A stretch of 64,000 bases of DNA from an uncultured Pelagibacteraceae bacterium (GTDB taxonomy: Bacteria; Pseudomonadota; Alphaproteobacteria; Pelagibacterales; Pelagibacteraceae). The stretch is from the NCBI GenBank assembly GCA_902528175.1, contig CABZRN010000002.1, positions 1 to 64,000 on the forward strand. Reading direction: 5' to 3'. Below the pieces are notes generated by a model. The model was not told where the DNA came from and ran no database searches. It saw only the letters and a list, made by a program, of their open reading frames with translations. Positions 1 to 64,000 of the stretch are shown one piece after another. Made by a program: the position numbers and the translations under genes. The number at the start of each line of letters is the position of its first letter. Positions within the stretch are counted from its first letter, which is position 1.

Positions 1-1
1 A

Positions 2-952
2 AAAATAAAAAGTATAGATGATATTAAAGTTAATATTTTGAATAATAATGACAAACTTAGTAAATTAAATATCAAAAGAATTAAAAATAATTATTCCATA
101 ACAAGTCAGACTTTTGATGGATCTAAACTAGTTGATGAAATTTTATTTTCTAAAGAGGAAAGTAATTTCTTTAGTATTTTTCATAATTTAAATAGCGATG
201 TATCAATTAAAATTGATACAGCTTATTTAAACAGTGAGGATTACCTTACATTTTTGGATACAAATCTAAAAATTAAAAATAACGAAATTTTTAATATGGA
301 TTTATTATCTAAGTTTCCCAATAATGATGAGTTTAAAGTTTCGATTAGAACAAATCAAAATAAAGAAAAAATAACAACAATTTTTACAAATTATGCTAAC
401 CCTTTAGTAAAAAAATATAAATTTATAAAAGGTTTTGAAGGTGGCTCATTAGATTTTTATTCAATCAAAAAAAATAAAAAAACTAATTCAAATTTAAAAT
501 TGTATGATTTTAAATTAAAAGAGGTCCCTGCACTTACTAAATTGCTTACATTAGCTTCTTTACAGGGTATTGCAGATTTATTAACTGGAGAGGGCATAAG
601 ATTTAACGAATTTGAGATGAAGTTTAACAATGACAAAGGACTAATGACTATTGAGGAGATATATTCTTTAGGTCCTTCGATTTCAGTTTTAATGGAAGGA
701 TATGTCCAAAAAGATGACTTAATAAGCCTAAGAGGAACTTTAGTACCAGCCACTACAGTAAATAAAGTAATAGGTTCAATTCCTTTATTGGGAGACATAC
801 TTGTAGGAAAAAAGGCTGGGGAAGGTGTTTTTGGTGTTAGTTTTAAAATCAAAGGATATCCAAAAGATTTAAAAACTACTGTAAACCCAATTAAAACTTT
901 AACGCCTAGATTTATTACAAGAACTTTAGAAAAATTAAAAAAAACTAATTAG
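2..952 (+). CDS. AsmA-like / YhdP-type protein, C-terminal fragment (5' end outside window)
   Basis: Frame is open from base 2 through the ORF-track start at 38; the C-terminal 'LASLQGIADLLTGEGI...GSIPLLGDILVGKKAGEGVFGVSFKIKG' pattern resembles AsmA-like C-terminal domains. Confidence 0.7.
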   Translation, partial: KIKSIDDIKVNILNNNDKLSKLNIKRIKNNYSITSQTFDGSKLVDEILFSKEESNFFSIFHNLNSDVSIKIDTAYLNSEDYLTFLDTNLKIKNNEIFNMDLLSKFPNNDEFKVSIRTNQNKEKITTIFTNYANPLVKKYKFIKGFEGGSLDFYSIKKNKKTNSNLKLYDFKLKEVPALTKLLTLASLQGIADLLTGEGIRFNEFEMKFNNDKGLMTIEEIYSLGPSISVLMEGYVQKDDLISLRGTLVPATTVNKVIGSIPLLGDILVGKKAGEGVFGVSFKIKGYPKDLKTTVNPIKTLTPRFITRTLEKLKKTN

Positions 953-2180
953 CAATCTTAAATAGGACATGATTTTTTTTCCCATGCGATAACTTTAAAA
1001 TATTATCCTTAAAATCATTGATTGTGATAACTGAAATTTCTTGATCAACGGTATTGTTATTAACTTTTATTCCAAGATTTTTAATAGCTCTTCTTACCTC
1101 ACTTTTAGATTTTAATAAATTTGATTTAATTACTATGTCTATAATGTTGATACCTCTATCAACTTCATTTTTTTTTATATATACAACAGGTAGCTCATCT
1201 CCAAAAGTTCCTGCACTAAATGTTTTGATTGCTGTTTCAGCAGCTTTCTTTGCTGCTGCTTTACCATGTAACATTGTGGTCGTTTCATTAGCTAATAAAA
1301 TTTTCAACTCATTTATATTTTTGTTTTTTTTGCCTTCAATTTCAGTTATTTCTTTATCTGTAAACATTTTTAAAAATTTTATTACATCACGATCATCAGT
1401 ATTTCTCCAAAACTGCCAATAATCATATGGAGATAATAATTTTTTATCTAACCAAACAGCACCTTTTTCAGTTTTTCCCATTTTAGCTCCAGATGCTAAT
1501 GTAATTAATGGTGTAGTTAATCCAAATGCTTGTTTTCCTATGCTCCTTTTTATTAATTCAACACCATTTACAATATTCCCCCATTGGTCAGATCCACCTA
1601 TTTGAAGAACACAATTATTTTTTTTATTTAATTCTAAAAAATCATAAGCCTGCAAAATCATGTAATTGAATTCCATGTAACTTAAAGATTGCTCTCTCTC
1701 CAATCTTAACTTAACACTATCAAAACCTAACATTTTATTTATAGTAAAATGTTTACCAACCTCTCTTAAAAACTTAATATAATTTAATTTTCCAAGCCAT
1801 TTAAAATTATTTACAAAAATTGGTTTAGTTTTAATATTTTTTTTATCTAAAAAAATATCAAACACTTTTTTAATATTTTTAATATTTTTGTCTATTTCTT
1901 TAGTAGATAAAATTTTTCTTGTTTCTTCTTTACCAGAAGGGTCCCCAATCATAGTAGTTCCTCCACCGAGCAGAACTATGGGTCTATGACCATATTTTTG
2001 TAGCATTCTTAAACACATTATTTGTAATAAACTACCAACGTGCAAACTTTGAGCTGTACAATCAAAACCTATATATGCATTAATCTTTTTATTATGCATC
2101 AAATTATCTAATTCTTCAGAATTAGTGCATTGATTAAAATACTCTCTTTCTCTAAACTCAGTTAAGAATGAATTTTTCAT
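945..2180 (-). CDS. tyrS: Tyrosyl-tRNA synthetase
   Basis: Class I aaRS motifs: 'YIGFDCTAQSLHVGSL', 'GGSDQWGNI', 'KMGKT'; C-terminal S4-like region. Confidence 0.96.
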   Translation of the reverse strand: MKNSFLTEFREREYFNQCTNSEELDNLMHNKKINAYIGFDCTAQSLHVGSLLQIMCLRMLQKYGHRPIVLLGGGTTMIGDPSGKEETRKILSTKEIDKNIKNIKKVFDIFLDKKNIKTKPIFVNNFKWLGKLNYIKFLREVGKHFTINKMLGFDSVKLRLEREQSLSYMEFNYMILQAYDFLELNKKNNCVLQIGGSDQWGNIVNGVELIKRSIGKQAFGLTTPLITLASGAKMGKTEKGAVWLDKKLLSPYDYWQFWRNTDDRDVIKFLKMFTDKEITEIEGKKNKNINELKILLANETTTMLHGKAAAKKAAETAIKTFSAGTFGDELPVVYIKKNEVDRGINIIDIVIKSNLLKSKSEVRRAIKNLGIKVNNNTVDQEISVITINDFKDNILKLSHGKKNHVLFKIAN

Positions 2181-2239
2181 TTTTTAAATTATTACTTTTA
2201 ATTCAATATACTTATTTTAATTTGATTGAAAAATAAATT

Positions 2240-3367
2240 GTGAGTAAATCTATTAATAGTTTGGGCTTAATGAGTGGTACTTCGGGGGATGGTGTTGATG
2301 CATCTATAATAAATTCTGATGGGAAAGGACAGTTTAAAGTTTTAATCAACAAATACTTTAAATATACTGACGATATTTCTGAAAATATTTACAAATTAAA
2401 AAGAAATATTAATAAAGTTGAAGATATTAAAAAATATTTTTCAGAAATTAACGATTTAGAGAGGAAAATAACATTATTTCATTCAAAAGTTGTTTCAAAT
2501 TGCATAACAAACAATAATTTTGAAATTGATTTAGTTGGTTTTCACGGTCAAACAATTTTACACAGCCCTAAAGACAAATACTCAAAACAACTTGGTGATG
2601 GAAAATTATTATCTCAGCTTTCAAAAAAAAAAGTTATCTATAATTTTAGACAAAACGATTTGGCAGAAGGAGGTGAAGGGGCTCCATTATCACCTATCTT
2701 CCACCAGTTAATTGTTAAAGAGAAAAAAATCAACCTTCCTATTTGTATATTAAATATAGGTGGAATATCCAATTTAACTTTAATTGGAGATCTCAAAGAA
2801 GAAAATTTGATAAGTAAAGATATAGGTCCTGGAAATTGCTTAATAGATGAATGGATGAGAAGAAACAAAAAGGGTAATTATGATAAAAATGGTGAAGCTG
2901 CTAGTATTGGTAAAACAAATGAATTAATTCTTAATCAAGCTTTAGAAGATTTTGAAAATGTTACCGATAAAAATATGAATTCGTTTGATGTTAACGATTT
3001 CGAGATAAATTTTTTGAGAGGCTTAGATTTAGAGGATGGAGCATCGACAATAACAGACTTCACAAGTAATATTATTGCATCTAATTTATTAAATGAAATA
3101 TCAAAATCTGATCTAAAAATTTCTAAGATTATTTTATGTGGAGGTGGAAGAAAGAATAAAACTTTGATTGATAGAATTAAAAAAAACTGTAGTAATGAGG
3201 TTAAATTTGAAACAACAGATGATTACGGAGTTGATGGTGACTTTGTGGAGTCCCAAGCTTTTGCATTTTTAGCTATTCGATCGTTTTTTAAACTTCCAAT
3301 ATCTTTTCCGAATACAACAGGATGTAAATCACCTTCAAAAGGTGGAGTTTTAGTAAAAAATTTTTAA
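2240..3367 (+). CDS. anmK: Anhydro-N-acetylmuramic acid kinase (GTG start)
   Basis: 'GLMSGTSGDGVDASI', 'GFHGQTILHSP', 'NIGGISNLT'. Confidence 0.95.
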   Translation: MSKSINSLGLMSGTSGDGVDASIINSDGKGQFKVLINKYFKYTDDISENIYKLKRNINKVEDIKKYFSEINDLERKITLFHSKVVSNCITNNNFEIDLVGFHGQTILHSPKDKYSKQLGDGKLLSQLSKKKVIYNFRQNDLAEGGEGAPLSPIFHQLIVKEKKINLPICILNIGGISNLTLIGDLKEENLISKDIGPGNCLIDEWMRRNKKGNYDKNGEAASIGKTNELILNQALEDFENVTDKNMNSFDVNDFEINFLRGLDLEDGASTITDFTSNIIASNLLNEISKSDLKISKIILCGGGRKNKTLIDRIKKNCSNEVKFETTDDYGVDGDFVESQAFAFLAIRSFFKLPISFPNTTGCKSPSKGGVLVKNF

Positions 3368-4020
3368 AATAAAGCTGATTCTTTTTGTATATATTTGTCT
3401 AAAACTTTTCTTAAATTATTTTCAGATTTAGCAAAAAAATGGTTAGCGTCCGGCACAGATTGAAAATCAACTTTAATACCTTTCTGCGAAGATAATCTTT
3501 TATTAAGCTCATTTATATGGTCTATAGGAACAAGTTCGTCTTTTTTTCCATAAACCATCAATCCCGATGTTGGACAAGGTGATAGAAAAGAAAAATCATA
3601 AACATTTGGCTGAGGTGATATTGAGATGAATCTATTTATTTCTGGTCTTCTCATAAGTAATTGCATTGATATTAATGATCCGAAAGAAAAACCGGCAACC
3701 CAACATTGCGAGTTATCAAAGTTTTCTCTCTCAATCCAATCAAGCGCGGCTGCCGCATCAGCAAGTTCACCTTGACCATTGTCAAACTCTCCATCACTTT
3801 TTCCAACACCTCTAAAATTTACTCTGCAGACTGAAAAACCACTATCCATAAATGCATGAAAAGTTTCTACTACAACTTTGTTATTCATTGTGCCTCCATA
3901 CTGAGGATGAGGTTGTAATACTAAAGCTATAGGCGAAGTTATTTTTTGATTTTTATAATATTTTGCTTCCAATCTTCCAGCCGGCCCAGGAATAAATATT
4001 TCTACAATTTTATTTTCCAT
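3364..4020 (-). CDS. Alpha/beta hydrolase
   Basis: 'LQPHPQYGGTMNNKVV', 'NFRGVGKSDG', 'VAGFSFGSLISMQ'. Confidence 0.85.
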   Translation of the reverse strand: MENKIVEIFIPGPAGRLEAKYYKNQKITSPIALVLQPHPQYGGTMNNKVVVETFHAFMDSGFSVCRVNFRGVGKSDGEFDNGQGELADAAAALDWIERENFDNSQCWVAGFSFGSLISMQLLMRRPEINRFISISPQPNVYDFSFLSPCPTSGLMVYGKKDELVPIDHINELNKRLSSQKGIKVDFQSVPDANHFFAKSENNLRKVLDKYIQKESALF

Positions 4021-4024
4021 ATTT

Positions 4025-4074
4025 GTTAATGATAATTATTCTCAAAAAAATTTTTGTTAATGATAATTATTCTC
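4025..4074. promoter_or_regulatory. Two tandem Fur-box-like sequences (4025-4043 and 4056-4074)
   Basis: GTTAATGATAATTATTCTC occurs twice, 31 bp apart; each matches the classical Fur box GATAATGATAATCATTATC at 16/19 positions. Confidence 0.75.
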
Positions 4075-4132
4075 ACAAAAAAACTTTATTTATCATAACG
4101 GAGTGACAAAATGCGAGTCTTTTTAATTTCAA

Positions 4133-4157
4133 AAACTTGACTATTTTAGTCGGGTAT
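4133..4157 (+). promoter_or_regulatory. IscR type-1-like operator overlapping a candidate -35 (TTGACT)
   Basis: AAACTTGACTATTTTAGTCGGGTAT matches the E. coli type-1 consensus ATASYYGACTRWWWYAGTCRRSTAT at 24/25; TATAAG/TATATA follows as possible -10. Confidence 0.8.
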
Positions 4158-4184
4158 ATATATAAGTCGCATAAATAAAGGATT

Positions 4185-4607
4185 ATGAAGCTAAATACTA
4201 AATCAAGATATGCTGTAATGGCTCTAGCTGACATGGCTGTTTTTTCTAATGCTAATGCAGTCAGTTTAAGAGATATTTCCTTAAGACAAGGGATATCTCT
4301 ACTTTACTTAGAGCAAATATTTTTAAGATTAAAAAAAAATAATATAGTAAAAAGTGTTAGAGGAACTAACGGTGGCTATATACTTATTAAAAGTCCAAAA
4401 GAATTAAAAATTTCAGACATACTTTTAGCATTAGATCAAAAAGTTAAAACAATTGGATGTAAAAAAGATTCAAAGAAATCTTGTAATGGTAAAAGCACTA
4501 AATGTATCACCCATAATTTCTGGGACGAATTAGACATCCATATAAATAGTTTTTTTGAAAATAAAAAATTAAGCGATCTATTAAAAAATAAAGAGGCAAG
4601 AATATAA
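4185..4607 (+). CDS. iscR: Rrf2-family Fe-S cluster regulator (IscR-like)
   Basis: 'MKLNTKSRYAVMALADMA', winged HTH, three Cys plus 'KCITH' matching the IscR cluster-ligand pattern; heads suf operon. Confidence 0.9.
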   Translation: MKLNTKSRYAVMALADMAVFSNANAVSLRDISLRQGISLLYLEQIFLRLKKNNIVKSVRGTNGGYILIKSPKELKISDILLALDQKVKTIGCKKDSKKSCNGKSTKCITHNFWDELDIHINSFFENKKLSDLLKNKEARI

Positions 4608-6044
4608 ATGAGGGATAAACAAATAGAAGATCTAAAAGACTACAAATATGGTTTTTCAACAGATATTGAAAACTTTAAAGCCCCAAAAGGATTAAATGAA
4701 GATGTAATTAAGTTTATATCAAATATTAAAAAAGAACCTAAATGGTTGTTAGATTGGAGACTTAAAGCTTTTGAAAGACTAAAAGTTTTAAAAGAACCAG
4801 ATTGGCAAAAACCTAAATACCCAAAGATAGATTATCAAGACTTGTATTATTATTCAGCACCAAAGAGTTTTAAAGATAAACCAAAAAGTCTTGATGAATT
4901 AGATCCAAAATTACTTGAAACTTATCAAAAGTTAGGAATTCCGCTTAATGAGCAAAAAAGATTAAATGGTATAGCTGTTGATGCAGTTTTTGATTCAGTT
5001 TCTGTAGCTACAACTTTTAAAGAAACTTTAACAAAACAAGGGATAATATTTTGTTCAATTTCTGAAGCAGTACAAAAACATCCAGAATTAGTAAAAAAAT
5101 ATTTAGGCACAGTTATACCTTTAACAGATCATTTTTTTGCAACACTTAACTCAGCAGTATTCACCGATGGATCATTTGTTTATATTCCACCAGGAGTAAG
5201 ATGCCCAATGGAGTTATCGACTTATTTTAGAATTAATGCATCTGATACAGGTCAATTTGAGAGAACTTTAATTATTGCTGATAAAGGGAGTTATGTAAGT
5301 TATCTAGAGGGGTGTACTGCACCAATGCGGGATGAAAATCAATTACATGCTGCTAATGTAGAACTTATAGCTTTGGATGATGCGGAAATAAAATATTCCA
5401 CTGTTCAAAACTGGTACCCTGGAGATAAGGATGGCAAAGGTGGAATTTATAATTTTGTTACAAAACGAGGTCTTTGTAAAGGTAAAAACTCAAAAATTTC
5501 TTGGACTCAAGTTGAAACTGGATCTGCAATTACCTGGAAATATCCGAGCTGTATTTTAAAAGGTGATAATTCAATTGGTGAATTTTATTCAATTGCTATT
5601 ACTAATAATCATCAAAAAGCAGACACGGGTACAAAAATGATACACCTTGGAAAAAATACAAAGAGTAAAATTATTTCAAAAGGTATAAGTGCAGGTTTTT
5701 CAGACATGACTTATAGAGGTTTAGTAGATATTTTTCCAAAAGCTACGAACTCTAATAATTTCACCCAATGTGACTCTTTATTAATGGGTAATAAGTGTGG
5801 AGCACACACCGTTCCGTATATTAAAAATAAAAATTCAGACTCTAATATCGCTCATGAAGCAACAACGTCAAAAATTAGTGAGGAACAATTACATTATTGT
5901 CAGCAAAGAGGATTAAATCCTGAAGAGGCTGTTGGATTAATTGTAAATGGTTTTTGTAAAGAAGTATTACAACAATTGCCAATGGAATTTGCGGTCGAGG
6001 CGCAAAAGTTAGTTGGAATTAGCTTAGAGGGAAGTGTTGGCTAA
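4608..6044 (+). CDS. sufB: Fe-S cluster assembly protein SufB
   Basis: '[19 protein letters not shown]', '[24 protein letters not shown]', '[20 protein letters not shown]'. Confidence 0.97.
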
Positions 6045-6778
6045 TGTTAAAAATTAATAATCTAAGTGCTAAAATTGATAACAAATCTATTTTGCAAGAT
6101 TTCAAATTAGAAATTAAAACCGGTGAAGTTCATGCAATCATGGGTCCAAATGGTTCAGGTAAAAGTACACTATCTAACATTTTATCTGGAAAAAAAGGAT
6201 ACGATGTAACAGGAGAGGTTTTGTTTGAAAATAATGATTTATTTTCATTAGAAACTGAAGAACGTGCACACAAAGGAATTTTCTTAGCTTTTCAGTACCC
6301 ATTAGAGATACCAGGAGTTAATACCAATGTTTTTTTAAAAACTTCATTAAATGCAATAAAAAAGGCAAGGGGAGAAAAAGAATTGGATGCAATACAATTT
6401 TTAAAACTTGTTAAAGAAAAAGCAAAAGAACTCAAATTTGATGAGGAAAAATTAGGTAGACAGCTTAATGTTGGTTTTTCTGGTGGAGAAAAAAAGAAAA
6501 ATGAAATTCTTCAAATGTCTATTTTAAGACCTAAACTCTCTATTTTAGATGAAACAGACTCAGGCTTAGATATTGATGCTCTTAAAACTGTTGCAGATGG
6601 TGTTAATGCATTAAGAAAAAAAAATAACGCTTTTTTAATTATTACTCACTATCAAAGATTACTTGAATACATCAAACCTGATTTTGTTCATGTCTTAATG
6701 AATGGAAAAATAATTAAATCTGGTGGTCCAGAGCTAGCACTCGAGCTAGAGCAGAAAGGATACGAAAATATTAATTAA
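6044..6778 (+). CDS. sufC: Fe-S cluster assembly ATPase SufC
   Basis: 'GPNGSGKSTLSNILSG', 'GFSGGEKKKNEILQM', 'LDETDSGLDIDAL'. Confidence 0.97.
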   Translation: MLKINNLSAKIDNKSILQDFKLEIKTGEVHAIMGPNGSGKSTLSNILSGKKGYDVTGEVLFENNDLFSLETEERAHKGIFLAFQYPLEIPGVNTNVFLKTSLNAIKKARGEKELDAIQFLKLVKEKAKELKFDEEKLGRQLNVGFSGGEKKKNEILQMSILRPKLSILDETDSGLDIDALKTVADGVNALRKKNNAFLIITHYQRLLEYIKPDFVHVLMNGKIIKSGGPELALELEQKGYENIN

Positions 6779-8026
6779 ATGGAAGAACAATTAAAAATTG
6801 ACTTTGAAAAAAAGCTAAAAGATTTCTCATATTCTGACCAGGAAAAAAAGTTTAAGGAGACTAACTTTAAAAAATTTCTTAAACATGGATTTCCTAGCAG
6901 AAAGTTAGAGAACTGGAAATTTTCTGATCTAAATCAAATAATTAAAAGTAATATTGGTGAGTTAACCTTCTACAACGATTATAAAAAAGAAAATCAAATT
7001 GATAAAATTGAATTAATAAGTGAGTTAGAGCATAATATAATTATTATAGTAGATGGAAAAATTGAAAAAATTGATTTTAAATTTGAAGATCAAGATAAAA
7101 TTGAAGTTTTAGTTGAGCAGGGTGAAGAAACTATTAAAGAAAATATTAATTCACTAATTAATTTAAATAATGCTTTTACTAATAAATTCTGCAAAATTAT
7201 TATTAAAAAAAATTATAGTTTAAAAAAACCTTTAGTTATTTATCATTCAACTAATAAAAATACACAATTTAAAAATACTAATTCAAGAATTGATTTTAAG
7301 TTAGAAGAAAATTCATGTTTAAGACTTATTGATATTTTCAATGACAATTCAGAGAAAAATTTTCTTAATATTTATTATAATTTTGAATTAGATAAGTCAT
7401 CCGTATTAAAAAATTATAAAATAGACAAATTTATTAACAATAATATTAAATATTCTTATAACAATGTTAAACAAGAGGATAACAGCATTTCTGAAACTTT
7501 TATATTATCTAGTGGTTCAAAGTTTTTTAAAAATGAAATTAATTGCGATCTTCTAGGGCAACATTCCTCAGCTTTTGTAAATGGAATTTTTGATTTAGAT
7601 GATGAAAACCATCATGAAATAAAATCAAATATTAATCATCTTGTTGAAAATACTAAAAGTTATCAGTTAGTAAAAAGTGTATTAGAAAAAAAATCTAAAG
7701 CAGTCTATCAAGGAAAGATTTTTGTAAGTTCTGAGGCTCAAAAAACAGATGGTTATCAATTAAGTAACGCAATACTTTTAAGCGAAAATTCAGAGTTTAA
7801 TGCAAAACCTGAATTAGAGATTTATGCCGATGATGTAAAGTGTTCTCATGGATCCTCATCAGGAAGTTTAGATGAGAACTCAATATTTTATCTAATGTCG
7901 AGAGGGTTAAATTATAAAGAGGCAAAAAAACTTCTAATTAACGGTTTTCTATTAGACGTCATTGAAAAAATAACAGACGAAGAAATTAAAAACCTATTTA
8001 AAAGTTTATTGGGAGTTAAAGAATGA
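6779..8026 (+). CDS. sufD: Fe-S cluster assembly protein SufD
   Basis: 'RKLENWKFSDL', 'QLSNAILLSENSEFNAKPELEIYADDVKCSHGSSSGSLDEN'. Confidence 0.94.
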   Translation: MEEQLKIDFEKKLKDFSYSDQEKKFKETNFKKFLKHGFPSRKLENWKFSDLNQIIKSNIGELTFYNDYKKENQIDKIELISELEHNIIIIVDGKIEKIDFKFEDQDKIEVLVEQGEETIKENINSLINLNNAFTNKFCKIIIKKNYSLKKPLVIYHSTNKNTQFKNTNSRIDFKLEENSCLRLIDIFNDNSEKNFLNIYYNFELDKSSVLKNYKIDKFINNNIKYSYNNVKQEDNSISETFILSSGSKFFKNEINCDLLGQHSSAFVNGIFDLDDENHHEIKSNINHLVENTKSYQLVKSVLEKKSKAVYQGKIFVSSEAQKTDGYQLSNAILLSENSEFNAKPELEIYADDVKCSHGSSSGSLDENSIFYLMSRGLNYKEAKKLLINGFLLDVIEKITDEEIKNLFKSLLGVKE

Positions 8027-9237
8027 GCATAAAAGACATTAAAAAAGAATTTCCTATATTTAATAATAAAATACAAAATAATGATCTTGTATACTTAGAC
8101 AGTGCAAATTCTTCGCAAAAACCCCAAGTCGTTGTGGATAGAATTTATGATTTCTACACTAAAGAATTCTCAAATGTAGGAAGAAGTATTCACTATTTAG
8201 CTGTTGCTGCTACTAATTTATATGAAAATACAAGAACTTTAGTTCAAAATTATATTAACGCAAAAGATAAGAATGAAATAGTTTTTACTAAAGGCGCAAC
8301 AGAGGCAATTAATTTAGTTGCAAGTACATTTGGTCAAAAATATTTAAAAGAGGGTGATGAAGTTCTGCTTACAGAATTAGAACACCACTCAAACTATGTA
8401 CCTTGGCACTATTTGAGAAAATCTAAAGGTGTTAAAATTAAATTTGCTGAAATGGATGAAAATGGAGATGTGACTTTAGAAACAATTGAAAAAAATATTA
8501 CTGATAAAACAAAAATTATAGCTATCACTCATTTATCTAATGTAACAGGTGCAATATTGCCTGTGAAAGAAATTACAAAATTAGCTCACTCCAAAAAAAT
8601 TCCAGTTTTAATTGATGGCTGTCAAGGGGCACCACATTTAAAGCTTGATATGCAAGATCTTGATTGTGATTTTTATGCAATCTCGTGTCACAAAATGTAT
8701 GGACCTACAGGATTAGGTATTTTGTATGCAAAGAAAAAATGGTTAGAAGAATTACCTCCGTATCAAGGTGGTGGCGGAATGATTAGAGAAGTTAAAAAAG
8801 AAGGAATTACATTTGGGGAATTACCAAACAAATATGAAGCTGGAACAATGGCAACTGCGCAAGTTATTGCATTTGGTGAGTCTATTAAGTTTATAAACAA
8901 AATTGGAATTGAAAATATTGAGAAACATGAGCGTGAACTAACTGTTTATGGTGAGGAAGTATTAAGAAAAAATAACTCTGTAAAACTTATTGGAAACCCT
9001 AAAGATAAAGGTTCAGTATTATCATTTACTTTAGACGATGTTCATCCTCATGACATTGCAACTATTCTTGATGAAGATGGTGTTGCAATTAGAGCTGGCC
9101 ATCATTGTTGTCAGATTTTGCATGAGAAACTTGGTTTGTCAGCAACAGCAAGAGCCTCATTAGGAGTATACAATACCAAAGAAGATTTAGATCAACTTAA
9201 CGAGTCTTTAAATAAGTGTAAAAAAATATTTAGCTAA
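8023..9237 (+). CDS. sufS: Cysteine desulfurase SufS
   Basis: 'VYLDSANSSQKP', 'SCHKMYGPTGLGILYAKK', 'VAIRAGHHCCQILHEKLG'. Confidence 0.97.
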   Translation: MSIKDIKKEFPIFNNKIQNNDLVYLDSANSSQKPQVVVDRIYDFYTKEFSNVGRSIHYLAVAATNLYENTRTLVQNYINAKDKNEIVFTKGATEAINLVASTFGQKYLKEGDEVLLTELEHHSNYVPWHYLRKSKGVKIKFAEMDENGDVTLETIEKNITDKTKIIAITHLSNVTGAILPVKEITKLAHSKKIPVLIDGCQGAPHLKLDMQDLDCDFYAISCHKMYGPTGLGILYAKKKWLEELPPYQGGGGMIREVKKEGITFGELPNKYEAGTMATAQVIAFGESIKFINKIGIENIEKHERELTVYGEEVLRKNNSVKLIGNPKDKGSVLSFTLDDVHPHDIATILDEDGVAIRAGHHCCQILHEKLGLSATARASLGVYNTKEDLDQLNESLNKCKKIFS

Positions 9238-9239
9238 CA

Positions 9240-9710
9240 ATGGACTTAAAAGAGCTTTATCAAGAAATAATCTTAGACCACGGAAAGAACCCAAGGAATT
9301 TAGGTAAATTTGAAAATTTTAATAAAGATGCCGAGGGTTACAATCCTTTATGTGGTGATAAAGTTCACGTTTTTTTAAAGTTAAATGAAAATAAAGAAAT
9401 TGAAGATATATCTTTTGAAGGACATGGCTGTGCAATTTCAATGGCGTCAGCATCAATAATGACTGAATTAATGAAAGATAAAAAAAATCCCGAGGTAAAA
9501 GAAATCTTAAACGATTTTTTAGACATGATTAAACAAAGTCCTGAATTAAAATCTCAATTAATCAAAGAGGACGAAAAAACTAAGCTGATGTCACTTTCAG
9601 GAGTTAAACAATATCCAATGAGAGTAAAATGTGCTACAATAGCTTGGCATGCTTTAGCATCAGCTATGGAATATAAAAAAGATGAAAATGATAGTGAGAA
9701 ATTTATATAA
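9240..9710 (+). CDS. sufU: SufU/IscU-like Fe-S scaffold
   Basis: 'DHGKNPRN', 'YNPLCGDKV', 'EGHGCAISMASASIMTEL', conserved third Cys in 'RVKCATIAW'. Confidence 0.9.
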   Translation: MDLKELYQEIILDHGKNPRNLGKFENFNKDAEGYNPLCGDKVHVFLKLNENKEIEDISFEGHGCAISMASASIMTELMKDKKNPEVKEILNDFLDMIKQSPELKSQLIKEDEKTKLMSLSGVKQYPMRVKCATIAWHALASAMEYKKDENDSEKFI

Positions 9711-9712
9711 TA

Positions 9713-10012
9713 ATGGAACTTAAAGAAAAAATTATAGGTGAGATTAAAAAAATCTATGATCCTGAAATACCCGTGAATATTTACGATCTTGGTTTAATAT
9801 ACGATGTTAAAGTGGATGAGTATAATAATGTAGATGTAAAAATGACACTTACCACTCCTAATTGTCCGGTAGCAGAAAGCTTACCGATGGAAGTTGAAAA
9901 TACAGTTAAAGAAGTTAAGGATGTAAAAAAAGTAAACTTAGAGTTGGTATGGGATCCACCTTGGGACAAATCCATGATTACAGAGGCAGGAAAATTGGAA
10001 CTAAATCTATGA
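9713..10012 (+). CDS. SufT-like / MIP18 (DUF59) Fe-S assembly protein
   Basis: 'IYDPEIPVNIYDLGLIYDV', 'MTLTTPNCPVAESLP', 'VWDPPWDKSMI'. Confidence 0.92.
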   Translation: MELKEKIIGEIKKIYDPEIPVNIYDLGLIYDVKVDEYNNVDVKMTLTTPNCPVAESLPMEVENTVKEVKDVKKVNLELVWDPPWDKSMITEAGKLELNL

Positions 10013-10338
10013 CACAAGTAATTAAATTAAGCGATAAAGCAGCTGACAGAATAAAAGAAATACTTTCAGAAAATAAAGATTCATTGGGTGTAAGAATTGG
10101 CGTAAAGAGTGGTGGTTGCGCAGGAATGTCTTATATCATGGAATATGCTAAAACTCAGCAACCAAATGATGAATTAATAGAAGACAAAGGTGTTAAAGTA
10201 TTTATAGACCCAAGTGCAATAATGTATCTTCTTGGAACAGAAATGGACTACAAAGTCGAGGAATTTTCATCTTCATTCGTATTTAATAACCCAAACGAAA
10301 CTGAACGTTGTGGATGCGGTGAGTCTTTTAAGATATAA
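10009..10338 (+). CDS. SufA/IscA-type A-type carrier
   Basis: 'GVRIGVKSGGCAGMSYIMEY' and C-terminal 'CGCGESF'; ATG at 10009 overlaps the upstream stop (ATGA), preferred over the ORF-track start at 9949. Confidence 0.92.
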   Translation: MTQVIKLSDKAADRIKEILSENKDSLGVRIGVKSGGCAGMSYIMEYAKTQQPNDELIEDKGVKVFIDPSAIMYLLGTEMDYKVEEFSSSFVFNNPNETERCGCGESFKI

Positions 10339-10343
10339 TTAAA

Positions 10344-11750
10344 TTAACAGCTGTAATACATCTCAAATTCAATTGGGTGTGGTGTATGTTCAAAATTATG
10401 AACTTCTTCCATCTTCAATGAAATGTATGCATCAATTTGGTCATCAGTGAAAACACCACCTTCAGTTAAGAATTTTCTATCTTTGTCTAAACTCTCCATA
10501 GCCTCTCTTAAAGAACCACATACAGTTGGGATTTTACTTACCTCGTCCTCTGATAAAGCATAAAGATCTTTATCAAAAGATTTACCAGGATCGATTTTAT
10601 TTTTAATTCCATCTAGACCTGCCATTAACATAGCAGCAAAAGTTAGATAAGGATTTCCAGCAGCATCGCCAAATCTGATTTCACATCTTGCTGCCTTTTT
10701 ACTTAATGTTATTGGTATTCTGCATGAAGCTGATCTATTTCTGGCAGAATAAGCTAATAACACTGGCGCCTCAAATCCAGGAATTAATCTTTTATAACTA
10801 TTAGTTGTTGCGTTAGAAAATGCGTTGATTGCTTTAGCGTGTTTTAAAATTCCACCAATATAATTTAAAGCAAGATCCGATAGCCCAGCATATTTGTCCC
10901 CTGAAAACAATGCTTTATCACCTTTCCATATAGATTGGTGAACGTGCATTCCAGAACCATTATCGCCTTTAACTGGTTTAGGCATAAATGTAGCTGTCTT
11001 ACCAAATGAGTGTGAAACCATATGAACGGCGTACTTATAAAGTTGCAAATTATCTGCTTGATCTACAAGTGTCCCAAAGTACATACCTAATTCATGTTGG
11101 CTTGGTGCTACTTCATGGTGATGTTTTTCAACTTTAATACCCATGTCTTTCATAGCTTTTAAATATTCACTTCTCATATCTTGAGCACTGTCAACTGGTG
11201 GTACTGGAAAATATCCCCCTTTGATACCAGGTCTATGACCCATGTTACCGTTGTCGTAGTCTTTACCTGTATTGTAAGGTCCCTCAATACTATCTATTTT
11301 AAAACCTGTTTCATTCATGTCGTTTTTAAATTTAACGTCATCAAATACAAAAAATTCTGCTTCTGGACCAAAAAATGCCTTATCACCAATACCTGATTTT
11401 TTTAGGTATGCCTCAGCTTTTTTTGCTGTTCCTCTAGGATCTCTTTCATAAGGATCTTTCTTTATTGCATCTAAAATATCACAAAAAATATTTAAAGTGT
11501 TATGAGACGTAAAAGGGTCGACTATTGCTCTTGATAAATCTGGTTTCAAAATCATGTCAGACTCATTAATTGCTTTCCAACCAGCTATTGACGAACCATC
11601 AAAAAATATTCCTTCATCTAACATATCCCCGTCTACTACTTTAGCATCCATAGTAACGTGTTGAAGCTTTCCTCTTGGATCTGTAAATCTTAGATCTACG
11701 TATTCTATTTCTTTATCTTTAATTGTTTTAAGTACGTTATTTGCGCTCAT
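10344..11750 (-). CDS. glnA: Glutamine synthetase type I
   Basis: '[15 protein letters not shown]', '[10 protein letters not shown]', '[11 protein letters not shown]', '[14 protein letters not shown]'. Confidence 0.97.
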
Positions 11751-11797
11751 ATTCTTATCTCCAAATTTTCTGGATTAGTATCAAAAATAATTATAAC

Positions 11798-11848
11798 TTA
11801 ATCCTGATATAAATTAATATCTCCTATGTCATTTAAACATAGGATTAA
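11798..11848 (-). promoter_or_regulatory. Nested inverted repeats in the glnA leader / glnA-ybaK intergenic region
   Basis: TTAATCCT (11798-11805) pairs with AGGATTAA (11841-11848); TCCTATGT (11822-11829) pairs with ACATAGGA (11837-11844); the two share a right arm. Confidence 0.5.
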
Positions 11849-11889
11849 ACATGAGAAATTACTTTTTTGCAAACAATCAAGGGTTGTAA

Positions 11890-12372
11890 ATGAATTCAAT
11901 TTTAGCCAGTGAAGCAGTGATTAGAGTTCAAAAAGCTCTTAACGAATTCAATGACAATATTAAAATTATGATTTTAGAAAAGACTGCAAGAACAGCAAAA
12001 GATGCTGCAGATGCACTTAATTGTGAAATTGGGGCAATAGTTAAAAGTTTACTTTTAAAAGCTGATGATAAATTTATTTTGTGTTTGATACCCGGTGATA
12101 AGAAATGTTCATTGAATAAATTAAAAAAAATTATTTCAAAAAAAGATGTATGCATGGCTGATGCAGATCAAGTTAAAAAAAACACAGGTTTTAGCATCGG
12201 AGGTGTTTCACCAGTAGGTCATTTAAAAAAAATTGACGTTTTGGTTGATAAAACATTTGATAGATTTAAAGAAGTTTTTGCTGCTGCAGGCCATCCAAAT
12301 AGTATTTTTAAAATAAGCAACTTAGATCTTTTAAAAATTACTAATGGTAAAACTTTGGATATTTCAGAATGA
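11890..12372 (+). CDS. YbaK/EbsC-family aminoacyl-tRNA deacylase
   Basis: 'TAKDAADALNCEIGAIVKSLLLK', 'SIGGVSPVGHLKKIDVLVDKTF', 'VFAAAGHPNSIFKI'. Confidence 0.88.
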   Translation: MNSILASEAVIRVQKALNEFNDNIKIMILEKTARTAKDAADALNCEIGAIVKSLLLKADDKFILCLIPGDKKCSLNKLKKIISKKDVCMADADQVKKNTGFSIGGVSPVGHLKKIDVLVDKTFDRFKEVFAAAGHPNSIFKISNLDLLKITNGKTLDISE

Positions 12373-13262
12373 GACAGCCCAATTTAATTGACTATTCTTT
12401 GCTTGTTTTTTTGGCTGTAATCTGGGCTTCAGCTTTTTTTAATATAAAAATTGCAACTGAGTCTTTTGGACCAATAACCATTGCTTTTATAAGAGTTTTT
12501 CTAGGCTCAATTCCATTACTTATTTTGTGTAGTATTAAAAATATAAAAATTGAGGCGTTTTCAAAAGACTGGCTTTGGTTTGCATCTATTGGATTTGTAA
12601 ATCTTGTATTACCATTTTTTTTAATTGCTTATGGAGTTAAGCAAGTTCAAAGTAATTTAGCAGCAATATTAATGTCAACTTCACCTTTAACCTCAACATT
12701 GTTAGCTCACGTATTTATTAAAAATGAGAAAATAAATCTTTTAAAAATTATTGGTGTTTCCGTCGGTTTTGCAGGTATAGTTTATCTATTTTCTGATGAT
12801 TTTTTAATTAATGAAAACAACATCTTTTCAGCATTTTGTATATTAATGGGGTCTTTAGGCTACGTTATTGGCGGTATTTTAACACTCAAAATCAGCAAAA
12901 AGAAAAACGAGAATGTTACAGCGTCTATTTTAATTTGGGCTACGATAATTTTACTACCAATATGTTTTATTTTAGAAAAACCTTGGAATTACAGTCCATC
13001 AATGAACTCACTTATTTCAATAATATATTTAGGTTTAATCACAACTGGCTTGGCTTGGGTTTTAAGATTTAAAGTTCTAAAAGAAAATGGTTTAGTATTT
13101 CAGTCTCAAGTAGCTTATTTAATTCCTATTTTTGGAGTGGTTTTAGGATATATTTTTTTAGGGGAAATTATTACAGATAAAGTAATTATAGCGTTAGTTG
13201 CAATTATCCTTGGAATATATCTTGTAAAAAAATCTACTAAAAGAATTCCAATAAAAGTTTAA
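12369..13262 (+). CDS. EamA/DMT-family transporter
   Basis: ~10 TM segments; duplicated EamA-like halves; 'AVIWASAFFNIKIA'. Confidence 0.88.
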   Translation: MRQPNLIDYSLLVFLAVIWASAFFNIKIATESFGPITIAFIRVFLGSIPLLILCSIKNIKIEAFSKDWLWFASIGFVNLVLPFFLIAYGVKQVQSNLAAILMSTSPLTSTLLAHVFIKNEKINLLKIIGVSVGFAGIVYLFSDDFLINENNIFSAFCILMGSLGYVIGGILTLKISKKKNENVTASILIWATIILLPICFILEKPWNYSPSMNSLISIIYLGLITTGLAWVLRFKVLKENGLVFQSQVAYLIPIFGVVLGYIFLGEIITDKVIIALVAIILGIYLVKKSTKRIPIKV

Positions 13263-13327
13263 TTTAAAATTTGATTCAACTTTAGGTTTTTCTGTGGTTT
13301 CACGTGAAATTAATATAACTTGATTAA

Positions 13328-14182
13328 ATGAAAAATAGTTTATCCTTTGCGTTTATCTTTTTATGGTCATCAGCCTTTGTTACAACTAAACCTATAGTTG
13401 ATAACAGTGATCCTTTTTCTGCATTAGCTTTTAGATTTCTTTTAGTAGCCATTGGTTTTTTGATTTATGCAAAATATAAAAAAATTTCATTAACATTAGA
13501 AAAAAAAGAATTATCTCATTCAATTTTAAGTGGAGTTTTGTTTCACGGAATTTATTTGGGTGGTGTTTTTTACTCAGTCTCCCTCGGTATCCCAACAGGG
13601 ATAACTGCTCTCATAGTTACAATGCAACCAATACTAACAAACGCGTTAGCAGGACCAATTTTAAATGAGAAAGTTGGTTGGAGACAGTGGGTTGGAGTGA
13701 TACTTGGATTTACAGGTGCAGCGATCGTTCTAGGTTTTGATTTTGGAGAAAGTTTACCCTCTGTAGGAATAATAGCTTCATTTATAGCCTTGGCATCTAT
13801 TACATCTGCAACTTTGTTACAAAAAAAATTTGGTGGAGATGCTCCACTACCAGTAAGCAACATGTATCAAGCTGCTGGAGGATGTTTGTTTCATATTTTA
13901 ATAGTTATTTTTTTTGCTGATGTATTTATTAATTTTAACAAAACTTTTTTAATAGCAATGAGCCACCAAATATTTCTAGTATCCTTTGGTGCTTTTACGA
14001 TTTTGATGTATTTAATAAAAAATAATTCAGCGAGCAAAACTGTAACAATCTTTTTTCTAATTCCAGCAACAACCGCAATTATTGCTTGGATATTTTTAAA
14101 CGAAAAACTATCTAATCTGGATATTTTTGGATTTGTGGTCGCATCTCTTGGTGTTTATTTAGCTACAAGAAAAACCAGTTAA
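13328..14182 (+). CDS. EamA/DMT-family transporter
   Basis: 'FLWSSAFVTTKPIV', ~10 TM segments, 'FLIPATTAIIAWIFLNEKL'. Confidence 0.88.
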   Translation: MKNSLSFAFIFLWSSAFVTTKPIVDNSDPFSALAFRFLLVAIGFLIYAKYKKISLTLEKKELSHSILSGVLFHGIYLGGVFYSVSLGIPTGITALIVTMQPILTNALAGPILNEKVGWRQWVGVILGFTGAAIVLGFDFGESLPSVGIIASFIALASITSATLLQKKFGGDAPLPVSNMYQAAGGCLFHILIVIFFADVFINFNKTFLIAMSHQIFLVSFGAFTILMYLIKNNSASKTVTIFFLIPATTAIIAWIFLNEKLSNLDIFGFVVASLGVYLATRKTS

Positions 14183-14284
14183 AAACACAGTAGATAAGCC
14201 TAATATTTCTACAACTTAAAATTGAAAATAAAATTGCTCGTTTACAGAGTGTCCAAAAAGAGTTTTAATTAAGATTATATAAAT

Positions 14285-15988
14285 ATGGCTAAGACTAAGA
14301 GGAGAGCTATTAAAAAAAAAAGAAAGAAAACAAAAAAGTCGATAAAAAGAAAGAAAAAACTTAAAATAAGAACGACAAAGAAACTTTCTAAATCATCAAA
14401 AATAGCTAAGTCAAGGTCAAAAAAGAGTAAAACAAATGGAGGAAAAATGAGTGCAGAAATGAAATTGTCTTCTGTTCTAGATACATCTCATTTGAAGGTC
14501 AAATTTCCGTTTAAAGCTAAATACGGAAACTACATCAACGGTAAATTTGTAGAGCCTAAATCTGGAAAGTATTTTGATAATACTTCTCCAATTTCAAATG
14601 AGAAGATCTGTTCAATTGCAAGATCAAACGAAAAAGACGTGGATGCAGCATTAGATGCAGCTCACGCAGCTTTTCCGTCTTGGGGTAAAACTTCAATTAC
14701 GGAAAGATCTAACATGTTACTTAAAGTAGCTGATGCGATAGAGAAAAACTTAAACACATTAGCTGTAGCAGAGTGTTTAGATAATGGTAAGCCAATCAGA
14801 GAATGTATGGCTGCAGACTTACCTTTAGTGATCGACCACTGGAGATATTTTGCAGGTGTAATTAGAGCTGAAGAAGGTTCAATTGCTGAAATTAGCAGCG
14901 GTGAATATTCTTACCATATACCTGAGCCACTAGGTGTAGTTGGACAAATTATACCTTGGAACTTCCCTTTACTAATGGCAACTTGGAAACTTGCTCCAGC
15001 ATTAGCAGCTGGTAACTGTGTGGTATTAAAACCTGCAGAGCAAACTCCAGCTTCGATCATGGTATTGATGGAACTTATTGGTGATATATTGCCTCCAGGT
15101 GTAGTTAACATTGTAAGCGGTTTTGGTTTAGAAGCTGGTAAACCTTTAGCATCTTCTAAAAGAATAAGAAAAGTTGCTTTCACTGGTGAAACAACAACTG
15201 GTAGATTGATAATGCAATACGCATCACAAAACTTAATTCCAATTACTTTAGAATTAGGTGGTAAATCTCCTAACATTTATTTTGAAGACGTTATGGATAA
15301 AGACGATGACTTCTTCGACAAATGTCTAGAAGGTTTTGCGATGTTTACATTAAACCAAGGAGAAGTTTGTACTTGTCCAAGTAGAGCACTAGTTCAAGAG
15401 TCTATCTATGACAAGTTCATGGAAAGAGCTGTTGCAAGAACTAAAGCAGTTAAACAAGACAATCCGTTAAAAATGGAAACAATGATTGGTGCGCAAGCTT
15501 CTTTAGAACAAATGGAAAAAATCAAATCTTATCTAGATTTAGGTAAGAAAGAAGGTGCCAAAGTTCTATGTGGAGGAAATGTTGCTAAAATCAATAGTGG
15601 TTTAGAAAAAGGAAACTACATTGAGCCAACTATTTTTGAAGGTAAAAATGACATGAGAATATTCCAAGAGGAAATTTTTGGACCTGTTGTTTCTGTAACT
15701 AAATTTAAAGATGAAAAAGAAGCATTAGAAATTGCTAATGACACTCTTTATGGTTTAGGTGCAGGAGTATGGACTAGAAATGGTAATCGTGCGTTTAGAA
15801 TGGGTAGAGAAATCCAAGCTGGTAGAGTTTGGACAAACTGCTATCACGCATATCCAGCTCATGCTGCTTTCGGTGGATACAAACAATCTGGTATCGGAAG
15901 AGAAACACATAAAATGATGCTTAACCACTACAGACAAGTGAAGAACTTACACGTGTCTTACAGTGAAAAGAAATTAGGCTTCTTTTAA
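14285..15988 (+). CDS. Aldehyde dehydrogenase with Lys/Arg-rich N-terminal extension (alternative start at 14447)
   Basis: ALDH motifs '[21 protein letters not shown]', '[15 protein letters not shown]', '[11 protein letters not shown]'; first 54 residues are mostly K/R/S/T; GGAGGA precedes internal ATG at 14447. Confidence 0.93.
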
Positions 15989-16005
15989 ACAATAATTAAT
16001 ATATA

Positions 16006-16031
16006 ATGGCTCGTGAGGAATCACGGGCCAT
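16006..16031 (+). other. 11-bp stem-loop between the ALDH and DUF779 genes
   Basis: ATGGCTCGTGA-GGAA-TCACGGGCCAT; one G.U wobble; no U-tract follows. Confidence 0.7.
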
Positions 16032-16038
16032 AAATTAA

Positions 16039-16389
16039 ATGAAAGTCAAAGCAACAGAATCTGCATTAAAACTACTTGAAGATATTAAAGCTCAACATGG
16101 TGATGAGCTTTTATTTCATCAATCAGGCGGATGTTGTGATGGAAGTGCTCCAATGTGCTATCCTAGAAAAGAATATTTAGTAGGTAATAGCGATGTTAAA
16201 CTTGGAGAAATTGGCGGTGTTCCTTTTTATATGAATGATGATCAATATGAAAAATGGAAACACACTGATTTAACTATCGATGCTGTTCAAGGTATTGGTG
16301 GAATGTTTTCTCTTGATAACGGAACAGGTCGAAGATTCCTTACAAAATCAGAAATTTGTTTAGTCGTAGACAACGACAAAAAAAATTAA
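16039..16389 (+). CDS. DUF779-family protein (aldehyde dehydrogenase-associated)
   Basis: 'HQSGGCCDGSAPMCYP', 'IDAVQGIGGMFSLDNGTGRRFLTKSEIC'. Confidence 0.88.
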   Translation: MKVKATESALKLLEDIKAQHGDELLFHQSGGCCDGSAPMCYPRKEYLVGNSDVKLGEIGGVPFYMNDDQYEKWKHTDLTIDAVQGIGGMFSLDNGTGRRFLTKSEICLVVDNDKKN

Positions 16390-16448
16390 TCTAAATTAAA
16401 TATTGTAGTTGAGGATAATATGAAACTTGACTTATTGTCTTTTTCAAA

Positions 16449-16467
16449 TATGTTATATTATAACATA
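16449..16467. promoter_or_regulatory. Perfect 9-1-9 palindrome upstream of the DsrE-like gene
   Basis: TATGTTATA-T-TATAACATA, overlapping a possible -10 (TATATT); TTGACT lies upstream at 16427-16432. Confidence 0.5.
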
Positions 16468-16489
16468 ACTCAAATTAGGAGAAACAATT

Positions 16490-16867
16490 ATGAAAATAGC
16501 TTATGTATTTAAAAGTAATATGGCAAGTACCTTTCAACTTGGTACTATGATATTACCTCAATTAGAAGACAACTCTCACATGGTAAACGTTATAGGAATG
16601 TTTTTCTTTGACGATAATATTATGTGTCTTCAAAAAGGTAACCCGGTAGGAGAGCGTTTAGCAAAAATTGCAAAAGAAAAAAAAATGCTTTTAATGGTTT
16701 GTGACCAGTGTGCTGTGAGAAGGGAATTAGCAGAAGGTACTTTTGAGCAATGTGGTAGTGGAGAAGTTAAGGCTAAAGGTTTAGTTGATGGTGTTGTAGC
16801 TGGATGTTTTCCTCAATTATATTCTGCATTAGGACCAAATGCTCCAGATCAGGTCATTACACTTTAA
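16490..16867 (+). CDS. DsrE/F-like small protein
   Basis: 'MKIAYVFKSNMASTFQLGTMILPQLED', 'GMFFFDDNIMCLQKGNPVGERL', 'CDQCAVRREL' pattern of DsrE-like proteins. Confidence 0.65.
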   Translation: MKIAYVFKSNMASTFQLGTMILPQLEDNSHMVNVIGMFFFDDNIMCLQKGNPVGERLAKIAKEKKMLLMVCDQCAVRRELAEGTFEQCGSGEVKAKGLVDGVVAGCFPQLYSALGPNAPDQVITL

Positions 16868-16900
16868 TAGTTATAAGTTTTCAAATTAATTTAATATTTT

Positions 16901-16927
16901 AATCCTCTGTCCGCACAACAGAGGATT
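16901..16927. terminator. Bidirectional Rho-independent terminator
   Basis: AATCCTCTGT-ccgcaca-ACAGAGGATT, 10-bp stem between convergent genes with T/A-rich flanks. Confidence 0.75.
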
Positions 16928-16937
16928 AAATAAAAGT

Positions 16938-17261
16938 TTAGCCTGCAGGTTTGTAAACCGAAGCTACTTTTCCTGCCATTTCTGCAGCCGACTTAATGTC
17001 AATTGCCTCGCAAATAGTCATGTTACTTATAGATCCACTAGCTTCTGTAGCAAGTTTAATTGCTGCAACATTTGTGAAACTATCAGCTTCTACCACTGCT
17101 ACGAAATCAACAGGTCCTCTGACAATATCAAATGAGTGAACTTTTCCACCCATTGCTTGTGAAATTGCTTCAACTGCTTTTCCTCTATCTTGTCCTGGAT
17201 CTTTAACAAATCCCTGAAAAGCTTGTGCTGAGTAATTTCCCATAACGTAAAATTTAGCCAT
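16938..17261 (-). CDS. GYD-domain protein
   Basis: 'MAKFYVMGNYSAQAFQGFVKDP...AVEAISQAMGGKVHSFDIVRGPVDFVAVVEA'; paralogue of 29485-29808. Confidence 0.8.
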   Translation of the reverse strand: MAKFYVMGNYSAQAFQGFVKDPGQDRGKAVEAISQAMGGKVHSFDIVRGPVDFVAVVEADSFTNVAAIKLATEASGSISNMTICEAIDIKSAAEMAGKVASVYKPAG

Positions 17262-17364
17262 ATTCCTCCTTTTTTATAAAATCATTATAGTACGAATATT
17301 GAATTTTTGTTGATATGATTTATTTGCACACTAGACACTTCAAAAGGTAATGCTAGATTAAAAT

Positions 17365-18807
17365 ATGTATGAAAAATACGGACAATTCACTGATGGTAAA
17401 TGGCATCAATCATCGAGTGGCGAAACATACGAAGTTTTAAATCCTGCAAATGAGGAAATTATTGGACATGCTTCAAAGGCTTCACCACAAGACGTTGAAA
17501 AAGCTTTAAGGTCTGCTGAAAAAGGATTAGAAGTTTGGAAAAAAACTCCACCTTGGCAAAGAGCATATATTTTAAGACGTATTGCAGACAAATTGAGGGA
17601 AAAGCAAGATATACTTGCAAAATGGATGACACTTGAAGTTGGCAAACCTTTTGCTGAAGCCAAAGGTGAAGTGAACGGTGCTGCAGATATTTACGAATGG
17701 AATGCAGAAGAAACAAAAAGAATTTATGGTCAAACCGTTGAAAGTAGATTTGAAGATACAAGAGTTCACGTTTATTATCAGCCAGTAGGAGTAGTTGCAG
17801 CTTTAGTTCCTTGGAATTTTCCTTTAGTTTTATCAGCTAGAAAAATTTCTACAGCCCTTGCAGCAGGTTGTTCGGTAATCGTTAAACCTGATGTCATAAC
17901 ACCAGGTGTTGTAATGGAACAGGTTGAAATTTGTAGAGAGTGCGGTGTTCCTCCTGGAGTAGTTAATTTATTGTCAGGAGACCCTCCAAGCATTGCACAA
18001 CAATTAATAGAATCAGATATTGTTAAAAAAATATCTATAACAGGATCATCTAGAGTTGGTAAATTAATTCTAAAACAAGCTGCAGACAAGGTTCAAAGAG
18101 TGACTATGGAATTAAGCGGCCATTCACCATTTATAGTTTTCGATGATGCTGATATTAAAAAGGCTGCTGATATGGCAATTGCTGCAAAATTTAGAAATAA
18201 TGGACAAGTTTGCATATCGCCTAATAGATTTTATATTCAAGAAAGCAAAAAAGACGAATTTGTAAATTTATTTGTTGAAAAAACTAAGAAATTAAAGATA
18301 GGCGATGGTATGGATCCAACAGTTCAGTTAGGCCCACTAACTACAAAGAAAAGACTAAATGAAATTGAAGATTTAGTTGAAACTACAAAAAAAGAGGGAG
18401 CAAAAGTTTTATTAGGTGGAAAGAGACCACAAGGATTTAATAAAGGATATTTCTATGAACCAACTATATTTGATAATGTGAAAGATGATTACACAATAAT
18501 GAAGGTAGAACCATTTGGTCCTTTAGTCCCAATGTTGTCTTTTAAAGAATTTGATGAAGTAATCGAAAGAGCAAACAATCACGAACTTGGATTATCTAGT
18601 TATATTTGCACTAATTCAATGGAAAGAGCACATAGGGCATCTGAGTTAATGGAAACAGGAACAGTTGCAGTCAATACACCAATGGTTGCTATTGCTGAAG
18701 CACCATTTGGTGGTATAAAACAAGCTGGTTACGGTAGAGAGGGTGGCTCAATGGCCATTAAAGATTATTTAAATGTTAAATATACTCATTTGGGAATAAA
18801 AGGATAA
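17365..18807 (+). CDS. Aldehyde dehydrogenase (NAD(P)+), succinate-semialdehyde DH-like
   Basis: 'PWNFPLVLSARKISTALAAGC', 'MELSGHSPFIVFDDAD', 'NNGQVCISPNRFYIQ'. Confidence 0.93.
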   Translation: MYEKYGQFTDGKWHQSSSGETYEVLNPANEEIIGHASKASPQDVEKALRSAEKGLEVWKKTPPWQRAYILRRIADKLREKQDILAKWMTLEVGKPFAEAKGEVNGAADIYEWNAEETKRIYGQTVESRFEDTRVHVYYQPVGVVAALVPWNFPLVLSARKISTALAAGCSVIVKPDVITPGVVMEQVEICRECGVPPGVVNLLSGDPPSIAQQLIESDIVKKISITGSSRVGKLILKQAADKVQRVTMELSGHSPFIVFDDADIKKAADMAIAAKFRNNGQVCISPNRFYIQESKKDEFVNLFVEKTKKLKIGDGMDPTVQLGPLTTKKRLNEIEDLVETTKKEGAKVLLGGKRPQGFNKGYFYEPTIFDNVKDDYTIMKVEPFGPLVPMLSFKEFDEVIERANNHELGLSSYICTNSMERAHRASELMETGTVAVNTPMVAIAEAPFGGIKQAGYGREGGSMAIKDYLNVKYTHLGIKG

Positions 18808-18808
18808 C

Positions 18809-18934
18809 ATGAAATCAAAAAAACAAATTAAAAAAGCTGCTAATATTTTATTTTCTTGGAGAAATATGATGCCACTTTATTATGGCGTCATATGGATAAT
18901 CTTGCTTTTAATTGTAATTTTTTCACCTTTTTAA
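18809..18934 (+). CDS. 41-aa single-TM small protein (not in ORF track)
   Basis: MKSKKQIKKAANILFSWRNMMPLYYGVIWIILLLIVIFSPF; starts 1 nt after the ALDH stop, with AGGA upstream. Confidence 0.55.
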   Translation: MKSKKQIKKAANILFSWRNMMPLYYGVIWIILLLIVIFSPF

Positions 18935-18951
18935 AAAATTTAAAATTATAA

Positions 18952-19659
18952 ATGGCACAATTATTATTAGCTTTTTTTGCTGGCTTTATAAGTTTTCTTT
19001 CACCCTGTGTTCTACCACTTATTCCAGGATACATCTCTTACGTTTCTGGCAGTACTTTAAATGAATTATTAGAGAGCAAACGGGTAAACATAATTCCAAC
19101 AGCACTCTTCACAATAGGTTTTTCAATAGTATTTATTGCTTTTGGAGCAACGAGCACTTTAATAGGTAATTTTGTGCTTGCCAATTCTTTTGAGTTAAGA
19201 ATTGCATCAGGCGCAGTAATCATATTATTCTCCTTGCAACTTTTAGGTTTTTTTAATTTTAAATTTCTTAATATTGAAAAAAGATTTCAAACAGAAAGAA
19301 GATCAAACAAATTATATCCAGTTTTAGTAGGAGCAGCTTTTGGTTTTGGTTGGACACCATGCATTGGACCAATACTTGGATCAATATTAGCTCTAGCTGC
19401 ACTAGAAAGTACTTTAAGTAAAGGAATTTTACTTTTAACATCTTATTCATTAGGCTTAGCAATTCCGTTTATTTTGTCAGGTTTTTTAATTCAAAAATTT
19501 ATGTCAGTTTCTAAAAATCTTAAAAAAAATATGAATATTATTTCAAAATCTGGAGGAGCAATTCTTTTAATTACAGGAATTTTAATAATTACAAACCAAT
19601 TACAAGCTGTTGGTTATTATTTATTAGAGGCATTACCATTCCTACAAAAGCTTGGTTAA
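18952..19659 (+). CDS. ccdA: CcdA-family cytochrome c biogenesis / thiol-disulfide transmembrane protein
   Basis: 'FISFLSPCVLPLIPGYISYVSG', 'GFGWTPCIGPILGSIL'. Confidence 0.93.
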   Translation: MAQLLLAFFAGFISFLSPCVLPLIPGYISYVSGSTLNELLESKRVNIIPTALFTIGFSIVFIAFGATSTLIGNFVLANSFELRIASGAVIILFSLQLLGFFNFKFLNIEKRFQTERRSNKLYPVLVGAAFGFGWTPCIGPILGSILALAALESTLSKGILLLTSYSLGLAIPFILSGFLIQKFMSVSKNLKKNMNIISKSGGAILLITGILIITNQLQAVGYYLLEALPFLQKLG

Positions 19660-19686
19660 AATAATTTTTTGGTGTAAAATATAAAA

Positions 19687-20706
19687 ATGTCTATAGGTTA
19701 TTTTTTTAATCAGTCAACAAAATTTCTTTGGTACTCTGCGCATTATATAATTTCTTTTAAATACTCTACTCCAATAAAGATAGATAAAACTAACCCCCCA
19801 TCATTTTATGGAAAGATGCCTTCAGGCAAAAAAATGTTTTTTGAAATGATGAAACTTTTAAATGAGGAAAGGAAATTAATTAACTCAAAATTCTATAAAA
19901 TACCAAAAACACCATTAAAGGCTTTACTAGGTGCAGCAAAAGGAAGCTTTGATTTTTTTGTAGACTTACCAAAGATAGACAAAAGAAGAGCCTCAGGTAA
20001 ATTTGCTGAGGTAGAAACAAAAAAAAAGGACTTACCAAAATATTATTTAAGAAATTTCCACTATCAAACGGATGGATATTTAAGTGAAAAATCAGCAAGA
20101 CTTTACGAATTTCAGGTAGAAACTCTCTTCACTGGTTGCGCAGCTACTATGAGAAGATTTTCTATGATACCACTAATTAATTATTTAAATTCGAGAAAAA
20201 GTAATATCAAATTACTTGATATAGGAACGGGAACAGGGGAGATCATTGAAAGTTATAAATTAAATCTTAAAGATACAGAGATTACTTGCTCAGATTTATC
20301 AGAGGAATACCTAAATGTTGCAAAACAAAAATTAAAAAAGTTTAAAGATATTAAATATGTGAATTGTAAAGGGGAAGAATTACCATTTGAGGACAATTCT
20401 TTTGATGTTCTTACATCTACTTATATGTTTCATGAAATACCAACTGAAATTAGAAAGCAGGTATTTTCTGAAATCTCAAGGGTATTAAAAAAAGACGGCA
20501 TCTTTGTCTTAACAGACTCTTTACAAATTGATGATAATCCTAAGTTAAATCCTCTCTTAGAATTTTTTCCATATTCTACTCATGAACCTTTTTATCCAAA
20601 ATACATTAGAGAAGATTTAAAAGAAGTAGCTAAAAACTATGGACTTGAAATGTACTATAACAAAAATGCCTATTTAAGTAAGAGTATGGCATTTAGAAAA
20701 TTATAA
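19687..20706 (+). CDS. Class I SAM-dependent methyltransferase
   Basis: 'IKLLDIGTGTGEIIESYKLN', 'LPFEDNSFDVLTSTYMFHEIP'. Confidence 0.85.
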   Translation: MSIGYFFNQSTKFLWYSAHYIISFKYSTPIKIDKTNPPSFYGKMPSGKKMFFEMMKLLNEERKLINSKFYKIPKTPLKALLGAAKGSFDFFVDLPKIDKRRASGKFAEVETKKKDLPKYYLRNFHYQTDGYLSEKSARLYEFQVETLFTGCAATMRRFSMIPLINYLNSRKSNIKLLDIGTGTGEIIESYKLNLKDTEITCSDLSEEYLNVAKQKLKKFKDIKYVNCKGEELPFEDNSFDVLTSTYMFHEIPTEIRKQVFSEISRVLKKDGIFVLTDSLQIDDNPKLNPLLEFFPYSTHEPFYPKYIREDLKEVAKNYGLEMYYNKNAYLSKSMAFRKL

Positions 20707-20708
20707 AA

Positions 20709-21338
20709 TTATTTCATTACCTCATATAATCCAAGCCAGGCATTCACTTCTTTACTAGCAAGATATTGAGATTTAAAAAACTCTAATTTTTTACATTTAT
20801 TAGTATCACACAACTCCTCTAATTTTTTATCAAAACCATATTCTTCATGAATACCTTCATTAATTGTAAAACATATTAGACCTTTGTTTTTAGTAATTCT
20901 TACAAATTCATCTAAAGCAGGTGGTTTAACATGTGCATAAGTAAATGTGCCAACACACATCACTGCATCAAATTTATTATCTTCATGATTTATTTTTTTA
21001 TTAAGATCAGCTTTCTCTAATAAATGATAAAGACCATTTGGAACTAAATCTAAAAGATTTTGAGAAAGATCTGCGCCATAAAAGTTTTTAAAACCGTATT
21101 TTTTTAATTCAACCCCGACTAATCCTGTGCCACAACCAGCATCATAAATTTTAATTTCTTTATCATTTATATATTTATTAAAAACCTCAGATGTTTCTTT
21201 TGGACCTGTATAATTCCAGTCCGACATATCTTTGTCGTACTTATTTTCTTTACCCCAGTCATCATAGAACTTCATAACATCCTCTGTTTTCTTTAGGGTA
21301 TGTAATGGAACTTTATTTCCTATATCTTTTTGAGCCAT
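20709..21338 (-). CDS. Class I SAM-dependent methyltransferase
   Basis: 'IYDAGCGTGLVGVELKKYG', 'FDAVMCVGTFTYAHV'. Confidence 0.85.
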   Translation of the reverse strand: MAQKDIGNKVPLHTLKKTEDVMKFYDDWGKENKYDKDMSDWNYTGPKETSEVFNKYINDKEIKIYDAGCGTGLVGVELKKYGFKNFYGADLSQNLLDLVPNGLYHLLEKADLNKKINHEDNKFDAVMCVGTFTYAHVKPPALDEFVRITKNKGLICFTINEGIHEEYGFDKKLEELCDTNKCKKLEFFKSQYLASKEVNAWLGLYEVMK

Positions 21339-21354
21339 TGAAATAATAATTTAA

Positions 21355-22455
21355 TTAAATAAATTTTCTAAGTAAATGTCTAAGTTTACCTTCCGAGGAG
21401 TCATAATCAATATAACAACCTTGCAAAAATCTATTTCCTTCATTTGGATTAAACTCTGTTCTACCGTGTAGGAGCCTATAATTATCCATCATTAATAAGT
21501 CACCTGGCATTAATTTAAATTTAATTAAAAACTTATCTGAATTATATATTTCTGATATTTTATTTCTTGCTTGATAGTATAAATCTAGTCTCTCTTTATC
21601 TATAGCAGGCACGAAATCTAATCTTGTACTAAATCTTACTTGTTTAATTTTTTTATCTTCGTCTAATTCAATAAGTTGTCCTACATTTTCTAATACAACA
21701 TCTTTATCAACAAATCTAAATTTTACTTTTACTTCCGTAAGAATTTTGAAAAAATTAGGATGATTTTTCTTAAAACTCTCTGCAACTGAAAACCCGTCTA
21801 CTAAAGTTGAATATCCTCCACTTACCTCATTTTCAATACAATGTAATAATTGAATGTTAGGAATAGGTTTCCTATATGGGTTATCTGTGTGAGGGGATAA
21901 AGGTAAAGGTGTATACGCTAAGTCATTTGGATTAGGTTTTGATTTCACATTAAAATATTCCCCAAAATTGGTTCTTCTAATACTTCCTATTGAATTTGCA
22001 AATTTAACAATGAAATTATCTTTTGTTGGAACTTTAGAAATTACTACAAAACCGTTTTTGTAAAATGATTTTAAAAGCTCTAACATTTCATCACTCTCAA
22101 AAAAATTTTCTTTAAATTTAAAATTTTTTATATCTTTAAGGTTAGAATCCCATAAAACTGGTTTTATTAGATCTTTTAAAAACGAATCTGAATTAAATTC
22201 TTTCTCTATTTTATCAATTTCAATCATTGATTTCACGCCATCGCTAAATTCAATATCCAAGAGCTTATCTATAATATTTACTTTGTTAATTTTAATATCT
22301 TTTAAAAATGATGGATCAAAAAGACGTTGTTCGGAATTTTTATCTAAGTGTTCTTTCTCACTTACTCTTTCTCTAAGCCAAATAGGGTGTAACTCCCATT
22401 TATTTGAGCCTTCAAAAACAAATACTTTGTTATTTTGTTCTAATTCAATTTTCAT
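21355..22455 (-). CDS. Gamma-butyrobetaine dioxygenase-like / TauD-TfdA Fe(II)/2OG oxygenase
   Basis: N-terminal 'LHPIWLRERVSEKEHLD', catalytic 'LSPHTDNPYRKPIPNIQLLHCI' (HxD) and 'LLHGRTEF' distal His. Confidence 0.86.
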   Translation of the reverse strand: MKIELEQNNKVFVFEGSNKWELHPIWLRERVSEKEHLDKNSEQRLFDPSFLKDIKINKVNIIDKLLDIEFSDGVKSMIEIDKIEKEFNSDSFLKDLIKPVLWDSNLKDIKNFKFKENFFESDEMLELLKSFYKNGFVVISKVPTKDNFIVKFANSIGSIRRTNFGEYFNVKSKPNPNDLAYTPLPLSPHTDNPYRKPIPNIQLLHCIENEVSGGYSTLVDGFSVAESFKKNHPNFFKILTEVKVKFRFVDKDVVLENVGQLIELDEDKKIKQVRFSTRLDFVPAIDKERLDLYYQARNKISEIYNSDKFLIKFKLMPGDLLMMDNYRLLHGRTEFNPNEGNRFLQGCYIDYDSSEGKLRHLLRKFI

Positions 22456-22540
22456 ACCAATATTCTTAGATATCTCAAAAAATTTACTTTTATCAAGTAA
22501 AATTAAATAGTAATAAGCTCATCTATAAGAGCCAAAATAA

Positions 22541-23326
22541 ATGAAAAACAAAGATATTTATAATTTTCTAATTTCTTTAGCTAGAGATTTAAACAAGTTT
22601 TACAAATTAAAATTAAATAAAGAATTTAAAGCTAAGAATAAAGGTAGCGATTCTAATTATGACCCTGTTACTATTGCAGATAAAAAATTTGAAAAATTTA
22701 TTAGAACTAAAATAAATAAAAAATTTCCTCAACATTCTATTATTGGTGAAGAATTTGGATTAAAAAAGAAAAAAAGTGATTATTCTTGGGTTATAGATCC
22801 AATTGATGGAACTAGATCATTTGTAATTGGATATCCATCATGGAGTAATTTAATTGCATTTTGTTATAAGGATAAACCAATTATGGGATTAGCAAACTTT
22901 CCTATCTTAAATAAATTTTATATCAATCAGGATAGTAAAAAAGCCTTTCTTTTTAATGGAAAGAAAAAAATAAAATTAAGAACTTCAAATTGTAAAAAAT
23001 TTATAAATGCAAAAATATCAGGGGATTTTCACGGCCAGTATAGTTTAGATAAACTTAAAAAAGTTAAAAAACTATTACCACGAATGCAGTTTCCTTGTAT
23101 GGATGCTTTAAGTTACTCACATTTTTGTGAAGGTAAAATTGATACAGTGTTTCAAAGCGGAAATAAAATTTGGGATATTTATCCTTTAATTCCAATTATA
23201 AAAGCTTCAGGTGGAACTGTAACTAATTGGGATAATAAAGAAAATTTTAAAAGTGGCAATGTTTTAATATCTTCGAGTAAGCTAATTCACAAACAAATGC
23301 TTAAGATGTTAAAACCACTCAATTAA
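22541..23326 (+). CDS. Inositol monophosphatase family / histidinol-phosphatase-like
   Basis: 'HSIIGEEFG', 'WVIDPIDGTRSFVIGYPSWSNLI', 'IWDIYPLIPIIKASGG'. Confidence 0.9.
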   Translation: MKNKDIYNFLISLARDLNKFYKLKLNKEFKAKNKGSDSNYDPVTIADKKFEKFIRTKINKKFPQHSIIGEEFGLKKKKSDYSWVIDPIDGTRSFVIGYPSWSNLIAFCYKDKPIMGLANFPILNKFYINQDSKKAFLFNGKKKIKLRTSNCKKFINAKISGDFHGQYSLDKLKKVKKLLPRMQFPCMDALSYSHFCEGKIDTVFQSGNKIWDIYPLIPIIKASGGTVTNWDNKENFKSGNVLISSSKLIHKQMLKMLKPLN

Positions 23327-24201
23327 TTATTTTTAATAAAATCTTTTATGTAATCTCTTAACTTGATTTTACCAAAGTGTTTGTAGACTTTGTTAGAAAG
23401 ATTCATATTAGTAAGAGCAGATGCATATCTTTCCCCAGCTCTTTTTGGCAAATATTTGATTTTCCTTTTAAACATCTTTGCAACTTTGATGATTGAAAAA
23501 CTTTCTTTGTGAGAAATACTATAGTGTCTACAAAGATTTTTTTTCCAAGCCATAAAGCAAATTTTAACTGTATCATTAATGTGAGTGAACCTTCTTGATT
23601 GAGTTCCAGGTCTTACAACAGGAAGTGGCTTCTTTCTTTTGTAAAAATCTTCAAATATTCCAATAACGGTTGCCATACTTCCTTTGCCAATTTGATTTGG
23701 CCCATAAACATTGTAAAAATAAATTATTTCATATTTAAAATTAAACCATTTCTTCATATTTTCTAAGAGTTCTAAATTTTTTGCTTTTGTAAAAGCATAA
23801 GGTGATAAATCTTTATCTTTACCTCTGTTTCCAAGAGATGCAGATGTAGCGCTATAAATTAATTTTATTTTATTTTTTAAACAAAAGTTTATTACAGCAT
23901 TAGTACCTATAGAGTTTGACTCTATACATTTATCCATCTGTAAAAAACTTTGATAAATTCTTGCAAATTCTCCAAAATGAAAAATAGAGTGAATTTTTTT
24001 TGGGTTTATTACTGAACTGATATTTTTTGTATGTGCTTTTATATATCTTACTCTTGAACTTTGAATATGATTTTTCTTTGAGCTGGAGCTATAATTATCA
24101 ATTGAAATTATATTCAATTTTGTTTTTTCTAAAAAATATTTAATAAGATTTGTTCCGACAAATCCTGCTCCACCAGTGATTACTATCTTTTTAGTGCTCA
24201 T
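23323..24201 (-). CDS. NAD-dependent epimerase/dehydratase
   Basis: 'ITGGAGFVGTNLIKYF', 'YFYNVYGPNQIGKG'. Confidence 0.85.
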   Translation of the reverse strand: MSTKKIVITGGAGFVGTNLIKYFLEKTKLNIISIDNYSSSSKKNHIQSSRVRYIKAHTKNISSVINPKKIHSIFHFGEFARIYQSFLQMDKCIESNSIGTNAVINFCLKNKIKLIYSATSASLGNRGKDKDLSPYAFTKAKNLELLENMKKWFNFKYEIIYFYNVYGPNQIGKGSMATVIGIFEDFYKRKKPLPVVRPGTQSRRFTHINDTVKICFMAWKKNLCRHYSISHKESFSIIKVAKMFKRKIKYLPKRAGERYASALTNMNLSNKVYKHFGKIKLRDYIKDFIKNN

Positions 24202-24276
24202 TAAACAGTTATCTATTAATTTAAATATTTATTTATGTAAATAACTAAATTAAAATAGGAATTAAATAGGAGGAAT

Positions 24277-24669
24277 ATGGAAATTTTTAAACCAATTAGT
24301 GAAAAAAAAACTAAAGGCAAAGTCAAAAAAATTTTTAGTGAAATTAAGAAAACAAGAAAAATAACAAAAATACCAAATTTTTGGAGATCAATTGCACATA
24401 ATCCTGCATTGCTTGAAAGAACTTGGAATAGTCTTAAAGCAATTATGAAAGATGGAGCCTTAGACGTCGTAACTAAAGAATTAATTTATGTAGCTGTTTC
24501 AATTACTAATAGCTGTGGATATTGTACAAGATCACATACATTTGCTGCTAGAAAGAAAGGTGCAACTGATCAAATGATAAAGGAAATGATCGACGTTGTT
24601 GGTATAGCTAATCAAAATAATAAATTGGTTGAAGCTTATCAAGTAGAAGTAGATAAAATTTATAAATAA
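24277..24669 (+). CDS. AhpD-like carboxymuconolactone decarboxylase family protein
   Basis: 'SCGYCTRSHTFAARKKG' CxxC...H motif. Confidence 0.87.
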   Translation: MEIFKPISEKKTKGKVKKIFSEIKKTRKITKIPNFWRSIAHNPALLERTWNSLKAIMKDGALDVVTKELIYVAVSITNSCGYCTRSHTFAARKKGATDQMIKEMIDVVGIANQNNKLVEAYQVEVDKIYK

Positions 24670-24670
24670 C

Positions 24671-25006
24671 ATGAGCAATTTAATTGGATATGTATATTTA
24701 CTTTTAGCAGTTGTTCTTGGAATAACTTCTAACGGATTTCTTAAAACCACAAATGGTTTTACTAACATTGGTCCAACAATTATGTGTATGGTTACCATAC
24801 TCCTATGTATATTTTTTCTGGCAAAAGCCATGATGATAATCCCAGTTGGCTTTACATATGCAACTTACGGAGGCTTAACAATAACAGCGGTAACTATTTT
24901 TGGTATATTTAAGTATAACCAAATACCAAACATATACGGTATTATTGGAATTATAATGATCATCATAGGCGTGATCCTCGTAAATTTTTTAGGAAAGACA
25001 AATTAA
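24671..25006 (+). CDS. SMR-family small multidrug-resistance-like transporter
   Basis: Four TM segments, ~110 aa, 'LLLAVVLGITSNGFLK', 'IPVGFTYATYGGLTI'. Confidence 0.85.
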   Translation: MSNLIGYVYLLLAVVLGITSNGFLKTTNGFTNIGPTIMCMVTILLCIFFLAKAMMIIPVGFTYATYGGLTITAVTIFGIFKYNQIPNIYGIIGIIMIIIGVILVNFLGKTN

Positions 25007-25079
25007 ATTTTATCGAGGTAGGACAATTCTACATAGCGGTAATTATTGAATTTAAATAGATAAAGTTTAAAAGTATTGG

Positions 25080-25904
25080 GTGAGTCAATTTAATCTATCA
25101 GATAAAACGTATTTTAAGTACACTGAGTCAGGCCAAGGTCCAAACTTGTTACTTTTGCACACAATTAGAAATAGGATAGAGTATTATGAAAGAATACTTC
25201 CTTTGTTAATCAAGAAATTTAAAGTTTTTTGTATTGAACTACCAGGTCATGGAGACTCACCAATTAATAAAAAAACAAATTATAATATTGAATTTATTAC
25301 TAATTCAATAGTAGAGTTTATAGATCAAAAACAATTAGACCACATAACTATAGCAGGAGAATCAATTGGTGCTGTGTTAGCAGCCACTGTAGCAATTAAA
25401 GCTCCCTCAAAAGTAGAAAAAATTTATTGTTTCAATCCATATGATTACGACACTAAATTCGGTGAAGGGGTAAGTAGAGGTAACTTTATTTCTAAATTTT
25501 TGTTTTTGCATATGCGTCTGCCATTTGGAATAGGATATTTTTTCAGTAAACTTGAGTGTTTTCCAATTTTATGGGTTATTTTTAAAGGAGGCGTTTTTAA
25601 AAAAAAATCGATTACTAAAAGCTATATATCTTCATTAGCTAGATCTATTAAGAAAAAACATTTTACTTATCACGAAAGAAATATTTTTTTTAATTTTATT
25701 TTATCATCGAAAAAAAAAGAGATTTATAACAATCTAAAAACAGATGTTAATCTTATTTATGGAGAGCATGATTGGTCTCAAAACTCAGAAAGAGAAGAAA
25801 CCATGAAATTATTAGGATTAAATACTTTTGAAGTTATGAAAGATACTGGTCATTTTTCTTTTTTAGAGTCCCCTATGAAAGTTGCTGAATTAATAAAAGC
25901 ATGA
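25080..25904 (+). CDS. Alpha/beta hydrolase (GTG start)
   Basis: 'LLLHTIRNRIEYYERILPLL', 'ELPGHGDSP', 'IAGESIGAVLAATVA'. Confidence 0.85.
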   Translation: MSQFNLSDKTYFKYTESGQGPNLLLLHTIRNRIEYYERILPLLIKKFKVFCIELPGHGDSPINKKTNYNIEFITNSIVEFIDQKQLDHITIAGESIGAVLAATVAIKAPSKVEKIYCFNPYDYDTKFGEGVSRGNFISKFLFLHMRLPFGIGYFFSKLECFPILWVIFKGGVFKKKSITKSYISSLARSIKKKHFTYHERNIFFNFILSSKKKEIYNNLKTDVNLIYGEHDWSQNSEREETMKLLGLNTFEVMKDTGHFSFLESPMKVAELIKA

Positions 25905-26029
25905 ATATTCGGTATCTATTATTCTCTGGGTAACTTTGATAACTTCATTAGGTATAATTAATTAACATTAGGACAATACAGCTCAGTTAAAAATATTGAA
26001 TAATTTGTTATTTCTTTTATAAGAAAGCT

Positions 26030-26173
26030 ATGAGCATATGTACACTATCACTAATTTCATTAGCGTTAATTCCTATAGCTTTATTTGTGTTTAAAAAACC
26101 TTCTAAGCAAGAAATAAAAAAATTTGAGAGTAAAAACCAAGACCGTTTAAACTGGTCTAGAATGGGCTTTTAA
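26030..26173 (+). CDS. 47-aa small protein with N-terminal TM (not in ORF track)
   Basis: MSICTLSLISLALIPIALFVFKKPSKQEIKKFESKNQDRLNWSRMGF; 16 nt upstream of photolyase. Confidence 0.5.
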   Translation: MSICTLSLISLALIPIALFVFKKPSKQEIKKFESKNQDRLNWSRMGF

Positions 26174-26189
26174 ATTTAAAGAATTTCGG

Positions 26190-27647
26190 GTGAATAAAAT
26201 CGTTTGGTTTAGATACGACCTGAGGCTAGAGGATAATCAAGCTTTTATAGAGGCAACAAAAAATGGTAATGTCTTACCAATTTTCATTTTTGACAAAAAT
26301 TATTACAAAATAGACACGTCTAGTTCTTTTCATTTAAAATTTTGCGAAGATTCACTTAAAGATTTAAACCAAAGTTTAAAAAATTTATATAATTCAAAAT
26401 TAAATATTTATTATGGGGATACGACTGAGATTTTAAAAAATATTTCAAAAAAATTTAATATAAGTGAAATTTATTCACATCATGTATTTAAAAATAATTA
26501 TCTTAGCAAAATTGACGAAAAAACTTCTAAATTTTTTAAAGAGTGCAATATTCAGTGGTATTTATTTAATCAATTCGGGATACAACTAGGTAAAAGAGAT
26601 AGATATCGTTGGTCATATAACTGGAATAAATTTATTAACCAGCCAGTTTTAGAAAAAAGAGTAAATTGCAATTTCATTATAGATCCTGATCATAATAAAA
26701 ATTGCTCAATATCTACAAATTTTATAGATGATAAATTAATTCAAGAAGGAGGAAGGAAAAATGCAGTAAAATTGCTAAATTCCTTTTTAGATAATAGATC
26801 CGATAATTATCAAAAAGAAATGTCTTCACCAATTACCGGTGAAAAATCTTGTTCAAGACTTAGTCCATACATAACTTATGGTAATATTTCATTAAGAGAA
26901 ATATATAGGGCTACAAAACAAAAATTGAATGAAGATATTTCTATTGCAAAAAAAAAATCTTTAATAGCTTTCAAAAGTAGACTTGCATGGCACTGTCATT
27001 TTATTCAGAAGTTATATGATGAACCAGAAATAGAATTTAAAAATTTAAATAGTGCTTTTGATGGTTTGAGAGAAGATGATTTTAATCCTTATTATTATGA
27101 GGCTTGGAAAAATGGAAACACAGGTTATCCTTTTATCGATGCGTGTATGAGATATTTAAAAGTCAATGGTTGGATAAACTTTAGAATGCGTGCAATGCTT
27201 GTCTCATTTGCTTCATATCAATTATGGCTAGATTGGAAAAAAACATCAAAACATATGGCCAAATTATTTACAGATTATGAGCCAGGGATACATTATTCAC
27301 AGTTTCAAATGCAGTCAGGAACTACCGGTATCAATTCTATTCGGATTTATAATCCAATAAAACAGTCCATAGATCAGGATCCAGACGGGAATTTTATTAG
27401 AAAATGGGTTCCAGAATTAAAAAATGTTCAAGGTAAACTTATACATGAGCCATGGAAAATGACTTACATCGATCAGAAAAGTATTAGTATTGAGTTAGGT
27501 AAAAACTATCCTTTTCCAATTATTGAAAATAATAAAGTTACTAAGATAGCAAAAGATAAAATATGGAAAGTTAAAAAATCTAAAGAGGCTAAACTTTTAT
27601 CTAGCCAGATTTTGATTAAACATGCTAGTTTATCTTCAAGAAGATAA
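26190..27647 (+). CDS. phrB: Deoxyribodipyrimidine photolyase (cryptochrome/photolyase family; GTG start)
   Basis: 'IVWFRYDLRLEDNQAF', 'TGYPFIDACMRYLKVNGWINFRMRAMLVSFASYQLWLDW', 'DYEPGIHYSQFQMQSGTTGINSIRIYNP'. Confidence 0.95.
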   Translation: MNKIVWFRYDLRLEDNQAFIEATKNGNVLPIFIFDKNYYKIDTSSSFHLKFCEDSLKDLNQSLKNLYNSKLNIYYGDTTEILKNISKKFNISEIYSHHVFKNNYLSKIDEKTSKFFKECNIQWYLFNQFGIQLGKRDRYRWSYNWNKFINQPVLEKRVNCNFIIDPDHNKNCSISTNFIDDKLIQEGGRKNAVKLLNSFLDNRSDNYQKEMSSPITGEKSCSRLSPYITYGNISLREIYRATKQKLNEDISIAKKKSLIAFKSRLAWHCHFIQKLYDEPEIEFKNLNSAFDGLREDDFNPYYYEAWKNGNTGYPFIDACMRYLKVNGWINFRMRAMLVSFASYQLWLDWKKTSKHMAKLFTDYEPGIHYSQFQMQSGTTGINSIRIYNPIKQSIDQDPDGNFIRKWVPELKNVQGKLIHEPWKMTYIDQKSISIELGKNYPFPIIENNKVTKIAKDKIWKVKKSKEAKLLSSQILIKHASLSSRR

Positions 27648-27650
27648 TTT

Positions 27651-28274
27651 ATGTGTGGTAGATACGTCATAACAAAACCAGTTGAAAAAACTGTGAAAAT
27701 TGTAAAATCATCGACAACAGTTAAAGATAATGAAAACTTTAACGCACACCCAAGTCAATCATTACCAATTATAAAATCATATTCAAATGGTAAGACTTTA
27801 GAATTAGTGAAGTGGGGAATAGTACCATCGTGGGCAAAACAAAAGGATTTTAGACCTTTAATAAATGCAAGAGTAGAAACAATTGATGAAAAAGTTTCTT
27901 TTAAAAAACTTATAAAAACAACAAGATGTGTTGCCGTAATGGATGGATTTTATGAGTGGAAACGATCTAAGGAAAACAAAACTCCGTTTTATTTTACAAG
28001 AGAAGACAAAAAACCTTTATATGTTGCAGGAATTTTTGAAAACAATGAATTTTGTTTAATTACTGAAGAAGCTAGTCAAAATGTTATGGATATACATCAT
28101 AGACAACCAGTTATTTTAGATAATAATGAAATAGACAATTATTTAGATCTTAAAAAGGATGGCAAAAAATACTTAAGCCAGATTAAGAAAATCCCTTTAA
28201 ATTTTTATGAGATATCTAAAGAAGTTAATAAACCTACAAACAATTATCCATCATTGATTAGTAAGTTAAATTAA
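27651..28274 (+). CDS. SOS-response-associated peptidase (SRAP/HMCES, YedK-like)
   Basis: N-terminal 'MCGRYVIT', 'WGIVPSWAK', 'INARVETIDEK', 'GFYEWKR'. Confidence 0.95.
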   Translation: MCGRYVITKPVEKTVKIVKSSTTVKDNENFNAHPSQSLPIIKSYSNGKTLELVKWGIVPSWAKQKDFRPLINARVETIDEKVSFKKLIKTTRCVAVMDGFYEWKRSKENKTPFYFTREDKKPLYVAGIFENNEFCLITEEASQNVMDIHHRQPVILDNNEIDNYLDLKKDGKKYLSQIKKIPLNFYEISKEVNKPTNNYPSLISKLN

Positions 28275-28276
28275 TA

Positions 28277-28804
28277 ATGGATTTAACTAAATATAAAAAC
28301 AAAAGTAGAATTCTATTAATTAAGTCTCCAAATTATAAATTAAAAGATTACTTTAATATTAAATATGTTTATCAAAAGCATATAAAAAAATTTCACAAAA
28401 GACATGTCAAATTAATTACAAAAATAGATAAAAAAGGTTTTAAAATAAATTTTATTGATTTTGATGGCAAAACAAAAAAAGTTTTGAATAAAGTTAATAC
28501 CAATACTTTATTTAAATTTATTGATACTTTAAAAATTAGTAAAACTATAAAACCAATAAATTTATCTCTATTTTCAGATTATAATCCTAAAACTACAACC
28601 CATGGATTAGGATTTAAAAATAAAGAAAAAGCTTTGTATACTGTTGATACGATCAAAAAAAGACCTATAAAATATCAAGTTAATGTAATTGCAACTATGC
28701 TAGGACGTGCAAAAAAACACCCACATAAAACAAAAGAAATGAATGATGCAATAAAAGTTTTTAGTAAATGGATGTCTAATTATAAAGAAAGTTCTAAGAA
28801 GTAA
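28277..28804 (+). CDS. Conserved hypothetical basic protein
   Basis: 'THGLGFKNKEKALYTVDTIKKRPIKYQVNVIATMLGRAKKHPHKT' C-terminal module; no family confidently recognised. Confidence 0.6.
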   Translation: MDLTKYKNKSRILLIKSPNYKLKDYFNIKYVYQKHIKKFHKRHVKLITKIDKKGFKINFIDFDGKTKKVLNKVNTNTLFKFIDTLKISKTIKPINLSLFSDYNPKTTTHGLGFKNKEKALYTVDTIKKRPIKYQVNVIATMLGRAKKHPHKTKEMNDAIKVFSKWMSNYKESSKK

Positions 28805-29015
28805 TTTTATCTACAAATCTTTTAACAACCGGGGCAAGGCTTAATACAGTAATAATTGCAATAGGTAAGCTTACAGACCAAGCTTTCAAAAAACGTTTTA
28901 TATATAATTCGTCTAATCCAGTGTTAATATAAGTAATTAACAAAGTCATAATAAGACTTGTAAAAAATCCTACAATTAATGTAAAAAGCAATTGAGAGTA
29001 TTTTTTTGGTAACAT
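28794..29015 (-). CDS. DUF2798-like small membrane protein
   Basis: ~73 aa, two TM segments, 'LLFTLIVGFFTSLIMTLLITYINTGL...FLKAWSVSLPIA'. Confidence 0.75.
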   Translation of the reverse strand: MLPKKYSQLLFTLIVGFFTSLIMTLLITYINTGLDELYIKRFLKAWSVSLPIAIITVLSLAPVVKRFVDKITS

Positions 29016-29082
29016 CTAATTAGGTAATTTGTTGCTCAAGTTTCTTGTTAAATTATCTTAACATCTTTAAATTTAAAATGAT

Positions 29083-29466
29083 TTATTTTTTCATAGCATT
29101 AAACATGCTTAGAGTATCATCAAAAGTCATCATAGTGATCATTTTTCCACTATCACTTACTTCAAAGTAATGACCAAACATAGTTACCATACCATCCGCT
29201 GATCCTTTTACTCTTACAAAAACTTTATTTCCTTCACTTATCATATCTATAGGTTCAACTTTAAAGTTGGACCATTTTTCTGGAATTTTAGAAAATGCTC
29301 CCATCATTGCTTGTGGGCCTTTGTGAACCCCCGACAAAGGATGGATACCTTCTTTTCCAGGGAAAGTCCAAGTAGTATTTTCATCTACTAACTCTTTAAA
29401 AAAAGTTTCCATGTCATGCTTATTAAAAAGGTCATAACCTAATTTTACTCTTTCTTTTGGATTCAT
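29083..29466 (-). CDS. NTF2-like/SnoaL-like protein
   Basis: 'YDLFNKHDMETFFKELVDENTTWTFPG', 'VFVRVKGSADGM', 'FEVSDSGKMITMMTFDDT'. Confidence 0.8.
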   Translation of the reverse strand: MNPKERVKLGYDLFNKHDMETFFKELVDENTTWTFPGKEGIHPLSGVHKGPQAMMGAFSKIPEKWSNFKVEPIDMISEGNKVFVRVKGSADGMVTMFGHYFEVSDSGKMITMMTFDDTLSMFNAMKK

Positions 29467-29484
29467 TTGTTTCTCCTTTCAAAA

Positions 29485-29808
29485 TTATTTTCCAGGTTTA
29501 ATTACACTGTTAGCTGCATTTGCTGCATTACTAAAAGCTTTATTATAGTCAATTACCTCATGAACCATTAAATCATCCATAAGGCCGGAATTTTTAAAAG
29601 CTATTTTTAATGCAACAGCTTGTTCGTATTCCCCTTCAACGCAAGAAATTACGTCAAATCTACCTCTAACCCATTCGTAAGAAATAAGCTTTAAACCAGC
29701 TGCCTCTGTTACCTTTTTTGTAGAAGCAAATCTGTCAGCAGTTGGTTCATTCTGCATTCTCTTCATTAGTTCTCCACTGATCTTGCCTATTAAATAAAAT
29801 TTTGCCAT
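29485..29808 (-). CDS. GYD-domain protein
   Basis: Same fold and length as 16938-17261: 'MAKFYLIGKISGEL...KKVTEAAGLKLISYEWVRGRFDVISCVEG'. Confidence 0.8.
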   Translation of the reverse strand: MAKFYLIGKISGELMKRMQNEPTADRFASTKKVTEAAGLKLISYEWVRGRFDVISCVEGEYEQAVALKIAFKNSGLMDDLMVHEVIDYNKAFSNAANAANSVIKPGK

Positions 29809-29836
29809 TTTTTTCTCCTTTTGTTTATTAGTTTAA

Positions 29837-30124
29837 TTACACTCCTTTAATTATAATTAAATTACCTTCAGAATTTTTTTGGCGAAGTTCTTTGACTGGT
29901 TTGTATAAATCTGAGTTATACCACTCCAATGCTTTTTCGTAAGTAGGAAATTCAATAATTACATTCCTAGTATAATCCCATTTACCTTCCATAGATGTAT
30001 ACTCACCGGCTCTAACAACATACTTACCACCGAATTGTTTTATAGTTTCAGGAACTTGCTCTGCGTAAACTTTAAAACCTTCTTTGTTGGTCATATTAAT
30101 TTGAGCTATTACATAACCAGGCAT
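29837..30124 (-). CDS. DUF1330 protein
   Basis: 'GYVIAQINMTNKEGFKVYAEQVPETIKQFGGKYVVRAGE', 'VIIEFPTYEKALEWYNSDLYKPV'. Confidence 0.88.
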   Translation of the reverse strand: MPGYVIAQINMTNKEGFKVYAEQVPETIKQFGGKYVVRAGEYTSMEGKWDYTRNVIIEFPTYEKALEWYNSDLYKPVKELRQKNSEGNLIIIKGV

Positions 30125-30146
30125 TTCAGTTTAAATCTTTTTTTAC

Positions 30147-30428
30147 TTAGTTTCTGAAGTCCATGATGTTTCCACACTCTTCTGGATCAGTAGTAAACAT
30201 GCTGTTCATGTCACCAAGTTGATCTATGATGGCTTCTTTACTTTCTGCTTCCCATCTGCAGAAAACTTTCATTGAGTCACCTGCACCTACCATAGTAACT
30301 AAGCATTTTGCTTTTGAACCTGTTACACCTTTTTTAAGATCTTCGTGTGGAGTTGAAGTAACAAAATCCATGAATTTTTTCTTCATCTCTTCAGATTTAA
30401 AAATGTGTGTTGCTAAATAGTTTTTCAT
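30147..30428 (-). CDS. Small conserved hypothetical (ferredoxin-like fold suspected)
   Basis: 93-aa ORF in a same-strand run with separate RBS-like sequence; no family recognised. Confidence 0.6.
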   Translation of the reverse strand: MKNYLATHIFKSEEMKKKFMDFVTSTPHEDLKKGVTGSKAKCLVTMVGAGDSMKVFCRWEAESKEAIIDQLGDMNSMFTTDPEECGNIMDFRN

Positions 30429-30508
30429 TATTTTCCTTTCGTTTGTTAAATTTTAATCAATATAATCTATTAAGGTAAAGGTTTTATTACAAATGAGGAA
30501 TGCGTTTT

Positions 30509-31510
30509 TTAGATCCAACTAGGAACAGGAAGCCCTTTTTCTTGTAAAAACTTTTTATTAAACAGCTTAGAGTTGTATTTATCAGATCGATCACAAAGTA
30601 TTGTGACGATAGTTTTACCCGGTCCTAATTTTTTACCTAGCTTGATAGCTCCTGTAATATTTATTGCACAACTAGTTCCTAAACTCAAACCTTCATTTTG
30701 AATCAAGTCATATAGAACTGGCAAAGCTTCTTTATCAGTTACTTTAAAAGCACCATCAATTTTAGCTTTTGCAAAATTAGCAGTCACTCTACTTGATCCA
30801 ATTCCTTCAGTAATTGAACTTCCTGAAGATTTTAATTCACCATTTTCAATATGATCAAAAAGGGAAGAACCATCAGGATCAGCTAAAAATATTTTTATAT
30901 CTTTATTTTTTTCTTTTAGAAAACTACTAACTCCACTAATAGTACCTCCAGTACCAGAAGAACAAACAAATCCATCTACCTTTCCATCAGTTTGCATCCA
31001 GATTTCTGGTCCAGTTGTTTCATAGTGACCTTTTGAATTTGCTGTATTATCAAATTGGTTAGCCCAAACTACTCCATGGTTATTAGAACTCTTTAAGTCA
31101 TCTGCTAATTTTGCTGCTACTTTTACAAAATTACCATCATCTTTATAAGGTTTAGGTGGTACCAACCTTAAGTCAGCACCCATATTTCTTAGCATATCTT
31201 TTTTTTCTTGGGTTTGATCTTCGTTCATAACAATGATTGTTTTATACCCAATAGAATTTCCGATTAAGCATAAACCAATTCCTGTATTGCCGGCAGTTCC
31301 TTCAACTATCGTTCCACCTTTAGATATCAGTTTTTTTTCTTCAGCATCTTTAATTAAAGCAAGTGCTGCTCTATCTTTAACTGAGCCACCAGGATTTAAA
31401 TATTCTGCTTTACCATAAATATTACATCCAGTTATCTCAGATGCAGCTCTTAATTTCACTAAAGGAGTGTTTCCAATTCCTTCAACAAAGTTGTTTTGTG
31501 GTTTACTCAT
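30509..31510 (-). CDS. cysK: Cysteine synthase A-like PLP enzyme
   Basis: 'GNTPLVKL', 'NPGGSVKDRAALALI', 'EGTAGNTGIGL', 'SSGTGGTISGVSSFL'. Confidence 0.92.
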   Translation of the reverse strand: MSKPQNNFVEGIGNTPLVKLRAASEITGCNIYGKAEYLNPGGSVKDRAALALIKDAEEKKLISKGGTIVEGTAGNTGIGLCLIGNSIGYKTIIVMNEDQTQEKKDMLRNMGADLRLVPPKPYKDDGNFVKVAAKLADDLKSSNNHGVVWANQFDNTANSKGHYETTGPEIWMQTDGKVDGFVCSSGTGGTISGVSSFLKEKNKDIKIFLADPDGSSLFDHIENGELKSSGSSITEGIGSSRVTANFAKAKIDGAFKVTDKEALPVLYDLIQNEGLSLGTSCAINITGAIKLGKKLGPGKTIVTILCDRSDKYNSKLFNKKFLQEKGLPVPSWI

Positions 31511-32091
31511 TAATTTTTATCACTATCTTGAGTTATACCATAAGGTTTAAAGTTTTGATCTTCAGTTGTAACTTCACCAACATTCTTTGCGGGTATTCCA
31601 ACCATTACTGAATTTTCTTCAACATCTTTTGTAACAACAGCATTAGCACCAATTTTTGCATTTTTTCCAATCACAACTGGCCCTAATATCTGTGCACCAG
31701 ATCCAACAACCACATTGTCCATTAATGTTGGATGTCTTTTTGTATTTCTTTGATCGTCGGAATTTATACTTGGAGATATTCCACCAAGAGTGACCATATG
31801 GTAAATAGTTACATTATCACCAATTTCAGAAGTCTCACCTATAACAACTCCCATACCGTGATCTATAAATAAATTTTTTCCAATCTTTGCATTAGGATGA
31901 ATTTCTATTCCTGTTAAAAATCTTGAAAACTGAGAAATTATTCTTGCAATCAAATTAAATTTTGCAATGGCAAAAAAATTTGCAATTCGATGAAAAAAAA
32001 CAGCTTTTGCTCCAGGATAAGTTAATACTACACTTAACTTTGATTTAGCAGCTGGATCTCTTTTAATTATAGAATCTAAAAATTCATTCAT
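31510..32091 (-). CDS. cysE: Serine O-acetyltransferase
   Basis: Hexapeptide repeats, '[44 protein letters not shown]'. Confidence 0.93.
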
Positions 32092-32106
32092 GTTGTTTAC
32101 AGTTTT

Positions 32107-32844
32107 TTAAGCTTTAACTTGATTTAACGTTAAACCCTTTAGATTAGCTGGAACAGCTACATCCATCATTTTTGGGTTCGCAAGTTTAAGGTTATTCATT
32201 ATTTCTACGTATTGGTCAACAGAATTAACTTGTAACCTTGGATTATTTTTTCTCTCTGATCCAATTGTAGAATGTTTTTTACCATTATAGTCATGCGCAG
32301 GGTATACCATCGTATTTTCCGGTAATTTTAACAATTTGTTAAATATAGAGTCGTACTGTTGTCTAGCATTACCGTTTTGAAAATCAGTTCTTCCAGTTCC
32401 ATTTATTAAAAGTGTGTCACCTGTAAAAACTCTATCATTCATTAAATAACTGTAAGAACAATCTGTGTGACCAGGTGTGTACATCACTTTTAAATTAATA
32501 TTATCAATTTTTACGTTTTCATCTTCCTTAACTCTTAAGTCTACAACTTCGGACTTTGAATTATCTCCCATAATTTTAGTGCAGCTTGTTCTTTTACTTA
32601 ATTCATTTAAGCCGGTTATGTGATCCGCATGTATATGTGTATCAATTACTTTTACTAATTTTAATTCTAATTTATTTAAAAAATTTATGTATTGATCTGT
32701 GTGTTCTAAAACTGGATCTATGATTAAAGCCTCTCTACCTTTGCCACTTGATAGTATGTACGTATAGGTTGAAGACTTAGTATCAAATAATTGCTCAAAT
32801 ATCATATTAATGATCACTTTATAAAAAATTGCATAGCAAATCAA
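32107..32844 (-). CDS. MBL-fold hydrolase, ETHE1-like persulfide dioxygenase (likely start Met at 32805)
   Basis: 'THIHADHITG', 'YTPGHTDCSYSYLMNDRVFTGDTLLINGTGRTDFQNGNARQQYDSI', 'YPAHDYNGKKHSTIG'. Confidence 0.88.
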   Translation of the reverse strand: MICYAIFYKVIINMIFEQLFDTKSSTYTYILSSGKGREALIIDPVLEHTDQYINFLNKLELKLVKVIDTHIHADHITGLNELSKRTSCTKIMGDNSKSEVVDLRVKEDENVKIDNINLKVMYTPGHTDCSYSYLMNDRVFTGDTLLINGTGRTDFQNGNARQQYDSIFNKLLKLPENTMVYPAHDYNGKKHSTIGSERKNNPRLQVNSVDQYVEIMNNLKLANPKMMDVAVPANLKGLTLNQVKA

Positions 32845-32880
32845 TCTTGCATATAATTTGTTTTTAAAAAGGAGAGGTAA

Positions 32881-33543
32881 ATGACTTTAAAAATAAACAG
32901 TTTAGCACCTGACTTTAAGGCTAAAACAACTATTGGTGATATATCATTTCACGAATGGTTAGGAGATAGTTGGGGCGTTTTATTTTCGCATCCAAAAGAT
33001 TTTACTCCAGTTTGTACAACTGAACTTGGATCTTTAGCTAGAATGAAACCTGAGTTTGATAAAAGAAACGTTAAAGTTATTGGTTTAAGTGTGGACCCAG
33101 TTGCAGATCACGTTAAATGGCTGGATGACATTAAAGATGTAACGGGAATGAAACCTGATTATCCAATAATTGCGGATGAGGATCTAAAAATTGCAAAACT
33201 TTATAATATGTTAGAGGGTGATGCAGGAACTACTTCAATGGGTAGAACTGCAGTTGATAACCAAACAGTTAGAACAGTTTTTATTATTAGACCAGATAAA
33301 AGAATTGGTTTGTTCTTAACTTATCCAATGGCAACAGGAAGAAACTTTATGGAATTATTGAGATCAATAGACTCAATGCAGTTAACTGCAAAACATAAAG
33401 TTGCAACACCAGCGGATTGGAAAAAAGGTGAAGAAGTTATCATTGTTCCAGCAGTGAAAGATGAGGAAGCAAAGAAAATGTTTCCTGATGGTTGGAATGC
33501 AGTTAAACCTTATTTAAGAAAAGTACCAGATCCATCGAAGTAG
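32881..33543 (+). CDS. 1-Cys peroxiredoxin (Prx6 type)
   Basis: 'LFSHPKDFTPVCTTELG', 'LSVDPVADHVKW', C-terminal 'ATPADWKKGEEVIIVPAV'. Confidence 0.95.
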   Translation: MTLKINSLAPDFKAKTTIGDISFHEWLGDSWGVLFSHPKDFTPVCTTELGSLARMKPEFDKRNVKVIGLSVDPVADHVKWLDDIKDVTGMKPDYPIIADEDLKIAKLYNMLEGDAGTTSMGRTAVDNQTVRTVFIIRPDKRIGLFLTYPMATGRNFMELLRSIDSMQLTAKHKVATPADWKKGEEVIIVPAVKDEEAKKMFPDGWNAVKPYLRKVPDPSK

Positions 33544-33544
33544 G

Positions 33545-34198
33545 TTGGACAATAAGATTTTAATCGAACAATCTCAGCATTGGGAAAAAAGCTTCTCAAG
33601 TAAGCCTGAGATGTTTGGTTCTGAACCAAGTCACTCTGCAAAAATAGCTTTAGAAAAATTAAAAAAAAATAACGTAAAACATATTATTGAACTTGGTGCA
33701 GGACTAGGACGTGATACGATTTTTTTCGCTAAAAATTCTATTAAAGTAACTGCGTTAGATTACAGCCCAACTGCAGTTGAAATAATTAAAAATAAGTCAA
33801 ACAGTTTAGGTTTAAATGATTTGATTGAAGTTCAAACACACGACTTAAGACAAAAATTAAATTTTAAAGATAATAGTTTTGATGGTTGTTACTCACATAT
33901 GCTTTATTGTATGGCTTTTACATATTCTGAACTTGAAAATTTAAACAACGAGATATTTAGAGTTTTAAATAAACTCTCATTAAATATTTATACAGTTAGA
34001 AACCATTCAGATGCAGATTATAAAAAAGGTACACATCGAGGCGAAGATTTATATGAAATGAACGGATATATTGTTCATTATTTTTCAGATGAAAAAATTA
34101 AAAAGTTATTAAAAGGATTTAAAAATTTAAGTATCGATTATTTTGATGAAGGAGATTTTCCAAGAAAATTATCCTTAGTTATTAATCAAAAAATTTAA
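33545..34198 (+). CDS. Class I SAM-dependent methyltransferase (TTG start)
   Basis: 'IIELGAGLGRDTIFFAK', 'FDGCYSHMLYCM'. Confidence 0.85.
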   Translation: MDNKILIEQSQHWEKSFSSKPEMFGSEPSHSAKIALEKLKKNNVKHIIELGAGLGRDTIFFAKNSIKVTALDYSPTAVEIIKNKSNSLGLNDLIEVQTHDLRQKLNFKDNSFDGCYSHMLYCMAFTYSELENLNNEIFRVLNKLSLNIYTVRNHSDADYKKGTHRGEDLYEMNGYIVHYFSDEKIKKLLKGFKNLSIDYFDEGDFPRKLSLVINQKI

Positions 34199-34199
34199 T

Positions 34200-34814
34200 A
34201 TGGAATACTTATTAATTGGTTTTTTTACTGGTCTAAGTTTGATTTTAGCACTTGGTGCTCAAAATGTCTTTGTAATAGAGCAGGGTTTAAAGAGACAATA
34301 TACTTTTTTAGTATGCTTAATTTGCTCAATTTCAGATTATATTTTAATTTTTTTAGGTATTTTCTTATTTGAATATTTTCAAAGTTACTTTAACCAAACA
34401 GTTGAACTTATATTAAATATTCTACTATTATTATTTTTATTACATTTTATTTATTCTAAAATAAAATTAAGTTTTTCCAATATTGATTTTTCAACAAACA
34501 AAACTGACGAAACCTTCAAAAGTATTTTCTTAAAGACCTTAGGTTTTACTTATTTAAATGCACATGTTTATTCAGATACAGTATTTTTTTTAGGAAATTT
34601 CTCTAAAAATTTTGCTTTGATTAACAAAATATATTTTGGATTAGGTGCCACAATATCTTCTTTTTTATTTTTTTTTACTATTGGTTATTTAGCAAACTAT
34701 TTGTCCAAATATTTAAATCATAAAAGAACTTGGTTTTATATAAACATATTAGTCATTCTTTTTATGACTGTTTTGTCTATATATGTTTTAAATATTATTC
34801 TTAATTTCTATTGA
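34200..34814 (+). CDS. LysE/ArgO-family amino-acid exporter
   Basis: 'FFTGLSLILALGAQNVFVIEQGLKRQ', ~6 TM. Confidence 0.88.
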   Translation: MEYLLIGFFTGLSLILALGAQNVFVIEQGLKRQYTFLVCLICSISDYILIFLGIFLFEYFQSYFNQTVELILNILLLLFLLHFIYSKIKLSFSNIDFSTNKTDETFKSIFLKTLGFTYLNAHVYSDTVFFLGNFSKNFALINKIYFGLGATISSFLFFFTIGYLANYLSKYLNHKRTWFYINILVILFMTVLSIYVLNIILNFY

Positions 34815-34881
34815 TATAGAACACTTTTAAACGTCAATTTAGACCCATTGGTTTTTTTTAAAAAATAACTAAATAAGACTT

Positions 34882-35544
34882 ATGAGCGATTTAGAAAAAC
34901 ATTACGAACCTAATAACTTTAGCGATAAAGTTGCCTTAGGCTTTACAAAGTTTTTAAGATTCCTAGCCGACACTTTTTTTAAGAAAAGATACGGCCATAG
35001 AGCAGTTGTTTTAGAAACAGTTGCTGCAGTGCCTGGAATGGTAGCTGGAATGCTAATTCACTTAAAATCTTTAAGAAAGATGGAAGATGATAGAGGCTGG
35101 ATTAAAATTCTTTTAGATGAAGCAGAAAATGAAAGAATGCATTTAATGACATTTATTCATGTTGCAAAACCAACATGGATTGAAAGAATTATTATTTTAA
35201 TGGCTCAGTTTATTTTTATTGTTACATACGCTATCATTTATTTAGTATCTCAAAGAACTGCTCACAGGATTGTTGGATATTTTGAAGAAGAAGCTGTTAG
35301 AAGTTACACAGAATATTTACACGAATTAGAGACTGGCAAAATAAAAGATGAGCCAGCTCCAGAAGTTGCAATAAATTATTGGAACTTACCTTTGCACGCT
35401 ACACTAAAAGATGTAGTGAGAGTTATACGTGATGATGAAGCTGGACACCGTGATGTTAATCACAGTTTTGCAAATATCATTAACGAAAAAAAATACCCTA
35501 AAAAAGAAGAAAATATCAGCTCTAAAGATTTAAGTAGAGAATAA
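34882..35544 (+). CDS. Alternative oxidase (cyanide-insensitive ubiquinol oxidase)
   Basis: Di-iron motifs '[15 protein letters not shown]', '[18 protein letters not shown]', '[14 protein letters not shown]'. Confidence 0.95.
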
Positions 35545-35584
35545 ATTCTATTTTTATATATTCATTTTAAAGTCTTAATTTCAG

Positions 35585-37705
35585 ATGAATAGAACAATAA
35601 AAATATTTTATCTAATTTTATTATTTTTAAGCACATTTCATTTTAAATCTATAGCGGAGCCAACCTTTGTGCAAAGTAAATTAATTGATGACAAATTTTA
35701 TTTAGGACTTAACTTTAATAATGATGGTACAAAAATGTATACTGTAAACGCTGGAGCTGGAACATCGGATGCAGTTATCGAATATATATTAACTACCCCA
35801 TATGACATTTCAACGGCAATCGTAAATAATACTTTTGGAGTAAGTAGAGGTGGTCATACACAAGCAACACAAGTAGTGTTCAATAACGATGGAACAAAAA
35901 TGTTTATTGTTAACCATGCTGGTAATAAGTCAGTAGATGAATACTTACTAAGCACTGCATTTGATGTTTCAACAGCTACATTTGATAGCGAAATTTCTAT
36001 TGCTGGTCAAGAACAAAGAGCAAATTCAATTGCATTTAATAATGATGGTACCAGAATGTTTATTGCTGGTGTAGGAAATGATTCACAAGTGCGTATTCAT
36101 GAATATTCACTAGATACAGCATTTGATCTTAGCTCCACAGTTACTCATCTTAATACTGAAGACCTAATTTCTTTTCAAAGTCACATAGATGGAGTTACTT
36201 TTAATTACGATGGTACTAAAATGTATACCATTACAACAATGAGTGAAGCACAAGATTTGATGTATCAGTTTAAATTAACTACACCTTATGATGTTTCTAC
36301 TTTATCACTTGAAGGCACCTATACTGTAAGTTCTGTTAGTGTAAGTTCAAGAGAAGTTGTGTTTAGTAATGATGGAAGTAAAATGTTTATCATTGATGAT
36401 GATCCCGATGATCTTACTAATAATAAAGTTCATGAATTTAACCTAAGTTGTAATTGGAGCATAATCGATGGTGCTTGTGATGATCCAATAACTACTTCCG
36501 ATGGGGGTAAAGATATTTTAAGCTCAATCGAGTCCCAAACTGCAACAGCAAAACAAATTGCTATTCAAGCAAGTACCCCAGTTCTTAACCGTATGTATTG
36601 GTTAAGAAGACATAGAACAAGCGATCAATTAAGTAATCAAAACATTAAATTTAACTTTCCAAATAAAACAATAGCATCTTTAGCAAAAGTTATTCCAATA
36701 TCGGAAAAATCAAATAATACTTTAAACAAGTTGTCTGACAGTTGGTCATTTTGGAGCGAAGGTAGTGTGAGTTTTGGCAAAACAGGTGATACATCTTCTT
36801 CATCATCTAAAAAAATTAATACCAAAGGCATTACACTCGGTATGGATAAAAAGATAACCAAAAATAGATTATATGGTTATGCTCTTAGATTTGGTAATGA
36901 TGATGTTGATGTAGGCACATCTGGAACTAATTTAGATACTGAGTCTTTTAGTTTATCTGTTTATGGAACTTTTCCTCATGATAATGAAAAATTTACCGAA
37001 GGTATTCTCGGAATAAGCACATTGAAAACTGATCATCTTAGAAAAGGGGGAGGAAGCACTAGAACAGGAGAAAGAGATGGTGCACAAATATTTGGCTCAC
37101 TAAATTACTTATCAACATATAAAAAAGAAAATTTTAATATTACTCCTAATTTAAGAATTGATTTAAGCTATACAGAGTTGTCCAAATATAGAGAAAAAGG
37201 TCCTGCAGCTTTAGTTTACAAAGCTCAAACAATTGAAACTGGAATGATATCTACTGGTTTTACAATAAGTGATATCTTAAATTTTAATACTTTTACTTTT
37301 AAACCAAATGGTGGATTAGAGATTGGGGTAGATTTTAGTCCATCTTCAGACGCTACTTATCGTTACCTATCGGAAACTACAGAATATACAAAATCAATTG
37401 ATCAAGATTCTAAAAATTTAATAGCAAATATTGGATTTGATTTAGTAACTGATAATGGTTTTTCTATAATGACTATCTATGAAAGAAATCAAAGTGACAA
37501 TGCCCATAGCGATACTCTTTATATAGGATTTGGTTATATTCCATCAGATAACAATGAATACGCTATGAGCTTAGATAATGATAAAGCATCTCTAACTTAT
37601 AACAAAAATTTAATTGGTTTTGATATCAGAGTGAATTCAAATTATAATTTGATGAGTTCAATTCCTGATTATGGTGCAACTATTGAGCTTGTTAGTACTT
37701 TTTAA
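35585..37705 (+). CDS. Autotransporter: N-terminal beta-propeller-like repeats plus C-terminal beta-barrel domain
   Basis: Signal peptide; at least five 'F(N/S)xDG(T/S)(K/R)M(Y/F)' repeats; C-terminal autotransporter-type barrel ending 'TIELVSTF'. Confidence 0.85.
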   Translation: MNRTIKIFYLILLFLSTFHFKSIAEPTFVQSKLIDDKFYLGLNFNNDGTKMYTVNAGAGTSDAVIEYILTTPYDISTAIVNNTFGVSRGGHTQATQVVFNNDGTKMFIVNHAGNKSVDEYLLSTAFDVSTATFDSEISIAGQEQRANSIAFNNDGTRMFIAGVGNDSQVRIHEYSLDTAFDLSSTVTHLNTEDLISFQSHIDGVTFNYDGTKMYTITTMSEAQDLMYQFKLTTPYDVSTLSLEGTYTVSSVSVSSREVVFSNDGSKMFIIDDDPDDLTNNKVHEFNLSCNWSIIDGACDDPITTSDGGKDILSSIESQTATAKQIAIQASTPVLNRMYWLRRHRTSDQLSNQNIKFNFPNKTIASLAKVIPISEKSNNTLNKLSDSWSFWSEGSVSFGKTGDTSSSSSKKINTKGITLGMDKKITKNRLYGYALRFGNDDVDVGTSGTNLDTESFSLSVYGTFPHDNEKFTEGILGISTLKTDHLRKGGGSTRTGERDGAQIFGSLNYLSTYKKENFNITPNLRIDLSYTELSKYREKGPAALVYKAQTIETGMISTGFTISDILNFNTFTFKPNGGLEIGVDFSPSSDATYRYLSETTEYTKSIDQDSKNLIANIGFDLVTDNGFSIMTIYERNQSDNAHSDTLYIGFGYIPSDNNEYAMSLDNDKASLTYNKNLIGFDIRVNSNYNLMSSIPDYGATIELVSTF

Positions 37706-37707
37706 AA

Positions 37708-38997
37708 TTATTCGTTGGAATATCCGTATTTACGTAATCTAACATCACCAGTTCTTGCATGAGCTTCCATGCCTTCGTATCTTGAAATCCTAGCAGCTGC
37801 TGAACCAACTTCTTTTGTAGACTCTTTTGTCATTCTTTGAAAACTTAATGTTTTTATAAATTTACCAACGAACAACCCACCAGTATATTTACCAGCACCC
37901 TTAGTTGGTAAAATATGATTAGTACCAGAACATTTATCACCATAAGCAACAGTTGTTTCCTCTCCAATAAATAACGAACCGTAGTTTTTTAATCTCTTGT
38001 GAAACCATTCAAGATTTTTAGTTTGAATCTCTAAATGTTCAGGTGCATAGTCATCACTTACTTTCACCAATTCTTCATCCGTATCGCATAAAATAACTTC
38101 ACCATAATCTCTCCAGGCAGCCTCTGCACTTAACCTTGGAACTTCTGGAAGTTTCTCTATTAATTCTGGAACTCGTTTCATCACTTCATCTGCAAGTTTT
38201 TGGCTTGTGGTGTATAACCAACATGGAGAATTATATCCGTGTTCAGCTTGACCAACTAAATCAACAGCTACAATTTCTGGATCTGCAGTTTCATCTGCAA
38301 TAATTCCAATTTCTGTTGGACCAGCAAATAAATCAATTCCAACTTTTCCAAATAAAATTCTTTTAGCTTCAGCAACAAATTGATTTCCAGGACCAACTAA
38401 AATATCAGCTGGAGCATTTCCAAACATTCCATATGTCATTGCAGCAATAGCTGGAACTCCACCAAGATTTAAAATTACATCAGCACCACATAAATTTGCT
38501 GTATAAATTATAGAAGGGTGGGCACCCATTCCCTCTTTAGGTGGACTACAAGCAATAATATTTTTAACACCAGCAACTTTTGCAGTTGTAACACTCATTA
38601 CTGCAGATGCTATGTGAGCGTATCTTCCACCTGGGATATAACAACCCGCAGTGTTAACAGGTACTAACTTTTGACCAGCATATAATCCATTTGATAGTTC
38701 GACTTCAAAGTCTTTTCCATAGTTTGCAAGTTGTGCTTCTGCAAATTTACGAACTCTATCGTATGAAAATTTAATATCGTCTTTAGTTTTTTGATCTAAC
38801 TTTTTATTTATTTCCTCTATTTTTTCTTTTGATACAATTATTTCTCCATCATATTTATCAAATTTCTTAGTTAATTCCTTACAACCTTCTTCTTTTGATT
38901 TTTCGAGTTCTTTTAAGAGATTTTGAACTATATCTTTTGTTTTTGTATCATCTGTTGATGCAGTTTTAGATGCCTTTTTTAAATATTTAATTGTCAT
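37708..38997 (-). CDS. HisD-superfamily dehydrogenase, HpsN-like (sulfopropanediol 3-dehydrogenase candidate)
   Basis: 'VPVNTAGCYIPGGRYAHIASAVMSVTTAKVAGVKNIIACSPP', 'AAWRDYGEVILCDTDEEL', 'EGMEAHARTGDVRLRKY'; closer to remembered HpsN than to biosynthetic HisD. Confidence 0.8.
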   Translation of the reverse strand: MTIKYLKKASKTASTDDTKTKDIVQNLLKELEKSKEEGCKELTKKFDKYDGEIIVSKEKIEEINKKLDQKTKDDIKFSYDRVRKFAEAQLANYGKDFEVELSNGLYAGQKLVPVNTAGCYIPGGRYAHIASAVMSVTTAKVAGVKNIIACSPPKEGMGAHPSIIYTANLCGADVILNLGGVPAIAAMTYGMFGNAPADILVGPGNQFVAEAKRILFGKVGIDLFAGPTEIGIIADETADPEIVAVDLVGQAEHGYNSPCWLYTTSQKLADEVMKRVPELIEKLPEVPRLSAEAAWRDYGEVILCDTDEELVKVSDDYAPEHLEIQTKNLEWFHKRLKNYGSLFIGEETTVAYGDKCSGTNHILPTKGAGKYTGGLFVGKFIKTLSFQRMTKESTKEVGSAAARISRYEGMEAHARTGDVRLRKYGYSNE

Positions 38998-39020
38998 TTT
39001 TTCAAATTTATATTGTTTTA

Positions 39021-39932
39021 TTAATCTAATGCAACAACTGCAGCAGCAATAGAAGCAAGTCTTGCCGTTGCTTCATCCGATCTACTTGTAATAACTACTG
39101 GTACTTTTCCTCCAATTACTACACCAGCAGCACAAGCTCCCATAAAATAAATCATTATTTTTACCAAAGCATTTCCAGTTTCAACACTAGGCACTAATAG
39201 TACATCAGCATCTCCTGCAACTATGTTTTTAATTCCTTTAATTTCTGCTGATTTTTTTGAAATACTATTATCAAACGCTAAAGGCCCGAATACGTCTGCA
39301 TCTAAATTCTCTTTTTTTGCGAGTTCAGTAATTTCTTTTGCCTCCATTGAACTTTGAATGCTATCTAAAACTTCTTCTGTTGCTGATAACACAGCAACCT
39401 TTGGTCTGTTGTTTCCAATTCTTTTAGAAAAATCTATAACATTTTTTAATATGTGCAGTTTAGTTTTTACATTAGGTAAAACATTTAAAGCACCATCAGT
39501 GATTATTAATGGCTTATCATCTTTTTCTAATGTCATATGCCAAACATGGCTTAATCTGGTTTTACCTAAAAGTTTGTACTCTCTTTTTAAAACTTCTTTC
39601 ATCAATATATCCGTATGAATATGACCCTTTACTATAATCTTAACTTTGCCCTTCATTGCAAGTTTAGCGGCGACTGCCGCTGTATTATTTTCTACTGGCT
39701 CATGAATTACTTCATAACCTGAAATATCAAATTGAATTTCATTAGCACATTTTTGAATTTGATCTTTATCACCAATAAAAATTGGTTTGATTAAATCTTC
39801 TTTAACAGCATCCATTACAGATTGCATTGGAAGAGGTTTTCCAGCATTAACAATTGCAGCTGTTGCACCTTTCTTTTTTATAGAAGCATCCAGTAAATTG
39901 TTTGGACAAATTATTTGTTTATTAGATAGCAT
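39021..39932 (-). CDS. Phosphate acetyl/butyryltransferase family protein
   Basis: 'KGHIHTDILMKEVLKREYKL', 'ITDGALNVLPNVKTK', C-terminal 'GGKVPVVITSRSDEATARLASIAAAV'. Confidence 0.9.
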   Translation of the reverse strand: MLSNKQIICPNNLLDASIKKKGATAAIVNAGKPLPMQSVMDAVKEDLIKPIFIGDKDQIQKCANEIQFDISGYEVIHEPVENNTAAVAAKLAMKGKVKIIVKGHIHTDILMKEVLKREYKLLGKTRLSHVWHMTLEKDDKPLIITDGALNVLPNVKTKLHILKNVIDFSKRIGNNRPKVAVLSATEEVLDSIQSSMEAKEITELAKKENLDADVFGPLAFDNSISKKSAEIKGIKNIVAGDADVLLVPSVETGNALVKIMIYFMGACAAGVVIGGKVPVVITSRSDEATARLASIAAAVVALD

Positions 39933-40935
39933 TTAGTTTTTTTAAATCTTCCATAATACTTTTTGGTATTGGAATATTCTTTTTCATATTTTTTTTATAT
40001 CTTTTTTTTGTACCTTCACCAGGAAAATTTATTTCTTTAACTCCTTTAATTTTTGGTAATTTCTTTATAATTCTAATGTTATCTTTAATTCTTTTAATAT
40101 AATTGCTTCCAATAAAAATATTTGGTTTTACAGCCATAAATAAATGTCCAACATTTTGTGGTCCTTTAAAATCATCAAATGGATCTCTCACTTTACCTCC
40201 ATGGTTTGCACCTGTCATAACTCCACTTAATATGTCTACCATCCAGGCTAAACCTGAACCTCTAAATCCTGCAATAGGTAATTGTACACCTTTAAGAGCT
40301 TTAATTGGATCTGTAGTTGGCTTTCCATTTTTATCTAATGCTACACCTAAAGGAATTTTATGACCTAAATTAGCCGCTACTCTTATTTTACCTCTATTAA
40401 TCATTGATACTGATGTATCTAATATAAATGGAATTTTATTACCTGAGGGTGTTCCAAAACAAATTGGATTTGTTCCAAATAAAGTTTTCTTTGATCCATA
40501 AGGCGCGATAGCTGGCGGTGCATTTGTATAACACCATACCATTAAATTTTTTTTAACAGCCTGTTCTACAAAATAACTAGATAAACCGTAGTGGCCAGAA
40601 TTTTTTACACCAACCATTCCAATTCCAGTTTTTTTTGTATTTTTAATTAATGATTTAATAGCGATGTCAGCTGCAACAAATCCAATTGAATTATTAGCAT
40701 CTACATATGAAATTGAACTAGATATTTTTTTTATTTTGATTTTTGGTTTAGGATTAATAACTTTTTTATCAATTCTATCACAATACATTTTAAGCCTTGA
40801 TAACCCATGAGAATGTGCACCAACTAATTCTGCATTGATTAAAGCTTTAGCACTAATCATGGCGTGCGTTGGACTTAAACCTCTGTTCTTTAATACTTTA
40901 ATAATTATGTTTGTTATTTTTTTTGCATTAGCCAT
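39922..40935 (-). CDS. Malate/L-lactate/sulfolactate dehydrogenase family (Ldh/ComC-like)
   Basis: 'GAHSHGLSRLKMYCDRID', 'VKNSGHYGLSSYF', 'PYGSKKTLFGTNPICFGTPSG'. Confidence 0.9.
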   Translation of the reverse strand: MANAKKITNIIIKVLKNRGLSPTHAMISAKALINAELVGAHSHGLSRLKMYCDRIDKKVINPKPKIKIKKISSSISYVDANNSIGFVAADIAIKSLIKNTKKTGIGMVGVKNSGHYGLSSYFVEQAVKKNLMVWCYTNAPPAIAPYGSKKTLFGTNPICFGTPSGNKIPFILDTSVSMINRGKIRVAANLGHKIPLGVALDKNGKPTTDPIKALKGVQLPIAGFRGSGLAWMVDILSGVMTGANHGGKVRDPFDDFKGPQNVGHLFMAVKPNIFIGSNYIKRIKDNIRIIKKLPKIKGVKEINFPGEGTKKRYKKNMKKNIPIPKSIMEDLKKLNAI

Positions 40936-41975
40936 AAAGCATCCTGACTTAAAAAAAAGATCTTACCACTAACTGGATGAACTTGTATGTCTCTAATTCT
41001 TCCGATTTCTCTTGCAAATATGACTTCTTCTTTAACATTTTCTAAGTTGGAAAAATCAAGTTTTCTAAGCGACATGTCCTTGAGAGATGTAATTAAAGCA
41101 TGACCGTTCCACTCTTTAAATTCTTCACCTTTATAAATTGTTATTGCACTTGTTGCAATTGATGGTACCCAATATTTGATTGCTTTTGTATAACCAGGTA
41201 ACCACTTTGGTCCAATTTTTGTTCCACTGTAATTAGTTCCACCCCAACCAAGAACTTTCCAACCATAGTTTTCTCCTTTTTTAATTTCACCAAACCAATC
41301 TCCACCTCTTGCACCATGGTTACTTGCATAAATCTTTTGATCAAAAGGTGATAATGTTAAACCTTGTGGATTTCGAACACCTATTTGATAAATCTCAGGT
41401 AGCCAGTCTTTTTTATCAATAAATTTTGGATTATCTTTTGGAATACTTCCATCAGTATTAATTCTAATTATACTTCCAGGGTGTTTTGTTGGATCTTGAG
41501 CTATCATTCCTTCGCCTCTTTCACCAACTGATGCAAAAAGAAAATTGTCTTTAATAGCTAATCTTGACCCAAAGTGGTACCCAGAATTTATTGGTGGAGA
41601 TGCAACAAATATATTTTTAAAATCTATTTGATCTTTATTAAAATTCCCTCTTGCAACAGAGGTTGTTGTTTTTGATTTTCCATGATCTTCAGAATAACTT
41701 ACCCAAACTATCCCATCTTTATATAAGATATCTAACAAACCACCTTGACCATCTTCCAAAACTTTTAAGTTATGTTTAACTTCCGTGATAGAACCACTTT
41801 CGATATTTATTAGTTTTAAATTACCTGAAACTTCAGTTAGAAGTATTTCATTGTTAGATACAAATGTAGATCCCCAAGGGCTTCTAAAATCAGCAATCTT
41901 TTGAAAATTTAATTCTGCCGCCTCAGATGAAACTGAGAATAAAAATATAAAAAATATTATCCTTTTCCACGCCAT
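40914..41975 (-). CDS. PQQ-dependent aldose sugar dehydrogenase-like (secreted)
   Basis: Signal peptide; 'FGSRLAIKDNFLFASVGERG', 'GVRNPQGLTLSP', 'NHGARGGDWFGEIKKGENYGW'. Confidence 0.88.
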   Translation of the reverse strand: MAWKRIIFFIFLFSVSSEAAELNFQKIADFRSPWGSTFVSNNEILLTEVSGNLKLINIESGSITEVKHNLKVLEDGQGGLLDILYKDGIVWVSYSEDHGKSKTTTSVARGNFNKDQIDFKNIFVASPPINSGYHFGSRLAIKDNFLFASVGERGEGMIAQDPTKHPGSIIRINTDGSIPKDNPKFIDKKDWLPEIYQIGVRNPQGLTLSPFDQKIYASNHGARGGDWFGEIKKGENYGWKVLGWGGTNYSGTKIGPKWLPGYTKAIKYWVPSIATSAITIYKGEEFKEWNGHALITSLKDMSLRKLDFSNLENVKEEVIFAREIGRIRDIQVHPVSGKIFFLSQDALWLMQKK

Positions 41976-43882
41976 GGTATTGTTTTATCTATTATTTTTC
42001 TTAATGTAACGTCGAATAATAGTCCCAGCATACCCATAATAAATATGGTTATCCAAATAACTTCATATTGGAAATATTTTTTTGCAACGTTTTCTACAAA
42101 TCCAATGCCAGTGGTTCCTGCTAAAAACTCTGCTGCAACCAAGGTTCCCCAACACATTCCAACAGCAACTCTAATACCTGTTAAAATTTCAGGTAATGAG
42201 TTTGGAAATATTACATATCTTAATATTTGTTTCTTTGATGCTCCAAGGGAGTGAGCAGCATGAATTTTTGATAACTGAGTTCCAGATGCACCAGCTCTTG
42301 CAGAAATAATCATAATAGATAGTGAAACCATAAATAATAAAAATACTTTTCCAGTATTATCAATACCCAGAACTGAAATAATAAGCGGAGCCCAAGCCAA
42401 AGGAGGCACAGGTCTATAAAGCTCAATTAATGGATCAAAGAAACCTTTTGCAAATCTATTTAATCCCATAAATAAACCCAACGGAACACCGATTAAAATT
42501 CCAAAAACTAAACCTAAAAATACTCTTAAAAAAGAATCCCATATATGCCCGTAAGGAACAGGGATTTTGAACAATTTAAAGTCTCCTGTAACAACTTTTA
42601 AAACGTTCCCTTTAAAGTTTTGTTTAACAACACCATCGGATGAATGAACTGGATACTCCCCTGGAAGAATATCTGCAATCCAGTCAGGTAAAATAAATCC
42701 AACTATTTTACTAACATCCATCATATCAATCCAAAGTAATGGGATATTTTTGTAACCAACACTTGGTTTTGACATTAAGATAAACTTATTTAACGTATCA
42801 GATGGTTTTGGTAACCATCTACCAGATCCTTGCTCAGAACAACTTGTTCCACTTGAAACAATTGTTCCAGCAGGAAACAAAAATATATCAACAAATCTTA
42901 ATCCACCTTGTTCTGCTTTTTGAAGATTATCGAACTCAACAATTGCATTTTGCATTTCATTAAGAGCACTTGGGGGATAAATACTTGCAAACTCTATTCT
43001 TCTAGCAATTTTAACAATATCTTTTGCATAGTTAGATGCTATTTCTTCTGCATCACTTAAATCTTTTCTGTACGCTTTTATATCTTCTTTAAGTTGTTTA
43101 ATTGAGTTTTTAAATTGTGGATTATGATTTCTTAATTTAAAGAATTTATCATTAATAATTGTAAGCTCCTCGGCAGCTGCTTGGAATTTTAAACCTTTAT
43201 CGGTTGCAGCTATCAACGGAACCTCGATAGTATTTTCTATTGATCCTGTACCAGATTGAATTTTTGTAATTCCCCAATCTCCTTGATCTAATATAGCAAT
43301 TTGTCTTTCATTTCTCTCTGTAGCTGTTTCAAAAGGATAATCTTTCTTTTGAAAGTTTGAACTTAACGTTCTCAACTCACCAGTCATTTCTTTAATTTTT
43401 ATCTTGGTATCCATCTCCATTAAATTTTCATTTGTAAGTAATGGAATTAACTGAGAAGTTTTATTTATAAATTCAACTAATGTAGTCTTTTGCTGAGAAT
43501 TTAATTGCTGAGAACTTTGAATTTCTTTACTTATTTTACTTAAATTTTTGGTTTCAATTTTAATAATAGATGTGCTTTTGAACTCTCTTTCCTCGATTGG
43601 GAATTGATATTTTAATCCAAGTAAAGACTCGTTTACTTTAGCAACCTGGCATAATTCATTTGCAGATTTTGGATAAAATCCTTTAGCTATATCCCAAGAA
43701 TAATAAAGCCATACTAGCAGGATTGCACTACTTCCAACAATTATCCAATGAGTACCACCTTTAGCTCTTTCTGGGTTACCAAAAACAGCATCTACTTTCT
43801 CTGTTTTAATTAATCTTCTTCCATAAAGAATACATCCAACAATAGATACAAGAATTAAGATTGTTATAAACTGAGTAAACAT
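41957..43882 (-). CDS. TauC/SsuC-like ABC permease with ~400-aa N-terminal extension
   Basis: C-terminal 'RPVPPLAWAPLIISVLGIDNTGKVFLL' and 'AHSLGASKKQILRYVIFPNSLPEILTGIRVAVGMCWGTLVAAE'; N-terminal TMs and coiled-coil-like region. Confidence 0.9.
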   Translation of the reverse strand: MFTQFITILILVSIVGCILYGRRLIKTEKVDAVFGNPERAKGGTHWIIVGSSAILLVWLYYSWDIAKGFYPKSANELCQVAKVNESLLGLKYQFPIEEREFKSTSIIKIETKNLSKISKEIQSSQQLNSQQKTTLVEFINKTSQLIPLLTNENLMEMDTKIKIKEMTGELRTLSSNFQKKDYPFETATERNERQIAILDQGDWGITKIQSGTGSIENTIEVPLIAATDKGLKFQAAAEELTIINDKFFKLRNHNPQFKNSIKQLKEDIKAYRKDLSDAEEIASNYAKDIVKIARRIEFASIYPPSALNEMQNAIVEFDNLQKAEQGGLRFVDIFLFPAGTIVSSGTSCSEQGSGRWLPKPSDTLNKFILMSKPSVGYKNIPLLWIDMMDVSKIVGFILPDWIADILPGEYPVHSSDGVVKQNFKGNVLKVVTGDFKLFKIPVPYGHIWDSFLRVFLGLVFGILIGVPLGLFMGLNRFAKGFFDPLIELYRPVPPLAWAPLIISVLGIDNTGKVFLLFMVSLSIMIISARAGASGTQLSKIHAAHSLGASKKQILRYVIFPNSLPEILTGIRVAVGMCWGTLVAAEFLAGTTGIGFVENVAKKYFQYEVIWITIFIMGMLGLLFDVTLRKIIDKTIPWRGKG

Positions 43883-44679
43883 TAATTATCTTTCCCCATT
43901 ATTTCTTCCTCCATATTCCAAATCATAGATAGAATTTCCTCTCTTTTAGATGAGAATTCTTTATTTTTTTTAATTTCTCTTAAATCATCTTTTAATCCCA
44001 TTTCTGCAAATGGAAGTTTATATTCTTTATGTATACGACCAGGTCTTGGTGCCATGACATATAGCCTTTCACCAAGTAATAATGCTTCTTCAACCGAGTG
44101 AGTAATTAATATAATTGTTTTACCAGTTTCTTTCCAAATTTTTAAAACTAAAGACTGCATCTTTTCTCTAGTTAATGCATCTAATGCACCTAAAGGTTCA
44201 TCCATTAAAATTAAATCTGGATCGTTAATTAAACATCTTGCAAGAGCAACTCTTTGCTGCATTCCACCAGATAATTGATAAGTAGGAGTGTTGCCAAATC
44301 CTTTAAGACCAACTATTTCCAACCAATCATCAACTTTTTTTTGAGTTTCCTCTGGATCTTTCTTTTTCATTCTAAGACCAAAGTTTACGTTTTCAGAAAC
44401 TGTTAACCATTCAAACAAAGCACCTTGCTGGAAAACCATTCCCCTATCAACTCCAGGTCCATTAATTTCGTTGTTATTTAAAGTAATTGAACCAGAGGTT
44501 GGTCTGATAAATCCTGCCGCAATGTTTAATAAGGTTGTTTTTCCACAACCCGAAGGACCTAGTACAGTTAAAAGCTCACCTTTTTTAATTGTAAAATTTA
44601 AATCTTTTAAAGCATGAACAGTCTCTCCTTTAGGAGATTTAAAAATCATGTTTAAATTTTGTGAAACTAAATCACTCAT
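43882..44679 (-). CDS. tauB: TauB/SsuB-like ABC ATPase
   Basis: 'LGPSGCGKTTLLNIAAGF', 'QLSGGMQQRVALARCL', 'LLMDEPLGALDA'-type motif ('ILMDEPLGALDALTREK'). Confidence 0.93.
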   Translation of the reverse strand: MSDLVSQNLNMIFKSPKGETVHALKDLNFTIKKGELLTVLGPSGCGKTTLLNIAAGFIRPTSGSITLNNNEINGPGVDRGMVFQQGALFEWLTVSENVNFGLRMKKKDPEETQKKVDDWLEIVGLKGFGNTPTYQLSGGMQQRVALARCLINDPDLILMDEPLGALDALTREKMQSLVLKIWKETGKTIILITHSVEEALLLGERLYVMAPRPGRIHKEYKLPFAEMGLKDDLREIKKNKEFSSKREEILSMIWNMEEEIMGKDN

Positions 44680-44706
44680 AATATGACTTTATATTAAAAT
44701 TTTGAT

Positions 44707-44744
44707 AAAAAAAATAGGCACCAATTAGAAAATTGGCGCCTATT
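44707..44744 (-). terminator. Intra-operon Rho-independent terminator/attenuator between tauA- and tauB-like genes
   Basis: Minus strand: AATAGGCGCCAATT-TTCT-AATTGGTGCCTATT, 14-bp stem with one G.U, followed by an 8-T tract (first T's in the stem). Confidence 0.85.
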
Positions 44745-44765
44745 TAATTTTAATAAACCTTCAGA

Positions 44766-45707
44766 TTATAAAGGTAAGAAACTAGTATCTACGTTTCCTC
44801 TTGGTGTTCCCATTCCTTTTAAGAATGCATCAAGATTTCCTTTAGTCATAGACTGTTTAGTCTCTTCAGGTGTTAAAAATTTGAAACCACTTAAAGTTTC
44901 TTTCATATCAGCAACTTTCATTTCTGCAGCTTTTGACATAGAATTCATATCACTTTTACCATTTCTATATCTTTCGTTTGCTTCGTGAGTTACCTCTATA
45001 AAAGTTCTTAGCATACCTGGATTTTCCTTCATAAACTTTGTAGTTACAGATGTAATATCTATACCAAGAATACCAGCGTCTCTTGCTTCTTGAACTGTAA
45101 GCAATCTAGTACCAACTGCAGTTGCAGCTTTGATTGAATTACCACCAAATAAACACGACATTACAACATCACCGCTAACTAATGCAGCAGCACCTTCCTC
45201 AGGATCCATTTGAATAATATCCATTTTACCTCTGTCAGCTCCAACAACTTTCATACTTTCGTCAAAAACGTATTCTGCCATTGTTCCTAGTGGTACGGCA
45301 ACTTTTTTACCCTCAAGTTCTGTAGCATTAGCTTTTGTAATACCAGATGCATTTGAAGTTACACAAGTTGTTCCACCCATTCCATATTCCATAGCAATAT
45401 CTACAAGCTTAATAGGCGCTTTTGATTTAACTGCGTTTATGAAAGGTACTAAACCTTGCGAGTAAGAAATATCAATATCCCCCGCTAACATTGCATCAGT
45501 CATTGCTCCACCGTTTGTAAAATTAGTCCATTTGACAGGCACACCTAATGCTTTTGCAAAGTTTTTTTTCATCATGTCCTCTAAATTGGGACTTGGCCAT
45601 TCTAAAAAGTAAGCAACCCTAACTTCATTTGCAGCTGAATTAGCAACTGAAATAGTGAGGTTAAGAGCTAAAATACATCCTAGAAAAAAACTCAATATTT
45701 TTTTCAT
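44766..45707 (-). CDS. tauA: TauA-like taurine/sulfonate ABC substrate-binding protein
   Basis: Signal peptide; 'VRVAYFLEWPSPN', 'MLAGDIDISYSQGLVPFINAVKSKAPIKLV'. Confidence 0.9.
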   Translation of the reverse strand: MKKILSFFLGCILALNLTISVANSAANEVRVAYFLEWPSPNLEDMMKKNFAKALGVPVKWTNFTNGGAMTDAMLAGDIDISYSQGLVPFINAVKSKAPIKLVDIAMEYGMGGTTCVTSNASGITKANATELEGKKVAVPLGTMAEYVFDESMKVVGADRGKMDIIQMDPEEGAAALVSGDVVMSCLFGGNSIKAATAVGTRLLTVQEARDAGILGIDITSVTTKFMKENPGMLRTFIEVTHEANERYRNGKSDMNSMSKAAEMKVADMKETLSGFKFLTPEETKQSMTKGNLDAFLKGMGTPRGNVDTSFLPL

Positions 45708-45786
45708 TTATTCCTCTCCTTCATTAAATTTATAAATCGTATTTAAGTTGAAAAAACGATTAAAGTAAATGATCTAATTACATACC

Positions 45787-45868
45787 TTAGTCATAGCAAT
45801 TATGCTTCAATTTAAAGTTGTATTATGTGACTAAAATTATATAGTTAATTCTAATAATTTAGTCTAAA
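45787..45868. promoter_or_regulatory. Repeated TTAGTC motif in the divergent tauA-tpa region
   Basis: TTAGTCA (45787-45793), TGACTAA (45828-45834), TTTAGTCTAAA (45858-45868). Confidence 0.4.
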
Positions 45869-45884
45869 GAATATAAATAACATT

Positions 45885-47225
45885 ATGAGTCAAAAACCAG
45901 CAATACCAAATTCTTTAAATGAACATTGGATGCCGTTTACTTCCAATAAAGATTTTAAAGAAAGACCAAGATTAATTACCGAAGCAAAAGGTGTTTATTT
46001 AAAAAATCACGAAGGTAACACACAAATTGATGCAAGCTCTGGACTTTTTTGCAATCCATTAGGCCATGGTAGAATGGAAATTATTGATGCGATTACAAAT
46101 CAATTAAAAACTTTAGATTATGCTCAACCATTTCAACAAGGTTTTGGTGGGTCATTTGAATTAGCAACTAGAATTTCAAAACATACACCAGGAAATTTAA
46201 ACAGAATTTTTTATACTATTTGTGGATCAACAGCTGTTGAGACAGCTATTAAAATTAGTATTGCCTATCATAAAGCAAGAGGTGAAGGTCAAAGATTTAG
46301 ATTTGTTGGAAGAGAAAGAGCATACCATGGTATGAATATTGGAGCAACGTCTGTTGGTGGTATGATCAATAATGTTAAAGCTTACGCGAGTGTTTTAATG
46401 CCAGGTGTAGTTCATATGAGACATACTCATTTAGATGAACATAAATTTATATCTGGTCAACCAGAGACAGGAGCTGAAATTGCAAATGATCTTGAGAGAA
46501 TTTGTACAAACTTTGGTGCAGAAAATATTGCTGCTTGTATAGTAGAACCAATTGCAGGATCAACTGGAACATTAGTTCCACCAGTTGGGTATCTACAAAG
46601 ACTTAGAGAACTATGTGATAAACACAATATTCTTCTAATATTTGATGAAGTCATAACTGGATGGGGAAGAACAGGCTCAGCATTTGGAGCCCAAGAGTTT
46701 GGAGTAACACCTGATATAATGACGATGGCAAAAGCTACAACTAATGGAATTGTGCCATTTGGCGTTGTTGCTTGTAAGGAAGAAATTTATGATGCAGTTC
46801 TTGATGCATCTCCAAAAGGCGCTGTAGAATTATTTCATGGTTATACGTACTCTGGAATTCCTATTTCAGTAGCAGCTGCATTAGCAGTTCAAGATATATT
46901 TGAAAAAGAAGATATTTTTAATAGAGCAAAAGAATTAGCTCCTTATTTCCAAGAAGGTTTATTCTCATTAAAAGATATTGATGTTGTCGAAAACATTAGA
47001 GGATATGGAATGATGGGTGGTATTGATATTAAAATGGATACAAAACCTGGTAAAGCTGGACTTGCAACATTTAAACACTGTTATGATGTAGGAGTAAACT
47101 TCAAAGCCACAGGAGATGCACTAATTATTGCACCAATGTTCATTTGTGAAAAAAAACATATTGACGAGATCATTGATAAATTAAGAACGGGTATTACGAA
47201 CTATAGTAAAAGTAAAAAGAATTAA
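45885..47225 (+). CDS. tpa: Class III aminotransferase, taurine-pyruvate aminotransferase-like
   Basis: 'HWMPFTSNKDFKERPRLI', 'LIFDEVITGWGRTGSAFGAQEFGVTPDIMTMAKA'; beside tauABC and ald. Confidence 0.85.
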   Translation: MSQKPAIPNSLNEHWMPFTSNKDFKERPRLITEAKGVYLKNHEGNTQIDASSGLFCNPLGHGRMEIIDAITNQLKTLDYAQPFQQGFGGSFELATRISKHTPGNLNRIFYTICGSTAVETAIKISIAYHKARGEGQRFRFVGRERAYHGMNIGATSVGGMINNVKAYASVLMPGVVHMRHTHLDEHKFISGQPETGAEIANDLERICTNFGAENIAACIVEPIAGSTGTLVPPVGYLQRLRELCDKHNILLIFDEVITGWGRTGSAFGAQEFGVTPDIMTMAKATTNGIVPFGVVACKEEIYDAVLDASPKGAVELFHGYTYSGIPISVAAALAVQDIFEKEDIFNRAKELAPYFQEGLFSLKDIDVVENIRGYGMMGGIDIKMDTKPGKAGLATFKHCYDVGVNFKATGDALIIAPMFICEKKHIDEIIDKLRTGITNYSKSKKN

Positions 47226-47233
47226 TTTTCTAT

Positions 47234-48349
47234 ATGAAAATTGGCGTTCCAAAAGAGATAAAGCCTCAAGAAACAAGAATTGGATTAACTCCTGACAGTG
47301 TAAAAGATTTAGTATCTAATGGTCATGAAGTTTTAGTAGAGAGTAATGGCGGACATGAAGCTGGATTTGAGAATTCACATTATTTTTCTGCGGGTGCAAA
47401 AATAGTCAACAAAGCTGAGGATATTTTCAATGATTCTGAAATCATTGTAAAAGTAAAAGAACCCTTATCAAATGAAGTAAAAATGATTAAAGAAAATCAA
47501 ATAGTTTTTACTTATTTACATTTAGCTGCTGCTAAAGATTTAACTCAAGGATTAATAAATTCAAAAGGTGTTTGTATTGCTTATGAAACAGTCACTGATC
47601 AAAATGGTAGATTACCATTGTTAGCACCCATGAGTGCTGTAGCTGGCAGAATGTCTGTTCAAGCGGGCGCACATTGTTTAGAAAAAAATCAAAAGGGTAG
47701 AGGTTTACTTTTAGGTGGAGCTCCTGGAGTTGAAGGAGGAACTGTAGTTATCCTAGGTGGAGGTGTCGTTGGTGAAAATGCAGCGATCATTGCAACAGGC
47801 ATGCAAGCAAAAGTCTACATTGTAGACAAATCTGAGAAAAGACTTGTTGAGCTTACTCAAAAATTTGGAGATAAAATAATTCCTCAGCAATCAGATAATA
47901 TTGATTTAAAAAAATTAATATCTGAAGCAGATCTATTAGTTGGTGGTGTGTTAATTCCAGGGGCAGAAGCTCCAAAATTAGTTACAAAAGATATGTTAAA
48001 ATTAATGAAAAGAGGTTCTGTAATAGTTGATGTTGCAATAGATCAAGGAGGGTGTGTTGAAACAAGTAAACCAACTACTCACGCCAATCCAACTTATATA
48101 GTTGATGATATTGTTCATTATTGTGTAGCTAATATGCCAGGTGGAGTACCTCGAACATCAACTCTTGCATTAAATAAAGTAACATTACCTTTTTTAAATA
48201 AATTAGCAAAAGATGGATATCAAAAAGCTTTAAAAGATGATCCTAACTTTTTAGCAGGATTAAATGTCTGTAAAGGCAATGTAACTTACAAAGCTGTAGC
48301 AGATACTTTTGGGCATAAATTTCTTTCTCCATCAGAAGCTTTAAATTAA
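47234..48349 (+). CDS. ald: Alanine dehydrogenase
   Basis: 'MKIGVPKEIKPQETRIGLTP', 'TYLHLAAAKDLTQGLI', 'APMSAVAGRMSVQAGA'. Confidence 0.95.
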   Translation: MKIGVPKEIKPQETRIGLTPDSVKDLVSNGHEVLVESNGGHEAGFENSHYFSAGAKIVNKAEDIFNDSEIIVKVKEPLSNEVKMIKENQIVFTYLHLAAAKDLTQGLINSKGVCIAYETVTDQNGRLPLLAPMSAVAGRMSVQAGAHCLEKNQKGRGLLLGGAPGVEGGTVVILGGGVVGENAAIIATGMQAKVYIVDKSEKRLVELTQKFGDKIIPQQSDNIDLKKLISEADLLVGGVLIPGAEAPKLVTKDMLKLMKRGSVIVDVAIDQGGCVETSKPTTHANPTYIVDDIVHYCVANMPGGVPRTSTLALNKVTLPFLNKLAKDGYQKALKDDPNFLAGLNVCKGNVTYKAVADTFGHKFLSPSEALN

Positions 48350-48353
48350 AAAA

Positions 48354-50795
48354 ATGAAAACAATTCCAAGTTCGGCAAAAGTAGTTGTTATTGGTGGTGG
48401 TGTAGTAGGCTGTTCGTGTGCTTATCACCTAGCAAAGTTTGGTTGGAAAGATGTTATTCTTTTTGAAAGAGACAAACTTACATCGGGAACTACCTGGCAC
48501 GCAGCTGGATTAGTAAGTCAATTAGGTCCATCTGCAACAATTACAAAGATTAGAAAGTATTCTTTAGACTTATATAAAGAACTTGAAAAAAAAGTAGATC
48601 ACTCAGCTGGACTTCGTTTGAATGGTGCAATGTCAATTGCACAAGAAGAGGGTAGATGGCAAGAATTAAAAAGACAAGCAACTACAGCTCAACTTTATGA
48701 TGTTAATGTTCAAATATTAAGTAGAGATGAAATTAAAGACAAAGTTCCTCTAATTAAAAATGATGATTTGTTGGGTGGCATCCTTATGCCAGGTGATGGT
48801 TCAGGAGATCCATCTGGGATCACTCAATTACTTGTAAAAGCTGCAAGAGCAGAAGGTGCTAAAATTTTTGAAGACTCTCCTGTTGAGGATATTTTAATTA
48901 AAAATAAAAGAATAGAAGGTGTGGTTGTTAATGGTGAAAAAATAGAATGTGAATACATTGTTTTAGCAACCGGTATGTGGTCTAGACAAATTGGCGAAAA
49001 ACTAGGCGTCAGTATCCCGTTATATCCTGCAGAACATTTTTACGTAATAACTGAACCAATAAAAGAAGTTCCAAAAAACTTACCTGTAATTAGAGATTTT
49101 GATAGTAGAACTTATGTTAAAGAAGATGCTGGTAAATTATTGTTGGGTATTTTTGAGGGTAAATCCATTCCTGCATTTGATAAAACTAACAAGGTTCCGG
49201 AGGATTTTTCTTTTGGAGAATTTCCAGAAAATTTCGAACACTTTGAGCCATATTTAAGCGCATGTATGAAAAGATTTCCTATATTAGAGAAAGTTGGAAT
49301 TAGAAAATTTTTTGCAGGCCCAGAATCTTTTACTCCAGATACCAATACATTACTTGGTGAAGTTCCTGAAGTTAAAAACTTTTTTGTTTGTTGTGGGCTA
49401 AACAGTATTGGAATAGCAAGCGCTGGTGGCGTTGGAAAAGTTACAGCAGAGTGGATGATGAACGGTCATATAAACGAAGATATATTTAGTTATGATATTA
49501 AAAGATTTCAAAAATTTCACTCAGATATAAATTTTATTAAAGAAAGAGTTACCGAAACATTAGGAGATTTATACGGAATGCATTGGCCGTATAAACAACA
49601 TAAAACTTCTAGAGACGTAATTACATTACCTTACCATGATGAATTAAAAAAATATGGAGCATGTTTTGGTGTTTCAGGTGGATATGAAAGACCAATGTGG
49701 TTTTCAAAAGATGATAAAAATAAAGATTATAAATATAGTTATAATTATCAAAATTGGTATCCATCTGCTGAATACGAAAGTACTAATACAAGGAAAAATA
49801 TTGGTCTGTTCGAGCTTTCTCCTTTTTCAAAATTTGAATTAAAAGGTGAGAAGGTACATCAAGAACTTCAAAGATTATGTACTGCGAATATATCAAATGA
49901 ACCTGGTAAAATTAAATATACTCAAATGTTAAATAAAGACGGTGGTATAGAGGCTGATCTGACAGTTATCTGTTTAGATAAAAACTACTTCCGAATAGTT
50001 TCTTCAGCAGCAAATCGTGAACATGATAAATTTCATATTTTAAAACATATTTCTGAGGATATAAATTTTAAAGATGTCACTGAAGATTATTGTTGCCTTG
50101 GTTTGTTTGGTCCAAAGAGTAGAGAGCTTATAAATTCAATTAGCAAAGATGATTTATCGAGTGAAAAATTTAAATTTTCTACAGCTAAATTTATAAATAT
50201 CAATAATCTAAAAGTTTGGGCACAAAGAATATCATATGTAGGTGAGCTTGGATATGAATTGTATATTGAAAGGGATTTATCAAAAGAACTTTTTAATACA
50301 TTGGTTGAAAGTGGGGCAAAATATAACTTAAGTTTGTGTGGTATGCATGCAATGGATATTATGAGAATGGAATCTGGATTTGTACACTGGGGTCATGATA
50401 TATCTCCTGAGGAAAATCAATTTGAGGCTGGACTATCTTTTGCAATAAGCTTTAAAAAAAATATAAATTTTATTGGCCGTGATGTTTTGGAAAAAATTAA
50501 AGATAAAAAAGTAGAGAAAAGCCTTAAAATTTTGACTTTAGAAAATTCAAAACCTGGTGAGCCTTTGTTATTGCACGATGAACCAATTTACCACAACAAT
50601 AAAATTGTAGGCAGAACTACATCAGGATGTTTTTCTTTTAATTTTAATAAAAATATGAGTTATGGATACATAAATTCAGGCATGAGTTCGGATCAAATTG
50701 AAAACTCCAATTTTGAAATAGAAGTTGAGAAAAAAAAATATAGAGCAACTGTTCTAAAAAAACCCTTAAATTCAAAAAATATATTTACTGTTTAA
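48354..50795 (+). CDS. FAD-dependent oxidoreductase with GcvT domain (dimethylglycine/sarcosine dehydrogenase-like)
   Basis: 'VVVIGGGVVGCSCAYHLAKFGWKDVILFERDKLTSGTTWHAAGL' plus C-terminal GcvT-like 'GELGYELYIE...MDIMRMESGFVHWGHDIS'. Confidence 0.93.
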   Translation: MKTIPSSAKVVVIGGGVVGCSCAYHLAKFGWKDVILFERDKLTSGTTWHAAGLVSQLGPSATITKIRKYSLDLYKELEKKVDHSAGLRLNGAMSIAQEEGRWQELKRQATTAQLYDVNVQILSRDEIKDKVPLIKNDDLLGGILMPGDGSGDPSGITQLLVKAARAEGAKIFEDSPVEDILIKNKRIEGVVVNGEKIECEYIVLATGMWSRQIGEKLGVSIPLYPAEHFYVITEPIKEVPKNLPVIRDFDSRTYVKEDAGKLLLGIFEGKSIPAFDKTNKVPEDFSFGEFPENFEHFEPYLSACMKRFPILEKVGIRKFFAGPESFTPDTNTLLGEVPEVKNFFVCCGLNSIGIASAGGVGKVTAEWMMNGHINEDIFSYDIKRFQKFHSDINFIKERVTETLGDLYGMHWPYKQHKTSRDVITLPYHDELKKYGACFGVSGGYERPMWFSKDDKNKDYKYSYNYQNWYPSAEYESTNTRKNIGLFELSPFSKFELKGEKVHQELQRLCTANISNEPGKIKYTQMLNKDGGIEADLTVICLDKNYFRIVSSAANREHDKFHILKHISEDINFKDVTEDYCCLGLFGPKSRELINSISKDDLSSEKFKFSTAKFININNLKVWAQRISYVGELGYELYIERDLSKELFNTLVESGAKYNLSLCGMHAMDIMRMESGFVHWGHDISPEENQFEAGLSFAISFKKNINFIGRDVLEKIKDKKVEKSLKILTLENSKPGEPLLLHDEPIYHNNKIVGRTTSGCFSFNFNKNMSYGYINSGMSSDQIENSNFEIEVEKKKYRATVLKKPLNSKNIFTV

Positions 50796-50833
50796 CTCAT
50801 TTAAATAAGACTAAGCTACTTTTAATTTAATAT

Positions 50834-52297
50834 GTGCTAAATTGGTCATTGATATTAAAAAATTTCTCAATTAAATTTAATATTGTGTCTAATTTTTTAA
50901 AAAATAAAAATCTTAATTACGATAAAGCCAAATCACTAATCAATAATACCCTTGTTGATTGTGACGATGGTGAGTTATATTTAGAGGATACTAAATCAGA
51001 GTCTATATTGATAGACGATAACAAAATTAAAAGCTCAAGCTTTAAAAGAGACACAGGTTATGGATTAAGAGGAGTTACAGAGGATAAAGTAGCATATTCA
51101 CATTCAAACGATATTTCTGAAAAATCTTTGGAAATGTCATGTGAAAATATTAAATCAACGCTAAAAAATTCAAATGGAAAATATAATCACAGTATAAATA
51201 AAACTAATCAAAAGTTTTATGATGAGTTAGATCCGATTGAAAATAAAAGTCTTAAAACAAAAATAGAGCTTCTCAAAGAAATTAACCAATACGCTAGATC
51301 TAAAGACGGATGTGTTAAGCAAGTGACAGCAAACTTTTTAGGTGAACATAAAAATATTGAAATATTAAGACCAGGCGGAGAATTATTCACAGATATAAGA
51401 CCCTTAGTAAGAATTAACGTTTCCATATTAGTTGAAAAAAATGGAAGAAAAGAAACAGGAATGTATGGAGTTGGTGGTAGGCAGTCTTACGATAATTATT
51501 TAAAAAATGATGATTGGAAAAAGATATGTGATGAAGCCTTTAGAATGGCATATGCTAATTTAGAAAGTAAACCTTCTCCAGCTGGTGAAATGAAAGTAGT
51601 GCTTGGTCCGGGTTGGCCAGCTATTCTTATCCATGAGGCTGTGGGACACGGATTAGAAGGGGATTTTAATAGAAAAAAAACTTCAGTTTTTCACGATTTA
51701 GTCGGGAAAAAAGTTGCAAGCGATGGCGTCACCATAATCGATGATGGAACTATAGATAAAAGAAGAGGTAGCTTGAATATTGATGACGAAGGTACTCCAA
51801 CCGAAAAAACAGTTTTAATTGAAAATGGTATATTAAAGAATTTCATGCAAGACAGAATGAATGCAAGGCTTATGAAAACAAAATCTACAGGTAACGGTAG
51901 GAGAGAAAGTTACAAACATGTAATAATGCCGAGGATGAGAAATACTATAATGCTAAATGGAAATAATACACAAGAGGAAATGATAAAATCAGTAGATAGA
52001 GGAATTTTTGCAGTTAGCTTTGGGGGCGGACAAGTCGATATTACTTCTGGAAAATTTGTTTTTAATTGTACCGAAGCATATGAAATAGTTAATGGTAAAA
52101 TTGGATCACCTCTTAAAGGTGCAACCTTAATTGGCGATGGACCTTCATCTCTGAAAGAAGTTTTGATGGTGGGGAATGATATGAAATTAGATCCTGGCAT
52201 TGGTACTTGTGGAAAAGCAGGTCAAGGAGTACCAGTGGGTGTAGGTCAACCGTCTATGTTGATAGATAATATGACAGTAGGTGGCACTCAACTTTAA
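50834..52297 (+). CDS. tldD: Metalloprotease TldD (true start probably the downstream GTG near 50885)
   Basis: 'HEAVGHGLEGDFNRKKTSVF', 'PTEKTVLIENGILKNFMQDRMNARLM'. Confidence 0.94.
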   Translation: MLNWSLILKNFSIKFNIVSNFLKNKNLNYDKAKSLINNTLVDCDDGELYLEDTKSESILIDDNKIKSSSFKRDTGYGLRGVTEDKVAYSHSNDISEKSLEMSCENIKSTLKNSNGKYNHSINKTNQKFYDELDPIENKSLKTKIELLKEINQYARSKDGCVKQVTANFLGEHKNIEILRPGGELFTDIRPLVRINVSILVEKNGRKETGMYGVGGRQSYDNYLKNDDWKKICDEAFRMAYANLESKPSPAGEMKVVLGPGWPAILIHEAVGHGLEGDFNRKKTSVFHDLVGKKVASDGVTIIDDGTIDKRRGSLNIDDEGTPTEKTVLIENGILKNFMQDRMNARLMKTKSTGNGRRESYKHVIMPRMRNTIMLNGNNTQEEMIKSVDRGIFAVSFGGGQVDITSGKFVFNCTEAYEIVNGKIGSPLKGATLIGDGPSSLKEVLMVGNDMKLDPGIGTCGKAGQGVPVGVGQPSMLIDNMTVGGTQL

Positions 52298-53618
52298 AAT
52301 GTTAAAAGAAGACGAACACCTCAAAAAACTTGCTGAAAATTTTTCAACTAATTTAAAAAAATCAGGAGCATCGGAAAGTAGTGTACTAATTTCAAATTCA
52401 ATTTCAGAGAGTGTTAATATAAGAAATAAAAAACTAGATGGATCAACTAGATCCGACAGTCTTAATGTAGTTTTAACTGCATATGTTGGAAAAAAAAAAT
52501 CATCAATATCATCTTCAAATTTAGATGAAAGCCATATAAATGAATTAATTAAAAAGTGTGTTGAGACCACTAAAATTACACCTGAAGACGAACTTAATTC
52601 CTTACCGGATAGTGAGCTTTACTTTAAGGGAGTTAAGAACCTAGATTTATATGACGAAACATTTATAGAAAATTCAAAAAAAATTGACTTTATAAAAGAA
52701 GCAGAAGAAGAAGCTTTTAAAAAAAAAGAAATTGTAAATACGAACGGATCTGGTTTTAGTCAAAATAAATCAAATTTTATTTTAGCTAATTCAAATGGTT
52801 TTATAGATGGATATAAATCTTCTAATTTTTCTGCCTATTGTGAGGTGGTTGCAAAATCGAACGGAAGCATGGAAAGAGATTACGAATTTAGCTCAAAACG
52901 ATTTTTCAAAGATCTTCTTGAACCAAAAAAAATTGGAGATAAAGCGTCTGAATTAGCTATTAAGAAACTTAAACCAAGAAAAATTAAAAGTAAAAAGATG
53001 AGAGTAGTTTTTGACAAAAGAATAGCAAAAAATTTTTTATCTTCTTTTGCAAGTGCCATTACCTCTGGGACAATAGCTAAAGGTACAACTTTTTTAAAAA
53101 ATAAATTAAATGCCCAAATATTTAACAATAAAATTAATATTATAGATAAACCAAATATTATTAAAGGCAGTGGATCTAGATATTTCGATATTGAAGGTAC
53201 TTATACAAATAAGTTAAATTTAGTTGAAAATGGTGTCCTTAAAAATTATTTAGTTGATACATATAATGGAAAAAAAATAAATATGAAATCCAATGGAAGA
53301 GCAAGTGGCACTACTAATCTTTATTTTGGAAATGGAGATGAGGATTATAAAAATTTGATCAATTCTGACAAAGAAATTTTATACATCAATGAAACCTTTG
53401 GAAGGGGTGCAAACATAATTACAGGAGATTATTCAGTAGGTGCATCTGGTTTTATGGTTGAAAATGGAGAATTCATATATCCAGTAAGTGAAATTACAAT
53501 TGCCGGGGATTTGAATGACATTTTCAACAAGATGGTTTTAGGTAATGATTTACAATTTAATTATTCTACTAACTCACCCACAATGTTAGTTGATGAATTG
53601 ACTGTCGGGGGCAAATAG
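52281..53618 (+). CDS. pmbA: TldE/PmbA metalloprotease partner
   Basis: 'GSGSRYFDIEGTYTNKLNLVENGVLKNYLVDTYNGKK', 'ASGTTNLYF', 'GANIITGDYSVGASGFMVENGE'. Confidence 0.93.
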   Translation: MALNFKMLKEDEHLKKLAENFSTNLKKSGASESSVLISNSISESVNIRNKKLDGSTRSDSLNVVLTAYVGKKKSSISSSNLDESHINELIKKCVETTKITPEDELNSLPDSELYFKGVKNLDLYDETFIENSKKIDFIKEAEEEAFKKKEIVNTNGSGFSQNKSNFILANSNGFIDGYKSSNFSAYCEVVAKSNGSMERDYEFSSKRFFKDLLEPKKIGDKASELAIKKLKPRKIKSKKMRVVFDKRIAKNFLSSFASAITSGTIAKGTTFLKNKLNAQIFNNKINIIDKPNIIKGSGSRYFDIEGTYTNKLNLVENGVLKNYLVDTYNGKKINMKSNGRASGTTNLYFGNGDEDYKNLINSDKEILYINETFGRGANIITGDYSVGASGFMVENGEFIYPVSEITIAGDLNDIFNKMVLGNDLQFNYSTNSPTMLVDELTVGGK

Positions 53619-53710
53619 CCCAAGGCTCATTTAAACAGCTATTGTAATCTAAAACTCATTTTGAACTTAAATCATTTGAAAAATTGATAATTTTGGTGTT
53701 TAATAAGACT

Positions 53711-53902
53711 ATGAGCACTGAAGTAAATATCTTCGAGAACCAAACTGAACCTAACAAAATTAATCGTCAACAAAAAGTAGATATAAATATTCTTTTAAAC
53801 AGAGTAAGGCACGAGAAAAAAAGAGAGAGAAAAGAAAATCTTTTATTTTTAGGTCTAATTGGCTCAGTGATAGTAGTAACTGGAATTATAGCTTCCTTAT
53901 AA
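53711..53902 (+). CDS. 63-aa small protein with C-terminal TM
   Basis: MSTEVNIFENQTEPNK...LLFLGLIGSVIVVTGIIASL; internal ATG at 53711 preferred over 53684. Confidence 0.55.
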   Translation: MSTEVNIFENQTEPNKINRQQKVDINILLNRVRHEKKRERKENLLFLGLIGSVIVVTGIIASL

Positions 53903-54904
53903 AACTATAATATTCAATATTTTTGTTATTAAATTTGCAAACTCTTTACCATTTATTTTCCTAATTTCATCAACGTCACTCATTATTTTTAAAATATCTT
54001 TCGAATAGTTTGAAGTTTCTGGTCCACCAAAAATTAAATAATGGTTATTTTTATCTTTAGTTAATAATTTTTTCTTTATTAAATTTCTTAATTTTCTTAA
54101 TACAGTTGGCCTTGGAATACCTGTTAACTCTGAAATTGTCATTGCATTGATTCCTTGATTTCCATAATCATTAAGTCTTCTAATGAAAGCATCACCGTTT
54201 TTTAAAGAATTATCCTGTTCTTTTAATTTTTTATACATGACTAAATTCTGGTTGTAGACACAATTTCCCCATATAACCCAAGTTTCAATATCTCCAAATA
54301 TCAATTTCCATCTAGTAATCAATGGAATTTGATAATCAAAAAAATATTGCCAGCATTGTGTAAAATTTTTTTTTATTTTTTCCTCAATTTCATTTTTATG
54401 TATTTTAGCTTTAACTAAATTTTCTTTTTTCAAGTATTCACTGAAATGAGATATTACTCTTGATAAATTCCTTACAGAGTCAACCGGTTTTTGTATCTCT
54501 TGGCCTTTTCTTTGTAACATTACTTTTTTTTTTATTTTTTTAATTGCCCCATCTTTTTCCAATTCCATCATTTTTCTTCTTGTTGTTTCTTTAGAGATAT
54601 TTAGTTCTCTAGATAAATCGATTATATTTATTTTAGGAATTTCAAAATTTTCATTTGAATAAAATTCATCAAATGAATTGACAATAAAATGTTCATTATA
54701 ACCTTTAAAAGCTTTATTTATTAAATATAATAAAATTATATATTTATCAAAATCTTTAAATCTTCTAAACGCTGCTGTAAGCCACTGTTGTTGAAAATAA
54801 AACATTTCAGTGATCAACATGTCATGATATTTTTTAAATACATTAAAACTATCATCTGTTTGTATCTTTGATGAAAATTTTATTTCTTTATTTACAACAG
54901 ACAT
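53897..54904 (-). CDS. Protein with two winged-HTH-like segments; putative transcriptional regulator
   Basis: 'IIDLSRELNISKETTRRKMMELEKDGAIKKIK' and 'AMTISELTGIPRPTVLRKLRNLIKKKLLTKD'; Met at 54904 preferred over 54955. Confidence 0.7.
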   Translation of the reverse strand: MSVVNKEIKFSSKIQTDDSFNVFKKYHDMLITEMFYFQQQWLTAAFRRFKDFDKYIILLYLINKAFKGYNEHFIVNSFDEFYSNENFEIPKINIIDLSRELNISKETTRRKMMELEKDGAIKKIKKKVMLQRKGQEIQKPVDSVRNLSRVISHFSEYLKKENLVKAKIHKNEIEEKIKKNFTQCWQYFFDYQIPLITRWKLIFGDIETWVIWGNCVYNQNLVMYKKLKEQDNSLKNGDAFIRRLNDYGNQGINAMTISELTGIPRPTVLRKLRNLIKKKLLTKDKNNHYLIFGGPETSNYSKDILKIMSDVDEIRKINGKEFANLITKILNIIVL

Positions 54905-55004
54905 TGGTTGTAAATAATATGAAAAAAAGTGAAAATTCAAGAATAAATCGATCAAATATTTGTTGAAATTTATTTAATTTACTTCATAAACATTTTGAGG
55001 AATA

Positions 55005-55859
55005 GTGGAATTTGTAAAAAACGTTGGACCCATTGGCATGATATTCATCATGTTTTCATTAGGTTTAAATTTAACTGCTAAAGATTTTTTAGAAGTTGTT
55101 AAAAAACCTAGAAACTTAATAATTGCTATAATTTGCCAAATGGTAATTCTTCCAGTTATTGGAATTATTATTATTTCTTTTTTTCCTATGCAGGCTGAAT
55201 TTCAATTAGGTGTATTTTTATTATTAATATTGCCATCTGCTGTAATGTCGAATTATGCAACAAAATTAGTTAAAGGAAATGTCGCTTTATCAATCACAAT
55301 TACATCATTTTGCGCATTAGTATCATTTATATCTATTCCGATATTTTTAAAAATTTATTCATCATTTTTTAAAGATGTTGAATTCGATTTAAATTTATTA
55401 AAGTTTTCAGTCAGAATGTTTCTATTTATAGCCTTGCCTACATTTGTAGGAATTTTGGTAAGAGGAAACTTTAAAAAATTTTCAGAGCAGAATAACCTAA
55501 GATTTGACCGAGCAGCCTTTTTCTTATTTATCTTTATTGTAATTATAGCAATATTTACTGAAAGAAATAATCTTGGAGGTTACTTTGCAGATGTTGGCGC
55601 AATATCCTTTGTTGTAATTGTATCCATCTTGACATCTGTTTATTTAATTACACAATTTACACTTAAAGAAGTAAGAATACAAAGAACAATTATGATTGAG
55701 GCAATGTTACAAAATGGTGCTATGGGATTAATTGTAGGCGCGCAATTATTCCATGAACTTGAATATATGACACCAATTGCGGTCTATGCTTTAATTCAAT
55801 ATGTGGCTTTAATGTTTTACATAGGTAATATAAATATAAATAGGTTATCTAAAGTCTAG
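55005..55859 (+). CDS. Bile acid:sodium symporter family protein
   Basis: 'MFSLGLNLTAKDFLEVVKKPRNLIIAIICQMVILP', ~9 TM. Confidence 0.9.
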   Translation: MEFVKNVGPIGMIFIMFSLGLNLTAKDFLEVVKKPRNLIIAIICQMVILPVIGIIIISFFPMQAEFQLGVFLLLILPSAVMSNYATKLVKGNVALSITITSFCALVSFISIPIFLKIYSSFFKDVEFDLNLLKFSVRMFLFIALPTFVGILVRGNFKKFSEQNNLRFDRAAFFLFIFIVIIAIFTERNNLGGYFADVGAISFVVIVSILTSVYLITQFTLKEVRIQRTIMIEAMLQNGAMGLIVGAQLFHELEYMTPIAVYALIQYVALMFYIGNININRLSKV

Positions 55860-56278
55860 TGAAAAAAATATTTTTTATTTTAATAGTATTCATAACAATC
55901 AATCATAATAATGCTCATGCAAATCTAGAGTCATTTAGCTGTGAAAATCTTATGACAAAAAATAAAGCTTTCATCCTTTATGGAAAAAATTTTGCAAAAG
56001 AAGAGATGTCCCCAAATATTTGGCTTTTTTTTCAAAAAATTGAATTAAATAATAACAAACTGAGTTTAATCAGTGTAGATGATGATAAACCTATTAGAGA
56101 ATGGAAAATAAACTTAACTTCTGGAGAAGCAATTTTAACCCCAATGTTTGATCCCTCGTCAAATTGGCTGTGTCTAAATAAAGATAGACAATTAAAAATG
56201 TTAAGTGATTTATATAAAAGTGGAGCTTTAAGCGGATATGAGTTTGAAAAAGCCAAAAAAAAATTAATTAATAATTAA
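55859..56278 (+). CDS. Secreted protein with SHOCT-like C-terminus
   Basis: N-terminal signal; 'MLSDLYKSGALSGYEFEKAKKKLI'. Confidence 0.7.
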   Translation: MKKIFFILIVFITINHNNAHANLESFSCENLMTKNKAFILYGKNFAKEEMSPNIWLFFQKIELNNNKLSLISVDDDKPIREWKINLTSGEAILTPMFDPSSNWLCLNKDRQLKMLSDLYKSGALSGYEFEKAKKKLINN

Positions 56279-56297
56279 TATATTTTTTTGAATTTAA

Positions 56298-57125
56298 ATG
56301 ATTAGAGCTGTTGTAGTTATACTAAGAATAATCTCACAATTTTTTATCAAAATTAAATTATTTTTTATAGGAAATTTATTCTCATCAATAAGATCATCTA
56401 TACTTTTAAAAAAATTTGTTAAAGTAAAATTTGATGGTCAAGATTGGATTTATAAATGGAATGATTCAGCTGCCGTAAGTTCAGCGTGTTATTATAATCC
56501 TGTAAACAACTATTCTGACACAGATCTTTTTTTTTACAAATATAAACCAAATCAAAATGATATTATCATTGATATTGGGGTTGAAAATGGTTCAGAAATA
56601 CCTGAGTTTTGTAAAGCAGTCGGCTCAAATGGCAAAGTGATAGCTATAGAGGCGGACCCTTTTTGCTGTAGAAGATTAAAAAAATTAAAACAAATTTTAA
56701 ACTTAAGTAATTTAACAATTATTGAGTGCGCTGTAGGTGACGTAAATAAAAAAGTAAAATTTTCTCAGGAAAATCAAGAATTACGAAATAGAGTTTTAGA
56801 TGAAGGTAATGATAACTTTAATTTTATTGAAGTAGAACAAATGAATTTAAATGATATTTTAAAAAAACTAAATTTAGAAAAAATAGATTTCATAAAAGTC
56901 AATATTGAGGGTGGGGAGTCAAATTTATTAAAACACTTAAGTAGTCAGTCTCTTGAAGTAAATAATTGGTGCATCGGATGCCATGATTTTATGGGAGTCA
57001 ATTTTAGAACTTATGATTATGTCAAAAATTGGTTGATAAATAATAAATACAAGGTTTCAAATTATGAACCTCAAAAAAATAAAACATTTTGGAGGAATTA
57101 TTATTTATATGGTTCGAAAATTTAG
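56298..57125 (+). CDS. FkbM-family methyltransferase
   Basis: 'DIIIDIGVENGSEIPEFCKAVGSNGKVIAIEADPFC', 'IDFIKVNIEGGESNLL'. Confidence 0.85.
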   Translation: MIRAVVVILRIISQFFIKIKLFFIGNLFSSIRSSILLKKFVKVKFDGQDWIYKWNDSAAVSSACYYNPVNNYSDTDLFFYKYKPNQNDIIIDIGVENGSEIPEFCKAVGSNGKVIAIEADPFCCRRLKKLKQILNLSNLTIIECAVGDVNKKVKFSQENQELRNRVLDEGNDNFNFIEVEQMNLNDILKKLNLEKIDFIKVNIEGGESNLLKHLSSQSLEVNNWCIGCHDFMGVNFRTYDYVKNWLINNKYKVSNYEPQKNKTFWRNYYLYGSKI

Positions 57126-57141
57126 ATATCAATAATCCACT

Positions 57142-58128
57142 ATGAAAATTTTATTTATACACTCTGAAGGAAATCATGCTCATATAAACGATTTTATGAG
57201 TGATCTTTTGTTACATGGATTAAGAAAACTTCACGGCCCAGAAGTTATTGATTACCCTGGTTGTTGGTACATGTACTCTGATGAAATATTGAAAAGAAAA
57301 TACGATATAAATAAAATATGGGGAAAAGGTTTTACAATAAATAATACATTAAACAACTTTAATTCTATAGACAGAACTGACATTAAAAAAAAAATACAAT
57401 CAAATTTTTTTGATCTTGTTATTTATGGATCTATAAGAAGGTCGAATTTATTCATAGATGATGTTATTAAATACAATAACAAAGTTTTATTTGTAGATGG
57501 AGAGGATGATAATATTATTGATGAAAGATATATTAAATCAGGATTATATTTTAAAAGGGAATTATTAGAAAATAAACATAATGTATTACCTATAAGTTTT
57601 GCTGTTCCCAGAGAAAAAATATTAGAAAATATTAATGAAAAACCTACCAATTTACTTGCACCATTAGTTCCTGGTCGACTTAGCACTTACATATATGACG
57701 ATGAAAAAACTTATTATGATATGTATTCAAATAGTATTTTTGCAATTACAAATAAAAAATTAGGTTGGGATTGTTTAAGACATTATGAAATTCTGATGAA
57801 TGGCTGTATTCCTCTATTTTTTAATATTGAAGATTGTCCTAAATTAATACTTAAAACATTACCCAAGGAAAGATTATCAGAAATTTACTCTAGTTTTCAC
57901 AATATTTTGTCCCTTTATTTTCCTTTCAAAATTTATAAGAAAAAATTCTTATCTATAAAAAAAATATTTTCCTATATTCCAAATATGTTCAAAAATAAAA
58001 GCACATTTACATTTTTGAAGGAAAATTCTAACGTATTGGAAATTAAAAATGAATTATTAAATTTTACTAAACAAAATCTCACAACAGAAATTCTAGCAAA
58101 ATATGTGCTCAATAAACAAAAATTATAA
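57142..58128 (+). CDS. Putative glycosyltransferase-like protein
   Basis: 'DCLRHYEILMNGCIPLFFNIEDCP' resembles C-terminal GT motif; neighbours FkbM and rfb genes. Confidence 0.5.
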   Translation: MKILFIHSEGNHAHINDFMSDLLLHGLRKLHGPEVIDYPGCWYMYSDEILKRKYDINKIWGKGFTINNTLNNFNSIDRTDIKKKIQSNFFDLVIYGSIRRSNLFIDDVIKYNNKVLFVDGEDDNIIDERYIKSGLYFKRELLENKHNVLPISFAVPREKILENINEKPTNLLAPLVPGRLSTYIYDDEKTYYDMYSNSIFAITNKKLGWDCLRHYEILMNGCIPLFFNIEDCPKLILKTLPKERLSEIYSSFHNILSLYFPFKIYKKKFLSIKKIFSYIPNMFKNKSTFTFLKENSNVLEIKNELLNFTKQNLTTEILAKYVLNKQKL

Positions 58129-58180
58129 TTTCTTGTTTGAATGAAAAAAAATAAGTAGTATAAATCAACAATAATTTAAT

Positions 58181-58257
58181 GGCGGGGTAGCTCAGTTGGT
58201 TAGAGCGCGGGACTCATAAGCCCGAGGTCAGTGGTTCGATCCCACTTCCCGCTACCA
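58181..58257 (+). tRNA. tRNA-Met(CAT), probably elongator; CCA encoded
   Basis: GGCGGGGTAGCTCAG...CTCATAA loop...GGTTCGATCC...CCCGCTACCA; full cloverleaf traced by eye. Confidence 0.9.
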
Positions 58258-58259
58258 AA

Positions 58260-58706
58260 TTAATGACAAGCAATATTATATTTTTTTAATCTCCAATAAT
58301 TGTATGGCCAAGGTGTAAGAAAACCCACTGTTAACATTATTGGTATTACCCACCAAGTTAGTATTGCACCACCAGTAAAATAGTAGTCAGTAGCATTCAT
58401 CGCAATTTCCATGCTTATCATTGAAATAAAGCTCATTCCAATTGCAGTATTTAAAGCTTTTAAAAAACTAAATTTTTGTTTCATTAAAATTATTGTTTCT
58501 AGTATTATACTTGTTATCAATCCATTAATTATTGCCAATGTCATTATACCTAATACAGGAAAAGGAATTTTTGTTAGTTGAAAAAATAAAATTGTTCCAA
58601 AATCTCCTATTGAACATCCAAGTAAACACCATGCAGTGTTTTTTGCGCTTCTATTCCAAGTGAGCTTACATGTCCAATGGAAACTCGATACTGATGATTT
58701 TTGCAT
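58260..58706 (-). CDS. DUF4396-like membrane protein
   Basis: 'TWNRSAKNTAWCLLGCSIGDFGTILFFQ', 'MSMISMEIAMNATDYYFTGG'-like region, 4 TM. Confidence 0.75.
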   Translation of the reverse strand: MQKSSVSSFHWTCKLTWNRSAKNTAWCLLGCSIGDFGTILFFQLTKIPFPVLGIMTLAIINGLITSIILETIILMKQKFSFLKALNTAIGMSFISMISMEIAMNATDYYFTGGAILTWWVIPIMLTVGFLTPWPYNYWRLKKYNIACH

Positions 58707-58709
58707 TAA

Positions 58710-59213
58710 TTATTTTATCTTAACTTTAGCAATCATGCCAATTTGATAATGACCTGGAACATTGCATGCAATTTCAATGTTCATTGCATTTTCAAACTTC
58801 CAAACAATGTCACCTTTTTCATTAGGTTCAAGTAACACACTATTACTATGTGAATGACCCATTGACTTGTCCATTTTTGCCATTTTTTTCATTTTTTCTT
58901 TGTCAATTGAATCAGCTAGTAAAATTTCGTTTTCAACCATTTTTTCCATTTCTGGCTGATGTTTTTTGTGCATCATAGCATTAGCTATGTTAAATTCATG
59001 AACTAATTCTCCAGCATTAACAACTTCAAATTTAATCGTTTCACCAGATTTTATATTAAAGCTACTTGGCTCATAATAATTATCATACATTATAACTTTA
59101 ATTGTACGGTTAACTTCTTCAGACTTACCTAAGGAACCAATCATCATATTTTTATCAGCATATGAGTTATATGAAATTAATATGAACACAATTGTTAAAA
59201 ATAATTTAAACAT
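58710..59213 (-). CDS. Secreted cupredoxin (plastocyanin-like), Met/His-rich insert
   Basis: 'GETIKFEVVNAGELVHEFNIA' and 'IEIACNVPGHYQIGM' give the His-Cys-His-Met copper set. Confidence 0.88.
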   Translation of the reverse strand: MFKLFLTIVFILISYNSYADKNMMIGSLGKSEEVNRTIKVIMYDNYYEPSSFNIKSGETIKFEVVNAGELVHEFNIANAMMHKKHQPEMEKMVENEILLADSIDKEKMKKMAKMDKSMGHSHSNSVLLEPNEKGDIVWKFENAMNIEIACNVPGHYQIGMIAKVKIK

Positions 59214-59299
59214 ATATTTATACCTTAATTAAAAAATAGTGGTTTAAAAGAAGTTTTTTTGACACATTGTAAATTTTCGAAAAATGAGGAATATATTCA

Positions 59300-59698
59300 A
59301 TGCTTAAAAAAATAATATTATTATTTATTATCCAACTTTTTATTATAAATCCTTCAATCTCTATTGAGAAAGAGACTACTTTTAACAAAATTTCGTTTGA
59401 TAAAGCTCAATCAGAAGGAAAAGTTGTAATAGTAAGTTCTTGGATAAAATATTGCTCTTCATGCGCTAGTCAGATGAAAGTTTTAAATAAAGCAAAATAT
59501 GATGGAAAACTATTTGATATTAAATTTGATAATATCGAATATTTTTCATTTGATGTAACAGATAAAGATATAGCTAATTTGTTAAATGTAAAATTTCAAA
59601 CTACGCTTTTAATATTTAAGAATAATAATGAAATTTATAGAAGTCTTGGAGAAACAACTGAAGATTTAATTTATGAAGCTTTAAAAAAATCAATTTAA
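59300..59698 (+). CDS. Secreted thioredoxin-like protein
   Basis: 'VVIVSSWIKYCSSCASQMKVLN' CxxC; signal peptide. Confidence 0.8.
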   Translation: MLKKIILLFIIQLFIINPSISIEKETTFNKISFDKAQSEGKVVIVSSWIKYCSSCASQMKVLNKAKYDGKLFDIKFDNIEYFSFDVTDKDIANLLNVKFQTTLLIFKNNNEIYRSLGETTEDLIYEALKKSI

Positions 59699-59700
59699 TA

Positions 59701-60225
59701 TTAAATTAATCTTTTAAAATCTTTAAAACTTATATTTTTTTTATCTTTTTGAGATATTATCATTTTTTTTGTTGGCCACTTTATCTTTAAATCTTTATCG
59801 TTCCATTTTATTCCTGTTTCAGATTTTGAATGTCTATATTTTGAGGACTTATATAGTAATACCACATTATCGGTTAATGCATAGAAACCATGGGCAAAAC
59901 CAGCTGGAATTAATAATGATTTATTATTCTTTTCTGACAAAATAATCGAAAAATACTTACCAAAAGTTTTAGACCTTTTTCTACAATCAACACTAACATC
60001 GTATATTTTACCACTAAGCACAGTTATTAACTTTGCTTGAGGATTTTTTCTTTGTAAATGCAAACCTCTTAAAACATTTTTTTTTGAGAATGACATTGCA
60101 TCAAAAGGAAACTTAATTTTAAAATTTTTTTCAAGAAATAACTCTCTAAAATAACCTCTGTTATCGTTAAAAGATTTTTTTTTATAAATTAATAAGCCTT
60201 TAATTTTTGTTTTTTTTACTTTCAT
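59701..60225 (-). CDS. rfbC: dTDP-4-dehydrorhamnose 3,5-epimerase-like
   Basis: 'RGYFRELFLEKNF', 'VLRGLHLQRKNPQAKLITVLSGKIYDVSVDCR', 'IPAGFAHGFYAL'. Confidence 0.92.
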   Translation of the reverse strand: MKVKKTKIKGLLIYKKKSFNDNRGYFRELFLEKNFKIKFPFDAMSFSKKNVLRGLHLQRKNPQAKLITVLSGKIYDVSVDCRKRSKTFGKYFSIILSEKNNKSLLIPAGFAHGFYALTDNVVLLYKSSKYRHSKSETGIKWNDKDLKIKWPTKKMIISQKDKKNISFKDFKRLI

Positions 60226-61417
60226 TGTTTAATAATTTTTTAAATGTTGAACATATATAATTTAAATCTTTAATATTCATTCCCTGATGACAACCTAATA
60301 AAATTCCGTTCTTCATTACGTCATTGGCCACAGCATCGCAAGTTGGATGTTTCTTATAAATTCTATTTTTCATAACAGGTTGTTTAAGAATATTACCAGT
60401 AAATATAGTCCTCGTTTGTATATTATTTTTTTCAAAAAAAATCTGCATTTGTTTCCTATTAAATTTTTTATTTTTTTTTATTACTAAAGGGAAAGCCAAC
60501 CAAGGTGTCTTTACTCCAGGGTTTTGTTCTGGCAATTTAAAGTAGTTTCTATAATTTGCAAAAAACTTTTTTAAATATTCAAAGTTTTTATTTCTTGTCG
60601 AAATATTTTTTTTTAATTTTTTTATTTGCTCTAAAGCAAAGGCAGCTGAAATTTCCGAAGGTAAAAAATTATAACCTAAATCAGAAAAAATATACTTAGC
60701 GTCATAATCAATTCCAGAAACTTTAACATTAAATCTTTTAGTTGCATTTTCCGACTCATTGAAAACAGCAGACGATCTACCCCAACCTCTTAGAAGTTTT
60801 GCTCTTTCATATAACTTATAATCATTAAAACAAACTATACCACCTGTTCCAGCTCCATTAATAATGTGTGAAGCATAAAAACTATTTGTTGTTATGTCCG
60901 AATATGTGCCTAAATTCTTTTTGTTTACTGTGTAACCTATTGTATCAGCAGAGTCCTCAATGACCTTAAGATTATATTTTTTTGCAATTTTATAAATTTT
61001 TTTCCATTCCGCTATGTTTCCTAATAAATTAGGTATCATCAATGCAACTGTTTTGCTGTTGATACATTTTTCAATTTGATTAGTGTCTGTTAGAAATTTA
61101 TTTTCTTCTGCTCCTACAAAATGAGGGATCAATCCTAATTGATATATTGGTGCAACTGTTGTTGAAAATGTTAAGTTTGGTGTAATTATTTCAGAATCTT
61201 TTTTAAACTTAAATGATGAAAGAGCTAATAAATTTGCAGACGATCCTGAATTAACCATTAAACCATATTTTTTTCCAAAAATTTGAGATATTTTCTTTTC
61301 TAAAGTTTTTACTTTTTTCCCATCAATAAGAGACAAACTGTCATTTTTTAATACATTAAGGACTGCGTTTATCTCTTTTTTATCATATACTGCTCGTCCA
61401 TAATAAATTTTTTTCAT
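60200..61417 (-). CDS. DegT/DnrJ/EryC1 (RfbH-like) PLP sugar enzyme
   Basis: 'GLMVNSGSSANLLALSSF', 'TTNSFYASHIINGAGTGGIVC' with His in place of the PLP Lys, as in RfbH-type 3-dehydrases. Confidence 0.85.
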   Translation of the reverse strand: MKKIYYGRAVYDKKEINAVLNVLKNDSLSLIDGKKVKTLEKKISQIFGKKYGLMVNSGSSANLLALSSFKFKKDSEIITPNLTFSTTVAPIYQLGLIPHFVGAEENKFLTDTNQIEKCINSKTVALMIPNLLGNIAEWKKIYKIAKKYNLKVIEDSADTIGYTVNKKNLGTYSDITTNSFYASHIINGAGTGGIVCFNDYKLYERAKLLRGWGRSSAVFNESENATKRFNVKVSGIDYDAKYIFSDLGYNFLPSEISAAFALEQIKKLKKNISTRNKNFEYLKKFFANYRNYFKLPEQNPGVKTPWLAFPLVIKKNKKFNRKQMQIFFEKNNIQTRTIFTGNILKQPVMKNRIYKKHPTCDAVANDVMKNGILLGCHQGMNIKDLNYICSTFKKLLNNESKKNKN

Positions 61418-61456
61418 TATTTGTATTTAGCTTTTATTAAAAAAAACACAATAAGT

Positions 61457-62308
61457 TTATTCAGTTATTATTCTTATTATATCTTTGATATTGCTGTTCT
61501 TAGGTTTCCAACCTTTAAGAGTTTTAAAATTATAAATCTTTTCTTTAATTATTTTATTTGATAGCCATTTTACTTTAAATTTTTTTTGAGAATATTTCTC
61601 TGTTTTTTTAATAATGTCATAAATTTTAAAATAATTTTTGTTTTTTAATATGTAAGTATCTGATTTATAATTTTTTTTTAATATTAATTTTATAGCACGA
61701 ACAATATCTTTTACATTGAGTAAATTAATATACAAATTTTTCGATATAACTTTTGTGACAATATTTCTTTTAAAATTTATTTTTAACAGATTTACTAATT
61801 TTTTTCTTTTATCTCTTAATCCAAAAGTGTCAGAAATAACTAAATTTAAAAATTTAATGTTTTTATTTTCTTTTTTATAAAAACTGATTATTTTCCCAAA
61901 TCCAGCCTTATAAGCAGAATACAAGTTATAACAATTATCTTTTTTTCCATCATAATTTTCCCAAACTGTTGAGAAATTAACAAATTTTTTTACTCTCATT
62001 ATCTTTAGATTTTCAAGAATAATATTACCAAATAGGATATTTGACTCGGATAATTCTTTAATATCTTCAAAATTGTGATTTTTAACATAGTGTGTAGCGC
62101 AGTGAACGACTGTATCGATTTTTATTTTTTTGATTTTATAACTTAAATTTTTATGACTGTTGAAATAAATTTTAATAATATTTTTGTTGTTTGAATTAAT
62201 CTTATATTTTTTCCTTACAGTTATATAAACTTTATTATAAATAGATAGATATTTAAGAAGCTCAGACCCAATAAAACCAGTAGATCCAGTTAAAAGTATA
62301 TTTTTCAC
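61457..62308 (-). CDS. NAD-dependent epimerase/dehydratase
   Basis: 'LLTGSTGFIGSELLKYL', 'YSAYKAGFGKII'. Confidence 0.85.
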   Translation of the reverse strand: MKNILLTGSTGFIGSELLKYLSIYNKVYITVRKKYKINSNNKNIIKIYFNSHKNLSYKIKKIKIDTVVHCATHYVKNHNFEDIKELSESNILFGNIILENLKIMRVKKFVNFSTVWENYDGKKDNCYNLYSAYKAGFGKIISFYKKENKNIKFLNLVISDTFGLRDKRKKLVNLLKINFKRNIVTKVISKNLYINLLNVKDIVRAIKLILKKNYKSDTYILKNKNYFKIYDIIKKTEKYSQKKFKVKWLSNKIIKEKIYNFKTLKGWKPKNSNIKDIIRIITE

Positions 62309-63183
62309 TTTTTAGTTATAATTAAATTTTTTAAATACTCAGAGTATTCACATTTACCATAAAATTTTATCTGATTATTTATTTCTCTTTTATTAACCCA
62401 GCCATTGGAAAGAGCTATTTCTTCAATACAAGCAACCTTTAAACCTTGCCTTTTTTCAATTGCAGATACAAAAGCACTTGTTTTATAAAAATCATCTATT
62501 GAACCCGTGTCCAACCAAGCACCCCCTCTACCTAGCAAACTTGCTTTCAAATTACCTTTTTTTTTATATTTGTTAATTAAATCAACTATTTCCAATTCTC
62601 CTCTTTTTGAAGGTTTTAATAGCTTTGAGTACTTACAAACTAAATTATCAAAAAAATATAGTCCAGTAATTGCTAAATCAGAAATAAATTTTTTTGGCTT
62701 TTCTTTAATATGGGTAACTTTGTATTTTTTATTTATTTTTGCTACACCGTATTGGTCAGGTCTTTTTACTTTATGTAATATAATTTTTGCACCTTTCTTT
62801 AATTTTTTATAATTTAACAATTGAGTAGTTAAATTTTGTCCATAAAAAAAATTGTCTCCAAGTATCAATGCAACATTATCAGATCCGATAAATTTTTCTC
62901 CTATTATGAACGCATCAGGTAAGCCCCTAGGCTCACTTTGCTCGACGTATGTAATTTTGATACCAAGATTTTTACCATTCGGTATTATTTTTTTATATTG
63001 AGAAAGTTCTCCTTTATTTACAATTATCAAAATATCTTTTATTTTTGAAAGCATTAAAATAGAAAGAGGATAAAAAATTAAAGGCTTATCGAATATTGGC
63101 AATAGCTGTTTATTAATTGCTTTAGTTAAAGGGCTCATTCTTGTTCCTCTTCCTCCAGCTAAAATAATTCCTTTTTTAATCAA
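62305..63183 (-). CDS. rfbA: Glucose-1-phosphate thymidylyltransferase
   Basis: 'GIILAGGRGTRMSPLTKAINKQLLPIFDKPLIFYPLS', 'ILGDNFFYG', 'GRGGAWLDTGS'. Confidence 0.96.
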   Translation of the reverse strand: MIKKGIILAGGRGTRMSPLTKAINKQLLPIFDKPLIFYPLSILMLSKIKDILIIVNKGELSQYKKIIPNGKNLGIKITYVEQSEPRGLPDAFIIGEKFIGSDNVALILGDNFFYGQNLTTQLLNYKKLKKGAKIILHKVKRPDQYGVAKINKKYKVTHIKEKPKKFISDLAITGLYFFDNLVCKYSKLLKPSKRGELEIVDLINKYKKKGNLKASLLGRGGAWLDTGSIDDFYKTSAFVSAIEKRQGLKVACIEEIALSNGWVNKREINNQIKFYGKCEYSEYLKNLIITKK

Positions 63184-63999
63184 TTATGTGCCCAATCTTT
63201 CTGTAATATCTTTTTTTCTAAGATTTTTAAAATATTTTTGATTACTATAATACCATAAAAAAGTTTTGTTTAGTCCATCAAAGATCTTTGTTTTAGAGTT
63301 CCAATTAAGTTTTGATTTTATTTTACCACTGTTTAATGCATACCTTAAATCATGACCTGGTCTGTCTTTGACAAATTTTATCTTTACTTTTTTACCTATT
63401 GAAATGTGTTTTTTTGCAATATTTATTAAATATTTTGTAATTTGAAGATTATTTAAATTTTTATTAGAGCCAATATTATAAAACTCTCCTTTTTTTCCTT
63501 TTAAAAAAACTTTTAAAAGTCCTTCACAATGGTCCATAACATATATCCACTCTCTTGAATTTTTTCCATTACCATAAATAGGTAATTCTCGATTGTTAAT
63601 GATGTTATATATTAATTTAGGAATTAATTTTTCAGGATGTTGGCAAGGCCCATAATTATTAGAACAATTAGTAATAATCGCTGGAATTTTAAATGTTCTA
63701 ACATAAGCAGATACCAGATGATCTGATGAGGCTTTACTTGCAGCATAAGGAGAGCTAGGTTTATACTTAAAATTTTCATTGGATCTACCAGTTAAAACAT
63801 CTCCAAAAACTTCATCAGTTGATATATGAATTAACTTTGTATTTGAATAAGATTTGTAAAATCTTCTAAAAGACTCTAATAAATTAAATGTTCCCAATAT
63901 GTTACTTTTAATAAAATTTGATGGATTATCTATAGACCTATCTACATGAGTTTCAGCAGCCAAATTAAATACACCATTTGGTTTATATTTTTTGAAAAT
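63184..63999 (-). CDS. rfbB: dTDP-glucose 4,6-dehydratase (5' end outside window)
   Basis: Frame open to the window edge: 'IFKKYKPNGVFNLAAETHVDRSIDNPSNF'; 'YAASKASSDHLVSAYVRTFKIPAIITNCSNNYGP'. Confidence 0.95.
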   Translation of the reverse strand: MFKKYKPNGVFNLAAETHVDRSIDNPSNFIKSNILGTFNLLESFRRFYKSYSNTKLIHISTDEVFGDVLTGRSNENFKYKPSSPYAASKASSDHLVSAYVRTFKIPAIITNCSNNYGPCQHPEKLIPKLIYNIINNRELPIYGNGKNSREWIYVMDHCEGLLKVFLKGKKGEFYNIGSNKNLNNLQITKYLINIAKKHISIGKKVKIKFVKDRPGHDLRYALNSGKIKSKLNWNSKTKIFDGLNKTFLWYYSNQKYFKNLRKKDITERLGT

Positions 64000-64000
64000 T

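Follow-up and report, generated by a model that had tools for sequence, protein, structure and literature searches.

A conserved dyad upstream of glnA and amtB in SAR11 bacteria that matches the box of VtlR/LsrB-type LysR regulators

The leader of the glutamine synthetase gene glnA was analysed in a SAR11 genome (Pelagibacteraceae), whose nearest named relatives are single-cell genomes, e.g. AG-913-A07 and AG-912-F23. The window, which is the whole stretch of 64,000 nucleotides analysed, contains glnA on the minus strand and a divergent gene on the plus strand, with the following features:

10344–11750, minus strand: glnA, glutamine synthetase of 468 aa (Pfam PF03951, Gln-synt_N, and PF00120, Gln-synt_C; SAR11 orthologues)
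11759–11762, minus strand: Shine-Dalgarno GGAG of glnA, from the sequence (AGGAG is conserved across leaders)
11874–11886, minus strand: box A, CAACCCTTGATTG (CAA-N7-TTG), a second conserved block that abuts the start of the divergent gene
11890–12372, plus strand: divergent gene for a YbaK/ProX-type aminoacyl-tRNA editing protein of 160 aa (Pfam PF04073)

The ends of glnA and an iscA-type gene lie only 5 bp apart in the window. In some relatives the two genes are separated by about 230 bp (L038:4407-4641), and this spacer apparently holds one small unannotated minus-strand reading frame.

Glutamine synthetase leaders of SAR11 were gathered and aligned. The element tATGy-N7-rCATA-GsTGnTAT was present in 48/48 distinct leaders with invariant internal spacing, and the flanks drifted. 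The anchor pattern ATG-N8-rCATA predetermined part of this conserved core, yet every leader contained the pattern, and G3, A6 and T7, which lie to the right of the anchor, were also found in 48/48. The distance from the end of the dyad to the glnA start codon was 72–114 nt over the 48 leaders. With a matrix built from the glnA sites, 51 SAR11 glnA leaders scored at least 22.4, and 57 glnA leaders from other Alphaproteobacteria did not exceed 3.4. Box A was present in 42 of the 48 leaders, its distance to the centre of the dyad being about 44–46 bp or about 18 bp; it lies directly upstream of whatever divergent gene occurs, be it the YbaK-type gene or, where this is missing, an EamA transporter gene. 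An earlier note on this DNA had offered an operator as one of two readings of the leader, and a conserved DNA operator was indeed found in the SAR11 glnA leaders. Its elements in the window, together with the promoter predicted below, are:

11825–11841, minus strand: 17-bp dyad TATGTTTAAATGACATA (ATG-N9-CAT, LysR-type T-N11-A geometry), the putative recognition half of the operator (ATG-N8-rCATA in 48/48 leaders; dyad also at amtB)
11817–11829, minus strand: VtlR/LsrB box by consensus match, here ACATAGGAGATAT (exact in 40/48 leaders; the clade of the window deviates)
11775–11783, minus strand: predicted extended -10 element TGATACTAA (TGnTA), its hexamer beginning at offset 49 when counted from the first box base (37/48 leaders have TGnTA with its TA at this offset)
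11766–11770, minus strand: predicted glnA transcription start at about 11768, offset 61 from the box, with a 5' UTR of about 18 nt (conserved spacing and PMC8844928)

The matrix from the glnA sites also gave matches upstream of amtB. At amtB the site forms an almost perfect palindrome of 17 bp, TATGCA-N5-TGCATA, located directly after a terminator-like hairpin of hupA, and its dyad ends 72–82 nt before the amtB start, similar to the 72–96 nt of nearly all glnA leaders. A second conserved block, CTAATCAnCGTTAG, was observed between the amtB operator and its -10 (e.g. L162:1280-1374) and may be a -35 or a second LysR contact site. Over 101 genomes, the exact palindrome TATGYR-N5-TGCATA gave about 164 strand hits against 6 for the reversed control, where hits were counted on both strands and the control is imperfect, its CpG content being different. 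Among the non-coding sites inspected, 31/33 were located at glnA or amtB, the regulon searches having used patterns and selected stretches. One of the two others, an operator-like palindrome directly behind hupA (L208:1501-1517) in a genome in which amtB was not found (G030), is apparently a relic of the amtB promoter.

Other candidate targets were rejected. No glnA-type site was found upstream of gltB, which removed gltBD as a third target, or upstream of ntrY. A site at an XRE-type regulator gene in one genome (L339) was not conserved in 30 orthologues, one-mismatch palindromes elsewhere fell nearly all within coding sequence, and matches between glnA and iscA in relatives were probably coding and due to chance.

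Promoter geometry was compared next to the operator. Counted from the G of GCAT, the -10 hexamer begins at 49 bp in 37/48 glnA leaders and at 48–50 bp in nearly all others, the offset outside the 37 having been assigned by reading. At amtB a -10-like hexamer (TATAAG and variants) lies at 48–49 in nearly all leaders, and in the rhizobial abcR1 promoters the -10 lies at 49 (CATACC or CATATC; in S. meliloti 17 bp after TTGCCG). The box of the S. meliloti abcR1 promoter was located at -61 to -49 (PMC8844928), and this position, carried over together with the conserved spacing, gives the predicted glnA start at about 11768. The predicted -10 hexamer of the window is then at 11780–11775, the dyad is centred at about -65, and the box at SAR11 glnA occupies about -61 to -49 of a predicted sigma-70 promoter. 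When this A+T-rich leader DNA was simply scanned for -10 elements, the proposed one did not stand out. The main alternative is a good TATAAT at 11795–11790, and with this as the -10 the dyad would still lie outside the transcript.

The earlier note had described the leader as a set of competing inverted repeats, and all of its quoted sequences and repeats were recovered on the minus strand where it had placed them. In the window, TCCTATGT and ACATAGGA form 8 pairs, TTTAATCCT and AGGATTAAG form 9 pairs including one G-U, GGATTA and TAATCC form 6 pairs, and the TCCA/TGGA pairing is also present. The leader strand folds more stably than 200 dinucleotide shuffles (z -4.0; second run -4.2), so that for this single sequence the fold goes beyond chance. 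Over 27 SAR11 glnA leaders the mean fold z was -0.33 (sd 1.3), and for the portion downstream of position 30 it was +0.48. An Rfam search of the glnA leader returned no family match. Helix pairs were counted by script in 26 aligned sequences. The ATG/CAT core of the first helix was paired in 26/26 without any variation, and being invariant it provides no evidence on RNA pairing. The pairings TTTAATCCT/AGGATTAAG, GGATTA/TAATCC and TCCA/TGGA were complete only in the window and a near-identical relative and mostly broken elsewhere; most relatives retained a minority of the pairs of helices 2 to 4, and the homologous leaders showed no covariation for the outer helices. Within this alignment, the strong hairpin is peculiar to a single small clade, in which the dyad has become more symmetric (TCCTATGT/ACATAGGA).

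A start at about 11768 would place all of the listed hairpins upstream of the transcript, except for part of the small one near the Shine-Dalgarno. The caveat of the earlier note, that the repeats might partly precede the start, agrees with this prediction, which puts the start downstream of 11805. Its compound operator survives in part: an operator is there, though not one built from all of the listed repeats but a single dyad operator plus promoter.

The VtlR/LsrB box was published as GCAT-N3-TG-N3-T (PMC7486931, PMC8844928), and the nfeR1 site was later described as TGCA-N6-GCAT (PMC10746234). This consensus is matched exactly in 40/48 distinct SAR11 glnA leaders. The box of the window, ACATAGGAGATAT, departs from it at two of the seven fixed bases, and the amtB sites keep the dyad and GCAT and lack the TG-N3-T arm. 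ATG-N9-CAT, the LysR T-N11-A dyad overlapping the box, occurs in all SAR11 glnA leaders and amtB sites, with identical spacing in the abcR1 promoters of S. meliloti and R. leguminosarum. Four rhizobial lsrB/vtlR loci, two of them near-identical Sinorhizobium (L412, L414), were scanned with a matrix from SAR11 glnA alone, which was blind to LsrB. In 4/4 loci, out of about 9,700 positions each, the highest score fell on the LsrB box in the promoter of abcR1, downstream of lsrB. The site reads ATGC-N7-GCAT-N3-TG-N3-T in the three best-scoring loci (S. meliloti, GATGCGCAAACGGCATGGCTGTCATGC; R. leguminosarum, CTATGCAGAACACGCATGACTGGCATGC); locus L413 scored only -3.1, yet this was first within its own locus. 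In 48 control loci the same matrix gave a median best score of -7.9 and a maximum of 3.4. On sequence comparison, the glnA operator thus matches both the published VtlR/LsrB box and the actual rhizobial LsrB site.

A candidate binder was found among the proteins. One conserved LysR protein was detected in 17 of 25 SAR11 genomes, which are mostly incomplete, and a second, unrelated one in two; none was found in 16 genomes of the neighbouring family. Over its full length (296 aa) the conserved protein shares 45–47% identity with LsrB of S. meliloti and VtlR of R. leguminosarum. Among solved structures its best match is A. tumefaciens LsrB (9hh1; E 2e-90 against 2e-28 for the next), and the recognition segment LSQSAISRQ is identical in the SAR11 protein and LsrB/VtlR. 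As judged by these similarities, SAR11 encodes a VtlR/LsrB orthologue. No cysteine was found in 17/17 of the SAR11 proteins, so that the redox residues C144 and C273 are absent. Redox sensing by LsrB works through cysteines (PMC11975290); this thiol switch is therefore not usable by the SAR11 protein, for which a small-molecule effector is likely. The gene order is folE, a quinone-oxidoreductase-like gene and the LysR gene in L394 and L404, where no trxB neighbour was found, the rhizobial order being trxB-lsrB-abcR. In the closed genome G012, glnA, amtB and the LysR gene lie far apart. In G009 (92% complete) the SAR11-type glnA and amtB and the LysR gene were all not found, either by co-loss or by an assembly gap.

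We consider it highly probable that 11751–11850 is the glnA promoter and that its core is the DNA operator at which the VtlR/LsrB-type LysR regulator encoded by SAR11 itself acts. In this model, the ATGc-N7-GCAT dyad around -65 is the site recognised by a pair of LysR dimers (a tetramer), which would also reach over the TG-N3-T arm. From there the regulator would touch RNA polymerase at the extended -10 (TGnTA, with a start at about 11768) and turn transcription on. With amtB under the same control, uptake of ammonium and synthesis of glutamine would be regulated jointly and without PII. The binding itself, its activating sign and nitrogen status as the signal are inferred. Several observations speak against a LysR regulator here, namely the deviating box of the window (two of seven bases), the amtB sites without the TG-N3-T arm, the lack of cysteines, a folE instead of a trxB neighbour, and gltBD without a site.

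Other readings of the same DNA were weighed against this LysR operator. One is an RNA switch or attenuator, in which alternative hairpins in a long glnA leader would gate translation through the Shine-Dalgarno; a mutually exclusive switch of this kind was the other reading offered by the earlier note. The stable fold of the leader in the window and a terminator-like hairpin at 11844–11822 are in keeping with it, and riboswitches such as SAM-II and SAM-V are used by SAR11 (PMC5069961). The glnA RNA and Downstream-peptide motifs (RF01739, RF01704) likewise precede nitrogen genes including glnA in marine bacteria (PMC2864571), but the SAR11 leader has neither an Rfam match nor a conserved RNA fold. 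Helices 2 to 4 are not kept among relatives, the outer and Shine-Dalgarno-proximal pairings break, the mean z over 27 leaders is near zero, and the predicted start lies downstream of the hairpins. The element is also a palindrome at amtB and matches a rhizobial protein-binding site, and an RNA switch is accordingly extremely improbable.

The DNA operator could instead be bound by another regulator, most likely NtrX, a response regulator of the NtrC family, which is present in SAR11 and linked to nitrogen limitation (PMC13198564). For NtrX of Rhodobacter a GCA-N9-TGC motif has been suggested (PMC9223101), with the same spacing as ATG-N9-CAT, and NtrC/NtrX operators (TGCAC-N7-GTGCA; GCA-N9-TGC; CAA-N2-5-TTG) resemble the SAR11 operator in their glnA/amtB-type targets and dyad length. 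Their bases differ, however, and box A, with CAA-N7-TTG, departs from the published CAA-N2-5-TTG. SAR11 ntrY has no site upstream, whereas Brucella and Sinorhizobium NtrX sites are in the ntrY promoter. The neighbouring family, whose fetched glnA leaders lack the glnA box, has the same NtrX recognition helix, GMERSALHRKLK. Binding by NtrX would also leave both the TG-N3-T arm and the match at abcR1 unexplained, and NtrX is very unlikely as the binder. Binders of the CRP/NtcA and AmtR types can presumably be set aside on dyad parity. The same LysR regulator might also act with the opposite sign and repress glnA and amtB when nitrogen is plentiful, as LysR-type proteins activate or repress (PMC7486931) and the sequence does not fix the sign. 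An operator with its centre at -65, ahead of an extended -10, nevertheless occupies the position of an activator site, from which LsrB activates abcR1 and nfeR1 (PMC8844928, PMC10746234), and we regard repression as unlikely. An activating VtlR/LsrB-type regulator is the reading that we retain.

The type of operator and the type of regulator are already known. VtlR/LsrB operators of Rhizobiales occur at abcR1 (Agrobacterium, Sinorhizobium), nfeR1 (Sinorhizobium) and vrsA (Agrobacterium), and share with SAR11 the dyad ATGC-N7-GCAT (TGCA-N6-GCAT at nfeR1), the TG-N3-T arm, a box 49 bp before the -10, an orthologous LysR protein and an identical recognition helix. The published targets that we found in Rhizobiales are sRNAs and stress genes, whereas the SAR11 sites lie directly before glnA and amtB, and the SAR11 regulator, unlike rhizobial LsrB, has no redox cysteines and no trxB neighbourhood. 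An incomplete literature search gave no case of a VtlR/LsrB-type site directly before glnA and amtB in a lineage that lacks PII and has a cysteine-free regulator. In cyanobacteria (NtcA) and Bacillus (GlnR/TnrA), one short dyad likewise joins glnA and the ammonium transporter gene without NtrBC, although these proteins belong to unrelated families and their operator sequences are different.

SAR11 are among the most abundant cells of the ocean, and their response to nitrogen limitation works without PII, NtrB and NtrC. As the direct regulator of their glnA and amtB, NtrYX has been the usual suspect. PII was detected in 0/37 genomes of Pelagibacteraceae, as against 21/24 of the neighbouring family. 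In phage-infected SAR11, a group of nitrogen genes that includes glnA, amt and gltBD goes up jointly (PMC12753301). LsrB is required for the nitrogen-stress-induced sRNA NfeR1 of S. meliloti (PMC10746234), which makes a nitrogen role for the SAR11 regulator plausible. Tentatively, and as a proposal that we consider slightly more likely to fail than to stand, we suggest that a nitrogen metabolite is sensed directly by the VtlR/LsrB-type LysR protein without cysteines, and that in SAR11 this protein has taken over from PII and NtrBC as the switch of ammonium uptake and assimilation. The finding points to the missing nitrogen control switch in some of the commonest bacteria of the sea, and with a named regulator, two main targets and an exact operator it makes the question of SAR11 nitrogen control experimentally testable. 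Core nitrogen assimilation may thus have come under a rewired LysR regulator that is conserved in Alphaproteobacteria and is known for its control of sRNAs and redox stress.
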